From contig NZ_JZEX01000046.1 in assembly GCF_000969415.1 (NCBI RefSeq), positions 1 through 64,000 of the forward strand: a stretch of 64,000 bases of DNA, given 5' to 3'. The position numbers were made by a program, and so were the translations under genes. The notes under the pieces were generated by a model, which searched no databases, was not told where the DNA came from, and saw nothing but the letters and a program-made list of their open reading frames with translations. This DNA is from Devosia geojensis (GTDB lineage: Bacteria; Pseudomonadota; Alphaproteobacteria; Rhizobiales; Devosiaceae). Shown here piece by piece: positions 1 through 64,000 of the stretch. Each line of letters opens with the position of its first letter. Positions within the stretch are counted from its first letter, which is position 1.

Positions 1-133
1 GGGGGGAACCCACCACCGTTCGAATATCGCGGTTATCAATTCTCGATCCATTTGTCCCGTGTGGGGGAGGCTGGGAGGGGGAATGCAACGACGCAGAATT
101 CATACGCGATAGCCTTGAAGATCGATGTGAGCG
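1..133. other. Non-coding window edge downstream of ugpE
   Basis: No gene is supported here. The stretch follows the ugpE stop codon on the minus strand. If an ugpC ATPase gene completes the operon, as is usual for ugp operons, it would lie beyond the window start. A 14-nt string at 125-138 (ATGTGAGCGCTATT) recurs exactly at 4965-4978. Confidence 0.5.
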
Positions 134-1054
134 CTATTTGCCGGAATCGACAAGGCCTTTGGCAAACCAACGCTGCATGAGGAGGATGACCGCCGCAGGC
201 GGCAGCATGACGAAGAAGGCGCCGGCCATGGCGATGTTCCAGGCGGGCGCCGCATCGGCGACGGGCACCAGGTTCTTGAGGCCCAGCATCACTGTCGCCA
301 TCGACTTCTCGGTGGTGAAGAGCAAGGGCCAGAGATACTGGTTCCAGCCATAAAGGAAGAGGATGATCGAGAGCGCCGCGATATTGGAGCGCGAGAGCGG
401 CAGCAGCACGTCCCAGAAGAACTTGATCGGTCCCGCCCCGTCGATGCGCGCCGCCTCGCAGAGGTCGTCGGGAATGGTGAGGAAGAACTGCCGGAAGAGG
501 AACGTCGCCGAGGCCGAGGCGATGAGCGGCAGAATGAGCCCGCCATAGGTGTTGACGAGGTTCCACTGCAGCGCGGCCTCGAGCCGGTAGCCCGTGGTGC
601 TCTCGATGAAGCCGGAAAGGCCGATGGTGGCAAAGAACCAGCGCAGCGGCCCGCCGGCGTCCGCCACTGCCTCGTAGGTCGGGATGATGCGCACCTCGAC
701 CGGCAGCATCAGCGACACGAAGATCAGCCAGAACGCCGTCATCCGGAACGGGAAGCGGAAATAGGTGACGGCGAACGCGGCGATCAGCGAGACGATGATC
801 TTGCCGATGACGATCCCGGCCGTAACGAGGATCGAGTTGAAATAGAGCCGCGAGAAGTCCTCCGCGTTCCAGGCCGTCACCACGTTGTCGATGAAATGCG
901 GTCCCGGCAGCCAGGGGAAGGGGGTCTGCTGCACATCGGAGACGGTCAACGATCCGGCCACGAACGCGAAGTAAAGCGGCAGGCACACCATCGCCGCGCC
1001 GACGAACAGCACCACGTGGCAGAAGATGGAAAGGCCGAGATTGCGCTGGACCAT
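134..1054 (-). CDS. ugpE: Glycerol-3-phosphate-type ABC transporter permease UgpE
   Basis: This is an inner-membrane permease of the carbohydrate CUT1 ABC family, 306 residues, the usual length. It has several hydrophobic segments and the cytoplasmic EAA-type loop near residues 205-225 (EAARIDGAGPIKFFWDVLLP) that contacts the ATPase. It is the last gene of a minus-strand set after ugpB and ugpA, which supports the name. The ATG at 1054 has a GGAT-type ribosome site just upstream. A longer overlapping frame (36-1178) has arginine-rich, non-membrane content and is not a gene. The permease imports the ligand delivered by UgpB; the exact substrate (glycerol-3-phosphate or a glycerophosphodiester) is inferred from family membership only. 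Confidence 0.9.
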   Translation of the reverse strand: MVQRNLGLSIFCHVVLFVGAAMVCLPLYFAFVAGSLTVSDVQQTPFPWLPGPHFIDNVVTAWNAEDFSRLYFNSILVTAGIVIGKIIVSLIAAFAVTYFRFPFRMTAFWLIFVSLMLPVEVRIIPTYEAVADAGGPLRWFFATIGLSGFIESTTGYRLEAALQWNLVNTYGGLILPLIASASATFLFRQFFLTIPDDLCEAARIDGAGPIKFFWDVLLPLSRSNIAALSIILFLYGWNQYLWPLLFTTEKSMATVMLGLKNLVPVADAAPAWNIAMAGAFFVMLPPAAVILLMQRWFAKGLVDSGK

Positions 1055-1100
1055 CGTTTAGATCCTGTCGGTTTGCAGGGCAGGTCGCCTTGCCGGGCCC

Positions 1101-1230
1101 CACACCTCTCCCTTGGGGGAGAGGTCGGACCGGAGCGAAGCGGAGGGCCGGGTGAGGGGGCCTTTCCACACGCCACAACGCCCCCTCACCCGCCGCTTCG
1201 CGTCGACCTCTCCCCCAAAGGGAGAGGTGA
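1101..1230. repeat. GC-rich palindromic intergenic repeat, family 1, copy 1
   Basis: Two oppositely oriented half units, each pairing CACCTCTCCC with GGGAGAGGT and ending in a CCGGGTGAGGGGG-type block, fill the ugpA-ugpE spacer. Copies of the same family lie near 9.5, 13.0, 27.7 and 51.1 kb in this window. Confidence 0.9.
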
Positions 1231-1260
1231 ATGGGCCGCCGATTTCAACAAACCACATGC

Positions 1261-2226
1261 CTACACCTGGTAGTTGACCTTGCGCTCGACGGCGCGGAAC
1301 TGGAGGATGGTGAAGACGATGGCGATCGCCATCAGGATCACCGATTGGGCTGCCGACGAGCCGAGGTCGAGGAGGACGAAGCCGTCCTGGTAGACCTTGT
1401 AGACCAGCGTGTTGGTGGCCCCGCCCGGTCCCCCCGCCGTCACCGCGTCGATGATGCCGAAGGTGTCGAAGAGGCCGTAGGTGAAGTTCATGATGACGAG
1501 GTAGAAGACCGTCGGCATGATGATGGGAACCGACACGGTGAAGAACCGGCGCACAGGCCCGGCCCCATCGAGGGCCGCCGCCTCGATCAGCGATTGCGGC
1601 ACGGCCAGCAGCGCGGCGACGAGGAAGATGTAGTCGTAGCAGACGTGCTTCCAGACGGCCGCGACCGTGATCAGGACCTGCGCATCGAACGGGCGCCGGT
1701 TCGGGTCCCACGGGATGCCCAGCGAATGCAGGAACTGCGCCATCGGCCCGACGGCCGGGTTGAAGAGAAAGGCCCAGAGCACGCCCGAGATCACCGGCGC
1801 GATGGCGTAGGGCAGAAGGATCACGCTCTTGTAGACGAAGCGCCCGCGGATCACCTGGTCGGTGGCGAAGGCGAGGAGCCCGGCGATGCCGAGCGTCGCC
1901 ACGTTCTGGATGATGGTGAACCAGAAGGTGAACACCGCGCTGGCGCGGTAGGAGTCGCTGGCAAGGAGGCGGGTGAAGTTCTCGAGCCCGACGAAGAGGG
2001 TGGTGCCGCCGAACGGGTCGACCTGGACGAAGGCGAGGGAGAGCGCCTTCCAGGAGGGGATGAAAAAGAAGAACAGCAGGATGAGGAGCTGCGGCGCCAG
2101 CAGCCAGGCGGCGATGCCCCCCTTGCGGAAATGCGCCGCCTTGAGGCCGCTCTCGCTCGCCATGGGCACGAGCCGCTGGGCGAAGCGGGAGAAGGGACGC
2201 GCGGGCGCGTCCCTCCGGCCGGTCAT
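1261..2226 (-). CDS. ugpA: Glycerol-3-phosphate-type ABC transporter permease UgpA
   Basis: This is the MalF/UgpA-like partner permease, 321 residues from the preferred start. It has an N-terminal transmembrane segment (LLAPQLLILLFFFFIPSW), a binding-protein-dependent transport domain and the EAA loop (LIEAAALDGAGPVRRFFTVSVP). The ATG at 2226 is chosen because it begins 4 bases after the ugpB stop, giving translational coupling; a second in-frame ATG at 2163 is possible. A family-1 repeat separates it from ugpE, so ugpE may be expressed less than the first two genes. With UgpE it would form the heterodimeric membrane channel. Confidence 0.88.
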   Translation of the reverse strand: MTGRRDAPARPFSRFAQRLVPMASESGLKAAHFRKGGIAAWLLAPQLLILLFFFFIPSWKALSLAFVQVDPFGGTTLFVGLENFTRLLASDSYRASAVFTFWFTIIQNVATLGIAGLLAFATDQVIRGRFVYKSVILLPYAIAPVISGVLWAFLFNPAVGPMAQFLHSLGIPWDPNRRPFDAQVLITVAAVWKHVCYDYIFLVAALLAVPQSLIEAAALDGAGPVRRFFTVSVPIIMPTVFYLVIMNFTYGLFDTFGIIDAVTAGGPGGATNTLVYKVYQDGFVLLDLGSSAAQSVILMAIAIVFTILQFRAVERKVNYQV

Positions 2227-2230
2227 GGGC

Positions 2231-3586
2231 TCACTTGCCAGCATGAAGCGTCTCGTACTGGCGCAGGATCTGGTTGCCGCGCTCGACCGAGGCATCGAGC
2301 GCCTGCTGCACCGTCTTCTGCCCGGTCCAGACCGATTGCAGTTCCTCGTTCATGACCGCAAAGGTCTGGTCGCTGTTGCCGAAGCGGAAGCCGCGCGAGT
2401 TCTCGGTCGGCTCCCCGCGGGTCAGTTGCAGGATGGCGATCTCGCGGGTCGGGTGCTCTTCGAAGAACCCTTCCGACAGCATCAGCTCGTAGGCGGCGTT
2501 GGTCACCGGCACATAGCCGGTCTCGCCGCTCCACCAGGCCTGAGTCTGCGGCTTGGCGATGAAGTCGAGGAAGGCGGCGGCGCCGGCCTGCTCCTCGTCC
2601 GACTTGCCCTGCAGCACCCAGAGGGCGGCCCCGCCGATATTGCTGTTCAAGGGCTCGGCCGTGCCCTCTTCATGGGGCATGAAGGTCGCGCTCCAGTCGA
2701 ACTCGGCGCCCGATTCCACCGCCGCGTGCGTCGCGGTCGAGGCGATATAGGTCGAGCAGTCGCCCGAGGTGAAGAGCTGGGTGGGGCTGAGTCCCTGGCC
2801 GGCGATCTGCAGCACATCGTCATCGATCCACTTCTTCATGCGCTCGACCTGGCCGACGACCTGCGTGGTGTTGAAGATGTACTGCGTGTCGAGCCCGCCA
2901 TAGCCGTTGGCGCTGGTGGCGTAAGGGTAGTCGTTGATGGCCGAGTACCCTTCGATCATGCTCCAGATGAAGTCGCCGGCAAGCGCCATCGAGCAGTCGG
3001 AGACGCCCTGTTCCTTGATGGCGTAGAGCTGTTCGTCGAGCTTCTGCCAGGTCTGCGCGGGACCATCGAACCCGGCCGCGCGGAAGTGGTCGGCGTTGTA
3101 CCAGAGGATGGCGGTCGAGGAGTTGAAGGGCAGCGCCGCGGGCGTTTCGTCGACGATGTAGAAGTCGGCGACGGGGGTGACGAAATCGTCCCAATCGATC
3201 TCGTAGCCCTGCGCCTCCATCAACTCGCCGACCGGAACCACGGCGCCGGAATAGAGCATGGTGAGGAAGCTGCGCTCGGTCGCCTGCACCAGCGTCGGGT
3301 GCTGGCCGACGCGGTAGGCCGCGATCATGGCGGCGAACGTTTCGGCATAGCTGCCCTTGTTGATGCCGACGACCTCGTACTCATCCTGCGAGGCGTTGAA
3401 ATCGGCGATGAGCTGGTCGACGATCTCGCCCAGCCGCCCGCTCATGGCGTGCCACCATTCGACGCGCACCTTCTCCTGCGCCATGGCGGCGTTGCTCGTC
3501 AGCCCCATGGCGCCGGCGAGCAAGGCCGCGGCGGTTTTACGGAAATAGAGACCCATTTGCCTGTCCTTCAGATCGAGCCTGAACAT
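2231..3586 (-). CDS. ugpB: Glycerol-3-phosphate-type periplasmic binding protein UgpB
   Basis: This is a periplasmic solute-binding protein of 451 residues. Recognisable UgpB landmarks include WWHAMSGRLGE near the mature N-terminus, FNSSTAILWYN, GDCSTYIAS, GGAALWVLQGK and the C-terminal ELQSVWTGQKTVQQALD, which line up with the E. coli protein as remembered. A signal peptide ends near AMAQEKV. The start at 3586 is set by a perfect AGGAGG on the minus strand (3594-3599), 7 bases upstream; the frame stays open further upstream without a comparable site. It is the first gene of ugpBAE and captures ligand in the periplasm. It diverges from the SorC-type regulator, the likely controller. Confidence 0.92.
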   Translation of the reverse strand: MFRLDLKDRQMGLYFRKTAAALLAGAMGLTSNAAMAQEKVRVEWWHAMSGRLGEIVDQLIADFNASQDEYEVVGINKGSYAETFAAMIAAYRVGQHPTLVQATERSFLTMLYSGAVVPVGELMEAQGYEIDWDDFVTPVADFYIVDETPAALPFNSSTAILWYNADHFRAAGFDGPAQTWQKLDEQLYAIKEQGVSDCSMALAGDFIWSMIEGYSAINDYPYATSANGYGGLDTQYIFNTTQVVGQVERMKKWIDDDVLQIAGQGLSPTQLFTSGDCSTYIASTATHAAVESGAEFDWSATFMPHEEGTAEPLNSNIGGAALWVLQGKSDEEQAGAAAFLDFIAKPQTQAWWSGETGYVPVTNAAYELMLSEGFFEEHPTREIAILQLTRGEPTENSRGFRFGNSDQTFAVMNEELQSVWTGQKTVQQALDASVERGNQILRQYETLHAGK

Positions 3587-3593
3587 TGCGGAA

Positions 3594-3599
3594 CCTCCT
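3594..3599 (-). promoter_or_regulatory. Ribosome binding site deciding the ugpB start
   Basis: AGGAGG on the minus strand lies 7 bases before the ATG at 3586. It rules out the longer upstream start near 3661, which lacks any such site. Confidence 0.8.
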
Positions 3600-3675
3600 G
3601 CAGCAGCGTTTTCTGGCGTTTGCGCGGTCATCCCACTCGGGGGACGGCACCAACCGTGCATCGGGTTGTCGGGTG

Positions 3676-3722
3676 GTCTATGTTACATTTGTTACACGGA
3701 CGTGACATATGTGAAAAGAGTG
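3676..3722. promoter_or_regulatory. Candidate operator between ugpB and the SorC-type regulator
   Basis: In this divergent intergenic region TGTTACA occurs twice in direct repeat (3681-3687 and 3690-3696), followed by GTGACATATGTGA. This AT-rich patch stands out from the GC-rich surroundings and is the best candidate for SorC-family binding. The position between divergent genes supports joint control, but the contact bases are a guess. Confidence 0.4.
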
Positions 3723-3742
3723 AATGACGCGGGGTTGATTCC

Positions 3743-4681
3743 ATGGACCAGGCCGACATCGTCGCGCGCGCCGCGTGGCTCTATCATGTGGAGGGGCTGA
3801 CCCAGGCCGAGATCGCCGAGCGGCTGGGCCTCACCCGCCGGCGCGTCAACGAGATGCTGGCGAGCGCCCTCAAGGACGGGCTGGTCTCCGTGTCCTTCAA
3901 CACCGGGCTTGCCGACTGCATGGCGCTGGAGGCGCAACTGCGTGAGGCGTTCGGGCTCGAGGACGCGGTGGTGGCGCCGACCCCGGCGGACCCGGAGCAG
4001 TTGCACTCCGTGCTCGGACGTGTGGCCGCGGGCTATCTCGGCCGCACGATCAACAAGGTGAAGCCGCGTTCGCTGGGTGTCGGCTGGGGGGCGACGCTCA
4101 AGGAAACAGTGCACTTCATGGCGCCCATGCATGTCCCCGGTCTCGAGGTGCACTCGATGATGGGTGGGCTCACCCAAGGCTCGGAGATCAACACCTTCGA
4201 GATCGTGCGCGGGTTTGCGCAGGTGCTCGGCGCCCGCTGCAGCTATCTCGTCGCGCCGATCTATGCCGAAAGCGCCGAATCGCGCGACGCGATCATCTCG
4301 CAGACCGTCTTCCGCCGCACCTTCGCGGCCATCAGCGAGGTCGACATCGCGTTCCTCAGCGTCGGCGACGTCTCCGACCGCTCGCTGCAGGTGCGCTACG
4401 GGCTGCCGGAAGGCGTCAAGGCCGCGGACCTGAAACGCGCGGGCGCCGTCGGCGACATCATCGGGCGATACCTCGATGCGAATGGCGAGCCTGTCGCCCA
4501 CGACATCAACGCCCAGGTGCTGGCGCCCGAGCTCGACCAGTTCCGCCGCATTCCCTGCCGCATCGTCGCCTCGGGCGGCGCCCACAAGCGCGAGATCGTC
4601 AAGGCGGTGGTCAAGTCCGGCCTCGCCACCGCCCTCGTCACCGACGAGGAGACGGCGCGCACGATGCTGGCTGGCCGCTGA
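3743..4681 (+). CDS. SorC/DeoR-family sugar-responsive transcriptional regulator
   Basis: This 312-residue protein has the SorC layout. An N-terminal helix-turn-helix (residues about 10-45, with EGLTQAEIAERLGLTRRRVNEML) precedes a C-terminal effector domain from about residue 55 that resembles NagB/phosphosugar isomerases (LGVGWGATLKE; HSMMGGLTQGSEINTFEIV). Members bind a sugar or sugar-phosphate and act as tetrameric activators or repressors. It diverges from ugpBAE across about 150 bp, so control of that transporter is likely; an effector such as a glycerol derivative is inference. Confidence 0.88.
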   Translation: MDQADIVARAAWLYHVEGLTQAEIAERLGLTRRRVNEMLASALKDGLVSVSFNTGLADCMALEAQLREAFGLEDAVVAPTPADPEQLHSVLGRVAAGYLGRTINKVKPRSLGVGWGATLKETVHFMAPMHVPGLEVHSMMGGLTQGSEINTFEIVRGFAQVLGARCSYLVAPIYAESAESRDAIISQTVFRRTFAAISEVDIAFLSVGDVSDRSLQVRYGLPEGVKAADLKRAGAVGDIIGRYLDANGEPVAHDINAQVLAPELDQFRRIPCRIVASGGAHKREIVKAVVKSGLATALVTDEETARTMLAGR

Positions 4682-4710
4682 TGCGGCTTTGCGGCATTGG
4701 CGGCTCGGGC

Positions 4711-4880
4711 ACCCTTCCCCTCTCCCCTTGAGGGAGAGGGACAGATTTTCCGCGTTCAGCGGAAAATCAGGGTGAGGGGTCTGCGATGTTGCAACTCACA
4801 CCGGCCTTGTGAGTGTCGCATCATCGCTGACCCCTCATCGGCCCCTTCGGGGCACCTTCTCCCTCAAGGGGAGAAGGGGA
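4711..4880. repeat. Palindromic intergenic repeat, family 1b
   Basis: Opposed blocks of the type CTCCCCTTGAGGGAGAGGG and CCTTCTCCCTCAAGGGGAGAAGGG flank the sequence TTTTCCGCGTTCAGCGGAAAA. The same layout appears at 16318-16480, so this is a distinct subfamily with an internal AT-containing hairpin. Confidence 0.85.
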
Positions 4881-4964
4881 CGGGGTCACATGCGATTACC
4901 TGCCACCACCATCAAGGCCCCAGGAAGGGGAGAACTTCACGCCCGTCCCGCGCCATATCGTAAA

Positions 4965-4978
4965 ATGTGAGCGCTATT
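4965..4978. promoter_or_regulatory. ATGTGAGCGCTATT element, second copy
   Basis: This string contains the AGCGCT palindrome and matches 125-138 exactly over 14 nt. It lies about 35 bp before the putative -35 of the LacI gene. LacI-family operators often have a central CG and TGTGAGCG-like arms, so an operator role is possible but unproven. Confidence 0.3.
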
Positions 4979-5010
4979 CGAACGCGAGTTTAACACCCCA
5001 ACACCCCATC

Positions 5011-5043
5011 TTGACACGCTCCTGAATGCTGGTAACGTTCCCA
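5011..5043 (+). promoter_or_regulatory. Promoter with overlapping LacI-type operator before the regulator gene
   Basis: TTGACA at 5011-5016 is followed after 16 bp by TAACGT (5033-5038). This overlaps TGGTAACGTTCCCA (5030-5043), which matches the perfect palindrome TGGGAACGTTCCCA at 6191-6204 at 13 of 14 positions. The central CG is typical of LacI-family operators. Autoregulation by the adjacent LacI protein is the simplest reading. Confidence 0.6.
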
Positions 5044-5088
5044 CACCTGACGGTGTCTCGCAGAAGCATCGCGGTACGGGATGAGGAT

Positions 5089-6144
5089 ATGAGCAAGCGC
5101 GGCGGCCGCCGGCCCACCATCATCGATGTCGCAGCCAGGGCCGGTGTTTCCAAGAGCACCGCTGCGCGCGCGCTCGCCGGCGCCCCCAACATCAATGCCG
5201 AAACGCGTGAGCGGGTGCTGAAGGCCGCGCGGCTCGCCGGCTACGAGCGCAACCACCTTGCCGTCGGCATGCGCTCGGGCCGCAGCGGTCTCCTCGGCCT
5301 CGTCATCCCCGACATCGCCAACCCGTTCTGGGCCGACGTCGCCCGCGGCGCGCAGGATCGGGCGGCGCAGAACGACGTCTCGCTCCTCGTCTTCTCGTCC
5401 GACTGGGATGCGGCCAAGGAAGCCGCGCACCTGAGTGCGCTCCGCCGTGCCCGGGTCGACGGCGCCATCATCAATCCCGTCTCCGACAGCTTCGACGATC
5501 TCGATCGTTTCGGCCTGCCCTTCGTCCTCATCGGCTCGAGCGCCGAGCGCTTCCCCGATACCTCGAGTGTCGGCTCCGACATCGCCCAGGCCGTGCGGCT
5601 GGGGCTCGACCACCTGGCCGAAAAGGGGCATGTCGCGCCCAACCTCATCCTCGGGCCCAAGTCGCGCCTGGCGCGCGCCCGCTTCCTGCGCTCGGTGCAC
5701 CAGCATTGCGTCGAGCGCGACATCGATCCGGCGATCCTCGTCATGGAGGACGGCGAATATACCGTCGAGGGCGGGCGGCTCGCCATGCAGCGGCTACTGA
5801 AGCGCCCGCATGTCGGGCACCTCGCCGTCTTTGCCGCCAACGACATGATGGCCATCGGCGCCATGATGGCCGCGCGCGAGGCGGGGCTTTCGTGTCCAGA
5901 AGATGTGTCGATCCTCGGCTTCGACGGCATTCCGGCCGGCGCCTTCACCACGCCCGGCCTCACCACCATCGCCAAGCCCGGCCGCGAGATGGGCATCCGC
6001 GCCGTCGAAGGGCTTTTCGACGAAATCGAAGGACGGCCGGAACACGGCCGCATTCATCTGCCGTGCCGACTGGTCGAGCGCGCCTCGCTCGCCGACCTCT
6101 CGGTCGGGACGCCCCAGCGCAAAGCGGGGGCAGGGAGAATCTGA
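5089..6144 (+). CDS. LacI-family transcriptional regulator of the glycoside operon
   Basis: This is a 351-residue LacI/GalR protein. The helix-turn-helix spans about residues 8-30 (TIIDVAARAGVSKSTAARALA), followed by the hinge helix region and a periplasmic-binding-protein-like effector domain (GLVIPDIANPFWADVARGAQ; GFDGIPAGAFTTPGLTTI). The start at 5089 puts the recognition helix at the usual distance; the frame is open upstream but lacks family sequence. Two bases separate its stop from the first permease gene, so it is transcribed with the operon it probably represses. The effector is presumably the transported sugar. Confidence 0.92.
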   Translation: MSKRGGRRPTIIDVAARAGVSKSTAARALAGAPNINAETRERVLKAARLAGYERNHLAVGMRSGRSGLLGLVIPDIANPFWADVARGAQDRAAQNDVSLLVFSSDWDAAKEAAHLSALRRARVDGAIINPVSDSFDDLDRFGLPFVLIGSSAERFPDTSSVGSDIAQAVRLGLDHLAEKGHVAPNLILGPKSRLARARFLRSVHQHCVERDIDPAILVMEDGEYTVEGGRLAMQRLLKRPHVGHLAVFAANDMMAIGAMMAAREAGLSCPEDVSILGFDGIPAGAFTTPGLTTIAKPGREMGIRAVEGLFDEIEGRPEHGRIHLPCRLVERASLADLSVGTPQRKAGAGRI

Positions 6145-6146
6145 CT

Positions 6147-7112
6147 ATGGCGGCTGGCGAAGAACAGCGGCTCGATACCGCATCCATCATTGGGAACGTT
6201 CCCACTGAATCCCGCCGCGCCGCCTTCCTCCGCGGCGCGCAGCGCTGGTGGCCCTACTACCTGATGATGGCCCCCGGCATCGTCTTCTTCGTCGTCTTCC
6301 ATTATCTGCCGATCTGGGAAGCCAAGATCGCCTTCGAGCAGGTGCGCATCATTCCGCCCAACATCTGGGTGGGCTGGCAGCACTTCCAGACGCTCTTCGC
6401 CTCGCCCGTGTTCTGGCAAGTGCTGGCCAATACGCTGATCATCTCGGCGATGAAAATGGCCTTCGTCTTCCCGGTGCCGATCCTCGTGGCACTCTTCCTC
6501 AACGAGATCCGCTCGGGTCCGCTGCGCAAGTTCATCCAATCGGCGATCTACCTGCCGCACTTCCTCTCCTGGGTGGTGATCGCCGGCATCTTCATCGCCG
6601 CGCTCTCGCCCTCGGGCGGCGTCGTCAACCAGATCGCCGGCCTCTTCGGGCTCGAGCCGCGCTCCTACATGACCGACACCGGCGCCATCCGCTGGGTGCT
6701 GGTCTATTCCGAGATGTGGCGCTCGGCCGGCTGGGACAGCCTCCTCTACCTCGCCGCCATCATCGCCATCGACCAGCAGCTTTATGACGCGGCCGAGATG
6801 GACGGGGCCAACCGCTGGCAGAAGATCTGGTACGTGACCATCCCCGGCATCGTGCCGACGATCGCCACCCTCTTCATCCTCAACGCCGGCATGTTCCTCT
6901 CGGCCGACCTCAACCAGGTCATCAACATGTCGAACGACGTGGTGCGCGGCACGATCGACATCGTCGACACCTATGTCTACCGCATCGGCCTGCAGACCGG
7001 CGAATACTCGCTGGCGACCGCCGCCGGCCTCTTCAAGGCCGTGCTCGGCATGCTGCTCATCATCGTCGCCCACAATGTGTCCAAGCGCCTGACCGGCAAG
7101 GGGGTGTGGTGA
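6147..7112 (+). CDS. Sugar ABC transporter permease, LplB-like
   Basis: This is a 321-residue inner-membrane permease of the polysaccharide or complex-sugar ABC class (LplB/YteP-like). Its N-terminal hydrophobic segment YYLMMAPGIVFFVVFHYLPIWEAKIAFE and the EAA loop YDAAEMDGANRWQKIWYVTIPG are characteristic. The start at 6147 directly follows the LacI stop; a frame extending to 5706 runs through lacI and is an artefact. A perfect operator-like palindrome lies inside codons about 15-19 (6191-6204). The last codons overlap the next permease. It pairs with the following permease to import an unidentified oligosaccharide or glycoside. Confidence 0.9.
   Translation: MAAGEEQRLDTASIIGNVPTESRRAAFLRGAQRWWPYYLMMAPGIVFFVVFHYLPIWEAKIAFEQVRIIPPNIWVGWQHFQTLFASPVFWQVLANTLIISAMKMAFVFPVPILVALFLNEIRSGPLRKFIQSAIYLPHFLSWVVIAGIFIAALSPSGGVVNQIAGLFGLEPRSYMTDTGAIRWVLVYSEMWRSAGWDSLLYLAAIIAIDQQLYDAAEMDGANRWQKIWYVTIPGIVPTIATLFILNAGMFLSADLNQVINMSNDVVRGTIDIVDTYVYRIGLQTGEYSLATAAGLFKAVLGMLLIIVAHNVSKRLTGKGVW
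6191..6204. promoter_or_regulatory. Perfect 14-bp LacI-type palindrome inside the permease gene
   Basis: TGGGAACGTTCCCA is fully self-complementary, has a central CG, and matches the promoter-proximal element at 5030-5043 at 13 of 14 positions. It lies 45 bp inside the first permease gene, about 1.16 kb from the promoter copy. It could serve as an auxiliary operator or roadblock for the adjacent LacI protein. Confidence 0.55.
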
Positions 7113-8014
7113 TGGCCAGCCGCAACGACCGCCGCACGCCGCTCGAGCGGATCGAATACGCCATCATCGTCTCGACGATGCTGCTGATGGTGGTGGTGAC
7201 CGTCCAGCCGATCCTCAACCTCGCCGCCATCTCGCTTTCCGATCCCGGCCGCGTGCCGGGCATGAGCGGGCTCGCCATCTGGCCGGAGGGGTTCTCGCTC
7301 GACGTCTGGACGTTGCTCCTCAACCACCCGAACGTGCGCCAGGGCGTGATGAACTCCCTCCTCATCACCGGCGTCGGCACGCTGATCAACGTCACCTTCA
7401 CGGCGCTGATGGCCTGGGGCCTGTCGCGTCCGGGCCTGCCGGGGCGGCGCTTCCTCTTCGTGATGGTGCTTATCACCATCGTCTTCGAGCCCGGCATCAT
7501 CCCGGATTATTTCATCAACAAACGCCTCGGCCTCTTGGATACCTACTGGTCGGTGATCCTCTACAAGGCCGTCAACGCCTGGTACCTCATTATCCTCATC
7601 CGCTTCTTCGAGGAAATCCCCAACGAGCTCCTCGAAGCCGGGGAGCTCGACGGGGCCAACGCCTTCCAGATCTTCTGGCACGTGGTGCTGCCGCTCGCCC
7701 GGCCGGCGCTGGCGACGATCACCCTCTTCTACCTCGTCTTCCACTGGAACGAGTTCTTCCGGGCAATGATCTACCTCACCGACCAGAGCAAATGGCCGCT
7801 GCAGGTGGTGCTGCGCCAGTTCGTCATCGGCGGCGACAAGCTCTCGATGGTGGGCGTGCAGGCGATGAGCAATTTCACCGGCGCCAGCCAGATTTCGATA
7901 CGGGCGCTCAACGCCGGGATGATCATCCTGACCATCCTACCGATCCTCATCATCTATCCCCTCATCCTCAAGTTCTTCACCAAGGGCACTATGTCCGGGG
8001 CCCTCAAGGGATGA
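7112..8014 (+). CDS. Sugar ABC transporter permease, LplC-like
   Basis: This is a 300-residue partner permease of the CUT1 family with about six hydrophobic segments and the loop LLEAGELDGANAFQIFWHVVLPL near the C-terminal third. The ATG at 7112 overlaps the upstream stop as TGATG; two in-frame GTG codons just before it are less likely. It ends with KFFTKGTMSGALKG, typical of LplC/YtcP-like proteins, a class often tied to plant or microbial polysaccharide fragments. Its binding protein follows after 44 bp. Confidence 0.9.
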   Translation: MASRNDRRTPLERIEYAIIVSTMLLMVVVTVQPILNLAAISLSDPGRVPGMSGLAIWPEGFSLDVWTLLLNHPNVRQGVMNSLLITGVGTLINVTFTALMAWGLSRPGLPGRRFLFVMVLITIVFEPGIIPDYFINKRLGLLDTYWSVILYKAVNAWYLIILIRFFEEIPNELLEAGELDGANAFQIFWHVVLPLARPALATITLFYLVFHWNEFFRAMIYLTDQSKWPLQVVLRQFVIGGDKLSMVGVQAMSNFTGASQISIRALNAGMIILTILPILIIYPLILKFFTKGTMSGALKG

Positions 8015-8058
8015 CGAGAAAGCCCCAACAACGAGCACAAATCACGGAGGAGACAACA

Positions 8059-9477
8059 ATGCTCGCAAGGAGACTACTGACCACGACGGCGGCTCTGGCG
8101 CTGAGCCTCGGCCTTGTCGCGACGGCCATGGCGCAGCCCGCGACCGTGCGGATCGTCTCGAAGGACCTCTTGACCACCAATCCCGAGGACGTCGCCCATA
8201 TCGAGCGCATCGAAGCTGCGCTGGCCGAACGCGGCACCGAGGTCGATATCCAGATCGTCGATCTGCCCTCGTCCGGTTATGCCGATGCGCTGGGCGTCAT
8301 GCTACTCTCGGGCGATATCCCGGATCTCATCTACTTCCAGGGCGGCGACGCCAAGATGGTCGAGCAGGGCATCCTCGAGGACTGGCGCCCATGGATCGAG
8401 CAGACGGAATACCTCAAGGACGCGCTCTACGAGCACAATCGCGCCCGCCTCGAGAACTACCCATACCTGCTCTACCCCTATCCGCTGCGCATTCCCCAGC
8501 CGGTCATACGCAGGGAGTGGCTGGAACAGTCCGGGCTCGAGGCGCCGCAGACCGTCGAGGACTACGTGGCGCTCTTTTCCGCCATCCGCGACGGCGACTT
8601 CGACGGCAACGGGCAGGACGACACCTACGGCATCACCACCGCCGACAACACCAACGAGCTCGACGCGATCTTCAACCAGGCCTTCGGCGTCTCGGCCACC
8701 TGGATGAAGAACGAGGCGGGCGAATGGGTGCACTCGCGCGTGACGCAGGAGGAGCGGGACAAGATCGCCTTCTATGCCTCATTGCGTGAACAGGGCCTCT
8801 ATGACCCCGAATACATCACCACCAAGTGGGACACCAAGGAGGACAAGTTCTACACCGGCCGGGTCGGAGTCATCCTCGGCTCGTCGATGGAGGTGATCGA
8901 CATCTATGGCGGCAAGCTCCGCCAGGTCGAGCCCGACGCCGAGCTCGTGCTCCTGGCGCCGCCCGAGGGCCCCGGCGGGCGCGGCCTGCAGGCTGTCGAC
9001 GTCTCCAAGGAGAGCCGCGGCTTTGCCATGTCGGTCCTGTCCGAGAACAAGGAGGCGGTCGTCGCCATCCTCGATTTCCTCGCCAGCCCCGAAGGCCAGA
9101 TGATGGACCGCATGGGCTTCGAGGGCGAGCACTATACCGGCTCGGGCGACGTCACCGAAGTCACCGACAAGATCTCGACCTGGTATGCCCGCTTCATGGC
9201 GACGGCCAACTGGCAGCCGCCGGTCGTCTGGCAATCGGAAGCGGCGGTCGCCTCGCTCGACCGGATCGCCGAGTACTACACGCCTGACAACGCCTTCGTC
9301 TTCCCGGCCCAATACGCCGCCGACCTCGACGCGACCGAGAACGTCTATCGCTCGTGGGTCTACAAGTTCATCTCCGGCGAAGCCTCGATGGACCAGTGGG
9401 ACCAGTACGTCGCCGAGTGGGAATCGGCTGGCGGCGCGCGGCTCAACGAATACGCCCGCAGCGTCCTGGGCGAGTGA
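8059..9477 (+). CDS. Extracellular sugar-binding protein of the LplA-like ABC transporter
   Basis: This is a 472-residue periplasmic solute-binding protein with a clear signal peptide (MLARRLLTTTAALALSLGLV, cleavage near AMAQ). The core resembles LplA/YtcQ-like family-1 binding proteins: DLIYFQGGDAKMVEQGILEDW, an EF-hand-like segment DGDFDGNGQDDTYGITT that probably binds calcium, and a long aromatic-rich C-terminal half. GGAGG at 8046-8050 sets the ATG at 8059. Unlike most systems here, the binding protein follows the permeases. The ligand is unknown; the ADP-ribosylglycohydrolases and CoA enzymes downstream suggest something other than a simple hexose. Confidence 0.9.
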   Translation: MLARRLLTTTAALALSLGLVATAMAQPATVRIVSKDLLTTNPEDVAHIERIEAALAERGTEVDIQIVDLPSSGYADALGVMLLSGDIPDLIYFQGGDAKMVEQGILEDWRPWIEQTEYLKDALYEHNRARLENYPYLLYPYPLRIPQPVIRREWLEQSGLEAPQTVEDYVALFSAIRDGDFDGNGQDDTYGITTADNTNELDAIFNQAFGVSATWMKNEAGEWVHSRVTQEERDKIAFYASLREQGLYDPEYITTKWDTKEDKFYTGRVGVILGSSMEVIDIYGGKLRQVEPDAELVLLAPPEGPGGRGLQAVDVSKESRGFAMSVLSENKEAVVAILDFLASPEGQMMDRMGFEGEHYTGSGDVTEVTDKISTWYARFMATANWQPPVVWQSEAAVASLDRIAEYYTPDNAFVFPAQYAADLDATENVYRSWVYKFISGEASMDQWDQYVAEWESAGGARLNEYARSVLGE

Positions 9478-9521
9478 AGTGGCTAGCGCCGGCGTCAGGA
9501 CATTTGACAGGGTGTGGCGAA

Positions 9522-9633
9522 GGCCCCCTCACCCTGTCCCTCTCCCCCAAAGGGAGAGGGGACGCTGGCGCGGCCGCGGTGCTCACCTCTCCCTTGGGGG
9601 GAGAGGTCGGCGCGCAGCGCCGGGTGAGGGGGC
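9522..9633. repeat. Palindromic intergenic repeat, family 1, inside the glycoside operon
   Basis: Two opposed half units lie between the binding-protein gene and the first ADP-ribosylglycohydrolase gene. The block could form a long RNA hairpin that lowers or terminates downstream transcription. Confidence 0.88.
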
Positions 9634-9690
9634 CGTTCCTCCGTCACCTGGCAGAGAGTTCGACTGCTTCAGGTGCAAAGGAACCCACCC

Positions 9691-10881
9691 ATGACTGATG
9701 CCTTCCGTGGCCGCGTGCGCGCTCTTGTCCATGGCGTCGCCCTCGGCGATGCGCTGGGCGCCCCGGTGGAAAAGCTCCCGGCCAAGGCCATCCGCGAACG
9801 TTATGGGCGGGTAACCTCCCTCGATACGACCTGGCACAAGATGAACCTGCCCCCGGAAGCCCGCAACGGACGTATCCGCGGCAACGGCATCGTCACCGAC
9901 GATACGCTGATGACGCTGGCGCTGATGGAGATCTACGCCGAGGTCAGGCGCCATCTCGACGCCTGGGATATGGCCGACGGCATGGTGCGCCAGATCGCCT
10001 GGACGCCCCGCTGGGTCCCCGAGCTGCAGCGCGAGGCGATGCTCATCGAGCGCCTGTTCTATCCCGAGAAGTGGATATTCCAGCGCCACCAGCTGACGAG
10101 CTGCGATCCGCGCCAGGGCGGTATCGGCAACATGGTCAACTGTGGAGCGGCCATGTACATCGCGCCCGTCGGCGTCGTGAATGCCTGCGACCCGAAGGCC
10201 GCCTATGACGAGGCCATCGCCTTCGCTTCCGGCCACCAAGAAAGCTACGGGCTCGAGGCCGCCGGCGTCATGGCCGCCGCTGTCGCCGCCGCTTTCGTTC
10301 CGAATACGAATATCGAAACCATCGTCGAAACCGTGCTGGCGCTGGCCAAGGACGGCACCCGTGCGGCCATTGCCGATATCGCTGAGGAAGCGCGCAAGCT
10401 CCGCCGCGCCGGTGCCGACCATCCCGCCGTATGCGACGCCTTCCACGAGGCGATCGCGCGCTATTCGACGATCGGCGATGACGTCAACCATGTGGCCGAG
10501 AATGCCGGGCGGGTGACCGACGCCTACCGCCCCTCGCGCCTAGCCGCCATCGAGGAGCTGCCGCTGGCCTTGGGCTTCTGCATCCTCAACGACGGCGATT
10601 TCCGCCGCGCGATCGAGGACGGGATCAACTCTGGCCGCGACACCGATTCCATCGGCGTCATGGCCGGCGCCATCCTTGGGGCGCTGCACGGCGAGGCGGT
10701 GATTGATCCGGCCGACGCGCGCCGGCTCGACGAAGCCAACGCCATGGATATCAGGGCTTCCGCCGACGCGTTCGCCGATACGGCGCTCGCCATCCTCGCC
10801 GCCGACCGCGCCGCGGTTCAAAAGCGCGAAGCCGACCGCGCCACGCTCATCGGCGCTCCAGACCTTGCCACCATCGCCTGA
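9691..10881 (+). CDS. ADP-ribosylglycohydrolase-family protein (first of a pair)
   Basis: This is a 396-residue all-alpha protein of the ADP-ribosylglycohydrolase (ARH/DraG-like) family. Metal-site motifs are visible: GVALGDALGAPVE at the N-terminus, TDDTLMTLALM near residue 70, and DTDSIGVMAGAILGALHG near residue 320. These supply the acidic ligands for two divalent metals. Canonical members remove ADP-ribose from proteins; many bacterial ones in sugar operons have no tested substrate. The start at 9691 has AAAGGA upstream. Genetic context beside a sugar ABC transporter suggests hydrolysis of a small imported N- or O-glycoside, which is inference. Confidence 0.85.
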   Translation: MTDAFRGRVRALVHGVALGDALGAPVEKLPAKAIRERYGRVTSLDTTWHKMNLPPEARNGRIRGNGIVTDDTLMTLALMEIYAEVRRHLDAWDMADGMVRQIAWTPRWVPELQREAMLIERLFYPEKWIFQRHQLTSCDPRQGGIGNMVNCGAAMYIAPVGVVNACDPKAAYDEAIAFASGHQESYGLEAAGVMAAAVAAAFVPNTNIETIVETVLALAKDGTRAAIADIAEEARKLRRAGADHPAVCDAFHEAIARYSTIGDDVNHVAENAGRVTDAYRPSRLAAIEELPLALGFCILNDGDFRRAIEDGINSGRDTDSIGVMAGAILGALHGEAVIDPADARRLDEANAMDIRASADAFADTALAILAADRAAVQKREADRATLIGAPDLATIA

Positions 10882-10908
10882 TTTCAACCCTGCCCCGAAA
10901 GACGTTTG

Positions 10909-13008
10909 ATGCTCTCTCCCGACCAAATCCTTGAAAAGATCTATGCCGGCTTCATCGGCAAGGCCATCGGCGTGCGCCTCGGCGCGCCGGTGGAGCCCAC
11001 AATCTGGAGCTATGAGCGCATCCGGGGCACCTATGGTGAGGTGACGCAATACCTGCGCGACTTCAAGAACTTCGCCGCCGACGACGACACCAACGGGCCG
11101 GTCTACTTCATCCGGGCGCTGCGCGACTACGGGCTCGATGCCACCGCCGAGGATGTCGGCAAGACTTGGCTCAACTACGCGGCCGAAGAACACGGCATGT
11201 ACTGGTGGGGCGGCTATGGCGTCTCGACGGAGCACACCGCCTATCGCAACCTGCGCGCCGGCATTCCGGCCCCGCAGTCGGGCTCCATCGCCACCAACGG
11301 CACGACCGTTGCCGAACAGATCGGCGGGCAGATCTTCATCGACAGCTGGGGCTGGGTGAACCCGGGCAATCCGGAAAAGGCAGCCAAAATGTCTGCAATG
11401 GCCGCGAGCGTCGCCCATGACGGCGAGGGCCTCAACGGCGCCCGCTTCTGCGCCGCCGCCATCGCCGCCGCCTTCGAGGCGCAGACCATCGAGGAGGTCG
11501 TTGCGGTTGCCCTTGCGACGATCCCGCCCGAGAGCCTTTACGCCCGCGTCGCCAACGCCGTCATCGCCTTCCACAAGGCCCATCCCGACGACTGGCGCGC
11601 CTGCCGCGACATGCTGACGGCCGAGTGGGGCTATGACCGCTATCCGGGCGTCTGCCACATCATACCGAATGCCGGCGTGACGGTGATGGCGATCGTCTAC
11701 GGACGCGGCGACCTGCCGCGCACCGTCGAGATCGCCACCATGGCCGGCTGGGATACCGACTGCAACGCGGGCAATGCGGGCGCCATCGTCGGCACGTTCC
11801 AGGGCCTGCAGCCGGGCTGGGACAAGTATAGAAAGCCTATCAACGACTTCCTCGTCGCTTCCGGCGTCGTCGGCTCCATCAACATCGTCGATATCCCGAC
11901 GTTCGCCCGAGAGCTGACAGTGCTGGCGCTCGAGCTTGCCGGCCGCGAGGCGCCCGCGCTCTGGGTCGAGGACATGACGCGGCGCGGCGTGCGCTTCGAT
12001 TTCGACTTGGCCGGTTCGACCCACGGCTTCCGCACGGAAGGGTTCAAGCAGATCGCCGTCAAGGGCTCGGCCGAGCGCCACACGGAGGACTCGCGCGGCA
12101 GCCTCGAGATCCTGCTCGACCGGCTGGAGCGGGGGCAGGGCGGGCGCGTCTTCTGGAAGCCGTTCTACCGCCGCGCCGACTTCGACGACGAGCGCTACCG
12201 GCCGATGTTCTCGCCCTTGGTCGATGCCGGCCAGACCGTCTCGTTCAAGCTCTGGCTCGACCCGTGGAACGGCGACGGGAACCTGCGCATCGCCCCCTAT
12301 GTGCGCCGCACCATGAGCGGGACGATCGAGGAGACCGGCGCCTGGCACGTGCCCTCGAGCGAGGGCTGGCAGGAGGTGAGCTTCACCGTTCCCGAAGGCG
12401 ACGAGGCCATCGACGAGATCGGCATCTCGATCGAGTATTTCGGCCGCCTCAAATTCCTCGGCCGCCTGTTCCTCGCCGATTTCCGCATCGAGGGCGCGGG
12501 TCACGCGCGCATCGATCCCAAGGTCGAGACGCAGGAATGGGGCGCGATCTCGCGCTTCACCTGGAACCGCGGTCACTGGACCAGGCAGGACGGGCGCATC
12601 CATGCCCACACCGCCGGCGACGCCGACATGTGGACCGGGCACTACTACGCCCGCGATCTGACGGTTACCGCCGACATCCGGCGCCTTGCCGGTACCTCGC
12701 AGCTCGTCACCGCCCGTGCCCAGGGCACCAGCCGCTTCTACGCGGCGGGCTTTGACGGCGACGATGTGGTGATCGTCAAGGAGGACTTCGGCACCACCGT
12801 CCTCGCCCGCGCGCCGTTCAAACCGGAAACCGGCCGCAGCTATGCCTTCGCCTTCTCGGTGGATGGCGACAAGCTCAGCTTCTCCGTCGACGGCAAGCCG
12901 GTGCTGGAGGCGAAAGACGCCAGCTTCGCCTACGGCATGGTGGGCCTGCGTATGGCCGCGCCCGGCCGCATGAGCGTCGGCGTCGTCGAGATTGTTGAAC
13001 GTGCATGA
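10909..13008 (+). CDS. ADP-ribosylglycohydrolase-family protein with C-terminal beta-rich domains
   Basis: This 699-residue protein starts at the ATG at 10909 (a TTG just before is less likely). The N-terminal half (about 1-345) is a second ADP-ribosylglycohydrolase-type domain with KAIGVRLGAPVE, DDDTNGPVYFIRAL, SVAHDGEGLNGARF and MAGWDTDCNAGNAGAIVG carrying the acidic metal ligands. The C-terminal half has no alpha-family features: residues about 400-530 look like a jelly-roll carbohydrate-binding module and the last 150 like a laminin-G/DUF1080-type sandwich. There is no signal peptide, so it is probably cytoplasmic. It sits 27 bp after its paralogue; the pair may act on successive products. 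Confidence 0.82.
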   Translation: MLSPDQILEKIYAGFIGKAIGVRLGAPVEPTIWSYERIRGTYGEVTQYLRDFKNFAADDDTNGPVYFIRALRDYGLDATAEDVGKTWLNYAAEEHGMYWWGGYGVSTEHTAYRNLRAGIPAPQSGSIATNGTTVAEQIGGQIFIDSWGWVNPGNPEKAAKMSAMAASVAHDGEGLNGARFCAAAIAAAFEAQTIEEVVAVALATIPPESLYARVANAVIAFHKAHPDDWRACRDMLTAEWGYDRYPGVCHIIPNAGVTVMAIVYGRGDLPRTVEIATMAGWDTDCNAGNAGAIVGTFQGLQPGWDKYRKPINDFLVASGVVGSINIVDIPTFARELTVLALELAGREAPALWVEDMTRRGVRFDFDLAGSTHGFRTEGFKQIAVKGSAERHTEDSRGSLEILLDRLERGQGGRVFWKPFYRRADFDDERYRPMFSPLVDAGQTVSFKLWLDPWNGDGNLRIAPYVRRTMSGTIEETGAWHVPSSEGWQEVSFTVPEGDEAIDEIGISIEYFGRLKFLGRLFLADFRIEGAGHARIDPKVETQEWGAISRFTWNRGHWTRQDGRIHAHTAGDADMWTGHYYARDLTVTADIRRLAGTSQLVTARAQGTSRFYAAGFDGDDVVIVKEDFGTTVLARAPFKPETGRSYAFAFSVDGDKLSFSVDGKPVLEAKDASFAYGMVGLRMAAPGRMSVGVVEIVERA

Positions 13009-13011
13009 GGA

Positions 13012-13141
13012 AGGCCCCCTCACCCGGCCCTTCGGGCCGACCTCTCTCCCAAGGGAGAGGTGTTGCGAGCCATACGGCAGTGCCCCCCTTCACCTCTCCC
13101 TATTGGGGGAGAGGTCGACGCGCAGCGTCGGGTGAGGGGCC
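13012..13141. repeat. Palindromic intergenic repeat, family 1, copy before the ATPase gene
   Basis: Opposed CCCCTCACCCGGCCC and GGGTGAGGGG ends enclose two CTCTCCC/GGGAGAG hairpins. It fills the spacer between the second glycohydrolase and the ATPase. Confidence 0.88.
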
Positions 13142-13163
13142 TTGCCTTCGGGAGGATCTGTGA

Positions 13164-14225
<1,062 letters not shown>

Positions 14226-14227
14226 GG

Positions 14228-15442
14228 ATGGGTGAGGTCCGGCATTTCGATCCCGAGGTTCAAGGGCCGCTCCGAGGCATCCGCGTCCTCGACCTGTCGC
14301 GGCTGATGGCGGGCAACATGCTCTCGCTGCAGCTCGGCGATTTCGGCGCCGATGTCGTCAAGGTCGAGCCGCCCGCCGGCGATCCCCTGCGCGACTGGAA
14401 GGACGAGGGACACTCGTTCTTCTGGAAGACCTATGGCCGCAACAAGCGCTCGATCACGCTGGACTTGCGGCGCGGGAGCGCCATGGATGCGCTCTGGAAG
14501 CTTGTCGAGACGGCGGATGTCTTCATCGAGAACTACCGTCCCGGCACGCTGGAGAAAATGGGCCTCGCGCCCGAGGCGCTGCTTGAGGCCAACCCGGACC
14601 TCATCATCGTGCGCATCTCCGGCTTCGGCCAGACCGGGCCCTATGCGCATCTGCCGGGCTTCGGCACCATCGTCGAGGCGATGAGCGGCTTTGCCGATCG
14701 CACCGGGTTCCCCGATCGCGAGCCGGTGCTGCCGCCCCTGGCGCTCGCCGACATGATCGCCGGCATCTACGGCGCCTCCGCCACCATGACCGCGCTCCTT
14801 GCCCGCGAGCGCGGGCTCGCGCGCGGGCAGGTGATCGACCTGTCGCTGCTCGAGCCCATGTACTCGGTGCTGGGGCCCGAGGCGGCGATCTTTTCGCAGA
14901 CCGGCAAGGTCAAGCAACGGGTCGGCAGCGCCTCCAACACCGCCTCGCCGCGCAACGTCTACCGCTGCGCCGATGGCAAGTACCTGGCGCTCTCGGGCTC
15001 GACCCCCGGCGTTGCCCGCCGCATCTTCGAGATCATCGGGCGCCCGGACATGAACGCCGATCCGCGTTTTGCCACCAATTCCGATCGCGTGAAGAACCGC
15101 GCCCTGGTCGACGAGGCGGTCGGCGCCTGGTTTGCGCAGCGCAGGAGCGAGGAGGCCCTCGCCGTCACGCGCGAGGCTGGCGCGACCGTCGGCCCGGTCT
15201 ACGACATCGCCGACATCATGGTCGATGCGCACTATCGCGAGCGCGAGATCATCGTCGAGGCGGAAGACGAGGACTTCGGCGCGCTCGCCATGCACAACAT
15301 CGTGCCGCGTCTCTCCGCCACACCCGGCGTCTGGCGCCGGCCGGCCCCGGCGCAGGGCGAGCACGGCCGCGAGATTCTGGCCGAGGTCGGGCTCGATGCG
15401 GAGGCCATCGCGGCGGCCCTTGCGCTGGAGCCGGCGCAATGA
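14228..15442 (+). CDS. CaiB/BaiF family (class III) CoA-transferase
   Basis: This is a 404-residue class III CoA-transferase. Family landmarks are LRGIRVLDLSRLMAGN, VVKVEPPAGDPLRDW, GRNKRSITLDLRRG, FIENYRPGTLEKMGL and LALADMIAGIYG, where Asp175 is the expected catalytic acyl-anhydride residue. These enzymes move CoA between carboxylic acids (for example succinyl-CoA to malate or citramalate). The start lies 2 bp after the ATPase stop and the end overlaps the lyase by 4 bp, so the two CoA genes are co-translated. Together they would activate a hydroxy-dicarboxylate and cleave it. Confidence 0.9.
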   Translation: MGEVRHFDPEVQGPLRGIRVLDLSRLMAGNMLSLQLGDFGADVVKVEPPAGDPLRDWKDEGHSFFWKTYGRNKRSITLDLRRGSAMDALWKLVETADVFIENYRPGTLEKMGLAPEALLEANPDLIIVRISGFGQTGPYAHLPGFGTIVEAMSGFADRTGFPDREPVLPPLALADMIAGIYGASATMTALLARERGLARGQVIDLSLLEPMYSVLGPEAAIFSQTGKVKQRVGSASNTASPRNVYRCADGKYLALSGSTPGVARRIFEIIGRPDMNADPRFATNSDRVKNRALVDEAVGAWFAQRRSEEALAVTREAGATVGPVYDIADIMVDAHYREREIIVEAEDEDFGALAMHNIVPRLSATPGVWRRPAPAQGEHGREILAEVGLDAEAIAAALALEPAQ

Positions 15443-16281
15443 TGCGCTCGCTGCTCTACGTGCCGGCGAGTTCCGAGCGCTTCATCGCCAAGGCCCATGA
15501 GCGCGGTGCCGACGCGGTGATCCTCGACCTCGAGGATGCTGTTGCTCCCGCGGATAAAGGCGCGGCGCGAGCCGCTCTGGCCGAAGCGGTACCCTCGGTG
15601 CGCCGCAGCGGTGTGCGCGTGTTCGTGCGCGTCAACAACCATGCGGACCTGCTCGCCGAAGACGCGACGGCGGCCGTGCGGGCCGGCGCCGATGGCGTGG
15701 TCCTGCCCAAGACCGAAAGCCCCAACGATCTTGCCGATCTCGCCATGATCCTGGAGCGGGCGGAAGGCACCGGACGCCCCGCAACCCGCGTCATCGCGCT
15801 CATCGAGTCGCCCGGCGCCGTGCTCGATGCCCGGGTCATCGCGCGCGGCCCGCGTCTCATGGGCATGATGGGCGGCGGCGAGGACCTGGCACTTGCCATG
15901 GATGCGCAGCCCTCTCCCGAGGTGCTGCGCCTGCCCAAGCTCCTCGTCCACTACGCCGCCAAGGCCGAGGGGCTGCTCTCGTTCGGCCTTCTGCGCTCCG
16001 TTGCCGACTATGCCGACCACGAGGCTATCCGAGCGGCTGCCGTAGAGGCGCGGACCTTCGGTTTCGATGGCGCAACCTGCGTCCATCCGGCCATCGTTCC
16101 GCTGCTCAACGCCGCGTTCAGCCCCAGCCCCGCGGAGCTGGACTGGGCCCGCCGGGTTGTCGAGGCCGCCCGGACGGAGCAGGGCGCGTTCGCGGTGGAC
16201 GGCCGCATGGTCGATGCGCCGGTGATCCAACGGGCGCGCCGGCTCCTGGAGCAGGCACGGGACTACTCCCCTCCCCCTTGA
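15439..16281 (+). CDS. CitE-like CoA-ester lyase (HpcH/HpaI aldolase family)
   Basis: This is a 280-residue TIM-barrel lyase with the CitE/malyl-CoA lyase signature: RSLLYVPASSERFIAKA at the start, AVILDLEDAV, VFVRVNN, IALIESPGAV with a metal-binding Glu, GMMGGGEDLALAM with the ED metal ligand, and GATCVHPAIVPLLN. Related enzymes cleave malyl-CoA or citramalyl-CoA to acetyl-CoA plus glyoxylate or pyruvate. It overlaps the CoA-transferase by 4 bp. The carbon skeleton released by the glycoside pathway may end in such a C4-C5 acid; the exact substrate is inference. Confidence 0.9.
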   Translation: MMRSLLYVPASSERFIAKAHERGADAVILDLEDAVAPADKGAARAALAEAVPSVRRSGVRVFVRVNNHADLLAEDATAAVRAGADGVVLPKTESPNDLADLAMILERAEGTGRPATRVIALIESPGAVLDARVIARGPRLMGMMGGGEDLALAMDAQPSPEVLRLPKLLVHYAAKAEGLLSFGLLRSVADYADHEAIRAAAVEARTFGFDGATCVHPAIVPLLNAAFSPSPAELDWARRVVEAARTEQGAFAVDGRMVDAPVIQRARRLLEQARDYSPPP

Positions 16282-16317
16282 GGGGAAGGCTATCGCCCAT
16301 GCTCCGAAAGGGCGGCA

Positions 16318-16480
16318 GGCACCCTCCCCTCTCCCCTTGTGGGAGAGGGACCGATTTTCCGTGTCCAGCGGAAAATCAGGGTGAGGGTCCGCGATGCCGC
16401 CACGTCCACCGGCGCCTTGTTGAAGCATCGCAGACCCCTCATCCGCCCTTCGGGCACCTTCTCCCACAAGGGGAGAAGGG
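16318..16480. repeat. Palindromic intergenic repeat, family 1b, in a convergent gap
   Basis: It has the same layout as 4711-4880, with TTTTCCGTGTCCAGCGGAAAA inside. It lies between convergent genes (CoA lyase plus, sensor kinase minus), so it may act as a two-way terminator. Confidence 0.85.
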
Positions 16481-16518
16481 AAGGTGCCATATGCGATTGC
16501 CGTGCTCCTTGAGGGAAA

Positions 16519-19233
16519 CTAGACAACTGTCTCCCTGAGCAGCGGCAGCGTCACGCGGAAGCATGCGCCGCGCTTCGTGCCGTCGACCAGCTCCAGCGTG
16601 CCGTTCATGCGCGCAACGATCTGCCGGCTGATGGCAAGACCCAGACCTGCGCCGGATTGGTCCGGGCCGGCCTGCCGGCCGCGATAGAACTTTTCGAAGA
16701 TCTTGCTGTAATCGGCCTTGGCGATGCCGGGGCCGTTGTCGCTGACCTCGATGCAATACTCGCCGTTCTCGACCCGGGAGGAGACGGTCACCTCCGGCGC
16801 TTCGGCGCTGTTGTACTTGATGGCGTTGCTGATGAGGTTGATCAACACCTGTCCCAGCCGGTCGGGGTCGGCCGCCACGGTTGCGGCTTCGGCTCGGCTC
16901 GCGAAGCGCACCTCCATCCCCCGCTGCCGGGCGAGCGCATCGCATACCTGCACCGCCTGGTCGAGCGCCGCTTCCGCGTCGACCGGCTGGTTCTCCCAAC
17001 CGCGCTCGCCCCGTTCCAGCGCCGAGAGGTCGAGGATCTCGTCGAGCAGCGTCGTCAGGCGCAGGCTCTCCTTGTGGATCGTGGAGATGAATTTCTCCCG
17101 CTCGGCGCCCTTCAACTCACCGGTGTCGAGCAGGATTTCCGAGAAGGCGCGGATGGCGGTCATCGGGGTCCTGACCTCATGGCTCACCTGGCTCAAAAAG
17201 TCGTCCTTGGCCTGGTCGAGGTCGCGCAGCTGCCGGTTGGCGATCTCCAGTTGCTCGGCGGTCGAGCGCAGCTCCGCCGAGGTCTTTTCGAGGCGCTGGG
17301 AATATTCGATGGCCTGCTGCGTCTCGTCGGCCATCTGCATCACTTCCTCGAGCGAAATGGCGTCGCCCGAAACGACCTTGGAGAGCATCACATGCGCCGA
17401 GGCCGCGCCGATCGAGCCGGCAAGCTCGCGCTCCAGTCGCCCGATGAAGGCGGGACTCGGCTCGATATCGGTCCAGAGCCGCCCGGTGTCGCTCGCCTCG
17501 GCGCTGAAGAGGGCCACGGCCCGCTCGTCGCCGAGGACGCGCTGGGCAACGAAGAAGAGGTCATTGGCGGTCGCCGAGCCGCGGATGAAACTTTGCCCCG
17601 AGCCGCCCGGCCGGCCGAAGACGTTGACGAAGAGGTTGGCCTGCAGCCGCTCCAGCGCCGAGCGATTGGTGAGGAGCGAGACGATGGCGAGGGTCGCGCA
17701 GTTGAGGAAGAGGCTCCAGAACACCGCGTGCACCAGCGGGTCGAGCCCTTCGAGCCCGAAGAGCGCCTCGGGCCGCAGCCACGATATACTCCACGGCCCC
17801 TCGGCCATGATGGCGGCGACCGTCGCCGAAGAGGATTGGAAGGAAGGCATGAAGCTCGACCATGCCCACACGACGAAGCCGACGGCGACCGCTGCCGTTG
17901 CCGCCTTGATCGAGGCCTCGCGCCAAAAGAGCGCGGCAAGGATCGCCGGCAGGAACTGCGCGACGCCGGCAAACGAGATGAGCCCGATGGGCGCCAATGC
18001 GTCGGAATCGCGCGTCATGAAGAAGTAGGTGAAGCCGAGGCCGAGGATGAGGACGATGGAGAACCGGCGCGAGTTGAGCAGCAGCCGGCTGACCCCGCGC
18101 CCATTGCCCGAGCGCGCATCGGCGGCGAGCCGCAGCACCATGGGCATGACGATGTGGTTGGAGACCATGATCGAGAGCGCGATGGATTCGACGATGATCA
18201 TCGAGGTTGCCGAGGAGAACCCGCCGATGAAGGCGAAGAGCGCCAGCCAGTCCTGGCCGGCCGAGAGGGGGAGCGTGAGGACGAACATGTCGGGGTTGGC
18301 GCCCGCCGGCATGGCGGTCAGGCCATAAAGCGCGATCGGCAGCGTGAAGAGGCTCATCGCCAGCATGTAGAGCGGGAACGCCCAGGAGGCGGCGCGCAGG
18401 TGGTTCTCGTCGGAGTTCTCGACGACGGTGATCTGGAACTGGCGCGGCAGGCAGATGATGGCGGCGAACGAGAGGAGGTTCATCGCCACCCAGCGCGTGC
18501 CGAAGGTATCGCTCGAATAGGTGTCGATGCCCCTGGCCTCGGCGGTGGCGAAGATCGGCTCGAACCCGCCGCCGGCATAGAGGACGAAAAGCCCGACGGC
18601 GATGAAGGCGGTCAATTTCACCACCGCCTCGAAGGCGATGGCGGCGACGACGCCGTGGTGCTGCTCCTTGGCATCGACATTGCGCGTGCCGAAAAGGATG
18701 GTGAAAAGCGCCATGCCCGCTGCGACGCCGAAAGCGAGGCCGACCTCGTCGATGCCGGCGAGCCGCCCGCGCGCCATCTCGGAGGTGCCGGCGATCGCCT
18801 GGATCGAAGAGGTCACGGCTTTGAGCTGCAGCGCGATATAGGGCGCGATGGCGATGACGGCGATGACCGTCACCAGCACCGCCAGCCGGCTCGACTTGCC
18901 GAAGCGTGAGGAGAGGAGATCGGCGACCGACGTGATGCGCTGCTCGTGGCTGATGCGCACGAGGCGCCGCAGGATAAACCACCAGCCGACGAAGACAATG
19001 GTCGGCCCCAGATAGATGGCGAGGTATTCGAGCCCGTCGCGCGCCGCCGAACCGACGGCGCCGTAGAACGTCCAGCTCGTACAGTAGACGGAGATCGAGA
19101 GCGTATAGACGAGCGGCGAGCGCAAGAGGCCGCCGGGGCGGTTGCGCGTGCGCCGGTCGCCCACATAGGCGATGAGGAAGAGGAGCCCGACATAGGCGAT
19201 GGCGGTGGCGATGACGAGGTCGGCCGAGAGCAT
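16519..19233 (-). CDS. Hybrid sodium/solute-symporter-like sensor histidine kinase
   Basis: This is a 904-residue membrane kinase. Residues about 1-520 form 12-13 membrane segments of the sodium:solute symporter fold (SPLVYTLSISVYCTSWTFYGAVG and repeated small-residue helices), as in the CbrA/NahK-like group. After a coiled linker (about 635-675) come the HisKA domain with phosphoacceptor His685 (SQVSHEVRTPM), the N-box LINLISNAIKYN, G1 SDNGPGIA, F-box KIFEKFYRG and G2 GAGLGLAIS. The start at 19233 overlaps the small upstream gene as ATGA. It probably senses a transported nutrient and phosphorylates the response regulator encoded two genes upstream. Confidence 0.92.
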   Translation of the reverse strand: MLSADLVIATAIAYVGLLFLIAYVGDRRTRNRPGGLLRSPLVYTLSISVYCTSWTFYGAVGSAARDGLEYLAIYLGPTIVFVGWWFILRRLVRISHEQRITSVADLLSSRFGKSSRLAVLVTVIAVIAIAPYIALQLKAVTSSIQAIAGTSEMARGRLAGIDEVGLAFGVAAGMALFTILFGTRNVDAKEQHHGVVAAIAFEAVVKLTAFIAVGLFVLYAGGGFEPIFATAEARGIDTYSSDTFGTRWVAMNLLSFAAIICLPRQFQITVVENSDENHLRAASWAFPLYMLAMSLFTLPIALYGLTAMPAGANPDMFVLTLPLSAGQDWLALFAFIGGFSSATSMIIVESIALSIMVSNHIVMPMVLRLAADARSGNGRGVSRLLLNSRRFSIVLILGLGFTYFFMTRDSDALAPIGLISFAGVAQFLPAILAALFWREASIKAATAAVAVGFVVWAWSSFMPSFQSSSATVAAIMAEGPWSISWLRPEALFGLEGLDPLVHAVFWSLFLNCATLAIVSLLTNRSALERLQANLFVNVFGRPGGSGQSFIRGSATANDLFFVAQRVLGDERAVALFSAEASDTGRLWTDIEPSPAFIGRLERELAGSIGAASAHVMLSKVVSGDAISLEEVMQMADETQQAIEYSQRLEKTSAELRSTAEQLEIANRQLRDLDQAKDDFLSQVSHEVRTPMTAIRAFSEILLDTGELKGAEREKFISTIHKESLRLTTLLDEILDLSALERGERGWENQPVDAEAALDQAVQVCDALARQRGMEVRFASRAEAATVAADPDRLGQVLINLISNAIKYNSAEAPEVTVSSRVENGEYCIEVSDNGPGIAKADYSKIFEKFYRGRQAGPDQSGAGLGLAISRQIVARMNGTLELVDGTKRGACFRVTLPLLRETVV

Positions 19234-19466
19234 CAGCCGTCGCGCCCCATCGCGTCGGAGGAGGGCGGATCGGCCGGCATGACCCGAGCGAGAAGGACCG
19301 CGCCGAGGACGAGCGCGGCCCAGACGGCGAAAAGGTAGATCACCTCGACCGGCAGGCCGAAGGCGCGGGTGCGCCATTGGAAGAGCCCGGTCAGCGGCGG
19401 CATCATGGCGATGAGCCCGGCAAGGGTGAGGACGAAGGCGGCGCTGATACGCTTGCCGCGATCCAC
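19233..19466 (-). CDS. Small two-helix membrane protein coupled to the sensor kinase
   Basis: This 77-residue protein has two hydrophobic segments (AAFVLTLAGLIAMMPPLTGLF and VIYLFAVWAALVLGAVLLARV). The GTG start at 19466 is supported by GGAGAGG seven bases upstream on the minus strand; a longer ATG start at 19493 has no such site and would overlap the regulator gene. Its stop overlaps the kinase start (ATGA). Small membrane partners commonly precede symporter proteins, so it may assist folding or sensing by the kinase's transporter domain. I cannot name the family with confidence. Confidence 0.75.
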   Translation of the reverse strand: MDRGKRISAAFVLTLAGLIAMMPPLTGLFQWRTRAFGLPVEVIYLFAVWAALVLGAVLLARVMPADPPSSDAMGRDG

Positions 19467-19470
19467 TTGC

Positions 19471-19854
19471 CTACCTCTCCCCGACCTGCTCACCGAGCAG
19501 CTGCCTCACGGCGCTGATCACCTCGGCGTTGGCATAGGGCTTGGTCACGAACGCGTCGGCCTTCAATTCATCGGCGATGCGCCGGTCCTGCGCCTGTCCC
19601 TTGGCGGTCAGCACGAGGACCGGCAGGTCCTTGAGGCCTTCGCTCATGCGGATCTGCTTCAAGACCTCGAAGCCGCTGCGCTTCGGGAGCATCACGTCGA
19701 GCAGCAGCATGCGCGGTTGCAGCCGCCGCACCGCCTCGACGACGGCCTCGCCGTCGGTGACCGAGCCGATGGTCCAGCCCGCCCGCCGCAGGATGAAGTC
19801 GAGCGCTTCCAATATGCTCGGCTCGTCCTCGGCGATGAGAACGTCTATGGCCAC
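19471..19854 (-). CDS. Single-domain response regulator (receiver only)
   Basis: This is a 127-residue CheY-like receiver. Acidic pocket AEDEP near residues 9-12, phosphoacceptor Asp53 in LLLDVMLPKRSG, Thr83 in VLTAKG and Lys105 in VTKPY are all present. No DNA-binding output domain follows. The GTG at 19854 is preferred because GGGGGGA lies about 7 bases upstream and the receiver begins immediately; a longer ATG frame adds unconserved residues. It heads the operon regulator, small membrane protein, kinase. Signal output must pass to another protein, or it works as a phosphate sink. Confidence 0.9.
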   Translation of the reverse strand: MAIDVLIAEDEPSILEALDFILRRAGWTIGSVTDGEAVVEAVRRLQPRMLLLDVMLPKRSGFEVLKQIRMSEGLKDLPVLVLTAKGQAQDRRIADELKADAFVTKPYANAEVISAVRQLLGEQVGER

Positions 19855-19988
19855 TCTGTTTCCCCCCACGGAGCATTCTTGGGAAGTGGAAGCCACTTTC
19901 CGGTTTGAGAATGCGACCAACAGAAAGTTCCGGTTCCTCCTCCCGGAACATCTTTCATAAAAGCGCAATCAACGCTGCGCGCCAAGCG

Positions 19989-21572
19989 TCATGCGAAAAT
20001 GCCCTCGCCGCCGGGCGCCAGCGGCGCCTCCTGTCGGCTGGTGCACTCGGCCCGGGTGCAGAGGCGACAGGCTGGACCCACGGGCACGTCGGCGCGATGA
20101 TCGGTGAGGTCGAGCCCGGTCCCATAGACCGTGCGGTCGGCGTGGAGCGCATCGCAGGCAAGCATCACCGAGATCGGCATCGCCTGGTCGGCAAAGCCCG
20201 CGACCCGGCGCGAAACCGTGCGGGCGATGAAGAGGTAACGCGAGCCGTCCGCGAACCGCACCATCTGCCGCACGGTCGCGTCGGGCGCGCGGAACGCGGC
20301 ATAGATCGCCCAGAGCGGACAGGCGTGGCCGCTGTTGGGCAGCAGCAGGCCGGGCAGGGGAAAGTGCTTGGTGAGGCGCCCGGCCGGGTCCGAGCGCAGG
20401 AACCCGAACGGCACGCCGCTGGCATTGGGCCGGCGCAGCGTCACCAGCCGGTGCGCCACCTGCTCGAAGCTTGCCCGGTAGGTCTCGCGCAACGCATCGA
20501 TGTCGTAGCGCGCCGCCTCCGCATCGGCAAGGAACCGGTCGTAGGGAAAGACCACCGCTCCGGCGAAATACGAGGAGAGCGCCCGGTGGGCGAGGGTGTG
20601 CGCGGGAACGCTCGTCAGGATCGGCGAGGCGACCTCGGCGTCGATCGCGGCCGGATCCGCCATCTGGCAGTAGAGCCGGGCGAGCTGGAACTGGCGGGTA
20701 GCAAGCGTGGTGGTGTTGCGGAACCAGACGGTGCGGGTGCCGGGATCATAGCCATGCTGGCCCGGCCAGCCGCGCGCGTCGCGGTCCTGCATATGCCCCA
20801 ATCGCACACCGACCCGGAAACGCTCGCCGAGCGCGCGGATGAGTGTCGCCTCGCCGAAAGGGCCGATTTCGTCGAGCTCGGCGCGCACCGCATCGGCTGC
20901 TGCTTCGAGGCGGGGGAAATAATTGTCGGACGCAAAGATCAAATCATCGAGCTCACGACGCGGCACCGCCGAGCGGCGGCCGTCGCTTGCCTGGTCGAAC
21001 TGGCCGATGAGATTGCGCGCGACCGCAGTCAGCCCTCGCGTCTCGCGCCCGATTGCGGAGACGAACCGGCGGCGCTCGTTCTCTTCGAGGTCGGCGACGT
21101 CCTCGAGGATTTCGGCGCTCGAGCGGACGGCGGTGATGCCTGAGAGCACCTGGTGCAGAAGCTCGGACAACAGCGGATCGGCGCGCAGCCGGTCGGCATA
21201 GGCTTCGCTGGCAGCGCTCGCCGCGCCATAGGCCCGGTGCAACCGCACGATCGCCTGCGCCACCGCCGGGTTCTGCGCCACGAGATCGCGCGCCTGCACA
21301 GCGCCCAGCCCCGAGCCCACCAGTACCGGATCGGCGAAGGCCTCCTCGATCTCGTGGATCAGCCGGTGTTCGCTCTCGCCGGTCAGCTCCCCGACCTCGA
21401 TGTCGAGTTCCTCGGCGATCCGCCGCAGGAGCGTTCCGCCGACCTCGCGCTTGTTGGCCTCGATGAGGTTGAGATAGCTCGCCGAGATGCCGGCACGGCG
21501 CGCCAGGCCCACCTGCGAGAGCCCGAGCGCTTTTCTGCGCGAGCTGATGCGGATGCCGATCGGCGCGCGCAT
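19989..21572 (-). CDS. XRE-family regulator with IrrE-like and DUF2083 domains (ScfR/RamB-like)
   Basis: This 527-residue protein begins with an XRE helix-turn-helix (IGIRISSRRKALGLSQVGLARRAGISASYLNLIE), then an IrrE/ImmA-like middle and a cysteine-bearing DUF2083-type C-terminus (GHACPLWAIYAAFR; GPACRLCTRAECTSR). Members control short-chain acyl-CoA metabolism in several bacteria. The ATG at 21572 has GGGAGGA upstream on the minus strand. The HEXXH-type peptidase motif is not evident. A TGTCAA-N4-TTGACA palindrome covers its own 5-prime region. It diverges from the HAAT transporter, which it may regulate. Confidence 0.85.
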   Translation of the reverse strand: MRAPIGIRISSRRKALGLSQVGLARRAGISASYLNLIEANKREVGGTLLRRIAEELDIEVGELTGESEHRLIHEIEEAFADPVLVGSGLGAVQARDLVAQNPAVAQAIVRLHRAYGAASAASEAYADRLRADPLLSELLHQVLSGITAVRSSAEILEDVADLEENERRRFVSAIGRETRGLTAVARNLIGQFDQASDGRRSAVPRRELDDLIFASDNYFPRLEAAADAVRAELDEIGPFGEATLIRALGERFRVGVRLGHMQDRDARGWPGQHGYDPGTRTVWFRNTTTLATRQFQLARLYCQMADPAAIDAEVASPILTSVPAHTLAHRALSSYFAGAVVFPYDRFLADAEAARYDIDALRETYRASFEQVAHRLVTLRRPNASGVPFGFLRSDPAGRLTKHFPLPGLLLPNSGHACPLWAIYAAFRAPDATVRQMVRFADGSRYLFIARTVSRRVAGFADQAMPISVMLACDALHADRTVYGTGLDLTDHRADVPVGPACRLCTRAECTSRQEAPLAPGGEGIFA

Positions 21573-21587
21573 CGCTTCCTCCCGTTC

Positions 21588-21603
21588 TGTCAACGAATTG
21601 ACA
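21588..21603. promoter_or_regulatory. Candidate operator between the ScfR-like regulator and HAAT transporter
   Basis: TGTCAA (21588-21593) and TTGACA (21598-21603) form inverted arms around CGAA. On the plus strand TTGACA could also be a -35 box for the transporter. The position, 16 bp before the regulator start, fits autorepression. Confidence 0.5.
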
Positions 21604-21751
21604 GTTTTTCCTCACTCCAAGATCAATAATTTACAGAATTTTCCTTTGAATACAAATGATTATTGCGAAGCTTTTTTCACGAGCGGATAGTTTCGCGGCA
21701 GCGAGTGCTTTGGCAGAGAACCGGGCCCCGCGACATTGGAGGAGGGACTTA
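21604..21751 (+). promoter_or_regulatory. AT-rich leader of the HAAT transporter operon
   Basis: This leader is strikingly AT-rich compared with its surroundings and includes TTTACAGAATTTT and the palindrome TTTGAATACAAA (21646-21657). No gene is supported; it is the likely promoter and regulator-binding zone for the transporter. GGAGG at 21739-21743 is the ribosome site of the binding-protein gene. Confidence 0.5.
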
Positions 21752-23107
21752 ATGACTTATTCCAGGAAGGGGATGAGCCGCCGCACGCTCATCAAGACGG
21801 GTCTCGCGGGCGTACTGGCGACCGGCGTCTCGCCCATGATCTTCACGCGCGGCGCCTGGGCGCAGGAGTTCTGCAACAATCCCACCGGAGACACCGTCAC
21901 CATCGGCCTCAACCTGCCGCTTTCAGGTGCCTATGCCGAGGAGGGCGCCGACGAGCAGAAGGCCTATCAGCTCGCCGTCCAGCACCTCAATGGCGAGGGC
22001 GACGGCGGGCTCATCAACGTGCTGACCCCATCCGCCCTCAAAGGCAACGGCGTCCTCGGCAAGAAGGTGGCGTTCGTCACGTCCGACAGCCAGACCAAGG
22101 CGGACGTGGCGCGCGCCGGCGCTACCCGCATGATCGAGCGCGACGGCGCCATTATGATCACCGGCGGCTCGTCCTCGGCCGAGGCGGTGGCGGTGCAGGG
22201 CCTCTGCCAGGAGATGGGCGTCATCTTCATGGCGGGCCTGACGCACTCCAACGACACCACCGGCAAGGACAAGAAGCGCTACGGCTTCCGCCACTTCTTC
22301 AATGCCTACCAGTCCGGCATCGCGCTCGGGCCCGTGCTTGGCCAGGAATACGGAGCCGACCGGCGCGCCTATCATCTGACCGCCGACTACACCTGGGGCT
22401 GGACGCAGGAGGAATCGATCAAAGCCGCGACCGAGGCGTTGGGCTGGGAGACGGTACAGGCCGTCCGCACGCCGCTCGGCGCCGCCGACTTCTCGCAGTA
22501 CCTGACGCCCGTGCTCAATTCCGGCGCGGACGTCTTGATCCTCAACCACTACGGCAACGATATGGTGAACTCGTTGACGCAAGCAGTGCAGTTCGGCCTG
22601 CGCGACCGCCAGGCCAACGGCAAGACGTTCGAGATCGTCACGCCCCTCATCTCGGAGCTGATGGCCAAGGGCGCCGGCGAGAACGTCAAGGGCATCTTCG
22701 GCACGTCCAACTGGCACTGGAACCTTCAGGATCCGGGCACCGTCGCCTTCACCAAATCGTTCGGCGCCGCCTATGGCTCGCCGCCGTCGCAGGCGGCCCA
22801 CACCGCCTATGTGCAGACGCTCCTCTATGCCGATGCGGTCGAACGCGCCGGCACCTTCTATCCGCCCGAGGTCATCAAGGCGCTGGAAGGTTTCGAATTC
22901 GACGGTATGGGCAACGGCGCGACGCTCTACCGGGCCGACGACCACCAGTGCATGAAGTCCGTGCTGGTCGTGCGCGGCAACGAGAGCCCGACGAGCCAGT
23001 TCGACGTCCTCAACGTTGTGCGCGAAGTGCCGCGCGAGGAGGTCGACTACGACCCGACCATCTTCGGCGGCGAACTCGGCCCGGCTGAACCCGCACCGAT
23101 GTGCTGA
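21752..23107 (+). CDS. HAAT-family ABC transporter substrate-binding protein with Tat-like signal
   Basis: This is a 451-residue periplasmic binding protein of the branched-chain amino acid (LivK/UrtA/AmiC) superfamily, seen in DTVTIGLNLPLSGAYAEEGADEQKAYQLAV, ITGGSSSAEAVAVQGLCQEMGV and ADYTWGWTQEESIKA. The N-terminus MSRRTLIKTGLAGVLATG carries a twin-arginine-like SRRTLIK motif before a hydrophobic stretch ending near AWAQ, so it may be exported folded. The ATG at 21752 has GGAGG upstream. A stem-loop follows before the permease genes. Ligand is unassigned; amides, urea or amino acids are typical of the family. Confidence 0.9.
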   Translation: MTYSRKGMSRRTLIKTGLAGVLATGVSPMIFTRGAWAQEFCNNPTGDTVTIGLNLPLSGAYAEEGADEQKAYQLAVQHLNGEGDGGLINVLTPSALKGNGVLGKKVAFVTSDSQTKADVARAGATRMIERDGAIMITGGSSSAEAVAVQGLCQEMGVIFMAGLTHSNDTTGKDKKRYGFRHFFNAYQSGIALGPVLGQEYGADRRAYHLTADYTWGWTQEESIKAATEALGWETVQAVRTPLGAADFSQYLTPVLNSGADVLILNHYGNDMVNSLTQAVQFGLRDRQANGKTFEIVTPLISELMAKGAGENVKGIFGTSNWHWNLQDPGTVAFTKSFGAAYGSPPSQAAHTAYVQTLLYADAVERAGTFYPPEVIKALEGFEFDGMGNGATLYRADDHQCMKSVLVVRGNESPTSQFDVLNVVREVPREEVDYDPTIFGGELGPAEPAPMC

Positions 23108-23115
23108 TGCATTGA

Positions 23116-23141
23116 GCGGCTCGCCCGTCCGGGCGGGCCGC
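23116..23141 (+). terminator. Intercistronic stem-loop after the HAAT binding-protein gene
   Basis: GCGGCTCGCCCG (23116-23127) pairs with CGGGCGGGCCGC (23130-23141) with one G-U pair and a minimal loop. No U-run follows, so mRNA stabilisation of the binding-protein transcript is likelier than full termination. Confidence 0.6.
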
Positions 23142-23161
23142 ATGCCCTCGGGGGTTAGGCC

Positions 23162-24193
23162 ATGTTCGAAGTCATCCTGCTTCAGTTCGTCAACGGGCTC
23201 GACAAGGGCGGCGCCTATGCGCTGATCGCTCTCGGCCTGACGCTGGTGTTCGGCACACTGGGCGTCGTCAATTTCGCCCATGGCGCGCTCTTCATGCTTG
23301 GCGCCTTCTGCGCCGTCACCTTCCAGAAGCTCATCACGCTCGAGACCGTCACGGTCGACCCGACCCAGCTTTCCCCCTGGGGCACGCCGGTCGAGGTGCG
23401 CGAGCCTTTGGTGCAGGCCTGGCTCGGCGATTTCGGCGCGGTGCTCGTCAACTATTCGGTGCCGTTCTCGCTGCTGCTCGCGATCCCCGTGATGCTCATC
23501 GTCGGCATCGTCATGGAGCGCGGCCTCATCAAGCATTTCTACAAGCGCCCGCATGCCGAGCAGATCCTCGTCACCTTCGGCCTTGCCATCGTGCTACAGG
23601 AGATCGTCAAGGCGATCTTCGGGGCCAATCCCATTCCCCAGCCGGTGCCGGCGGACCTGCGCGGCGCCGCCGATATCGGCGCCATGATCGGCCTGACGCC
23701 CGGGATCATCACCTATCCCATCTGGCGGTTGGTCTATTTCCTCTTTTCCGCCGTCGTCATCGCCGCGGTCTTCGCGTTCCTGCGTTTCACCACCTTCGGC
23801 ATGGTGGTGCGCGCCGGCATGGCCGACCGCGAGACGGTCGGGCTCCTCGGCATCAATATCGACCGGCGCTTCACCATCATGTTCGGGCTCGCCGCCGTCG
23901 TCGCCGGCATGGCCGGGGTGATGTACACGCCCCTCCTGCCGCCCAATTATCACCTCGGCATGGACTTCCTCGTCCTCTCCTTCGTGGTGGTCGTCGTCGG
24001 CGGCATGGGGTCGCTGCCGGGGGCAGTCGCGGCCGGATTCCTGCTCGGCATCCTGCAGTCCTTTGCCTCGATGACGCAGGTCAAGGCGCTGGTGCCCGGC
24101 ATCGACCAGATCATAATCTATCTCGTCGCCGTCGTCGTGCTGCTGGTGCGTCCGCGCGGGCTCATGGGCCGGCGCGGCGTGATGGAGGCGTGA
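23162..24193 (+). CDS. HAAT ABC transporter permease, LivH-like
   Basis: This is a 343-residue inner-membrane permease of the LivH family: FVNGLDKGGAYALIALGLTLVFGTLGVVNFAHGALFMLGAF at the start is the family hallmark, and FVVVVVGGMGSLPGAVAAGFLLGIL near the C-terminus is the conserved loop. It lies 54 bp after the binding protein and 3 bp before its partner permease. It imports the unidentified amide or amino-acid-like ligand. Confidence 0.93.
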   Translation: MFEVILLQFVNGLDKGGAYALIALGLTLVFGTLGVVNFAHGALFMLGAFCAVTFQKLITLETVTVDPTQLSPWGTPVEVREPLVQAWLGDFGAVLVNYSVPFSLLLAIPVMLIVGIVMERGLIKHFYKRPHAEQILVTFGLAIVLQEIVKAIFGANPIPQPVPADLRGAADIGAMIGLTPGIITYPIWRLVYFLFSAVVIAAVFAFLRFTTFGMVVRAGMADRETVGLLGINIDRRFTIMFGLAAVVAGMAGVMYTPLLPPNYHLGMDFLVLSFVVVVVGGMGSLPGAVAAGFLLGILQSFASMTQVKALVPGIDQIIIYLVAVVVLLVRPRGLMGRRGVMEA

Positions 24194-24196
24194 GGC

Positions 24197-25330
24197 ATGA
24201 ATACCGCCCTCATCTCGCGCAACGACCTGCTGCTGTTTCTCGGCTTCACCATCGCCGTGCTCGCCATGCCCATCTGGCTGCAGCCGTTCGGCGCGGCTTA
24301 CCCGGATCTGATGCAGCGCTTCGCCATCTACGGCATCTTTGCGCTGGGCTTTAACATCCTCTTCGGGCTGACCGGGTACCTGAGCTTCGGCCACGCCGCC
24401 TTCTTCGGCGTCGGCTCCTACGCGGCGGTCTGGTCGTTCAAGCTCCTGACCATGGACGCTGTCCCGGCGCTCGTCTTCGCCGTCGTCATCGCTGGGCTCT
24501 TCGCCCTCGTCATCGGTTATGTGAGCCTGCGGCGCTCGGGCATCTACTTCTCCATCCTGACCCTCGCCTTTGCCCAGATGAGCTACAATCTTGCCTATTC
24601 GGTGCTGACCCCGATCACCAATGGCGAGACCGGCCTGCAGCTGACCCTCGCCGATCCGCGCCATCTCGACAGAATGATGGGCGTCACCGGCGGGTCGCCG
24701 ACGCTCTTCGGCCAGCCGCTTTTCGGCTATGCCGGCTTCTATTTCTGCGCCGGTCTGCTGATCGTCGCCTTCTTCATCGCCCAGCGCATCACCGGCTCCC
24801 CGTTCGGCATGATGCTCAAGGCCATCAAGTCGAACCAGACGCGCATGCACTATACCGGCTTCAATACCCGTCCCTATGCGCTCGCCGCCTTCGTCATCTC
24901 GGGCATGTACGCGGGGCTCGCCGGCGCGATGCTCGCCATAACCGATCCGCTGGCCGGGGCCGAGCGTATGCAGTGGACCGCCTCGGGCGAGGTGGTGCTG
25001 ATGACCATCCTCGGCGGCGTCGGCACGCTCGTCGGCCCGGTCCTCGGCGCCTGGATCATCAAGTATTTCGAGAACATCTTCTCGGCCTTCAACGAGGGCA
25101 TCCTGCACCGCACCTTCGCCTTCCTGCCCGACGGCGTCGAGGACGTGGTGGTGACCGTCACCAGCAAGTTCGTCGGCGAGGGCTGGCACCTGACCCTCGG
25201 CCTCGTCTTCGTGCTGATCGTCGTCTTCCTGCCCGGCGGCATCATGGAAGGGGTGCGGCGGCTCTTCAACTGGGCCCGCCGGCCCGCGTCCGTCGGCCGC
25301 GCCAGCCCGCGCACGCAACCGGCCGAGTAG
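24197..25330 (+). CDS. HAAT ABC transporter permease, LivM-like
   Basis: This is a 377-residue LivM-type permease: [22 protein letters not shown], a basic cytoplasmic loop [19 protein letters not shown] and [22 protein letters not shown] are diagnostic. It starts 3 bp after the LivH-like gene and ends with a proline/arginine-rich tail. It forms the second half of the channel. Confidence 0.93.
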
Positions 25331-25341
25331 GGGAGGCAGCA

Positions 25342-26103
25342 ATGACCGACAACGTCGTCCTCCACGTCGCCGACGTGCACAAGAACTTCGCCGGGCTCCA
25401 TGCCCTCTCCGACATCGACCTGTCGGTCGAGGAGGGCCAGACCCACGCCATCATCGGACCCAACGGAGCCGGCAAGTCGACGCTCCTCAACGTGATCGTC
25501 GGGCGCCTGGCGCCGAGCCGCGGCGCGGTGATCTTCGACGGCATGGTGCTGACCGGACGCAAGCCCTACGAGATCAATCAGATCGGCATCGCCCGTGTCT
25601 TCCAGACGCCCGAGATCTTCCCGGACCTGACGGTCCTGCACAATGTGATGATCCCGGCGCTCTCCAAGCGCGACGGACCCTTCCGCCTCAACATGATGCG
25701 AACACTCGACAGCGAGACCGCCATCCGCCAGGAGGCCGAGGATATCCTTGCCGATGTCGGGCTCCACGAGCGGCGCACGACCCACGCCGGCGCCCTTTCG
25801 CGTGGCGACAAGCGGCGCATGGAACTGGCCATGTGCCTCATCCAGAAGCCGCGCCTGCTGCTCCTCGACGAGCCGACCGCCGGCATGAGCCGGCACGACA
25901 CCAACACCACCATCGAGCTTTTGAAGAAGATCAAGAGCCGCGGCATGACCAAGGTCATCATCGAGCACGACATGCATGTCGTCTTCTCGCTTGCCGACCG
26001 CATATCGGTGCTGGCGGGCGGGCGCATCATCGCCGAGGGCCTGCCCGACGCGGTGCGCGGCGACCCGCGCGTGCGGGAAGCCTATCTCGGAGGGGCGCAT
26101 TGA
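25342..26103 (+). CDS. HAAT ABC transporter ATP-binding protein, LivG-like
   Basis: This is a 253-residue ATPase with Walker A GPNGAGKST, Q-loop in RVFQTPEIFPDL, and Walker B LLLLDEPTAGMS. The signature motif reads LSRGDKRRMELAM rather than LSGGQ, a variant seen in some LivG-like proteins. GGGAGG precedes the ATG at 25342. It overlaps the next ATPase gene at TGATG. Confidence 0.92.
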   Translation: MTDNVVLHVADVHKNFAGLHALSDIDLSVEEGQTHAIIGPNGAGKSTLLNVIVGRLAPSRGAVIFDGMVLTGRKPYEINQIGIARVFQTPEIFPDLTVLHNVMIPALSKRDGPFRLNMMRTLDSETAIRQEAEDILADVGLHERRTTHAGALSRGDKRRMELAMCLIQKPRLLLLDEPTAGMSRHDTNTTIELLKKIKSRGMTKVIIEHDMHVVFSLADRISVLAGGRIIAEGLPDAVRGDPRVREAYLGGAH

Positions 26104-26879
26104 TGGGCGCGATCACCATGGACAATCAGTTCGTCGCAGAAGAATCGCCCGCCGCCGGCGTCGGGGAACAGCCCGCCGAGTTCTTCTCGCTGCGTGATAT
26201 CCATGCCTACTATGGCGAAAGCTACATCGTGCAGGGCGTCTCCTTCGATATTCGCAAGGGTGAGATCCTCGCCCTTCTCGGCCGCAACGGGGCCGGCAAG
26301 ACCTCGACGCTGCGCACCATCGCCCGGCTCGACAATCCGGTGCTGCGCTCCGGTGAGATCTGGATCGAGGGCCGGCCCGTCCATGCGATGAAAGCCTATG
26401 AGGCCGCCCGCGCCGGCATCCAGCTCGTGCCCGAGGATCGCCGCATCATCTCTGGGCTCACGGTCGAGGAAAACCTCACCCTCGCCCAGGTCGCGCCCGG
26501 CAAGGGCTGGGCGCTCGATCGCATCTACCAGCACTTTCCGCGCCTGGCCGAACGGCGCCGGCAGGATGGCGTGACGCTCTCGGGCGGCGAGCAGCAGATG
26601 CTCGCCATCGCCCGCGCGCTCGCCCGCGACATCAAGCTGCTGCTGCTCGACGAGCCCTACGAGGGGCTGGCCCCGGTTATCGTCGAGGAGATCGAGCGGA
26701 TCCTGCATGAGATCAAGCCGCTGGGCATCACCACCATCATCGTCGAGCAGAACGCCATCGCGGCGCTGCGCCTTTCAGACCGGGCGGTGATCCTTGATAC
26801 CGGCGAGGTCGCCTTCGCCGGCACGGCCCGGGAAGTGCTCGATAACGCCGAGCTTCGGCACGAATACCTGGCGATCTGA
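26103..26879 (+). CDS. HAAT ABC transporter ATP-binding protein, LivF-like
   Basis: This is a 258-residue LivF-type ATPase: Walker A GRNGAGKTST, signature TLSGGEQQML, Walker B LLLLDEPYEGLAP and the family-specific IIVEQNAIAALRLSDRAVIL. An N-terminal extension of about 25 residues precedes the first strand; an internal ATG (codon 6) is an alternative start. It completes a five-gene HAAT operon (21752-26879). Confidence 0.92.
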   Translation: MGAITMDNQFVAEESPAAGVGEQPAEFFSLRDIHAYYGESYIVQGVSFDIRKGEILALLGRNGAGKTSTLRTIARLDNPVLRSGEIWIEGRPVHAMKAYEAARAGIQLVPEDRRIISGLTVEENLTLAQVAPGKGWALDRIYQHFPRLAERRRQDGVTLSGGEQQMLAIARALARDIKLLLLDEPYEGLAPVIVEEIERILHEIKPLGITTIIVEQNAIAALRLSDRAVILDTGEVAFAGTAREVLDNAELRHEYLAI

Positions 26880-27013
26880 ACCTCGCCTTCCGCGCACACG
26901 CACCTGTTATCCGCAGGTGGGCAGAATCCGCCGCGTTAACCTTACTTCTTACCTGCCCGTTAACGCATTGCCTTGCATTTGAGGGACCAGTTTTACGTCT
27001 CGCAGGTGCCCCC
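26880..27013. promoter_or_regulatory. Leader of the outer membrane protein gene
   Basis: This 134-bp gap holds a weak CACCTG/CAGGTG hairpin (26901-26919) and two direct copies of CGTTAAC (26934-26940 and 26958-26964). GTTAAC-rich boxes resemble CtrA-type sites of alphaproteobacteria, but the spacing does not match the usual TTAA-N7-TTAA, so this is only suggestive. Confidence 0.3.
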
Positions 27014-27688
27014 ATGAAGTATGCGATTTCCTTGTTCGCCGGTTGCGCGCTTGTCCTGGCCGGTCCCGCGGCGGCGCAGGACCTGAGCTGGACGGGCTCG
27101 TCCTATTATGGCGGCGGCTCCACCTATGACTGGTCGGGCTTTTATGCCGGCATCAACGGCGGCTACGGCTTCGGCACGCTCGAGCAGGAACCCGTCGGCG
27201 TCGGGCCGGATGTCGAAGAGGACATCAACGGCTGGGCGCTCGGCGGCCAGGTCGGCTACAACGTCGACTTCGGCGGCTTCGTCGCCGGCGCCGAGGCGGA
27301 CCTGCAATGGGCCAACATCGGCAACAAGGAAGATCTACCAGGCGACGTCGAGCTGGAATCGCGCATCGATTCCTACGGAACCATCCGCGCCCGCGCCGGC
27401 GCGACCTTCGGCCCCGTGATGCCGTTCGTGACCGGTGGTGTCGCCTATGGCCGCGGCACCGTCGGAACGGTCGACGACAACGACGTCTCCACCACCCAGT
27501 CCAAGACCCATTGGGGCTGGACGGCCGGCCTCGGCCTCGAGGCGGCGGCGACCGAGAACCTGACGTTCAAGGCCGAATACCAGTACGTCCACCTCGGCGC
27601 GCAGACCTACGACACGCTCCCCACCGGCAGCGCCGACGTCACCCACGGCTTCAGCGTCATCCGCGGCGGCGTGAACTACAAGTTCTAG
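27014..27688 (+). CDS. Outer membrane beta-barrel protein, Omp25/porin family
   Basis: This is a 224-residue protein with a signal peptide (MKYAISLFAGCALVLAGPAAAQ) and an eight-stranded barrel pattern typical of Omp25/Omp31-like proteins of Hyphomicrobiales: YDWSGFYAGINGGYGFG, GYNVDFGGFVAGAEADLQW, SYGTIRARAGATFG, GWTAGLGLEAAATENLTFKAEYQYVHLG and a C-terminal GGVNYKF ending in Phe as expected for outer membrane insertion. It is a single-gene unit ending in a repeat shared with the convergent Lrp gene. It probably has a structural surface role. Confidence 0.92.
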   Translation: MKYAISLFAGCALVLAGPAAAQDLSWTGSSYYGGGSTYDWSGFYAGINGGYGFGTLEQEPVGVGPDVEEDINGWALGGQVGYNVDFGGFVAGAEADLQWANIGNKEDLPGDVELESRIDSYGTIRARAGATFGPVMPFVTGGVAYGRGTVGTVDDNDVSTTQSKTHWGWTAGLGLEAAATENLTFKAEYQYVHLGAQTYDTLPTGSADVTHGFSVIRGGVNYKF

Positions 27689-27708
27689 AGCGTTTGCGGC
27701 TTCGCGAA

Positions 27709-27842
27709 GGCCCCCTCACCCGGCCCCTTGCGGGGCCGACCTCTCCCCCGAAGGGAGAGGTGAAGAGGGGCACTTCGCCAGCAAGCCCGCCACCTCTCCC
27801 TTGGGGGAGAGGTCGGCGCGAAGCGCCGGGTGAGGGGGCCTT
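27709..27842. repeat. Palindromic intergenic repeat, family 1, in a convergent gap
   Basis: Two opposed units lie between the plus-strand barrel gene and the minus-strand Lrp gene. They include CCCCTCACCCGGCCCC and the mirrored GGTGAGGGGGCC. A bidirectional terminator role would suit this position. Confidence 0.88.
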
Positions 27843-27855
27843 TGGCACCAGCACC

Positions 27856-28317
27856 TCACACCGGCAACGGCCCATTGTTCTTGACCTCCTCGATCACCGG
27901 ATAGGAGCGCGTCTCGCGCACGCCAGGCAGGCTCAGCAGTACATCGCCGAGGAAAGCGCGGTAGGTCGCCATGTCCTTGAGCCGCGCCTTGACGAGGTAG
28001 TCGAACCCGCCCGAGACCATGTGGCACTCGAGCACCTCCGGCGCGCGGCGCACGGCCGCGGCGAACTTGTCGAAGATGTCGGGCGTCGTCTTGTCGAGCG
28101 AGACCTCGATGAGGACGAGGAGGTCGAGCCCGAGCTTGTGCGGATCGAGCCGCGCCCCGAACCCCGCGATATAGCCGAGGCGCGTCAGGCGCCTGACCCG
28201 GTCGCTCATCGAGGTGGGCGCCAGCCCGATGCGGCTCGCGAGCTCGGCGTTGGAAATACGTCCGTCGACCTGCAGCTCCTTAAGGATCATCCGGTCGATC
28301 TTATCGAGTTCCGCCAT
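27856..28317 (-). CDS. putR: Lrp/AsnC-family regulator, probable PutR
   Basis: This is a 153-residue Lrp-type protein. The N-terminal winged helix (DKIDRMILKELQVDGRISNAELASRIGLAPTSMSDRVRRL) is followed by a RAM effector domain (VLECHMVSGGFDYLVKARLKDMATY). It diverges from putA with about 117 bp between starts, the arrangement known for PutR in Agrobacterium and Rhodobacter, where it activates putA with proline. The symbol rests on this synteny and not on direct similarity testing. Confidence 0.85.
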   Translation of the reverse strand: MAELDKIDRMILKELQVDGRISNAELASRIGLAPTSMSDRVRRLTRLGYIAGFGARLDPHKLGLDLLVLIEVSLDKTTPDIFDKFAAAVRRAPEVLECHMVSGGFDYLVKARLKDMATYRAFLGDVLLSLPGVRETRSYPVIEEVKNNGPLPV

Positions 28318-28341
28318 TTTTACGCCAATATATCGAAGCTG

Positions 28342-28356
28342 CCGTAGAACATACGG
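28342..28356. promoter_or_regulatory. Candidate Lrp/PutR operator before putA
   Basis: CCGTA and TACGG arms (28342-28346, 28352-28356) flank GAACA. The 15-bp size and symmetry match Lrp-family sites and it lies in the divergent putR-putA region, 25 bp from the regulator start. Confidence 0.5.
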
Positions 28357-28434
28357 AATGGACCTGTGTTTCGCAATGGAACTCCGGCCTCGCGGGGCGT
28401 ATTCTGCTCGCAACCAGTTTCCGGACCCCAAGCC

Positions 28435-31400
28435 ATGTCTGCTCTCGCCTCCACGCCGCGCGTGTCCTTCGCCGATTTCCTCGGCCGCAAGCGTCGGGAA
28501 ACGCCGCTGCGCCTTGCCATCGATGCGGCCTACCGCACGCCCGAAACGCAGTGCGTGCCGCCGCTGATCGCTGCGGCGAAAATGCCGCCCGAGACCGCCG
28601 GGAAAATCCGCGCGCTGGCGCTGAAGACGGTCAAGGCCCTGCGGGTCAAGAAGCGGGGCGGGGCAGTCGAGGGACTGATCCACGAATATGCGCTATCGAG
28701 CCAGGAAGGCGTGGCGCTGATGTGCCTTGCCGAGGCGCTGCTGCGTACCCCCGATAATGCCACGCGGGACCGGCTGATCCGCGACAAGATCGCGCCAGGA
28801 GACTGGCAGAGCCACCTCGGTCGCGGCCGCTCCCTCTTCGTCAACGCCGCGACATGGGGCCTGGTAGTGACCGGCAAGCTCGTCTCGCCGGTCGACGATG
28901 AGGGACTATCAAAAGCGCTGACCAGGCTCATCGTCCGCTCGGGCGAGCCGGTGATCCGCGCCGGCGTCAACCTCGCCATGAAGATGATGGGCGAGCAGTT
29001 CGTTTCGGGCGAAACCATCGGCGAGGCGCTGCGCAACGGCCGCGCCATGGAGGCCAGGGGCTTCCGCTATTCCTACGACATGCTGGGCGAGGCGGCGACC
29101 ACCGCCAGGGACGCCGAGCGCTACATGGAGGACTACCGGCAGGCGATCCACGCCATCGGCAAGGCGGCCGAGGGCAAGGGCGTCTATGAAGGTCCCGGCA
29201 TTTCCATCAAGCTCTCGGCGCTGCACCCGCGCTACGCCCGCGCCCAATACGCACGGGTGATGGCGGAGCTGACGCCGCGCGTCGTCGAGCTCGCCCTCCT
29301 CGCTCACTCCTACGACATCGGCCTCAACATCGACGCCGAGGAAGCCGACCGGCTCGATATCTCCCTCGACATCCTCGAAGCGCTCTGCATGGAGCCGAGG
29401 CTCGCCGGCTGGAACGGCATCGGCTTCGTCGTGCAGGCCTATGCCAAGCGCTGCCCGGCCGTGCTCGACTTCGTCATCGATCTTGCCCGCCGCACCGGCC
29501 ACCGGCTGATGGTGCGCCTCGTCAAGGGCGCCTACTGGGACGGCGAGATCAAGCGCGCCCAGCTCGACGGGCTCGCCGACTTTCCGGTCTATACGCGCAA
29601 GGTGCATACCGACGTCGCCTATATCGCCTGCGCGAAAAAGCTGCTGGCAGCGAAGGACGCGGTTTACCCGCAGTTCGCTACCCATAACGCGCAGACCATG
29701 GCGACGATCTACACGCTGGCCGGGCCGGACTACCGTGCCGGCGACTACGAGTTCCAGTGCCTGCATGGCATGGGCGAACCGCTCTACGAGGAAGTGGTGG
29801 GCAAGGCCAAGCTCGATCGGCCGTGCCGCATCTACGCGCCCGTCGGCAGCCACGAGACGCTGCTCGCCTACCTCGTCCGGCGCCTCCTGGAGAACGGCGC
29901 CAACTCCTCCTTCGTCCACCGCATCGCCGACGAGGCGGTTCCGGTCGAGGATCTCGCCCGTGATCCGGCCGAGGAAGCTTCGGCTATCGACCCGCAGGGC
30001 GCGCCGCATCCGCAGATCCGCCTGCCGAGGGACATCCTGGCCGATGGCCGGACCAACTCGCGCGGCATCGACCTTTCCAGTGAGCCGACGCTGCGGCGGC
30101 TGGTCAAGGATTTGAGCGAAAGCGCCTCCGTCGACTGGAGCGCGGTGCCGCTGCTGGGCACCCTCCCTTCTCCCCTCGTGGGAGAAGGTGGTCCGGCGTC
30201 AGCCGGGTCGGATGAGGGGATCGAGGCTCCCAAGTATACCCCTCACCCGCCCTTCGGGCACCCTCTCCCACAAGGGGAGAGGGGAGGGGGGCTCACCACG
30301 AAACGCCTCGTCCACAATCCGGCCGACCGGCGCGACATCGTCGGCACCGTCGAGGAAGCCTGGCCGGAACTTGCCGGCCGGGCGCTGGACGTCGCATCGC
30401 GCGCCGCCGCAGGATGGAATGCCGTTCCGCCCGCCGAGCGCGCCGCGTGCCTCAGGCGTGCGGCCGACGCCATGGAAGGCGAGATGGAAACCCTGATGGG
30501 CATCGCCATCCGCGAGGCCGGCAAGTCGGCGGCCAATGCCGTCTCCGAGGTGCGTGAGGCGGTCGATTTCCTGCGCTACTACGCCGGGCAGGCTGAGCGC
30601 GGGTTCGATGAGACGACACAAGGCATCGGCCCGGTGGTCTGCATCAGTCCGTGGAATTTTCCGCTCGCCATCTTCACCGGCCAGGTCGCTGCCGCGCTGA
30701 TCGCCGGCAATCCGGTCGTTGCAAAACCCTCCGAGGAAACGCCGTTGATTGCCGCCGAGGCCGTGCGCATCCTGCATGCCGCAGGCGTGCCGCGCGAGGT
30801 GCTGCAGATCCTGCCCGGCGACGGCAAGCTTGGGGCCGCGCTCATCGGCGAGCCGCGCATCTGCGGCGTGATGTTCACCGGCTCGACCGAAGTCGCCCGG
30901 TTGATCCGTGGTCAACTCGCAGAGCGCACCCTGCCGGACGGCTCGCCGATCCCGCTCATCGCCGAGACCGGCGGGCAGAACGCGCTCATCGTTGATTCCT
31001 CGGCGCTGACCGAGCAGGTGGTGCTCGACGTCCTCACCTCCGCCTTCGACAGCGCCGGCCAGCGCTGCTCGGCCCTGCGGCTCCTTTGCCTGCAGGAGGA
31101 AGCTGCCGACCGCACCCTCGAGATGCTGAAAGGCGCGCTTGCCGAGCTTTCCGTCGGCAACCCTGAGCGGCTCTCGACCGATATCGGCCCGGTCATAACC
31201 GACGAGGCGCGGAAAACCATCTACGACCACATCGAGGCGATGCGGAGCAGGGGGCACCGCGTCACCAGCCTGCCGCTGCCGGCCGAGACGCGCCACGGGA
31301 CCTTCGTTGCGCCGACGATCATCGAGATCGACGATGTTGCCGAGCTCGGGCGCGAGGTGTTCGGCCCGGTGCTGCACGTGGTGCGGTTCCGGCGCGAAAA

Positions 31401-32208
31401 GCTCGGGGAGCTGATCGGCAAGATCAATGCGCTGGGTTACGCGCTGACCTTCGGCCTCCACACCCGGATCGACACGACCATCGCCGAGGTGACGTCGGCG
31501 GTCGAGGCGGGCAACATCTACATCAACCGCAACCAGATCGGCGCCGTCGTCGGCGTCCAGCCCTTCGGGGGCCACGGGCTTTCCGGCACCGGACCCAAGG
31601 CCGGCGGCCCGCTCTACCTGCGCAGGCTCGTGCGGCAGGCCGGGCAGGACATTCCGGGATTGCCGGCTCGGCGCGCGGCGGATGCCGGGCTCGCGGCTTT
31701 TGCGGACTGGCTCGCGACCGAAGGACGCGCCGAGCTGGCGGATTTCACCCGCATGCTCGGCTTGCATCCGGCTACTGCCGCCAGCATCGAGTTGCCGGGA
31801 CCGGTCGGCGAACGCAACCTCTATCTCACCCGTCCGCGTGGCACCGCTCTGGCGCGCGCCGCAAGCGAAGAGGGCCTCATCCGCCAGCTCGCCGCGATCC
31901 TGGCGACAGGCAACCGGGCGCTTGTCGAAGGGCACAACGGGGTGCTGGCGAAGTTGCCGCCGGCGGTACGCGGGCGGATCGACACCGGGCGCGCCGGGGC
32001 CGGAAAGGTCGCGGCCGTCCTCGTCGAGGGCGACCGGGAAGCGGTGCTGGCGACGAGCCGGGAAGTAGCCGAATGGCCGGGCCCGATCGTCACCGTGCAG
32101 GGTTCGGCCGAAGGACGCTACAACCTGGATCTCCTGGTGGAGGAGGTCTCGATCAGCACCAACACGGCCGCCGCCGGCGGCAATGCGAGTTTGATGGCGC
32201 TGGTTTAG
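28435..32208 (+). CDS. putA: Bifunctional proline dehydrogenase / P5C dehydrogenase PutA (type B)
   Basis: This 1257-residue enzyme oxidises proline to glutamate. It has no N-terminal ribbon-helix-helix, so it is not a DNA-binding PutA. The proline dehydrogenase barrel lies at about 130-480 (SIKLSALHPRYARAQ; MVRLVKGAYWDGEIK). The P5C dehydrogenase lies at about 620-1110 with ISPWNFPLAIFTGQ, ETGGQNALIVD and catalytic Cys878 in SAGQRCSALR. A C-terminal vestigial aldehyde-dehydrogenase-like domain follows, as in Sinorhizobium type-B PutA. Residues about 576-621 are encoded by an intergenic-type repeat inserted in frame between the two catalytic modules. The start at 28435 was chosen because homology begins there. 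Confidence 0.95.
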   Translation: MSALASTPRVSFADFLGRKRRETPLRLAIDAAYRTPETQCVPPLIAAAKMPPETAGKIRALALKTVKALRVKKRGGAVEGLIHEYALSSQEGVALMCLAEALLRTPDNATRDRLIRDKIAPGDWQSHLGRGRSLFVNAATWGLVVTGKLVSPVDDEGLSKALTRLIVRSGEPVIRAGVNLAMKMMGEQFVSGETIGEALRNGRAMEARGFRYSYDMLGEAATTARDAERYMEDYRQAIHAIGKAAEGKGVYEGPGISIKLSALHPRYARAQYARVMAELTPRVVELALLAHSYDIGLNIDAEEADRLDISLDILEALCMEPRLAGWNGIGFVVQAYAKRCPAVLDFVIDLARRTGHRLMVRLVKGAYWDGEIKRAQLDGLADFPVYTRKVHTDVAYIACAKKLLAAKDAVYPQFATHNAQTMATIYTLAGPDYRAGDYEFQCLHGMGEPLYEEVVGKAKLDRPCRIYAPVGSHETLLAYLVRRLLENGANSSFVHRIADEAVPVEDLARDPAEEASAIDPQGAPHPQIRLPRDILADGRTNSRGIDLSSEPTLRRLVKDLSESASVDWSAVPLLGTLPSPLVGEGGPASAGSDEGIEAPKYTPHPPFGHPLPQGERGGGLTTKRLVHNPADRRDIVGTVEEAWPELAGRALDVASRAAAGWNAVPPAERAACLRRAADAMEGEMETLMGIAIREAGKSAANAVSEVREAVDFLRYYAGQAERGFDETTQGIGPVVCISPWNFPLAIFTGQVAAALIAGNPVVAKPSEETPLIAAEAVRILHAAGVPREVLQILPGDGKLGAALIGEPRICGVMFTGSTEVARLIRGQLAERTLPDGSPIPLIAETGGQNALIVDSSALTEQVVLDVLTSAFDSAGQRCSALRLLCLQEEAADRTLEMLKGALAELSVGNPERLSTDIGPVITDEARKTIYDHIEAMRSRGHRVTSLPLPAETRHGTFVAPTIIEIDDVAELGREVFGPVLHVVRFRREKLGELIGKINALGYALTFGLHTRIDTTIAEVTSAVEAGNIYINRNQIGAVVGVQPFGGHGLSGTGPKAGGPLYLRRLVRQAGQDIPGLPARRAADAGLAAFADWLATEGRAELADFTRMLGLHPATAASIELPGPVGERNLYLTRPRGTALARAASEEGLIRQLAAILATGNRALVEGHNGVLAKLPPAVRGRIDTGRAGAGKVAAVLVEGDREAVLATSREVAEWPGPIVTVQGSAEGRYNLDLLVEEVSISTNTAAAGGNASLMALV
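30160..30297 (+). repeat. Palindromic repeat inserted in frame inside putA
   Basis: Opposed blocks CCCTTCTCCCCTCGTGGGAG and CTCTCCCACAAGGGGAGAGG with GGATGAGGGG and CCCCTCACCCGCCCTTCGGG between them match the repeat copies at 16318-16480 and 48951-49106. The reading frame passes straight through, adding about 46 residues rich in Gly, Pro and Ser (SPLVGEGG ... PLPQGERGGG) between the two enzyme domains. Confidence 0.88.
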
Positions 32209-32258
32209 GGGCGGATTGAGCCGAGTGGATGGGCACAATCTTTCCGCACCCACCGGCT

Positions 32259-32400
32259 GTCATCCCGGCGAAGGCCGGGACCCAGCCCTGAGCGCATCAA
32301 CACGCACTGGAAGCGGTGTCGATGTGCCGAATTCATACACCTTGCGGCTGTAGCAGTAATCTCAGGATGGGCCCCGGCCTTCGCCGGGGTGACACCGGGG
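32259..32400. repeat. Family-2 repeat (CCCGGCGAAGGCCGGGACCC) in a convergent gap
   Basis: Inverted ends TCATCCCGGCGAAGGCCGGG and CCCCGGCCTTCGCCGGGGTGA bracket about 80 bp of unrelated sequence between putA (plus) and the amidohydrolase (minus). The same ends recur at 55020-55176. Confidence 0.85.
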
Positions 32401-32427
32401 TTGTGGGTGCGACGGTGCAGCGGACGG

Positions 32428-33261
32428 TCAATGCCCGCCCACCCGATAAAAATGCTCCGCATTCCTGTGCAAGAGCTTGGCCTGCTCGTCCGCACTCGCC
32501 CCGGCGATGATCTGCCTCGTCGCCTCCACCCAGCGGGTGAGGTTGGCGGTCTTGGTGCAGACCGGGTGGTCCGAGCCCCAGACGACCCGGTCCCAGCCGA
32601 AGCTCTCGATGACGTGCTCGGCAAAGGGCCTGAGGTCATCCACCGTCCAGTCGGGGTTGGCGTAGGCGACGATGCCGGAAATCTTGGCGGCAACGTTGGG
32701 GCGCCTGGCGAACTCGGCGATGTAGCTGCGCCACGGGTCGAGGCCTTTACCGGCGACATCGGGCCCGCCGCAATGGTCGAGGATGAACTGCACGTCCGGC
32801 GCCTGGTCGACGAGAGCCATGCCGATGGGCAGCTGGTCGGCCCGCAGGCACAGGTCGAACGACAGCCGGTGGACGGCGAGGCGCCGGATGTTCTCGGCGA
32901 ACAATGGCGTCTGCGAGAGCTCGTCAGGCACTTCGTGCAGGATGCGGCGCAGGCCTCTGACCTGCGGCATGGCCGCGAGCACGTCGAGGAACGCGGGAAA
33001 ATCCGTATTCTCCGGTCGGCAGGCGGCGATGGCGCCGATGACGCGGGGGTGAACCGTCGCAACGAAGCGGGTTTCGGCCAGCATGTCCTTTTCGGCGACG
33101 TCCACTTCCATGTGCAACGCCGATTCGATGCCCAGCGCCTCCGCCTCGGCGAAATAGGCATCGACCGGCCAGGGCTTGTTGATCGCCGGCGCGTTCTCGA
33201 GCCACGGGTAGCTGAACCGGTCGGGGTAGACGAGGTGCAGGTGAGTATCGAGAATGCGCAT
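32428..33261 (-). CDS. Amidohydrolase-family lactonase, L-fuconolactonase-like
   Basis: This is a 277-residue TIM-barrel hydrolase. HxH at residues 7 and 9 (ILDTHLHLVYP), a later DHCGGP and the terminal GSDHP aspartate form the expected metal site of the Amidohydro_2 group, which includes L-fuconolactonase and pyrone-dicarboxylate lactonase. No signal peptide is seen, so it is cytoplasmic. It diverges from an SDR resembling 2-keto-3-deoxy-fuconate dehydrogenase, which favours a sugar-acid lactone as substrate. Fuconate dehydratase and aldolase genes are not in the window. Confidence 0.85.
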   Translation of the reverse strand: MRILDTHLHLVYPDRFSYPWLENAPAINKPWPVDAYFAEAEALGIESALHMEVDVAEKDMLAETRFVATVHPRVIGAIAACRPENTDFPAFLDVLAAMPQVRGLRRILHEVPDELSQTPLFAENIRRLAVHRLSFDLCLRADQLPIGMALVDQAPDVQFILDHCGGPDVAGKGLDPWRSYIAEFARRPNVAAKISGIVAYANPDWTVDDLRPFAEHVIESFGWDRVVWGSDHPVCTKTANLTRWVEATRQIIAGASADEQAKLLHRNAEHFYRVGGH

Positions 33262-33494
33262 GAGTCTCCTCCGTTTCGGGGCGAAAAGAGCACGGGCCCG
33301 GGGGCCCAGGCAAGCCGGCGGCGGCGTTGACGGCGTAAATCCTGCCGGCTAGGTTGCCTGACCACCTGATAGGTGCTCCAAACCCGGCAGGCAATGCCGT
33401 TTCCGCCATGCGCATCGCACCGACCGACCGTCGGCCCTGGCGCGTGAGCCATTGTGGTGCGCCTGTCGCGAGGGAGGAATCGACGGAGGATTTC
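33262..33494. promoter_or_regulatory. Divergent promoter region with inverted repeats
   Basis: No gene is supported. CAGGCAA plus GCCGGC (33307-33319) is mirrored by GCCGGC plus TTGCCTG (33344-33360). Next to it CACCT-GAT-AGGTG (33363-33375) is a compact palindrome. Either could bind a regulator of the lactonase/dehydrogenase pair. Confidence 0.45.
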
Positions 33495-34226
33495 ATGGCC
33501 AGCCTTGCCGGCAAGACCTGTCTCATCACCGCCGCTGCGCAAGGCATCGGCCGCGCTTCGGCGCTCGCCTTCGCCCGCGCCGGCGGGCGGGTGATCGCCA
33601 CCGACATCAATGCCGAAAAGCTCGCCGATCTCGGGCAGGAGCCCAACATCGAAACGCGGGTGCTGAACGTCCTCGATACTGACGCTGTCAACGCCGCGTG
33701 CGCCGAGATCGGCCGCATCGACGTGCTCTTCAACTGCGCCGGCGTCGTCCACAGCGGCACGGTGCTCGAATGCTCGGACGCCGACCTCGAGTTCGCCTTC
33801 GACCTCAACGTCAAGGCGCAGGTGCGCACCATCAAGGCGGTGCTGCCGGGCATGCTGGAACGCGGCGACGGGGCGATCGTCAACATGTCGTCGGTCGCAA
33901 GCTCGGTGAAGGGCGTGCCCAACCGCTTCGCCTATTCGGCTTCCAAGGCCGCCGTCATCGGGCTGACCAAGTCCATTGCTGCCGACTATGTGACCAAGGG
34001 CATCCGCTGCAACGCCATCTGCCCCGGAACTGTCGACAGCCCCTCGCTGCAGGAGCGGCTGAAGGCGACCGGCGACTACGAGGCGGCGCGGGCCGCGTTC
34101 ATCGCCCGCCAGCCGATCGGCCGCATCGGCACGCCCGAGGAAGTGGCGGACCTGGCGCTCTATCTCGTCACCGCCACCTATACCACGGGCCACATCCACA
34201 TCATCGACGGCGGCTGGACCGCCTGA
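33495..34226 (+). CDS. SDR-family sugar-acid dehydrogenase (2-keto-3-deoxy-L-fuconate dehydrogenase-like)
   Basis: This is a 243-residue classical short-chain dehydrogenase. The cofactor motif is TAAAQGIGRASAL (residues 12-24), Asp37 in ATDINAEKL favours NAD, and the catalytic set is Ser133-Tyr147-Lys151 in MSSVASS and YSASK. Sequence stretches such as TAAAQGIG, NMSSVASSVKGVPNR and CPGTVDSPSLQER closely resemble the DHRS6 / 2-keto-3-deoxy-fuconate dehydrogenase group. GGAGGA upstream fixes the ATG at 33495. It probably oxidises a keto-deoxy sugar acid made downstream of the divergent lactonase; a 3-hydroxybutyrate-type substrate is the main alternative. Confidence 0.86.
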   Translation: MASLAGKTCLITAAAQGIGRASALAFARAGGRVIATDINAEKLADLGQEPNIETRVLNVLDTDAVNAACAEIGRIDVLFNCAGVVHSGTVLECSDADLEFAFDLNVKAQVRTIKAVLPGMLERGDGAIVNMSSVASSVKGVPNRFAYSASKAAVIGLTKSIAADYVTKGIRCNAICPGTVDSPSLQERLKATGDYEAARAAFIARQPIGRIGTPEEVADLALYLVTATYTTGHIHIIDGGWTA

Positions 34227-34265
34227 CGTCTTCCGGGGACGTTCGGGAAAAGCTGCTTTCAAAAA

Positions 34266-34280
34266 ACGCAAAACTTGCGT
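34266..34280. promoter_or_regulatory. LacI-type operator candidate, site 1
   Basis: ACGCAAAACTTGCGT has arms ACGCAA and TTGCGT around AAC and lies 41 bp before the LacI-family gene. Closely similar palindromes occur before two genes downstream. Confidence 0.6.
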
Positions 34281-34320
34281 AAGGAGAACTTTCGTCTCCA
34301 CGCGAAGGGCGGCTCGACCC

Positions 34321-35328
34321 ATGACCATCGTCAACCGGCGTCCCAACCAGGCCGATATCGCGGCGCGCCTGGGCGTGTCGGTGTCGACCGTGTCGCGCGC
34401 GCTGGCCAACGAGGTCGGCATCAGCGAGACGGTGCGCCGCGACGTGCAGAAGATGGCGCGCGCGCTCGGTTACAAGAGCAAGCATGTTTCTGCCGTGGCC
34501 GCCGACCGGCGGGCGGTTGCGCTGGTGCCGCTCGGCGGGGCCACCAGCGGCATGTCCAATTTCTATTTCGGCATCATCGAAGGCATGAAGGCGGCGGCCG
34601 AAGAGGTCGGGCTCGCGCTCGAGTTGCGGCTTGTCAATGAATCCCAGGTCACCCTCGATCTCATCGAGCGGCATCTGGCGCAGGCGGGGGCGAGCGGCGT
34701 GCTGCTGGCCGGCATCGACGCCTGGGACGAGCTCATTGCATGGTGCAAGGACCGCGAGGTCGCCGCGGTGCTGGTCAACGGCACCGATCCGCTGATGCGC
34801 GTCAACTCGGTCTCGCCGGCCAATTTCTACGGTGCCTACCGGGCCACCATGCGGCTCATCGAAGCCGGGCACCGGTGCATCCTGCACTATACGCACGTGG
34901 CGCGCCCGACCATCCTCGAACGCCGACGCGGCTTCGAGGCGGCGATCGCGGCAACGCCCGGCGCCGAGGGGATCGTCGTCGGCACCGACAAGTACCGCGT
35001 GGCGCAGGTGCGCGAGGACATCCTTTCCGGCCGCTACGGCGCAACGGCGCTCTTCTGCTGGAACGACCTGGCCGCCATCGAGATCATCGAGGGCCTGCAC
35101 GGCGGCAGCAGCGGCAGGCTGCCCGAGAAATTCTCCATCGTCGGCTTCGACGATCTGCCCATCGTCGCCATGACCAGCCCGCGCCTTGCCACCATGCGGG
35201 TCGATCGTGAAGGCATCGGGCGCGGCGCCGTGCGGCTGCTCATCGCGCAGATGGAAGGCGAAACGGCTGTCCAGCAGCTCGAGATCGGCGTGACGGCCAT
35301 AGAGGGCCAGACGATCTCGCGTCTCTGA
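34321..35328 (+). CDS. LacI-family regulator of the oligosaccharide locus
   Basis: This is a 335-residue LacI/GalR protein: helix-turn-helix at about residues 8-30 (NQADIAARLGVSVSTVSRALANE), then the effector-binding domain (VALVPLGGATSGMSNFYFGIIEGMK; GFDDLPIVAMTSPRLATM). It starts at ATG 34321 at the normal distance from the helix. An ACGCAAA-type palindrome precedes it and related ones precede the heparinase-like gene and transporter, so it probably represses itself and both. Confidence 0.92.
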   Translation: MTIVNRRPNQADIAARLGVSVSTVSRALANEVGISETVRRDVQKMARALGYKSKHVSAVAADRRAVALVPLGGATSGMSNFYFGIIEGMKAAAEEVGLALELRLVNESQVTLDLIERHLAQAGASGVLLAGIDAWDELIAWCKDREVAAVLVNGTDPLMRVNSVSPANFYGAYRATMRLIEAGHRCILHYTHVARPTILERRRGFEAAIAATPGAEGIVVGTDKYRVAQVREDILSGRYGATALFCWNDLAAIEIIEGLHGGSSGRLPEKFSIVGFDDLPIVAMTSPRLATMRVDREGIGRGAVRLLIAQMEGETAVQQLEIGVTAIEGQTISRL

Positions 35329-35337
35329 CGTGGTTTT

Positions 35338-35352
35338 CCGCAAAATTTGCGT
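35338..35352. promoter_or_regulatory. LacI-type operator candidate, site 2
   Basis: CCGCAAAATTTGCGT matches site 1 at 13 of 15 positions and lies 53 bp before the heparinase-like gene. A further partial pair TTGC...GCAA follows at 35355-35369. Confidence 0.6.
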
Positions 35353-35405
35353 AATTGCAAATAACGCAATGCCGACCTAAGGTTCCGCCAAAACGGAGGA
35401 GACCG

Positions 35406-37238
35406 ATGTCGTCGCTGCGATTGCTCAATGTGCGCACCATCGCCGAAAGCCTGCCGCCCGCAGGCGGTTTCAGGCCTTTTGCTTCGGGTGCGGACCGCGC
35501 CGCCTGGGAGGCCATCGGAGCGAGGGCGGGGCAGGCGGCGATCGCGGCCCTGCGCCGGCGTGCCGAGGAGGAGGCGGCCAAGCCCATCGCGCCGCTGCCG
35601 GCCTCCCTCTATCTCGATTTCCAGCGCACCGGCCGGCGCGAACCTTACGAGGATGCGCAGCGCGATCGCCGCGACAGGCTCTATCGCCTGGTGCTGGCCG
35701 AATGTCTCCTCTGGCAGGGCACATTCCTCGATGCGGTCGCGGACCTCCTGTGGGCGCGGCTCGAGGAAACCAACTGGGCCTGGCCCGCGCATGCGCGGGC
35801 CCTCGACCGGCCGGACCATCCGACCCTTGATCTTGCCGCCGCCATGACGGCGCTCGACCTCGCCGAGATCGACTATCTGCTCGGCGACAAGCTCGAGCCG
35901 AACCTCAGGACCCGTATCCGCCATGAGGTGGAGCGACGCGCAACCGGTCCGTTCCTCGAGCGTCATGACCACTGGTGGCTGCACACGACGCCGCAAAAGC
36001 AGGTCAACAACTGGACGGCGGTCTGCATAGCCGGCGCGGTGGGCGCCGCCTGCTACCTCGAAGCGGACGACGGCCGTCTCGCCGAGATCCTGGCGCGCGC
36101 GATGGCTTCGCTGGCCGACTATCTCGAGACCTTCGACAGCCGCGGCGGCTCGACGGAGGGGCCGGACTACTGGAGCTACGGCTTCGGCAATTTCGTCGTC
36201 TTCGCCCATCTTCTCGCCGAGCGGACGGGCGGGACGATCCGGCTGCTCGACGATCCGTTCGTGCGCGAGATCGCCCAGTTTCCGCTGCGCACAATACTGG
36301 CGCCTGGCCTCTGGGTCAGCTTTTCCGATTCGGACGTCAACCTGAGCTTCCATCCGGGGCTGCTCTCGTTGTTGGCCGAGACGCAGGGGCTGCCGCAGCT
36401 CAAGGAGCTCGGCGCGGCCAACGATTTCCTGCTCAGCCAGTCCAACCAGTTCTGCTGGCTGCTGCGCCAGTTCCTCTGGCCCTTGCCCGAAGGCGGGCCG
36501 CGCTTCGGCGGTACGGCGCATGACTGGTTCCCGGACATGGCCTGGATGATGAGCCGGCTCGATCCTGCCGACCCGGCGGCGCTCGCCGTCGCCATCAAGG
36601 GCGGGCACAACGACGAGATGCACAACCAGAACGATGTCGGCTCACTGATCGTCGTGACCAAAGGCGAGGCCGTCATCGCCGATCCCGGCCGCGGACGCTA
36701 CTCCAAGGCCTATTTCGGCCCAGAGCGCTACGAGAATATCTTCGCCTCCTCGCGCGGCCATTCGGTGCCGGTGGTCAACGGCCACCTGCAGGGTCCCGGC
36801 CTGGAATACGCCGCGCGCGTCGTCGATCACAGGCATGACGACACGGCCGATCGGCTGCTCCTCGACATGACGGCGGCCTATCCGCAGGAGGCGGGGCTGA
36901 AAAGCCTCACCCGTCTGCTGGACGTCGATCGCGCCCGGCCGGGCGGGCAGGTGACCCTCACCGACGAGTTCGCCTTCGCCGGTGCTCCGGGCAGCTTCGA
37001 AAGCGTACTGGTGACGACCGGCAAGGCCGAGCTCTCGGCCGGACGGGTCGTTCTGCGCAAAGGCGATGCGGCCCTGGAGGTCGGGTTCGATCCGCATGCG
37101 GTGCTGGTGCGAACCGAAACCCATCCCGGCGCCGAGAAGCAGTACGCGCCCTCCGTGGATTTGACCCGGGTGATCTTCGCGGTATCGGCGCCCTGTCAAT
37201 CGGGAACCGTTACGCTGACGCTGCGTCCCTGCGCCTGA
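35406..37238 (+). CDS. Heparinase II/III family polysaccharide lyase-like protein
   Basis: This 610-residue protein has an alpha/alpha-toroid N-terminal half (HWWLHTTPQKQVNNWTAVCIAGAVGAACYLE; STEGPDYWSYGFGNFVVFAHLLAERTGG) and a beta-sandwich C-terminal half with HNQNDVGSLIVVTKGEAVIADPGRGRY and SSRGHSVPVVNG, the usual layout of heparinase II/III-like lyases. No signal peptide is seen, so it probably acts on imported oligosaccharides in the cytoplasm. GGAGGA precedes the ATG at 35406. Related enzymes split uronate-containing chains by beta-elimination; actual lyase chemistry here is inference. Confidence 0.82.
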   Translation: MSSLRLLNVRTIAESLPPAGGFRPFASGADRAAWEAIGARAGQAAIAALRRRAEEEAAKPIAPLPASLYLDFQRTGRREPYEDAQRDRRDRLYRLVLAECLLWQGTFLDAVADLLWARLEETNWAWPAHARALDRPDHPTLDLAAAMTALDLAEIDYLLGDKLEPNLRTRIRHEVERRATGPFLERHDHWWLHTTPQKQVNNWTAVCIAGAVGAACYLEADDGRLAEILARAMASLADYLETFDSRGGSTEGPDYWSYGFGNFVVFAHLLAERTGGTIRLLDDPFVREIAQFPLRTILAPGLWVSFSDSDVNLSFHPGLLSLLAETQGLPQLKELGAANDFLLSQSNQFCWLLRQFLWPLPEGGPRFGGTAHDWFPDMAWMMSRLDPADPAALAVAIKGGHNDEMHNQNDVGSLIVVTKGEAVIADPGRGRYSKAYFGPERYENIFASSRGHSVPVVNGHLQGPGLEYAARVVDHRHDDTADRLLLDMTAAYPQEAGLKSLTRLLDVDRARPGGQVTLTDEFAFAGAPGSFESVLVTTGKAELSAGRVVLRKGDAALEVGFDPHAVLVRTETHPGAEKQYAPSVDLTRVIFAVSAPCQSGTVTLTLRPCA

Positions 37239-37288
37239 TCGCGCGGGCGTGAACCATCCTCCGGACGAAAACGCCAACGTCGGTAGGG

Positions 37289-37355
37289 GTTTGCGCAAAC
37301 TCCATGCAAAAAACGCAAATTAGCAAATATTCTTGCGTTGACGCAAATTTGTGCT
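37289..37355. promoter_or_regulatory. Operator cluster before the Opp-type transporter
   Basis: Several overlapping elements share the site 1/2 core: the perfect palindrome GTTTGCGCAAAC (37289-37300), AACGCAAAT (37312-37320), TTGCGT-TG-ACGCAA (37333-37346) and ACGCAAATTTGTGCT (37341-37355). The clustering suggests cooperative LacI binding at the transporter promoter. Confidence 0.6.
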
Positions 37356-37413
37356 AGGTTTGCTTTCCGTAGAGGAGAGGTCGCCAACGTGCGGCCGGAA
37401 TGGGAGGACATTC

Positions 37414-39336
37414 ATGCACAAGCTTACTCTTCACCGACGGGCCCCGGTGGCCGGCGGGCTCGTCGCCGTCCTGATGGCGGGCGCCGCGTTCCTGGCAACC
37501 CCGGCGCTCGCCCAGCAGCAGGCGCCGATGCTCGATGCTCTCGTCGAAAGCGGCGATCTGCCGCCGGTGGCCGAGCGCCTGCCGACCAATCCGCAGGTCG
37601 TCGAGGCCGAAAGCATCGGCCAATACGGCGGCACCTGGCGCATGGGCATGCGCGGGGGCGGCGACAACGGCCTCATCGCCAAAACCGTGGCCTATGAGGG
37701 CCTCGTACGTTACGACCGCCAGTGGCAGGGAGTACTGCCCAACCTTGCCGAATCCTGGGAAGCGAACGCCGACGCCACCGAATACACGTTCAAGCTGCGC
37801 GAGGGGGTGAAGTGGTCGGACGGCACGCCGTTCACCACTGAGGACATCGCCTTCGCCGTCGAACTCTACCAGGACCCTGAATACGCTGCCGGTAGCTGGA
37901 TCGACAACGTCAACAACCCGGTCCACCTCGAAGTCATCGACGACTACAACTTCAAGTTCCGCTTCGACGAGCCCAACGGCATGCTGCTCGAAACGATGGC
38001 GAGCGTCGAAGGCATCCACATCGTCTCGCTGCAGAAGGCCTACTGCAGCCAGTTCTACCCAAAGTACAACGAGAACGCCGATGCCGAGGCGCAGGCGGCG
38101 GGCTTCACAAATTGGGCGCTTTATTTGCAGGACCGCTGCGCCTGGGGCTGGGAGACGATCCGCTTCTCCAATCCCGACCTGCCGGTGCTCTATCCCTGGG
38201 TGATCGACCAAACGCTGACCGCCAACGCGGCGCGCGTCACCTGGAAGCGCAATCCCTACTACTGGAAGGTCGACGCCGAAGGTAACCAGCTGCCCTATAT
38301 CGACAATCTCGACATGCGGGTGAGCGAGAGCATCGAGGAGCTGACGCTGCTTGCCCTCAACGGCGAGATCGATTTCCAGGAACGCCATATCGCGACCGTC
38401 GTCAACAGGCCCCTGTTCTTCGACGGGCAGGAGCAGGGCGGTTATCACCTGGGCGAAGTCGTCCCGTCGGCGTCCAACACGCTGGTGCTGCAGCTCAACT
38501 TCAACCATGATGATCCGGTCAAGCGCGAGCTTTACCAGAACAAGGACTTCCGCATCGGCCTCTCCCACGCCATCGACCGGGAGGAGATCATCGATGTGGT
38601 GTTCACCGGCCAGGGCGAGCCCTTCCAGGTCGCGCCACGCCCCGAGTCGCCGTTCTATGACGAGGAGTTGGCCAAGCAGTACACCGAGTTCGATCCCGAA
38701 CTCGCCATCCAGCACCTGGAGGCGGCGGGGCTGACCGAGACCAATGGCGACGGCATCCGCCTGATGAGCAACGGCCAGCCGGCCAGGATCACGGCAGACG
38801 TCATCTCGGCGCTCCGCCCGGAATGGATCGACATCCTCGAGATTATGCAGCTGCAACTGGCCGCTGTCGGCATTGAGATCGAGCTCAACAACATCGATCG
38901 CACGCTGTTCTATGAGAAGCGCCCAAGCAACGACTTCGACGCCCAGGTCTGGGCCGGCGATGGCGGTATCGAGGTGGTGCAGGACCCGCGCTACTACATG
39001 CCTTTCAGCGACGAATCCGTCTGGGCGTATCGCTGGGTGCAGTCCCTCAACGGCACGCGGCCGGAAATCGCCGAGGAGCCTGTCGACTGGGCCAAGCAAC
39101 AGATGGATCTCTACAACCAGATCCGTGCCTCCAGCGATCCCGAGCAGCGCGCTGACCTGATGCGCCAGATCCTCGCCATCACCAAGGAGCAATTCCCGGT
39201 GATCGGGGTCAGCTTGATGCCGAACTCCTACTCGATCGTGCGCAACAATCTGCGCAACGTCCCCGAGAGCATGTTCAACGCCTGGCTCTTCCCGACCCCG
39301 GCGCCGATGGACCCGGTCACCTGGTACTTCGAATAG
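37414..39336 (+). CDS. Peptide/oligosaccharide ABC transporter substrate-binding protein (SBP_bac_5)
   Basis: This is a 640-residue periplasmic binding protein of the Opp/Dpp cluster, larger than typical dipeptide proteins. A signal peptide ends near PALAQQQ. SBP_bac_5 landmarks include NLAESWEANADATEYTFKLREGVKWSDGTPFTTEDIAFAV and FRIGLSHAIDREEIIDVVFTGQG. GGGAGGA sets the ATG at 37414. Such large members often bind oligosaccharides rather than peptides; the neighbouring lyase-like and DUF2264 genes favour a sugar ligand. A perfect stem-loop follows at 39360-39387. Confidence 0.9.
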   Translation: MHKLTLHRRAPVAGGLVAVLMAGAAFLATPALAQQQAPMLDALVESGDLPPVAERLPTNPQVVEAESIGQYGGTWRMGMRGGGDNGLIAKTVAYEGLVRYDRQWQGVLPNLAESWEANADATEYTFKLREGVKWSDGTPFTTEDIAFAVELYQDPEYAAGSWIDNVNNPVHLEVIDDYNFKFRFDEPNGMLLETMASVEGIHIVSLQKAYCSQFYPKYNENADAEAQAAGFTNWALYLQDRCAWGWETIRFSNPDLPVLYPWVIDQTLTANAARVTWKRNPYYWKVDAEGNQLPYIDNLDMRVSESIEELTLLALNGEIDFQERHIATVVNRPLFFDGQEQGGYHLGEVVPSASNTLVLQLNFNHDDPVKRELYQNKDFRIGLSHAIDREEIIDVVFTGQGEPFQVAPRPESPFYDEELAKQYTEFDPELAIQHLEAAGLTETNGDGIRLMSNGQPARITADVISALRPEWIDILEIMQLQLAAVGIEIELNNIDRTLFYEKRPSNDFDAQVWAGDGGIEVVQDPRYYMPFSDESVWAYRWVQSLNGTRPEIAEEPVDWAKQQMDLYNQIRASSDPEQRADLMRQILAITKEQFPVIGVSLMPNSYSIVRNNLRNVPESMFNAWLFPTPAPMDPVTWYFE

Positions 39337-39359
39337 CGGGTTTCCTCCACCCGCCTCAT

Positions 39360-39387
39360 CCCCCGCGGTTCTCTCCTACCGCGGGGG
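39360..39387 (+). terminator. Intercistronic stem-loop after the Opp-type binding-protein gene
   Basis: CCCCCGCGGT (39360-39369) pairs perfectly with ACCGCGGGGG (39378-39387) over an 8-nt loop. No U-run follows; likely mRNA stabiliser or partial terminator that raises binding-protein output over the permeases. Confidence 0.65.
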
Positions 39388-39414
39388 ACATCCCGAAACG
39401 AGGAGCGCCCGATC

Positions 39415-40404
39415 ATGGTCCAGTTCATCCTGCGCCGTTTTCTCGCAATGCTGCTGACGCTTTTTGCCGTCTCCTTCGTGGCGTTTGCGATCATCCAGCT
39501 GCCGCCTGGCGATTTTCTCACCAGCTACATGGCGAGCCTCGCCGCCCAGGGTGACCAGGTCGACCCGCGCGTCATCGAGAACCTGCGTCAGCAATATGGG
39601 CTCGGCGAGCCTTATCTGGTGCAATACTGGAAGTGGTTCACCGGCATCCTGCAGGGTAATTTCGGCCAAAGCTTCGAGTGGAAGCGCCCGGTCTGGGAGC
39701 TCATCTGGGGACGTATCGGCTATTCGCTCCTCATCGAAGGCATGGCGGTGATCGCCATGTGGCTGATCGCGCTGCCCATCGGCGTCTATGCGGCCGTGCG
39801 CAAGTATTCGCTCGGCGACTACCTCGCCACCATCGGCGGCTTCATCGGGCTTGCCATCCCCAATTTCCTCTTCGCCCTGATCCTGATGTACCTGTCGTTC
39901 GTCTGGTTCGGGCGCACCATCGGCGGCCTCTTCTCGCCCGGGTTCGAGAACGCCCACTGGAGCCTGCCGCGCATCTGGGACTTCCTGCAGCACGCCTGGA
40001 TCCCGGTGCTGGTGCTGGCGACGGCCGGTACGGCCGAGCTCATCCGTATCCTGCGCGCCAACCTGCTCGACGAGCTGAAGAAACCCTACGTCACCACGGC
40101 GCGCTCCAAGGGCCTGCCCGAGTGGAAGGTGATCCTCAAATATCCCGTGCGCATGGCCCTCAATCCGCTGGTTTCGACGATCGGCTGGCTGCTGCCCGCC
40201 CTCGTTTCCGGCTCGGTCATCGTCTCGGTGGTGATGAACCTGCCGACGGCCGGCCCCATGCTCCTGCGCTCGCTCACCACCCAGGACATGTATCTGGCCG
40301 GCGCCATCATCCTGCTCTTGAGCGTCCTCACCGTCATCGGCACGCTCATTTCGGACATCCTGCTCGCCTGGATCGATCCGCGCATTCGCTACGGGAGCCG
40401 CTGA
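39415..40404 (+). CDS. ABC transporter permease, DppB/OppB-like
   Basis: This is a 329-residue permease of the Opp family: MVQFILRRFLAMLLTLFAVSFVAFAIIQLPPGDF at the start, a large periplasmic loop, and the EAA-type loop ELKKPYVTTARSKGLPEWKVILKYPVR. It overlaps the following permease by 1 base (TGATG). It imports the ligand bound by the 640-residue protein. Confidence 0.92.
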   Translation: MVQFILRRFLAMLLTLFAVSFVAFAIIQLPPGDFLTSYMASLAAQGDQVDPRVIENLRQQYGLGEPYLVQYWKWFTGILQGNFGQSFEWKRPVWELIWGRIGYSLLIEGMAVIAMWLIALPIGVYAAVRKYSLGDYLATIGGFIGLAIPNFLFALILMYLSFVWFGRTIGGLFSPGFENAHWSLPRIWDFLQHAWIPVLVLATAGTAELIRILRANLLDELKKPYVTTARSKGLPEWKVILKYPVRMALNPLVSTIGWLLPALVSGSVIVSVVMNLPTAGPMLLRSLTTQDMYLAGAIILLLSVLTVIGTLISDILLAWIDPRIRYGSR

Positions 40405-41540
40405 TGGCCGTCGACAGCCTCGATACCCCGGTCAAGCTCGCTCCGGCCCGTCCGGTGCGCGAGAGCCAGGTCGCCCTGATGTGGCGGCGCTTCAAGCGCC
40501 ACCGGCTGGCCCTCGTCAGCCTCTGGATCGTCGCCGCCTTCTATCTCGTGGCGCTGCTGGCTGAATTCCTGGCGCCCGCCGATCCCGGCGCCTATAGCGC
40601 GCGCTATACCTACGCGCCGCCCCAGGGCCTGCATTTCTTCGCCCGTAACGAAGACGGCAGCTGGCATTTCGGTCCCTTCGTCAACGGCTACAAGACCGAG
40701 ATCGACCCCGTCGCCTTGCGGCGTACCTTCGTCATCGACGAGACGGTGCGCCATCCGGTGGCCTTCTTCGTCGAGAGCGAGCCCTACCGGCTGGCCGGTA
40801 TTATCCCCATGTCGGTCAAGCTCTTCGGCGTCACCGAGCCGCGCACGCCCCTCTATGTACTCGGCGCCGACAGGCTCGGCCGCGACCTCCTCAGCCGTCT
40901 CATCCACGGCACCCGCATCTCGCTCTCGATCGGGTTGGCGGGCGTGACGCTGAGCCTCTTCTTCGGCATCGTCATCGGCGGCTTTGCCGGCTATTACGGC
41001 GGCTGGTTCGACAGCGCCGTCATGCGTGTCGTCGAGTTCATCCGCTCGATGCCCACCATTCCGCTGTGGCTGGGCCTGGCGGCAGCGATGCCGAGGGACT
41101 GGTCGGCGCTACAGACCTACTTCGCCATCACCATCATCCTGTCGCTCATCGGCTGGACGGAGCTGGCGCGCGTGGTGCGCGGCAGGTTCCTGAGCCTCAG
41201 GACCGAGGACTTCGTCACCGCCGCCCAGCTCGACGGCGCCAGCACCTGGCGCATCGTCACCCGCCACATGGTGCCGAACTTCACCAGCCACATCATCGCT
41301 GCCGCGACCCTGGCGGTGCCGGGCATGATCCTGGCCGAAACCGCGCTCTCCTTCCTCGGGCTGGGCCTGCAGGCGCCGATCGTCTCCTGGGGCACGCTGC
41401 TTCAGGACGCCCAGAACATCAGGACGCTCGCCACCGCTCCCTGGCTGCTGGCCCCGGGGCTCTGCGTGATCGTCGTCATCCTCTGCTTCAACTTCTTCGG
41501 AGACGGCCTCCGTGACGCCGCAGACCCCCATGGTAGATAA
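40404..41540 (+). CDS. ABC transporter permease, DppC/OppC-like, with large periplasmic insertion
   Basis: This 378-residue OppC-type permease is about 80 residues longer than dipeptide permeases. After the first membrane segment (residues about 35-55), an insertion at about 60-150 (APPQGLHFFARNEDGSWHFG ... FFVESEPYRL) precedes the family motif VLGADRLGRDLLSRLIHGTRISL. The EAA loop EDFVTAAQLDGASTWRIVTRHMVP is intact. Similar extensions occur in transporters of bulky oligosaccharides. Its last 29 bases overlap the ATPase gene. Confidence 0.9.
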   Translation: MAVDSLDTPVKLAPARPVRESQVALMWRRFKRHRLALVSLWIVAAFYLVALLAEFLAPADPGAYSARYTYAPPQGLHFFARNEDGSWHFGPFVNGYKTEIDPVALRRTFVIDETVRHPVAFFVESEPYRLAGIIPMSVKLFGVTEPRTPLYVLGADRLGRDLLSRLIHGTRISLSIGLAGVTLSLFFGIVIGGFAGYYGGWFDSAVMRVVEFIRSMPTIPLWLGLAAAMPRDWSALQTYFAITIILSLIGWTELARVVRGRFLSLRTEDFVTAAQLDGASTWRIVTRHMVPNFTSHIIAAATLAVPGMILAETALSFLGLGLQAPIVSWGTLLQDAQNIRTLATAPWLLAPGLCVIVVILCFNFFGDGLRDAADPHGR

Positions 41541-42554
41541 GCCCCTCCTGAAGATCGAGGACGTGGAGATCGCGTTCTCCTCGCCCGACGAGGCCGACAT
41601 CGTCGCCGTGCGCCAGGTCGACCTGACGCTGACCGCCGGCAAGACCCTCTGCCTCGTGGGCGAGAGCGGCTGCGGCAAGTCGGTCACCGCCCGAGCCGTC
41701 CTGCGCCTCCTCGACCAGAACGCCTCCATCAGCCGCGGGCGCATCCTCTTCACCCCGCCGGGCGAGGAGACGGTCGACATCGGCGCGCTGAAGTCCGACA
41801 GCCTGTCCATGCGCGCCATCCGCGGCAACAAGATCTCCATGATCTTCCAGGAGCCCATGTCCTCGCTCTCGCCGGTCCACACCATCGGCGACCAGATCGA
41901 CGAGATGATCATGCTGCACGAGGACCTGAAGCCGAAGGAGGCGCGCGAGCGCACCGTGTCGCTCCTCGACCAGGTCGGCATTCCCGGCCCCCGCGAGCGC
42001 GCCGACACCTATCCCTTCCAGCTCTCGGGCGGGCTGCGCCAGCGCGCGATGATCGCCATGGCGCTCGCCTGCACGCCCAACCTGCTCATCGCCGACGAGC
42101 CGACCACGGCCCTCGACGTCACCACCCAGGCGCAGATCCTCGACCTGTTGAAGAAGCTGCAGGACGACTACGGCATGGCCATGCTCTTCATCACCCACGA
42201 CCTCGGCGTCGTCGCCGAGATCGCCGACGAGGTGGCGGTGATGTATCTGGGCGACGTCGTCGAGCAGGGGGACGTGTTCGAGGTGTTCCGGGCGCCGAGG
42301 CACCCCTATACGCAGGCCCTGATGCGCTCGATCCCGACCATGGCGAGGAAGGCCGACCGGCAGCGCCTCTCGCCGATCAAGGGCACCGTGCCCTCGGCCA
42401 AGGACCGCCCGCAGGGCTGCGCCTTCACCAGCCGCTGCCCCCACGCCTTCGAGCCGTGCCCCACCGTTCGGCCCGAGCGCACGCAGGTCGGTGAGGGGCA
42501 CGTCGCGCGCTGCCACCTGCTCACCCAGGACACGACCAGGGCGGAGGAGCTGGC

Positions 42555-42558
<4 letters not shown>
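41512..42558 (+). CDS. ABC transporter ATP-binding protein, DppD/OppD-like
   Basis: This is a 348-residue ATPase with Walker [11 protein letters not shown], signature LSGGLRQRA, Walker [13 protein letters not shown] and an OppD/DppD-type C-terminal cysteine region ([15 protein letters not shown]) that in relatives binds an iron-sulfur cluster. The GTG at 41512 is chosen because GGAGA lies 8 bases upstream; the ATG at 41530 has no ribosome site. It overlaps the permease by 29 bases and the next ATPase by 4. Confidence 0.9.
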
Positions 42559-43595
<1,037 letters not shown>

Positions 43596-43597
43596 GA

Positions 43598-45457
43598 ATG
43601 ACCTACGATCCATTGAGCGCCAATCCGCTCGCCGGCAATCCCCTGCGCACCCGTAGCGACGTCGAGAAGGCCCTGCACGACCTTTTCAACCCGCTCCTGC
43701 CCTTCTTCTCGAAGGGTAGCGCGCGCGTGCGGCTCTCGGGCGGCGCGGCGCATTTCGACCGGATCGCGGCCGATGTCGAGGGGTTCGCCCGCCCGCTCTG
43801 GGGCGTGACCCCGCTGGCGGCCGGCGGCGGCGGTTTTGACCATTGGGAACTCTATCGGCAGGGCCTCGCCAACGGCATGGATCCCGAGCATCCCGAATAC
43901 TGGGGCGAGGTCAGCTGGACCGACCAGCGCATGGTCGAGATGGCGGCCATCGGCTTCACGCTGCGCATGGTGCCGCACCTCGTCTGGGAACCGCTGCCGC
44001 AGCGCGCCAAGGACAACATCGCCGCCTATCTCACCCACATCCGCAAATACGACTTCGCCGACAACAACTGGAAGTTTTTCCGTATCCTCGTCGACCTGGG
44101 GCTTGAGGAGGTCGGCGTCGAATTCGATCGCTCGCTGACGCAAAAGTATCTCGAGGAGCTCGACGGCTTCTATATCGGCGACGGCTGGTACCGCGACGGC
44201 AACGTGCGCCGTGTCGACCACTACATCCCCTTCGCCATGCACTTCTATGGCCTCATCTACGCCAAGCTCGCCCGAGGCGACGACGAGCGGGTCAAGCGCT
44301 ACCGGGAGCGCGCCGAGCTCTTCGCCAGGGACATCCGCCACTGGTTCGACGAGGATGGGGGTGCGCTCGCCTTCGGGCGCAGCCTCACCTACCGGTTCGC
44401 CTGCGGCGGCATCTGGGGGGCGCTCGCCTTCGCCGATGTCGAGGCTCTGCCCTGGAGCGAGATCAAGGGGCACTTCATGCGCCACCTGCGCTGGTGGGCG
44501 AAGCTCCCGATCGCCGACCGCGACGGCGTGCTCTCGGTCGGCTACGGTTATCCGAACCTCCTGATGAGCGAGAACTACAATTCGGCGGGCTCCCCCTACT
44601 GGGCGCTGAAGGCCTTCCTGCCGCTGGCGCTGCCCGACGATCACCCCTTCTGGCAGGCCGAGGAGGCGCCCGCGCAAACGAGCGCCGAGCCGGTGCCGCT
44701 GAAGCACCCCGGCATGGTGATGATGGCGACGCCCGGCAACGCGGTCGCGCTCTCCTCGGGCCAGCAGAACTACCAGATGCGGTTCGGTGCCGAGAAATAC
44801 GCCAAGCTCGTCTATTCCTCGCGCTATGCCTTCTCGGTCGAGAGCGACGAGCGCGCCTACCACTCGGCCGCCTTCGACGGCATGATCGGTTTTTCCGACG
44901 ACAGCCGGCACTATCGGGTGCGCGAGAGCAACGAGGTGGCGCTGATCGCGCAGGATCGGCTCTATGCGAAATGGAAGCCGTGGAGCGATGTGACCGTCGA
45001 GACCTGGCTCGTGCCCGCCTCGCCCTGGCACATCCGCATCCACCGCATCCAAACGCCGCGCCCCCTGCATGCAACCGAGGGCGGTTTCGCCATCGCGCGG
45101 GCGAACCTCAACGCCGACATCTGCGAGGACGGCGAGGGCAGGGGGCTCGCCCGCTCGCCGACCGACCTCAGCGTCATTCTCGACCTGACGGACGGCGCAA
45201 GGCGCGCCGGCCGCGCCCACCGGGCGCTGCCCAACACCAATCTCATCGCCGCCAAGACCATCGTGCCGCAGCTGCGCGGGGACATCCCGGCGGGCACCAT
45301 AATTCTTGCGACAGCCGCCCTCGCGCTGCCGGCCGGTCGCGAGGCCGAGACGGCGCTTGCCAATCCCCCGGCCGCGCCCGATCTTGCCGAGCTCGAAGCG
45401 CTCTTTGCCCGCGAGGGGGTCGAAGTCAGCGCCATCCAGGTCGCGGAGAGATTCTGA
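43598..45457 (+). CDS. DUF2264-family protein
   Basis: This 619-residue protein has a helical first half matching DUF2264 (ADVEGFARPLWGVTPLAAGG; ADNNWKFFRILVDLGLEEVG; WYRDGNVRRVDHYIPFAMHFYG) and a beta-rich second half. The fold of the first half is an alpha/alpha toroid related to unsaturated glucuronyl hydrolases and lyases. No export signal is present. The start at 43598 follows the OppF stop; a TTG a few bases earlier is less likely. Genetic context suggests it trims or lyses imported uronate-containing oligosaccharides, but no activity is established for the family. Confidence 0.82.
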   Translation: MTYDPLSANPLAGNPLRTRSDVEKALHDLFNPLLPFFSKGSARVRLSGGAAHFDRIAADVEGFARPLWGVTPLAAGGGGFDHWELYRQGLANGMDPEHPEYWGEVSWTDQRMVEMAAIGFTLRMVPHLVWEPLPQRAKDNIAAYLTHIRKYDFADNNWKFFRILVDLGLEEVGVEFDRSLTQKYLEELDGFYIGDGWYRDGNVRRVDHYIPFAMHFYGLIYAKLARGDDERVKRYRERAELFARDIRHWFDEDGGALAFGRSLTYRFACGGIWGALAFADVEALPWSEIKGHFMRHLRWWAKLPIADRDGVLSVGYGYPNLLMSENYNSAGSPYWALKAFLPLALPDDHPFWQAEEAPAQTSAEPVPLKHPGMVMMATPGNAVALSSGQQNYQMRFGAEKYAKLVYSSRYAFSVESDERAYHSAAFDGMIGFSDDSRHYRVRESNEVALIAQDRLYAKWKPWSDVTVETWLVPASPWHIRIHRIQTPRPLHATEGGFAIARANLNADICEDGEGRGLARSPTDLSVILDLTDGARRAGRAHRALPNTNLIAAKTIVPQLRGDIPAGTIILATAALALPAGREAETALANPPAAPDLAELEALFAREGVEVSAIQVAERF

Positions 45458-46464
45458 TGCGCCTGCAGCTCGCCTTCGCCTTGGCCACGGACCGGACGCG
45501 CCACGTCTTCGACGAGGCGCTGGTCGCCCGGCTCGCCGAGGTCTGCGACATCCTCTCGCCGGTGCCGATCGAGGATTTCGACACCGCCGAAGCACGCGCG
45601 CTTCTCAACCGGGCGGAAATCCTCGTCACCGGCTGGGGATGCCCGTTCATTACCCGCGAGGTGCTCGCGGCGATGCCGCGACTGCAGCTGATCGCCCATG
45701 CGGCGGGCACGGTCAAATACATGCTCGATCCGGCGGTCTATGAGGCCGGTGTCCTCGTCACCCACGCCGCCGAGGCCAATGCGGTGCCGGTGGCAGAATA
45801 TACCCTTGCCGCCATCATCTTCGCCAACAAGCGCGTCTTCGAGCTGCGCGATCTCTACAAGGCCGACCCCTCGCGCACCTCCACCTGGGCGCTGATGGAC
45901 GAGCCGATCGGCAACTACCGCCGCACCGTCGGACTCATCGGCGCCTCGCGCATCGGCCGCAAGGTCGCCGCGCTCCTCGAGGCGCTCGAGGTCGAAGTGC
46001 TGCTCGCCGACCCTTATGTCGTTCCCGGCGACCCCGTCAGCAAGCTCGCCGAATTGACTGATCTCGATGACCTGCTCGCGCGCTCCGACACCGTTTCGCT
46101 CCATGCCCCCTCGCTCGCCAGCACCCGGCACATGATCGGGGCGCGCGAGTTCAAGCTGATGCGCGACGGTGCGACCTTCATCAACACCGCCCGCGGCGCG
46201 CTGGTCGACGAGGCGGCGCTGATCGCCGAGCTGGAGAGCGGCCGCATCCAGGCGGTGATCGATGTGACGGACCCGGAGATTCCCGAACGCTCCTCGCCGC
46301 TCTATGATCTGCCCAACGTCTTCCTCACCCCGCATGTCGCGGGCGCGGCCGGCACCGAGCGGCTGCGGCTCGGCCTGATGGCCGTCGAGGAGATCGAGCG
46401 GTTCGTCGCCGGCCGGCCGCTGAAATACGCCGTCGAGCCGGCCATACTGGAGCGCCTGGCATGA
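45457..46464 (+). CDS. D-isomer-specific 2-hydroxyacid dehydrogenase family protein
   Basis: This 335-residue protein carries a Rossmann motif GLIGASRIGRKVA (a GxSxxG variant of the usual GxGxxG), the NTARGALVDEAALIAEL segment with catalytic Arg, an acidic residue in DVTDPEIPERSSPL and His in LTPHVAGAAG. These fit an NAD(P)-linked reductase or dehydrogenase of 2-hydroxy or 2-keto acids. It overlaps DUF2264 at TGATG and the acyltransferase fusion by 4 bp. It could handle a keto-acid released from the sugar chain. Confidence 0.87.
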   Translation: MRLQLAFALATDRTRHVFDEALVARLAEVCDILSPVPIEDFDTAEARALLNRAEILVTGWGCPFITREVLAAMPRLQLIAHAAGTVKYMLDPAVYEAGVLVTHAAEANAVPVAEYTLAAIIFANKRVFELRDLYKADPSRTSTWALMDEPIGNYRRTVGLIGASRIGRKVAALLEALEVEVLLADPYVVPGDPVSKLAELTDLDDLLARSDTVSLHAPSLASTRHMIGAREFKLMRDGATFINTARGALVDEAALIAELESGRIQAVIDVTDPEIPERSSPLYDLPNVFLTPHVAGAAGTERLRLGLMAVEEIERFVAGRPLKYAVEPAILERLA

Positions 46465-48122
46465 GTGCCGCCGAAAGCCTGCCCGAACGCAGTTCGTTGA
46501 CTGAGGAGGAGCACGCCGCACGCCTGCAGTTCCTCACCTGGGACCGCACGCCCGCCGACATCGTCGCGCCCGAGCATGTGGCGAGGAAAGCCCGGCTGGC
46601 TGAAATCGCCGGGGCCGAGATCGCCGAGAGCGCTTACGTGGCGGCCGAAGCGGCGATCTTCACCAGCCGCCTCGTCATGGGCGAGCACTCCTGGATCGCC
46701 GGCCATGCATTGGTGCGCGGCGACGTGACGTTCGGCGATCACTGCACAGTCAATTCCTACGCCGCGATCTCCGGCAGGGTCACCTGCGGCAACGGCGTAC
46801 GCATCGCCTCCCACGCCTCCATCGTCGGCTTCAACCACGGCTTCGACGATCCTGACCGGCCGATTTATGTCCAGAAGCACGAGAGCCTCGGCATCGTCAT
46901 CGAGGACGATGTCTGGGTCGGGGCCAACGCCGTCATCGTCGACGGCGTCACCGTCGGGCGCGGCGCGGTGATCGCCGCCGGCGCGGTGGTGACGCGGGAC
47001 GTGCCGGAAATGGCCATCGTCGCAGGCGTTCCGGCCAAGGTCGTCCGCCGTCGCGGCGAGCGGCCCGCGCAGTCCCGCCGCGCCCAAGCGGAGGCGTCGC
47101 TGAGGCGGCTCGGCGAGATCGCGTCGGCAGAGTGGCGTGGCGTCGTCGCGCGGCACCTGACGCCGCAGGGCTATCTCTCGCGCGAGGCGGATGGGCAGGA
47201 GCGGATGAGCATCCGCCACCTCAACGACGCGATCGAGATCGCCACAGCGTTCGATGCGCTGCCCGACGGACTCGACAGGGATGCGACGGTCAAGACGCTC
47301 CAGGCCGTGCAGGATCCGGCGACCGGCCTCTTCCCCGATCCCTGGCGAAAACCCGCGCCGGGCATGCCGCTGCGCGACGACGGCCTTGCCCTCTACAATG
47401 TCCTCTCGGTCGGCTATGCGCTGGAAGTGCTGGGCGCGCGCCCGCTGCACCCCATTCCGGCGATGGAGGTTTCCGCCCCCGACCTTTGCGACTGGCTCGA
47501 TGGCCTGCCGTGGACAACCCGCGCCTGGTCGGCGGGTTCGCATGTCGACGCCATCGGCACCGCGCTCTATTTCAACGCCCGCTATTTCGAGACCGGCCAC
47601 ACGCGCGAGACGCTTTTCGGCTGGCTCGCCCTGAACCAGGATCGCGGCACTGGCCTCTGGGGCTCGTCGACCGCCGAGGAAGGGCTGCTGCAGCCGGTCA
47701 ACGGTTTCTATCGACTGACGCGCGGCACCTACGCCCAGTTCGGCCTGCCCGTGCCCAATGCCGAGCGGGCGATCGACAGTGTCATCGCCAACTACCGCAA
47801 CTATGGCGGTTTCTCGGGCCGCACCTACACCGCCTGCAACCTCCTCGACACCATCCATCCGCTGCGCCTCTGCCTCCAGACCACCGATCACCGCCGCGCG
47901 GAGGCCGAGGCCATCGCCGAGGCGATCATCCTCGCTGCCCCCGGGCGCTGGCTTGCTGGTGAAGGCTTCCCCTTTGCCGACGGCCAGCCGGGGAGCCTGC
48001 AGGGCACCGAGATGTGGCTCTCGGTCGTCCACCTCGCCGCCGACCTTCTCGGCCTCGCCGACGCGTTCCCGTTCGTGCCCAAGGGCGTGCACCGCACCAG
48101 GCCGGTGGGGATGGGGTTGTGA
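46461..48122 (+). CDS. Fusion: hexapeptide-repeat acyltransferase plus alpha/alpha-barrel-like domain
   Basis: This is a 553-residue protein. Residues about 50-210 form a left-handed beta-helix acyltransferase like maltose/galactoside O-acetyltransferases (AESAYVAAEAAIFTSRLVMGEHSW; GANAVIVDGVTVGRGAVIAAGAVVTRDVPEMAIVAGVPAKVVRRR). Residues about 225-553 are a second helical domain with repeated aromatic and GLW/GFF-type segments (ATGLFPDPW; GTGLWGSSTAEEGLLQPVNGFYRLTRG; NYGGFSGRTYTACN), resembling terpenoid-cyclase-like toroids. No signal peptide. This pairing is unusual. A link to modified (acetylated) oligosaccharides is plausible but unproven. Confidence 0.78.
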   Translation: MSAAESLPERSSLTEEEHAARLQFLTWDRTPADIVAPEHVARKARLAEIAGAEIAESAYVAAEAAIFTSRLVMGEHSWIAGHALVRGDVTFGDHCTVNSYAAISGRVTCGNGVRIASHASIVGFNHGFDDPDRPIYVQKHESLGIVIEDDVWVGANAVIVDGVTVGRGAVIAAGAVVTRDVPEMAIVAGVPAKVVRRRGERPAQSRRAQAEASLRRLGEIASAEWRGVVARHLTPQGYLSREADGQERMSIRHLNDAIEIATAFDALPDGLDRDATVKTLQAVQDPATGLFPDPWRKPAPGMPLRDDGLALYNVLSVGYALEVLGARPLHPIPAMEVSAPDLCDWLDGLPWTTRAWSAGSHVDAIGTALYFNARYFETGHTRETLFGWLALNQDRGTGLWGSSTAEEGLLQPVNGFYRLTRGTYAQFGLPVPNAERAIDSVIANYRNYGGFSGRTYTACNLLDTIHPLRLCLQTTDHRRAEAEAIAEAIILAAPGRWLAGEGFPFADGQPGSLQGTEMWLSVVHLAADLLGLADAFPFVPKGVHRTRPVGMGL

Positions 48123-48145
48123 AGAGCACTCCCGCCGCAACTGTA

Positions 48146-48261
48146 ACCCCCCTCCCATCCTCCCCCGCAAGGGGGGAGGTGCTGGCCTTGTGGATTGGGC
48201 AAGATGGTGCCGCGAGCACAATGCGGCACCTCCCCCCTTGCGGGGGAGGATGGGAGGGGGG
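48146..48261. repeat. Family-1c repeat before the ThuA-like gene
   Basis: Perfectly mirrored ends CCCCCCTCCCATCCTCCCCC and GGGGGAGGATGGGAGGGGGG form a long inverted repeat of about 115 bp, with CGCAAGGGGGGAGGTGC inside. It may separate the ThuA-like gene from the upstream transcript. Confidence 0.85.
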
Positions 48262-48288
48262 TGATGCCACAAGCGCGAGGACTGCCGC

Positions 48289-48948
48289 ATGACCACCCGT
48301 AAAGCCCTCGTCGTCTTCGGCGGCATGGAACTGCACAAGCCCAAACGCGGCGCCGAGGTCGTGCGGACCCTGCTCGAGCCGGAAGGTTTTTCGGTAACGC
48401 TCTCAGAGGATTATGACCTGCTCGGTGCCGACGACATCGCCGGCTACGACCTCGTCGTGCCCTGCGTCACCGACGGCAAGCTCGACCGCGAGAACGGGCA
48501 AAGGCTCACCGCCGCCATCCGTGCCGGCACGGGCTTGGCCGGCTACCACATGGGGCTCGCCACGAGCTTTCGCGACTGCGTGCCCTTCCGCTATGCGGCG
48601 AGCTGCTATTGGGTGGCGCACCCCGGCAATATCATCACTTACCGCGTCGACGTGACCCGTCCGGACCATCCGATCATGGCCGGCATTGGCAGCTTCGAAC
48701 ACACTTCCGAGCAGTACTACCTCAACTACGATCCGGCAGTTGAGGTCCTGGCCACCACCAACTTTTCCGGCGAGTTCGACCCCTGGCGCAAGGACGTGGT
48801 GATGCCGGTGGTCTTTACCACCTACCACGGGGCGGGCCGCGTCTTCTATTCCTCCCTCGGCCACGCGGCCGACGAGCTCGAAATCCCGCACGTGCGCGAA
48901 ATCCTCAAGCGCGGCCTCCTCTGGGCGGCCCGAGAGCCGCGGGGTTGA
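48289..48948 (+). CDS. ThuA-like (trehalose utilisation) domain protein
   Basis: This is a 219-residue class-I glutamine-amidotransferase-like protein of the ThuA family: ALVVFGGMELHKPKRGAEVVR, AGTGLAGYHMGLATSFRD where a nucleophilic Cys would normally be is replaced, HPIMAGIGSFEHTSEQYYL and PVVFTTYHGAGRVFYSSLGHAADE. ThuA proteins support sugar catabolism in rhizobia with poorly known chemistry. It lies 166 bp after the fusion gene across a repeat, on the same strand, and is the last gene of this locus. Confidence 0.88.
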   Translation: MTTRKALVVFGGMELHKPKRGAEVVRTLLEPEGFSVTLSEDYDLLGADDIAGYDLVVPCVTDGKLDRENGQRLTAAIRAGTGLAGYHMGLATSFRDCVPFRYAASCYWVAHPGNIITYRVDVTRPDHPIMAGIGSFEHTSEQYYLNYDPAVEVLATTNFSGEFDPWRKDVVMPVVFTTYHGAGRVFYSSLGHAADELEIPHVREILKRGLLWAAREPRG

Positions 48949-48950
48949 GG

Positions 48951-49106
48951 CACCCTCCCTTCTCCCCTTGTGGGAGAAGGTGGCGCGAAGCGCCGGATGA
49001 GGGGGCTGCTGACCATCAACCCTCTCCGGCGTTATCCGAGCTTACCCCTCATCCGTCTCGCGCTGCGCGCGATCCACCTTCTCCCACAAGGGGAGAAGGG
49101 AAGGGG
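48951..49106. repeat. Family-1b repeat between the ThuA-like gene and recQ
   Basis: It has ACCCTCCCTTCTCCCCTTGTGGGAG and mirrored CTTCTCCCACAAGGGGAGAAG ends. The copy inside putA is closest to this type. Confidence 0.85.
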
Positions 49107-49196
49107 GCTTATCACCGGCTTATGTGGCGTTCAGCCTTGAACCGGGCCTTCTGGCGTGATTCAACCAAGGTGCGCCAAATTCCTTAGATTCGTTCA

Positions 49197-51041
49197 TTGC
49201 CAGAGCCCGTGCCCTCAGCCGCACCCAACCTCTTCTCCTACCGCCCCCGCGATCCGCTGGAGGTGCTCGCGACCGTCTTCGGGCACTCCGCCTTCCGCGG
49301 CCAGCAGGAGGAGGTGGTGCGCCACGTGGTGGCGGGCGGCGATGCGGTGGTGCTCTTCCCGACGGGGGCGGGCAAGTCGGTCACCTATCAGGTGCCGGCG
49401 ATCTGCCGGCCGGGCGTCGCCATTGTCGTCTCGCCGCTGATCGCGCTGATGCGCGACCAGGTCGAGGCGTTGCGCCAGGCGGGCGTGGCGGCGGCCGCGC
49501 TCAACTCTTCGCTCGCGCCCGACGAGGCGCGCGAGGTGCGCCGGGCGCTGATGGCCGGCGAACTCGACCTTCTCTACGTCGCCCCCGAGCGGCTGACGAC
49601 GCAGGGCTTTGCCGAGATGCTGCGCGGCGTCGATATCGCGCTTTTTGCCATCGACGAGGCCCATTGCGTCAGCCAGTGGGGCCACGATTTCCGCCCGGAA
49701 TACCGGGACCTTGCCCGCATCACCGAGCTCTTTCCCGGCGTGCCGCGCATGGCGCTGACGGCGACCGCCGATCCGGCGACGCGCGATGACATCATCGAGC
49801 GGCTGCAACTGGGCGAGGCCCGCGTCTTTGCAACGAGCTTCGACCGGCCCAACATCAGCTATGCGATCGTTGAGCGCGACAACGCGCGAAAGCAGCTGCT
49901 CTCCTTCCTTTCCCGCCACAAGGGCAATTCCGGCATCGTCTATTGCCTGTCGCGCGCCAAGGTCGAGGACATCGCCAACTGGCTCAACCGCGAAGGCATC
50001 CGGGCGCTCCCCTACCACGCCGGGATGCCCGCGGCCGAGCGCGGCGCCAACCAGGATGCGTTCCTCAAGGAAGAGGGGCTCTGCCTCGTCGCCACCGTCG
50101 CCTTCGGCATGGGCATCGACAAGCCGGACGTGCGCTATGTCGCCCACCTCGACCTGCCGTCCTCGATCGAAGCCTATTACCAGGAGACCGGCCGTGCGGG
50201 TCGCGATGGCCTGCCTGCCGAAGCCTGGATGAGCTATGGCATGGCCGACGTCGTCCAGCGCCGCCGCATGATCGAGGAGGGCAATGCCCCTGACGAGGTC
50301 AAGCGCGTCGAGCTCGGCAAGCTAAATGCGCTCCTCGGCCTCTGCGAGACGGCCGAGTGCCGCCGCCGGGCGATCCTTTCCCATTTCGGCGAACAGCATG
50401 CCGGCAATTGCGGCAACTGCGACACGTGCCTGTCGCCCGTCGACACCTGGGACGGCACCGATGCTGCGGTGAAAGCTCTCGCCGCCGTCTACCGCACCGG
50501 CCAGCGGTTCGGCGCCGGCCACGTCATCGACGTGCTGATGGGTAAAGAGACCGAGAAGGTCACCCGCTTCGGGCATGGCAAGCTGCAGGTCTTCGGTGTC
50601 GGCAAGGACATCGACAGCAAGACCTGGTCGTCGGTCGTCCGCCAGCTGACCGCCGCCGGCTACATCGTCGTCGACCACGCCAACCACGGCGCGCTGACGC
50701 TCTCGGAGGCCGCCCGCCCGGTGTTCAAGGGCGAGAAGAAAGTGACGCTGCGCCGCGACCGGCCGAAAAAAGCCGCGGACGTGCGCCGCTCGCTCGCCAA
50801 CGCCGTGGTGCTGCCCGAGGGAACGCAGCTCCTCTTCGATGCCCTCAAGGCCGTGCGCCTGCGCCTCGCCCGCGAACAGGGCGTGCCGCCCTATGTCGTC
50901 TTCCACGACGCCACGCTACGCGCCATGGCGACGGCAAAGCCCGCGAGCATTGCCGAGATGATGAACCTCCCGGGTGTCGGTAAGGCCAAGCTCGAGCGCT
51001 ACGGCGAAGCGTTCCTGCGCGAGTTGCAGCGGCACGAGTGA
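49197..51041 (+). CDS. recQ: ATP-dependent DNA helicase RecQ
   Basis: This is a 614-residue superfamily-2 helicase. Motif I is [16 protein letters not shown], motif II is [19 protein letters not shown], motif III LTATAD, and motif [15 protein letters not shown] zinc-binding cysteine set (CNSPV-type: NCGNCDTC) and an HRDC domain near the end ([24 protein letters not shown]) complete a typical RecQ. The start is uncertain between TTG 49197 and GTG 49209; neither has a strong ribosome site. It acts in recombination repair and replication restart. Confidence 0.95.
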
Positions 51042-51068
51042 TCCCAGGTGGTGGACTAGCGGGTCAAG

Positions 51069-51203
51069 GCCCCCTCACCCGGCGCTTCGCGCCGACCTCT
51101 CCCCCAAGGGAGAGGTGAAGAGGGCAGTGTGCACGATGAGCCGCCACACCTCTCCCTTTGGGGGAGAGGTCGGATTGCGTGGGCAATCCGGGTGAGGGGG
51201 CCT
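51069..51203. repeat. Palindromic intergenic repeat, family 1, between recQ and maeB
   Basis: It lies in a convergent gap with mirrored CCCCCTCACCCGGCGC and CCGGGTGAGGGGGCC ends. It probably ends both transcripts. Confidence 0.88.
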
Positions 51204-51223
51204 TCCCACCCGGACGTGCCAAA

Positions 51224-53500
51224 CTACCCCCCGTTCGCCAGCGCCTCGGTTGCCGCGATCGCGGTCATGTTGACGATGCCGCGGCTCGTCACCGTCGGCG
51301 CCAGGATGTGCGCCGGCTGCTTGGTGCCCATCAGGATCGGGCCGACGGGCAGGGCGTTGTTGAGCTCTTTCAGCAGCGTCATCGAGAGGTTGGCGGATTC
51401 GAGGTTCGGGAAGATGAGGAGGTTCGCCTCGCCCCGCAGCACCGAGTCCGGGATGTAGGTCCGCCGCAGGTCCTCGCTGATGGCCAGGTCCCCCTGCATC
51501 TCGCCGTCGACCATCAGGTCGGGGGCGAGGGTCTTCAACCGCCCGTAGACCTCGCGCATCTTGGCCGAGGTCGGCCCTTCGCGCGATCCGAAGTTCGAGT
51601 AGCTGAGGAGCGCGGCCTTGGCTTCGATGTTGAAGCGCTTGAGGTGGTCGCGGGCCTGCAGCGTGATCGTCACGATCTCGTCGACGCTGGGGTCGATGTT
51701 GACATAGGTGTCGGCGAGGAAGAACACGCCCCGGTTCATGATCAGCATCGAGAGCGCCGAGAGTTGCGACGTGTCGTCGGCTAGCCCGATGACCGACTGG
51801 ATGTCGCGCGCGTGCTTGATGAACCGGCCCTGCAGCCCGCAGATCAGCGCATCCGCCTCCCCGCGCTTCACCGCCAGTGCGCCGATGACGGTGGTATTGG
51901 TGCGAACGATCGTGCGTGCCGTGTCCGGCGTCACGCCTTTGCGTCCGACGAGCGAATGGAAGAGCGAAACGTATTCGCGGTAGCGCGGGTCGTCCTCGGG
52001 GTTGATGACCTCGAAGTCCTGGCCCGGCTTGATGGTGAGGCCGAACCGCTCGATGCGCGTCTCGATGACCGAGGGGCGCCCGATGAGGATAGGCCGGCCG
52101 ATGCCGTCCTCGAGGATCACTTGCGTTGCGCGCAGCACCCGCTCGTCCTCGCCGTCGGCGAAGGCGATGCGCTTGCCCTTGCCTTCGGCCAGCTCGATCA
52201 TCGGCTTCATCACCATGCCCGAGCGGAAGACGAAACGACGAAGGCTGTCGCGATAGGCGCTCCAGTCTTCGATGGGGCGTTTGGCAACGCCGGACTCCAT
52301 CGCCGCCTTGGCGACGGCCGGCGCGATCCGCAGGATCAGCCGCTGGTCGAACGGGTTGGGGATGAGATAGTCGCGCCCGAAGATCGCCGGCACGCCATGC
52401 GCCGATGCCTCGAGCCCCGGTTCGTGGGCGAGCCGGGCGATGGCGTGGGCGGCGGCGGCCTTCATCTCCTCGTTGATGACCGTCGCTCCGCAATCGAGCG
52501 CGCCGCGGAAGAGAAAGGGGAAGCAGAGGACGTTGTTGACCTGGTTGGGATAATCCGAGCGCCCGGTGCACACCATCGCGTCGGGCCGCGTTTGCCTGGC
52601 GAGCTCCGGCATGATCTCGGGGATCGGGTTGGAGAGCGCCAGGATCAGCGGGTTCTCCGCCATGTCCTTCATCATCTCCGGTTTCAGCGCCCCGGCGGCC
52701 GAAAGGCCGACATAGATGTCGGCGCCCGCCATCACCTGCGCAAGCTCGGTCTTGTCGGTGTCCTGCGCGAAGGCGCCGCGCCAGCGGTCGACGGAGTTGT
52801 CGCGCTTCCTGGTGACGAGACCCTTGCTGTCGGCGATCCAGATGTTCTCGCGCTTGGCGCCGACCGCGATCAGCATGTTCATGCAGGCGATCGCCGCCGC
52901 GCCCGCGCCGGAGGTGCAGATCTTGACCTTCCCGATGTCCTTGCCGACGAGCTTCATCGCGTTGATGACGGCGGCGGCGACGATGATCGCGGTGCCGTGC
53001 TGATCGTCGTGGAAGACGGGGATGTTCATGCGCGCCCGCAGCTGCTCCTCGATCTCGAAGCAGTCGGGGGCCTTGATGTCCTCGAGATTGACGCCGCCGA
53101 AGGAGGGCTCGAGCGGCGCGACGATCTCGATGAATTTCTTCGGGTCCTGCTCGTTGACCTCGATGTCGATGGAATCGATGCCGGCGAACTTCTTGAAGAG
53201 CACCGCCTTGCCCTCCATCACGGGCTTGGACGCCAGCGCGCCGATATTGCCGAGGCCGAGCACCGCCGTGCCGTTGGAGATGACGGCGACGAGGTTGCCT
53301 TTCGATGTGTAGCGGTAGACGTCCTGCGGATTGGCAGCGATCTCCTCGCAAGGGGTGGCCACGCCCGGCGAATAGGCGAGCGCCAGGTCCCGCGTGTTGG
53401 CCAGCGGCTTGGTCGCGGTGATCTCCAGCTTTCCGGGCTTGGGGAATTCGTGGAAATAGAGCGCGGCCTCCTTGAGGCTGGCGGGCTTCTCCTCGGACAT
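51224..53500 (-). CDS. maeB: NADP-dependent malic enzyme with phosphotransacetylase-like C-terminal domain
   Basis: This 758-residue enzyme decarboxylates malate to pyruvate. Residues about 1-430 are the malic enzyme ([31 protein letters not shown]; metal-binding [12 protein letters not shown](P) motif [14 protein letters not shown]) and about 430-758 are a PTA-like domain ([34 protein letters not shown]-type end) that is regulatory in relatives. GGGAGGA fixes the ATG at 53500. It converges with recQ and supplies NADPH and pyruvate during growth on C4 acids, fitting the acid-producing pathways here. Confidence 0.95.
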
Positions 53501-53634
53501 GGTTCCTCCCTTTTTCAAAGCCCGCCTTTGTCCGGCGGCGGCGTGGGGCCGGCAATCATACTTTAGTGGCACGATAGCCGATGCCCGCCGGGGCGCTGCA
53601 GTCCCCTCGTCGGGTTTTCCGCGAGGCGGAAATC

Positions 53635-53937
53635 CTAGCCCTCGGCTTCTTCCTCCGAGTGCGCCAGCATGTCGGCGAGCATATGGCGCACGTGCTCGTC
53701 GGCCGCTTCGTAGAAGACCTGCTTGTTGCGCCGCTCTCCGGTGACGAGGCGGGCAGCGCGCAGAAGGCGCAGGTGATGGCTGACGAGGGATGGGGACGCC
53801 TCGATCCGCCGTGCGATGTCCGTCACCGCCACCGGCTCGTTGAGGCAGGCGAGGAGGACCTTCAGCCGCGTCGGATCGCCGAGCAGCCGGAAGGTTTCGG
53901 CGAGGATGGTAACGTCCGTGTCGGTCGCGCCGCTCAA
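53635..53937 (-). CDS. ArsR/SmtB-family zinc-type metal sensor
   Basis: This is a 100-residue winged-helix repressor. Recognition helix region SPSLVSHHLRLLRAARLV is followed by helix 5 with D80-x-H82-x10-H93-x2-E96, close to the zinc-sensing pattern of CzrA and SmtB (D-x-H-x10-H-x2-H/E). It starts at TTG 53937 overlapping the CDF stop (TTGA), with AAGGGG about 9 bases upstream; there is no internal ATG that would keep the HTH. It is co-transcribed with the exporter it likely controls through the palindrome at 54941-54962. Confidence 0.85.
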   Translation of the reverse strand: MSGATDTDVTILAETFRLLGDPTRLKVLLACLNEPVAVTDIARRIEASPSLVSHHLRLLRAARLVTGERRNKQVFYEAADEHVRHMLADMLAHSEEEAEG

Positions 53938-54920
53938 TGCGTATGCCCCTTGCCGGCGGAGGCGCGCAGGCTGCAATCGGCGCCGGTGTCGCCGAAATCG
54001 ATCTCGATGGTGGAGTGGCCGATGCCGTATTTGTCGGCGAGCGCCGCCTTGACGGCCTTCAGGGTCTCCCGCGCGTCGGCGCCGGGCACGAGCCGCACCT
54101 CCATGGTGGCCGCCGGCTGGCCGGAGGTGATCGACCAGACATGCACGTGCTCGACGCCTGCCACGCCCGGCACCGCGTCGGCCAGAGCCTCGGGCATGCC
54201 TTCGACGTCGATCCCCGAGGGCGCGCCTTCGATGAGGATCTGCAGCGAGTTCTTGAACAGCGACCAGGCGCTCCTGAGGATCAGTAGCGAGAGGAGGACC
54301 GATAGGATCGGGTCGATCGGCGTCCAGCCGGTGAAGTAGATGGCGATGGCCGCCACGATCGCGGCGACGGACCCGAGGAGGTCGCCGACCACGTGCAGCA
54401 TCGCGCCCTTGATGTTGACGTGTTCGGTATCCCCCTGCCGCAGTACGAGGAAGACGACGACGTTGACCGCGAGCCCGATGACGGCGACCGTGAACATCGG
54501 GCCGGTGAGGATCGGGTGCGGGTCGAAGAGCCGCCCCACCGCCTCCCAGGCGATCCATGCGACGAGCGCGAAGAGCGAGACGGCGTTGACGAACCCGGCC
54601 AGCACCTCGAGGCGCATATAGCCGAAGGTGCGCTTGCGGTCCGACGGGCGCCGGCCGAAACGGAACCCGGCCCAGGCGAGCGCAAGGGCGATGGCGTCGG
54701 TCAGCATGTGCCCGGCATCGGCGATCAGCGCCAGCGAACCCGAGAGCAGTCCCCCGATCACCTCGGCGATCATGAAGCCGAACGTCAGGGCGAACCCGAT
54801 CAGAACCACCCGCTCGTTGCCCGCCGTCACCGTCGGGGCATGGCTGTGATCGTGCCCGGTATGATCATGCTGGTGATCGCCATGGTCGTGGCTGTGATCG
54901 TGGGCCTCGTGCTGCGTCAT
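53934..54920 (-). CDS. CDF-family zinc/cobalt/cadmium efflux protein (CzcD/ZitB-like)
   Basis: This is a 328-residue cation diffusion facilitator. Its N-terminal 27 residues contain 11 histidines, a likely metal-binding loop. Metal-site pairs in the membrane are D68/H71/D75 (LIADAGHMLTDA) and H176/D180 (LHVVGDLLGS). A cytoplasmic C-terminal domain follows (GVEHVHVWSITSGQPAATMEV). AAGGAAGG precedes the ATG at 54920. It exports excess zinc or similar cations to the periplasm. It is the first gene of the operon, with the ArsR gene second, behind a strong operator-like palindrome. Confidence 0.92.
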   Translation of the reverse strand: MTQHEAHDHSHDHGDHQHDHTGHDHSHAPTVTAGNERVVLIGFALTFGFMIAEVIGGLLSGSLALIADAGHMLTDAIALALAWAGFRFGRRPSDRKRTFGYMRLEVLAGFVNAVSLFALVAWIAWEAVGRLFDPHPILTGPMFTVAVIGLAVNVVVFLVLRQGDTEHVNIKGAMLHVVGDLLGSVAAIVAAIAIYFTGWTPIDPILSVLLSLLILRSAWSLFKNSLQILIEGAPSGIDVEGMPEALADAVPGVAGVEHVHVWSITSGQPAATMEVRLVPGADARETLKAVKAALADKYGIGHSTIEIDFGDTGADCSLRASAGKGHTH

Positions 54921-54940
54921 CGCACCTTCCTTTCGTTTAT

Positions 54941-54962
54941 CATTTGAATAGCTGTTCAAATG
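54941..54962. promoter_or_regulatory. ArsR/SmtB-type operator before the zinc exporter
   Basis: CATTTGAATAG (54941-54951) and CTGTTCAAATG (54952-54962) form a 22-bp inverted repeat with one mismatched pair. The TTGAAtA..TgTTCAA core and position 20 bp before the exporter start fit zinc-responsive ArsR-family operators. Confidence 0.7.
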
Positions 54963-55019
54963 TCGAAATCAAGAGTGATGATGTAACGGGCAGGGCAAAG
55001 CTGCTTCCAAAAAGCCGAT

Positions 55020-55176
55020 GTCATCCCGGCGAAAGCCGGGACCCAGTACGCGCCGGCCAAGCGGCCTTCGCGCTGTAGTAGGGGCCGTTCCTCCGCCCCC
55101 GAACGAAGCTCGACTAGGGCACGGCAGAATCGCAGCTGCGCTGTTTACTGGGTCCCGGCTTTCGCCGGGATGACCC
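55020..55176. repeat. Family-2 repeat, second copy
   Basis: Ends TCATCCCGGCGAAAGCCGGG and CCCGGCTTTCGCCGGGATGA are exact inverted copies of each other, with about 100 bp of different sequence between. The same end sequence occurs at 32259-32400. Confidence 0.88.
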
Positions 55177-55307
55177 CGGGGAGGGGTGTCATCGTGTCCC
55201 AACCCTTCACCCGTCGAGACCGGGCCTTGCCGAACCGACAGAACCTTGGGAGAGAGCGAGTGGTAATGACTTGAGCGGCCGCCGTTGCGGTATCTTGAAA
55301 GCTTGAT

Positions 55308-56045
55308 ATGCCTATCCTCGCCACCCTCGGCATGATCTTCGCCGTTTTCGTCACCTCGACCCTTTCGGGCATCTTCGGCATGGCCGGCGGCATGATCCTC
55401 CTGTGGCTGCTGCTCTTGGTCATGCCCGTCGCGGCGGCCATCGCGGTGCAGGGCATGATCCAGCTCATCGCCAACGGCTCGCGCGCCTGGATGACGCGGG
55501 CCTATATCGACTGGCGGGTGCTGGCGATCATGCTGGTCGGGCTCGCTGCGGCCGCGCTTATCCTGTTCTTCATCCGCTACCAGCCGGACCTCGCAACCGT
55601 CACCATCGTCGTCGGGCTGCTGCCGATCCTGGTCTGGATACCGAAGTCCTGGCTCGCGCTCGATGCCGGCAAACCGCATCACGCGCTCCTCTGCGGCTTC
55701 CTCGGCGGCGGCCTCAATCTCACCGTGGGCGTCGCAGGGCCGACCGTCGACATCTTCTTCATCCGCACAGAAATGGACCGGCGCGCCATCATCGCGACCA
55801 AGGCGGCCATGCAGGTGCTCTCGCACCTGACCAAGATCATCTTCTACGCCGGCGCGACCCTCACCCTTGCGCAGAGCGAGTGGATCACGCTGGCCATCGC
55901 CGCGCCGTTCGCGGTTCTCGGCACCAAGGCCGGCAACATCGTCCTCGAGAAGATGACCGACGTGCACTTCCGCGCCTGGACGCGGATCATCGTCACCTGC
56001 ATCGGCCTCGTCTTCCTCGCCCGCGGCATTGCGCTCCTTGCCTGA
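55308..56045 (+). CDS. TauE/SafE-family (TSUP) membrane transporter
   Basis: This is a 245-residue protein with about eight hydrophobic segments and duplicated TSUP motifs: TLSGIFGMAGGMILLWLLLL near the start and GFLGGGLNLTVGVAGPTVDIFF in the second half. Family members export sulfite, sulfoacetate or related organic anions. It is followed by a LysR regulator on the same strand after 67 bp; the two may be linked. Confidence 0.88.
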   Translation: MPILATLGMIFAVFVTSTLSGIFGMAGGMILLWLLLLVMPVAAAIAVQGMIQLIANGSRAWMTRAYIDWRVLAIMLVGLAAAALILFFIRYQPDLATVTIVVGLLPILVWIPKSWLALDAGKPHHALLCGFLGGGLNLTVGVAGPTVDIFFIRTEMDRRAIIATKAAMQVLSHLTKIIFYAGATLTLAQSEWITLAIAAPFAVLGTKAGNIVLEKMTDVHFRAWTRIIVTCIGLVFLARGIALLA

Positions 56046-56112
56046 GCCCTTTCCCTTGGAAAGCGCGGCTTTTCCGTTCGCGGTGGGGCAAGACGCGGCT
56101 AATATCCCCGCC

Positions 56113-57027
56113 ATGCACCCGTTCGACACAGTCACCGCGCGACTGATCCTTGTCCTTGCCGAAGAAGGCTCGATCGGGCGCGCCGGCGACAAGGAGAACA
56201 TCGCCCCCTCCGCCGTCAGCCGACGCCTCTCCGAGCTCGAGTCGCGGCTCGGCGTCATTCTTTTCGACCGCTCGGCGCAGGGCGTGCGCCTGACCGCCGC
56301 CGGCGAAGTCTATGTCGAGCGCACCCGCGCCGTCATGCGCGAGATCGCCGACCTCGAAACGGTGATGGCCGAGTTCGCCACCAGCCGGCGCGGATCGCTG
56401 CGCATCGCCTGCACCAGCGCCTCGCTCTCCGGGCGCCTGCCCGAGCTCCTTGCCAAATATGCCGAACGGCATCCGACGATCGCCCTCGACATCAAGGAGA
56501 TGGGCGCGGCCGCCGGGCTTTCCGCGCTCGAGGACGGATTGGCGGACGTCGCCATCGTCTCCGACAACTACGATTTCTCCCGCTTCGAGACCCGCCCCTT
56601 CGAGGACGACCGTGTCTGGGTGCTGGCCTCGCCCGACCATCCCCTCGCGCCCGAGCTCGCCCCGCGCAAGGCCATCGCCTTCGAGCGCGTCGTCGGCCAC
56701 GAGGCAGTGGGCATCCATCATGCCGGCTCCCTCGACCGCCTCCTCAACGAGCATGCCCGCAAGGCCGGCCACACCATCGGCGAGCATGTGCGCGTGGAGA
56801 CCTTCCCGGCGCTGGTGCGCCTGGTCGAAGCCGGCTTCGGCATCGGGTTCCTGCGCTCGACGAGCCTGCACCTGCTTGCCGGCACGGACCTGCTCTGTGC
56901 GCCGCTCGCCGACCCCTGGGCCCTGCGCCAGCTGCTCGTCGCCCGGCGCAAGAGCGGGCCGGTCTCGACCGCGATGAAGAGCTTCATCTCACTCTGCGCC
57001 GAAACCTACGTGCCCACGCCCGAATAG
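56113..57027 (+). CDS. LysR-family transcriptional regulator
   Basis: This is a 304-residue LysR protein with helix-turn-helix at about residues 18-37 (GSIGRAGDKENIAPSAVSRRLSELESRLGVILFDR) and a periplasmic-binding-type effector domain (RRGSLRIACTSASLSGRLPELLAKY). The start at 56113 places the helix correctly; the open frame to 56029 is not needed. It may control the TauE/SafE-like gene or the siderophore operon that follows, but no classic T-N11-A box was found between them. Confidence 0.9.
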   Translation: MHPFDTVTARLILVLAEEGSIGRAGDKENIAPSAVSRRLSELESRLGVILFDRSAQGVRLTAAGEVYVERTRAVMREIADLETVMAEFATSRRGSLRIACTSASLSGRLPELLAKYAERHPTIALDIKEMGAAAGLSALEDGLADVAIVSDNYDFSRFETRPFEDDRVWVLASPDHPLAPELAPRKAIAFERVVGHEAVGIHHAGSLDRLLNEHARKAGHTIGEHVRVETFPALVRLVEAGFGIGFLRSTSLHLLAGTDLLCAPLADPWALRQLLVARRKSGPVSTAMKSFISLCAETYVPTPE

Positions 57028-57074
57028 GTTCGGGGTCGGCAGAAAAATCATGACTGCTGCTGTCCGATTTGCCT

Positions 57075-57103
57075 TTGACAGGGAAAAGTCGCGCGTCTAA
57101 TAA
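57075..57103 (+). promoter_or_regulatory. Near-consensus promoter of the siderophore operon
   Basis: TTGACA (57075-57080), 17-bp spacer, TAATAA (57098-57103), 65 bp before the binding-protein start. The match to sigma-70 consensus is unusually good for this genome. No RirA- or Irr-like iron box was identified next to it. Confidence 0.65.
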
Positions 57104-57167
57104 CCGGACATGGTCGGTCATCTTTCCGGCTGCCGCCATTCGTTTCGACCTTGATTGGACGTCCGCC

Positions 57168-58085
57168 GTGCTCCGTTTTGCTCCCCGCCCCCTGACGCTT
57201 TTCTCCGCCGCAGCCTTCGCGCTCGCCGCTTCAGCAGCCTTTGCGCAGGAGATCACCGTCACCCATGCCCAGGGCGAGACCGTGCTGCCCGATACGCCTG
57301 CCAAGGTCATCACCTTCGACATCGCCTCGCTCGACACCCTCGACGCTCTGGGTGTCGAGATCATCGGCCTGCCCGGCACCAACCTGCCCGAGTACCTGTC
57401 GAAGTACAGCGGCGAGGACTATCTCAAGGTCGGCACGCTCTTCGAGCCGGACTACGAGGCCGTCGCCGCCGCCGAGCCGGATCTCATCATCGTTGCCGGC
57501 CGCTCCTCGGCCGCCTATCCCGAGCTCGCCAGGATCGCTCCGACCGTCGACCTCTCCAACGACTGGGCCGACTTCGAAGGCTCGGTCAAGCGCAACTCGC
57601 AGGTCCTCGGCGAGATCTTCGGCAAGACCGCCGAGATCGAAGAGATGATCGCCGAGTTCGATGCGCGCAAGGCCGAGGTGCAGGCGGCCGCGGCCGATGC
57701 CGGCACGGGGCTCGTGGTCCTCACCTCCGGCGGCGAGGTGACCGCCTACGGCCCCGGCTCGCGCTTCGGCTGGATCCACGAGACCGCCGGGGTCGCTCCC
57801 GCCATCGAGGACGTGGAAGCCGCGACCCATGGCGATGCCATCTCCTTCGAGTTCATCCTGGAGACCAACCCCGACTGGCTCTTCGTCATCGATCGCGAAG
57901 CGGCGACTGCCGAGGGCGGCGCGGCGGCGCAGGCGGTGCTTGACAACGAGCTCGTCGCGCAGACCACCGCGTGGTCGCAGGGTCAGGTCGTCTATATCGA
58001 TCCGGTCCGCTCCTACATCGTCAACGGCGGCCTGCCGGCGCTGACCTATCTCATCGATCAGGTCGGCGACGCGCTCGCCGAGTGA
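57168..58085 (+). CDS. Siderophore ABC transporter periplasmic binding protein, FatB/YclQ-like
   Basis: This is a 305-residue class-III (helical backbone) binding protein. The leader (PRPLTLFSAAAFALAASAAFAQ) ends near FAQE. The segment VITFDIASLDTLDALGVEIIGLPGTNLPEYLSKYS is typical of FatB/CeuE/YclQ proteins that bind catecholate or petrobactin-type siderophores. A GTG at 57168 is preferred over upstream starts because the signal sequence begins there. It is followed by an 11-bp stem-loop before the permeases. It scavenges ferric chelates in the periplasm; a TonB receptor must be elsewhere. Confidence 0.9.
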   Translation: MLRFAPRPLTLFSAAAFALAASAAFAQEITVTHAQGETVLPDTPAKVITFDIASLDTLDALGVEIIGLPGTNLPEYLSKYSGEDYLKVGTLFEPDYEAVAAAEPDLIIVAGRSSAAYPELARIAPTVDLSNDWADFEGSVKRNSQVLGEIFGKTAEIEEMIAEFDARKAEVQAAAADAGTGLVVLTSGGEVTAYGPGSRFGWIHETAGVAPAIEDVEAATHGDAISFEFILETNPDWLFVIDREAATAEGGAAAQAVLDNELVAQTTAWSQGQVVYIDPVRSYIVNGGLPALTYLIDQVGDALAE

Positions 58086-58112
58086 GTTCGGGTGCAAGCA
58101 ACCGAAACTGCG

Positions 58113-58138
58113 CCGGCTGCCGGGTAACCGGCAGCCGG
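58113..58138 (+). terminator. Intercistronic stem-loop after the siderophore binding-protein gene
   Basis: CCGGCTGCCGG (58113-58123) and CCGGCAGCCGG (58128-58138) pair perfectly over a GTAA loop. No T-run follows; likely transcript stabiliser or attenuator favouring the binding protein. Confidence 0.65.
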
Positions 58139-58173
58139 TGCAGCCATTGCTCGAAAGAGCGGCTGACCGCGCG

Positions 58174-59133
58174 ATGAAGCTCGTCCTCGCCATCCTCGCC
58201 GTCCTGCTGCTGGCGATTGCCAGCCTCTTCATCGGCGTCAGCGACGTGTCGCTGCCTACGCTCCTCTCGAGCGCGCCGGAAGACCGGCCGATGCAGGTGC
58301 TGCTCATCAGCCGCGTGCCGCGCACCCTGGCGCTGATCCTTTCCGGCGTGGCGATGGCCGTTGCCGGTGTCATCATGCAGATGTTGGCTCGCAATCGCTT
58401 CGTCGAGCCCTCGACGGCCGGAACGGTGGAATCGGCGAGCCTCGGCATCCTCGTCGTCACCATCTTCGCGCCCGGCCTGCCGCTCATCGGCAAGATGCTG
58501 GTCGCGAGCCTCTTCGCGCTGGCCGGAACCGCGCTCTTCATGCGCATATTGAAGGAGATACCGCTGCGCTCCGTGCTGATGGTACCGCTCGTCGGCATCA
58601 TGCTCGGCGGCGTCATCTCCTCAGGCACGGCGTTCTTCGCCTACCGCTACGACCTGCTGCAGACCCTCGGCAACTGGACGCTCGGCGATTTCTCCGGAGT
58701 GCTGCGCGGGCGCTACGAGCTCCTCTGGCTCGCCGCTGGCCTCACTGGCATCGCCTACATCGCCGCCGACCGGTTCACCGTCGCGGGGCTCGGCGAGGAT
58801 TTCACCACCAATCTCGGCCTCGACTACCGCCGCGTGCTGACGTTGGGGCTCTCGATCGTCGCCATGGTCACCGCCGTGGTGGTGGTGACGGTCGGCGCCA
58901 TCCCCTTCCTCGGGCTGATCGTGCCCAATCTCGTCGCCATGGCCATGGGCGACAACATCCGCCGTTCGATGCCGTGGATCGCCGTCACCGGCGCCGGGTT
59001 CGTGCTCGCCTGCGACATCGTCGGGCGCATCATCCGCTTCCCCTACGAGATCCCCATCGGCACCGTCTTCGGCGTCGTCGGCAGTGCGCTTTTCCTCTAC
59101 CTGCTGCTGCGGAGGAACGCGCGCCTTGGCTGA
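58174..59133 (+). CDS. Siderophore ABC transporter permease, FatD/YclN-like
   Basis: This is a 319-residue FecCD-family permease with about ten hydrophobic segments. RVPRTLALILSGVAMAVAGVIMQMLARNRFVEPSTAGTVESASLGIL contains the family signature, and AIPFLGLIVPNLVAM marks the C-terminal region. It overlaps its partner by 8 bases. It forms half of the iron-chelate channel. Confidence 0.92.
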   Translation: MKLVLAILAVLLLAIASLFIGVSDVSLPTLLSSAPEDRPMQVLLISRVPRTLALILSGVAMAVAGVIMQMLARNRFVEPSTAGTVESASLGILVVTIFAPGLPLIGKMLVASLFALAGTALFMRILKEIPLRSVLMVPLVGIMLGGVISSGTAFFAYRYDLLQTLGNWTLGDFSGVLRGRYELLWLAAGLTGIAYIAADRFTVAGLGEDFTTNLGLDYRRVLTLGLSIVAMVTAVVVVTVGAIPFLGLIVPNLVAMAMGDNIRRSMPWIAVTGAGFVLACDIVGRIIRFPYEIPIGTVFGVVGSALFLYLLLRRNARLG

Positions 59134-60139
59134 GGATATCGCCACCACCCGCACGCTGCTGCGCCCGCCCGCCGGGTCGCGCCGGCTGGCGCTGACGCCG
59201 CGGCAGGTGCTGGTGCTGCTCGCAGTCCTCGCGCTCATCGCCGCCGTCGCCTACATGACCGTCGGCGCCAAGGGCTCGTGGAGCTTCGTCCTGCCCTTCC
59301 GCGGCACAAAGGTGTGGGCGATGACCGTCGTCGGCTGCGCCATCGCCATCTCGACGGTGCTCTTCCAGACGATTTCGGCCAACCGCATCCTCACCCCATC
59401 AATCATGGGGTTCGATGCGCTCTATGCGCTGATCCAGACGACGCTCGTTTTCGTCCTCGGCGGCCTCGCCTATGCGACCGTCGACCCGCAGCTGCGCTTC
59501 GTCGTCGAGGTCGCGGCGATGGTCCTTTTCTCGGGTCTCCTCTTCCGCTCGCTCTTCTCGGGCGCCGCGAAAAGCCTCTATCTCCTCGTCCTCGTCGGCA
59601 TCGTCTTCGGCGTCTTCTTCCGCTCGCTTTCGGGCCTGATGCAGCGGCTGATCAACCCCAACGATTTCGCCATCCTGCAGGACGCGCTCTTTGCCCGCTT
59701 CAGCGCCATCGACCCGACGCTGCTGGTCGTCTCGACCATCACCGTGGCGCTCGTCTGCCTCTGGGTCGTGCGCATGCTTCCCGTGCTCGACGTTCTTGCG
59801 CTCGGGCGCGAGCACGCGGTCAATCTCGGCGTCGATCACAAGCGCGCCGTCTCGGAGATCCTCGTCATGGTCGCCATCCTCGTCTCGGTGTCGACGGCGC
59901 TGGTCGGTCCGGTGACCTTCTTCGGCCTTCTCGTTTCCAACCTCGCATACCTCATCATCCGCTCGCACCGCAACGCGCTCATCCTGCCGGCGGCGATTCT
60001 CCTCTCGGTCATCTGCCTCATCGGCGGCCAGGTGGTGCTGGAGCGGGTGTTCGGGTTCGATACGGCCCTGTCGATCATCATCGAGTTCGTCGGCGGGCTG
60101 GTGTTCATTGCCATTCTGTTGAAGGGGAAAGGCCGATGA
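59126..60139 (+). CDS. Siderophore ABC transporter permease, FatC/YclO-like
   Basis: This 337-residue FecCD-family permease starts at TTG 59126 because GGAGGA (59111-59116) lies 9 bases upstream; the frame open to 59084 lies inside the preceding gene. The motif SANRILTPSIMGFDALYALIQT matches FatC/YclO, which diverge from typical BtuC sequence here. The end overlaps the ATPase gene by ATGA. Confidence 0.9.
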   Translation: MAEDIATTRTLLRPPAGSRRLALTPRQVLVLLAVLALIAAVAYMTVGAKGSWSFVLPFRGTKVWAMTVVGCAIAISTVLFQTISANRILTPSIMGFDALYALIQTTLVFVLGGLAYATVDPQLRFVVEVAAMVLFSGLLFRSLFSGAAKSLYLLVLVGIVFGVFFRSLSGLMQRLINPNDFAILQDALFARFSAIDPTLLVVSTITVALVCLWVVRMLPVLDVLALGREHAVNLGVDHKRAVSEILVMVAILVSVSTALVGPVTFFGLLVSNLAYLIIRSHRNALILPAAILLSVICLIGGQVVLERVFGFDTALSIIIEFVGGLVFIAILLKGKGR

Positions 60140-60894
60140 TCCGGGCGCAGAACGTCTCCAAAGCCTATGGCGAGGCGCTCGTCGTCGACGGCGTCTCGCT
60201 CGAATTGCCGGCGCACGGCATCACCTCGATCATCGGACCCAACGGGGCCGGCAAGTCGACGTTTCTCTCCATGGTCTCGCGCCTGATGCCGATGAGCGCC
60301 GGCACCGTCACCGTCGACGGCCTCGACGTGACCAGGACCCCCTCCGACGTCCTCGCCCGCCGCCTCTCGATCCTGCGGCAGGACAATCATATCGCCGCGC
60401 GCCTAACCGTTGCCGACCTCGTCGCCTTCGGCCGCTTCCCGCATTCGAGGGGGCGCCTGACCGTCGCCGACAAGGAACACATCGACCGCGCCATCGGCTA
60501 TCTCGATCTGACCGATCTCGCCGGCCGCTTCCTCGACGAGCTCTCCGGCGGCCAGCGTCAGCGCGCGTTCGTCGCCATGGTGCTCTGCCAGGACACCGAC
60601 TACGTGCTGCTCGACGAGCCGCTCAACAACCTCGACATGAAACACGCCATGGGCATGATGAAGATCATGCGCCGGGCGGCCGACGAGCTCGGCAAGACCG
60701 TGGTGCTGGTGCTCCACGACATCAATTTCGCCTCCTGGTACTCGGATTGGATCGTCGCGATGAAGGACGGCAAGGTGCGCCACCAGGGTCCCGCGTCGCA
60801 GATCATGCGCCCGGAAATCCTGGCCGACATCTACGACATGGACATCAAGGTCCACGAGATCGGCGGCCGCCGGGTGAGCGTTTTCTACGAATAG
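60136..60894 (+). CDS. Siderophore ABC transporter ATP-binding protein, FatE/YclP-like
   Basis: This is a 252-residue ATPase: Walker A GPNGAGKST, signature [13 protein letters not shown], Walker B YVLLDEPLNNLDMKHA and H-loop VLVLHDINFASWYSD, the last two very like FatE/YclP. It closes the four-gene iron-chelate operon. The operon lacks a siderophore reductase and an outer membrane receptor. Confidence 0.93.
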   Translation: MIRAQNVSKAYGEALVVDGVSLELPAHGITSIIGPNGAGKSTFLSMVSRLMPMSAGTVTVDGLDVTRTPSDVLARRLSILRQDNHIAARLTVADLVAFGRFPHSRGRLTVADKEHIDRAIGYLDLTDLAGRFLDELSGGQRQRAFVAMVLCQDTDYVLLDEPLNNLDMKHAMGMMKIMRRAADELGKTVVLVLHDINFASWYSDWIVAMKDGKVRHQGPASQIMRPEILADIYDMDIKVHEIGGRRVSVFYE

Positions 60895-60952
60895 TCCGGG
60901 CTGACAGGGCCGGACAATTCCGCGATAGTCCCCGCAAGCAGCGGAGGCCCTC

Positions 60953-61339
60953 ATGAAACCCCGGATCAACATCGTCACCATCGGCGTCGACGACCTGGAA
61001 CGCGCCTTCGGCTTCTACCGTGTGCTCTTCGATCTGCCCGACGAGCAGATATCGGCGGGCGAGGACCACGTCGCGTTCTTCCTCGAAGGCGATCTGTCGC
61101 TGGTGCTGATGGAGCGTGCCTCCCTCGCCGAAACGGTCGGGCAGGGCGATGCCGCGCGCGGCACGGCGCAGGTGGTGCTGAGCCACAATGCCGAGAGCCC
61201 TGCCGAGGTCGATACGATCCTCAGCGACGCCCTGCGCGCCGGCGGGTCGGTCCACACCCCCGGCACCGCGTCGGAATGGGGCTATGCCGGCTATTTCGAG
61301 GATACGGAAGGCAACCTCTGGGAAGTGCTGGCAGGATGA
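60953..61339 (+). CDS. VOC-family (glyoxalase/bleomycin-resistance-like) protein
   Basis: This is a 128-residue metalloenzyme-type fold with NIVTIGVDDLERAFGFYRVLFDLP at the start and GYFEDTEGNLWEVL at the end, the usual beta-alpha-beta repeats that carry metal-binding His/Glu. It starts 58 bp after the iron operon. Specific substrate is unknown. Confidence 0.88.
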   Translation: MKPRINIVTIGVDDLERAFGFYRVLFDLPDEQISAGEDHVAFFLEGDLSLVLMERASLAETVGQGDAARGTAQVVLSHNAESPAEVDTILSDALRAGGSVHTPGTASEWGYAGYFEDTEGNLWEVLAG

Positions 61340-61361
61340 GACCTGAGCACGAGCCGTCGCC

Positions 61362-61898
61362 GTGATCGTTGTATTGAACGGGTATCCGGGGGTCGGAAAA
61401 CTGACGATCGGCCGCGAGCTGGCGCAGTTGCTCTCGGGGCGCCTGCTCGACATCCATACAGTTTACAACGTTGCCTTTGCGCTGACGGAGTTCAAGTCAC
61501 CCGAGTTCAGGCAAACCGTCGAGAAGATCGAGGCCATTGCGCACGATCTCATCCTCAAGCTTCCGGTGGAAGTGCCTGTTGTCCTGACGACGGTGCTGGC
61601 CGGAGATAGTGACTGGGGACGTGAGGAATGGCTCAGGATCGCACGGCTTGGCGAGTCGCGAGGGCCTTTCTGCGTGGTACATGTTCACTGCGACCTCGAT
61701 GAAAACATGCGTCGCATCCAGTCACCTGGGCGCGGCGCCAAGCTGAAGCCGCGCGATCCCGATATGGCGCGCCGCAATCACATGCGCGGCGATATACTCG
61801 CGGGCATCGATGAGCCCAACCTGCTTACGCTCGACGTCACGCAGATGTCCGCCCCGAAGGCAGCGCAGGCGATCGCGGACTGGGCTCGAGCGATATGA
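61362..61898 (+). CDS. Small AAA/P-loop nucleotide-kinase-like protein
   Basis: This is a 178-residue P-loop protein with Walker A GYPGVGKLT near the N-terminus. It resembles shikimate/chloramphenicol-phosphotransferase-like kinases (VVHVHCDLDENMRRIQSPGRG gives the lid and LID-arginine region). A GTG start at 61362 is used. It is convergent with the next gene; substrate unknown. Confidence 0.8.
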   Translation: MIVVLNGYPGVGKLTIGRELAQLLSGRLLDIHTVYNVAFALTEFKSPEFRQTVEKIEAIAHDLILKLPVEVPVVLTTVLAGDSDWGREEWLRIARLGESRGPFCVVHVHCDLDENMRRIQSPGRGAKLKPRDPDMARRNHMRGDILAGIDEPNLLTLDVTQMSAPKAAQAIADWARAI

Positions 61899-61923
61899 CT
61901 TCGCCGCCGATAATTGGCCGAGC

Positions 61924-63468
61924 TTAGAACCCGCCGCCCGTCTTGAACCCGCCGTGCTTGCGCGTGCCGGTCGATCCCGTGCGCGGGCGCGAGAACCCGC
62001 CCCCGGTTGGGCGGCTGCCCCAGCCGCCGCCGAACCCGCCGCCGCCACCCGACTTGCTCTTGCCGCCACCGCCTCCGAAGCTCGTATCCGGCCACTGGAA
62101 GCCGCCGCCACCCGGTGGCCACGGGGTTGAGCTGGCGCGTCCGCGGTTGGGCAGCCCGAGGCCCCCGCCCCAGTCGCTGGTGCCCGCGCTCCAGTTCTGG
62201 CTCCTGCGCCAGTGGTCCCAGTAGCTTGCCGCGCTGATGCCGCCCCGCAGGAACTCGGTCAGCATGTCGCCGACGAGCTTGTCCTCGCGGAAGGTCGAGC
62301 GCGGATCGTCGAACCGCGCCTTCTTGAACTCCCACTGGATGTCCTCGAGCTCGCGCCGGCGCGCGGCGAGGGTCTTGAGGCGCGCGCGCTGCTCGCGGAT
62401 GTCCCCTTCCTCGTCCTTGCCGCGCGCCCGCGCCTCGTCGATCTGGGCGACGAGCGTGTCGTCCTGGCCTGTGGAGGTCCGCCGCGCCTCGGCCAGCAGC
62501 GTGCGGATGTCCTCGCGCCCCAGCGCGTCGGCGAGCGTCGTCAATGCCTGCTCGAAAGCCGGGTCCCCGCCCTGGGCGAGGCTCGAGAGCTCCTTGGCGG
62601 CGGCATCGCGCCGATCCTCGGCAGCCACGATCTCGGCGTCGATCGCCTCGATCCTGGCCTGCGCCTTTTCCAGCGCCTCGCGGATGGGCTTGCCGCCGGC
62701 CGCGTCGATGGCGGCCGTTTCGAGCGCGTCGAGCTCGGCTTCGGCCGCCGCCGCGTTCTGCATCTGCCGCTCGGCGTGCTCACGCAGCCGCAGCGGTATC
62801 TCGTTGAGCATGGCGAAGTTCGGCCGGGTCTTGGCAAAGCCGATGAGATTGGCCACCAGCCCGTCGAGATAGCGGATGAGATTGTTGGCGCGGTAGTTGA
62901 CCGTGCCGTATCCGCGGTCCCAGAGGTAGATGAACAGCGGATCGTCGCGATAGGGCTTGCCCTTCTCGTCGCGGTCGGCCTCCGCCTGCTCGGTCTTGCG
63001 CATCGACTGGGCGGCGATGGCCTGCAGTTCGTCGGCCTGCGCGCGCTTCTGCGCGTAGGCCGGGTCCTTGGCGACGACCCCGCCGATCCGGGTCGAGAGC
63101 GCCTTGAGCTCACCCTGATGCGCCTCGACGTCCTTCAGCGCCTCGCCGCGATCCCCGGTCAGCCGGTTGATCTCGGCGTCGATCTCGGCAAGCTCGCTCT
63201 CGGTGCCGGCGAGGGCCTCGGCATGCGATTTCAGCATCTCGCGCGCCTTGCTCTCGGACTGCGAGATGCGCCCCTCCAGCTCGCGCTGCACGGAAGGATC
63301 CAGCCGCACCTGCGCCAGCTTGCGGAAGAGTTCGGCTTCCGTCTCGCGCATCTTGGTGATGATGTCGGTCGCCCGCGCCAGGCGCTTGGAGATTTCGTCC
63401 TCCTCGCGGCGGATGTCGCGCAGCGCCTCCTCGAGCGATGCCAGAGCTTCGGGACCTCGGATCGTCAT
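61924..63468 (-). CDS. Coiled-coil protein with glycine-rich C-terminal tail
   Basis: This is a 514-residue protein I do not recognise. Residues about 1-400 are dominated by long charged coiled coils (RREEDEISKRLARATDIITKMRETEAELFRKL; ARIEAIDAEIVAAEDRRDAAAKELSSL) interrupted by a hydrophobic patch at about 175-215 (PLFIYLWDRGYGTVNYRANNLIRYLDGLVANLIGF). The last 100 residues are Gly/Ser/Trp-rich and low complexity. No signal peptide. It starts 7 bp after the DUF6384-like gene, so the two form an operon that continues past the window. An envelope-associated or scaffold role is possible; no function is claimed. Confidence 0.75.
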   Translation of the reverse strand: MTIRGPEALASLEEALRDIRREEDEISKRLARATDIITKMRETEAELFRKLAQVRLDPSVQRELEGRISQSESKAREMLKSHAEALAGTESELAEIDAEINRLTGDRGEALKDVEAHQGELKALSTRIGGVVAKDPAYAQKRAQADELQAIAAQSMRKTEQAEADRDEKGKPYRDDPLFIYLWDRGYGTVNYRANNLIRYLDGLVANLIGFAKTRPNFAMLNEIPLRLREHAERQMQNAAAAEAELDALETAAIDAAGGKPIREALEKAQARIEAIDAEIVAAEDRRDAAAKELSSLAQGGDPAFEQALTTLADALGREDIRTLLAEARRTSTGQDDTLVAQIDEARARGKDEEGDIREQRARLKTLAARRRELEDIQWEFKKARFDDPRSTFREDKLVGDMLTEFLRGGISAASYWDHWRRSQNWSAGTSDWGGGLGLPNRGRASSTPWPPGGGGFQWPDTSFGGGGGKSKSGGGGGFGGGWGSRPTGGGFSRPRTGSTGTRKHGGFKTGGGF

Positions 63469-63475
63469 CTCTACC

Positions 63476-64000
63476 CTACCACCGTGTCACCGCGCCCCCG
63501 AGCACCGGCACGACATACTCGGGCTCGAGAAAGCCGTAAGTCTTGCGGCCGATTTCGCTCATCTCGAGGATGCCGTCGTCGCGCTTGTCCGCCGCCACCG
63601 CCTGATAGACCACCTCCGGCACGCGCAGGCCCCAGATGTCCACCACTTCGGTCTGCCCGTTCTCTTCGTTCTCGATCGGCAGCGAGAGCTTGTCGCCGTC
63701 GGCGTTGATCGCCTCGACCACGATATAGTAGTTCGTGGCGTCGGTGTTGACCTCGGGGAAGGTCCAGAAGCCCGACTGCACGTCCGGCCGGTTGACGATC
63801 CGCAACGTGTATTCCTGCCGCAGCTTGTCGCGCAGCGCCGTCAACCGTTCGATGGCGTCGAGCGCGCCTTCCCGGTTGCCTTCGCTGGCCAGCGCCTTGC
63901 CGCGTTCGCGCAGCGACTGCGCCTCGACAACGGCCTGCTGCACCTTGGTCTCCTCGAAGATCGTCTGGTAGAGCGCGTCCATCTGCGCGGGCAGGCGCTC
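63476..64000 (-). CDS. DUF6384-like protein, cut by the window edge
   Basis: At least 174 residues are present; the frame stays open to the last base of the window, so the true start is likely outside. A helical N-terminal part (EETKVQQAVVEAQSLRERGKALASEGNREGALDAIERLTALRDKL) is followed by a beta-rich C-terminal part (YTLRIVNRPDVQSGFWTFPEVNTDATNYYIVVEAINADGDKL). It resembles DUF6384 proteins; the family name is a weak recollection. It precedes the coiled-coil gene by 7 bp. Confidence 0.6.
   Translation of the reverse strand, partial: ERLPAQMDALYQTIFEETKVQQAVVEAQSLRERGKALASEGNREGALDAIERLTALRDKLRQEYTLRIVNRPDVQSGFWTFPEVNTDATNYYIVVEAINADGDKLSLPIENEENGQTEVVDIWGLRVPEVVYQAVAADKRDDGILEMSEIGRKTYGFLEPEYVVPVLGGAVTRW

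Follow-up and report, generated by a model that had tools for sequence, protein, structure and literature searches.

An intergenic-type palindromic repeat in frame in the PutA linker of a Devosiaceae bacterium, and other repeats at shared protein sites among relatives

In this study, we analysed a 64,000-nucleotide stretch of Devosia geojensis DNA (hereafter the window) and found that its putA gene carries, in frame and within the linker between its two catalytic domains, a palindromic repeat of a family whose other copies lie mostly outside genes (Table 1). The open reading frame runs across the element without a stop, and the Pfam domains Pro_dh and Aldedh are both complete, one on either side. 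An intergenic-type repeat at this position had been proposed from a sequence-only reading, which placed it at 30160..30297 with about 46 added residues; the in-frame insert stands, with the start moved to about 30157 and the net gain revised to 40-42 residues. The protein is the single PutA match at E<=1e-50 in the genome of the window (G000, a draft assembly in 207 contigs). Its top solved-structure match is PDB 5kf6, which we take to be the PutA of S. meliloti, and in a tree built from 64 PutA fragments it clusters with Pelagibacterium (Devosiaceae). The insertion is very probably the outcome of MITE/REP-like spread of the repeat, combined with selection that keeps the rare copies that lack stops, preserve the frame and sit in a flexible linker.

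Table 1. Features of the window discussed in the text, with positions counted from its first letter.
Feature	Position	Strand	Remarks
putA, bifunctional proline dehydrogenase / P5C dehydrogenase with C-terminal extension	28435..32208	+	1257 aa
Proline dehydrogenase domain	29029..29922	+	Pfam Pro_dh, residues 199-496
P5C dehydrogenase domain	30310..31620	+	Pfam Aldedh, residues 626-1062
A-type palindromic repeat, in frame	30157..30297	+	residues 575-621; predicted disordered
Left arm, inverted copy of the right arm	30157..30219	+	borders by inspection
Central spacer of the element	30220..30238	+	by inspection
Right arm, encoding the peptide PHPPFGHPLPQGERGGG	30239..30291	+	borders by inspection
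Further copy of the A-type repeat	16318..16485	+	without a coding-like frame across it
Further copy of the A-type repeat	48946..49109	+	without a coding-like frame across it
Further two-armed copy of the A-type repeat	4708..4885	+	blastn in the window

The arms of the putA element match each other at 90% over 30 bp (positions 5-34 against 132-103 of 141 bases), so that inverted repeats lie at or near its ends, as is expected of a MITE. Folded as RNA, the element reaches -94.2 kcal/mol, compared with -67.6 +/- 4.2 for shuffled sequences (z -6.3), and none of 200 shuffles folded as well; no known Rfam RNA was matched anywhere in the window at gathering thresholds. The proposal that this DNA matches repeat copies near 16318-16480 and 48951-49106 was borne out by blastn, at 92% and up to 97%. 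Within the window the element matches 16434-16484 (92%, E 1.8e-16), 48946-49104 on the minus strand (70% over almost the whole length, E 4e-12), 48949-48983 (97%), 16322-16349 (100%) and 4830-4885 (86%), among others. For the copies at 16318 and 48946, the statement that no coding-like frame spans them comes from a base-usage scan and not from annotation. Across the genome, 102 match rows at E<=1e-3 resolve into 40 separate places, including the window putA (40 of 119 first-look candidates scored), rows exceeding places because both arms match on both strands. These nucleotide matches are highly significant, the best of the other copies being C13:5782-5898, with 85% over query positions 1-125 and E 4.5e-31.

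A-type-related DNA also occurs on 102 plasmid records, mostly from Rhizobium, Azospirillum and Shinella, and from Sinorhizobium as well. Only two of the 57 best places fall under a CDS, a count made among the annotated records in the 60 listed of 102, three of the 60 being unannotated, many being close relatives and the gene table being incomplete. On this count intragenic copies look rare, and most of the copies examined lie outside coding frames.

Relatives with empty sites indicate that the linker gained the element. The closest PutA, from genome G021 (83% and 75% in two matching parts), aligns with residues 6-572 and 619-1256 and has four residues where the window protein has 46, a net gain of 42 residues; 5kf6 aligns with 10-579 and 623-1256, three residues standing against 43, for a net gain of 40. 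Both proteins thus lack the extra residues, and the objection that homologues might share them without the repeat fails. The G021 linker has no match to the repeat queries, and in the PutA tree G000 with its A element is sister to G021 without it (98/95). No target-site duplication was established at the putA element, the closest empty site being diverged.

The inserted peptide is predicted to form a disordered loop. In an AlphaFold model of residues 20-1200, built with 28 relatives and having a mean pLDDT of 79, the four blocks of the insert score 34, 30, 26 and 35, whereas the preceding block scores 71 and the following block 91; the insert is not the sole weak stretch, as pLDDT also falls below 50 at 56-67 and 1015-1038 of the modelled fragment. 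With respect to coding capacity, each of the 28 two-armed copies examined in G000 is open in one or more of its six frames. However, the mean of 2.5 open frames of six per copy lies slightly below the 2.86 +/- 0.22 of Markov shuffles of the 28 copies, and an enrichment of open frames was therefore rejected. Nothing suggests, then, that the element is built for translation, and because open frames are no more frequent than composition predicts, in-frame survivors would arise by chance. Length is divisible by three in 10 of the 28 copies, the borders here being those of the blast hits and not true element ends.

Under the explanation that we favor, the type A repeat, a RIME/REP-like palindrome of about 110-170 bp with two arms and many copies, would have entered putA at its variable inter-domain linker in this strain's lineage. 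The reading frame would have survived since the element contains no stop in that frame and lengthens the gene by a multiple of three bases. The ribosome would then read about 45 further residues with much Pro and Gly, forming a disordered loop, which the enzyme would tolerate owing to the flexibility and natural length variation of the linker. Such repeats would spread through the genome, moved in trans by some enzyme; in-frame copies would persist only where a protein has room, and the family would look intergenic because selection removes most other intragenic copies. Both the putA linker and a loop of CysG seem to have room for inserts. We infer from this picture mobility of the repeat, translation and retention of the peptide, and a near-neutral effect on function. 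For one candidate transposase, Y1_Tnp (PF01797), there was no match in G000, whereas 3 of 75 genus genomes and 5 of 14 controls were positive.

The same linker was then compared across 75 genomes of a genus that is probably Devosia, 67 of which have a PutA match. Five genomes (G001, G034, G043, G052 and G066) were excluded from the linker count, as their linkers run into a contig end, are split or have a broken frame, along with a broken second putA copy of G004. Six repeat queries were used, A-D coming from four putA linkers and E and F from two cysG loops. At E<=1e-3, 14 of the 62 in-frame linkers match palindromic repeats, a count in which the linkers that supplied queries A-D match themselves, and 48 show no match. 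The best type is A in one linker (G000), B in four (G003, G022, G036, G037), C in three (G015, G049, G050), D in five (G012, G013, G065, G067, G074) and E in one (G026). By sequence, the repeats form two groups, A/B/F and C/D/E; similarity between the groups is weaker and short (best A-E, 2e-4; A-C and A-D, 0.035 or worse). The linker types are themselves repeated in whole genomes, with match rows (which outnumber actual copies for types B-E) as follows: type B, 68 in G036, 57 in G022, 71 in G037, 15 in G003 and 75 in G000; type C, 51 in G050, 53 in G049, 54 in G015, 35 in G026 and 16 in G012; type D, 66 in G012, 53 in G067, 52 in G065 and 1 in G000; type E, 25 in G032 and 12 in G068. Type F gave 42 and 35 rows in the genomes with F-type cysG inserts. 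A control query, mostly coding flank just upstream of the linker, matched putA only, once in each of four genomes.

Beyond the genus, an A-type match occurs in 2 of 80 genome contig loci examined, and one of these is inside the putA of Pelagibacterium montanilacus. Its linker holds only the right arm, or half an A element (94% to the half-unit consensus, E 7e-15), and in the tree this gene groups with that of P. luteolum, which lacks the element (96/86). The putA linker has thus accepted a repeat separately at least three times, namely in G000, in P. montanilacus and in a second clade of the genus. Within that second clade further insertions or replacements must have happened; recurrence in one clade could nevertheless reflect turnover of one old insertion, as opposed to fresh insertions. 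On inspection, the contig of G066 ends within a D-like repeat. A second putA linker lies about 50 residues before the first, where G050 (L118, alignment position 550) has a repeat-like insert and where, also by reading, the contig of G034 (L174) ends in a repeat.

Repeats were found in frame in other genes as well. The search for cysG covered 61 genomes, 60 with a match, and among the 20 best-scoring loci, whose genes were read, the loop is filled by a repeat in 7 and free of one in 13. The types outside the window's genome are A in G031 and G053, E in G032 and G068, and F in G063 and G073, and the C-terminal parts are full-length in these six insert-bearing genes. In G000 (L244, G000:C17:44600-47200, ORF 425-2197), a B-type repeat sits beside another palindromic element in one loop, in frame. 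This gene was rejected as a second tolerant gene of the strain, given that its methyltransferase domain stops short (Pfam 1-125 of 212) and that a second CysG-like match exists at C61:92962-93807; it may be decaying. A cysG tree places six filled and three empty loops in one group of nine (93/96), which is poorly resolved inside. By reading, the cysG of G053 (L276 2323-2493) has a small GC-rich repeat apparently nested in its A element with the frame kept. On Shinella plasmids, two annotated genes (L321 1514-2833 and L322 1657-3081) contain two-armed A-type elements in frame: in a dihydrolipoamide acyltransferase (E2) the element lies between the lipoyl (6-77) and E3-binding (152-186) domains, and in an FAD/NAD oxidoreductase it directly precedes the NAD-binding domain.

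A base-usage scan of 125 A/B/C repeat groups flagged seven coding-like spanning frames, in the putA of G000, G050, G049, G015 and G036, the cysG of G000, and L014. The scan covered the fetched loci, with overlapping loci partly counted twice and some genomic copies outside the sample, and the four flagged putA loci outside G000 are matches to a linker query that came from the locus itself or from a sister. Other frames spanning repeats are Arg-rich and were rejected as probably antisense, as judged by eye. A peptide search of 75 genomes returned many long open frames; 2 of the 30 loci checked were flagged, these being the cysG that supplied the query and L299.

Alternatively, the linker might act as a landing pad at the DNA level. 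Palindromes already present, or a target motif, would then draw in later repeats or recombine with them, and the recurrence at this site would be due to insertion or gene conversion and not to tolerance alone. The presence of five repeat types in one putA linker is consistent with this idea, as are the finding of types A, E and F and a double insert in one CysG loop and the apparent nesting in G053. However, the putA elements of G000 and P. montanilacus have sister genes whose linkers contain no repeat, and we regard such a landing pad as unlikely to be the main cause, while giving it some weight.

It is less probable still that the repeat was retained because it is useful, for example if a repeat-derived linker, or an mRNA hairpin between the domains, improved folding, pausing or domain spacing. 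Such a role could account for the recurrence of repeat-filled linkers at a domain boundary and for the strength of the hairpin. The right arm is also read in one common frame (GHLLPQGEKG-like) in five genes, the putA of G000 and P. montanilacus, the two Shinella genes and the cysG of G031, even though five of the six half-unit frames are open, which hints at an extra constraint; these cases are few and partly non-random. Against adaptive retention are the genus putA linkers that do without any repeat match, the unlike peptides of the different repeat types and the low predicted order of the insert.

It is very improbable that the element came to lie in putA through an assembly artifact, with contigs wrongly joined at a repeat. 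The G000 draft is repeat-rich and repeats can cause misjoins, and the contigs of G001, G034, G043 and G066 stop in or near the same putA region. Nevertheless, a single uninterrupted putA frame takes in both flanks and has the expected domain order, and in-frame repeats occupy the same site on megabase-sized contigs of G012, G015, G050 and G067. Finally, although the linker is GC-rich and of low complexity, the chance that an old PutA linker merely resembles the repeat through base composition is negligible, given the blastn match to another genomic copy, the folding score, the absence of the element from the closest homologues and the behavior of the control query.

Spread of the repeat followed by selection on in-frame copies, the reading that we prefer, has parallels in several known families. 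RIMEs (Rhizobium-specific intergenic mosaic elements) are mosaics built of two large palindromes, and REP/BIME sequences are mosaics of inverted palindromic half-units. A RAYT-driven REP/BIME was rejected, as G000 has no Y1_Tnp match. In the available part of the source, RIMEs are multi-copy palindromic repeats of Hyphomicrobiales (PMC2573895). The A-type element, compared by description only, is likewise a multi-copy mosaic of large palindromes in a Hyphomicrobiales host, whereas RIMEs are described as intergenic. The Bru-RS of Brucella are also listed as intergenic in the accessible portion of a further source (PMC2267715). In the available text on CIR of Caulobacter, these alphaproteobacterial repeats are two-armed intergenic palindromes with GANTC, reported to carry stops in all frames and not to have been found inside genes (PMC2229807); identity with CIR was rejected, GANTC being present in just 2 of the 28 two-armed copies.

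The sequence-only reading had likened the insertion to the Rickettsia palindromic elements, and as an analogy of working the comparison is apt. Those elements are palindromes of about 100-150 bp that occur between genes and in frame in protein genes, according to the available parts of two sources (PMC2229807, PMC10969869). The likeness, which is one in way of working, consists in a palindromic repeat present in many places, mostly outside genes, and present in frame in a conserved gene whose relatives have empty sites. In contrast, the host here belongs to Devosiaceae and not Rickettsia, the element is GC-rich and two-armed and shows no dedicated coding frame, and its copies inside genes look rare and recur at shared sites in several species. 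As far as the accessible text of the sources goes, the RU/ERIC elements of enterobacteria and the 107 bp Correia element are bacterial MITEs, small and non-autonomous, that are found intragenically and fused in frame to genes (PMC2759123, PMC2229807), and Wolbachia is reported to have palindromes inside genes. These intragenic elements differ from ours in their hosts, and several were reported with target duplications, none of which is established here.

In-frame palindromic repeats in proteins are thus a known kind, described for Rickettsia, enterobacteria and Neisseria, and reportedly for Wolbachia, in the portions of the literature available. As far as the literature searched shows, the new part is that in Hyphomicrobiales the same sites in proteins are occupied time and again by repeats of different kinds. 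Our search, which left subscription papers mostly out of reach, found no report of repeats inside putA and none of in-frame RIME-type elements. The Hyphomicrobiales case affects central metabolic enzymes, and species differ in the repeat that occupies one and the same linker. New protein segments may come from such repeats, which offer a natural replicate experiment on which protein sites accept selfish DNA, on whether this is decided by the DNA or by the protein, and on whether the inserts are neutral. They are also a warning that a repeat-like peptide in an annotated protein can be genuine sequence and not an error. More broadly, we suggest, tentatively and as something short of probable, that in Devosiaceae and the wider Hyphomicrobiales unrelated palindromic repeats repeatedly enter, and replace each other at, a few protein sites, such as the PutA linker and the CysG loop, which would serve as coding landing pads where selfish DNA continually rewrites the linkers of conserved enzymes.

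Two smaller observations concern the gene and its surroundings. The PutA proteins at L131 and L139 have extra peptides, PHGEARALASLEPRGSGT and PHGELVEPRG, in a P5C dehydrogenase domain loop at alignment position 980, and these may be repeat-derived. The window also contains B-type copies at 1177-1231, 9583-9641, 13007-13062, 27706-27842 and 51066-51120, of which 27706-27842 is an inverted pair of B repeats between open reading frames that, judged by reading, resemble genes for an outer-membrane protein and for an Lrp-type regulator upstream of putA.
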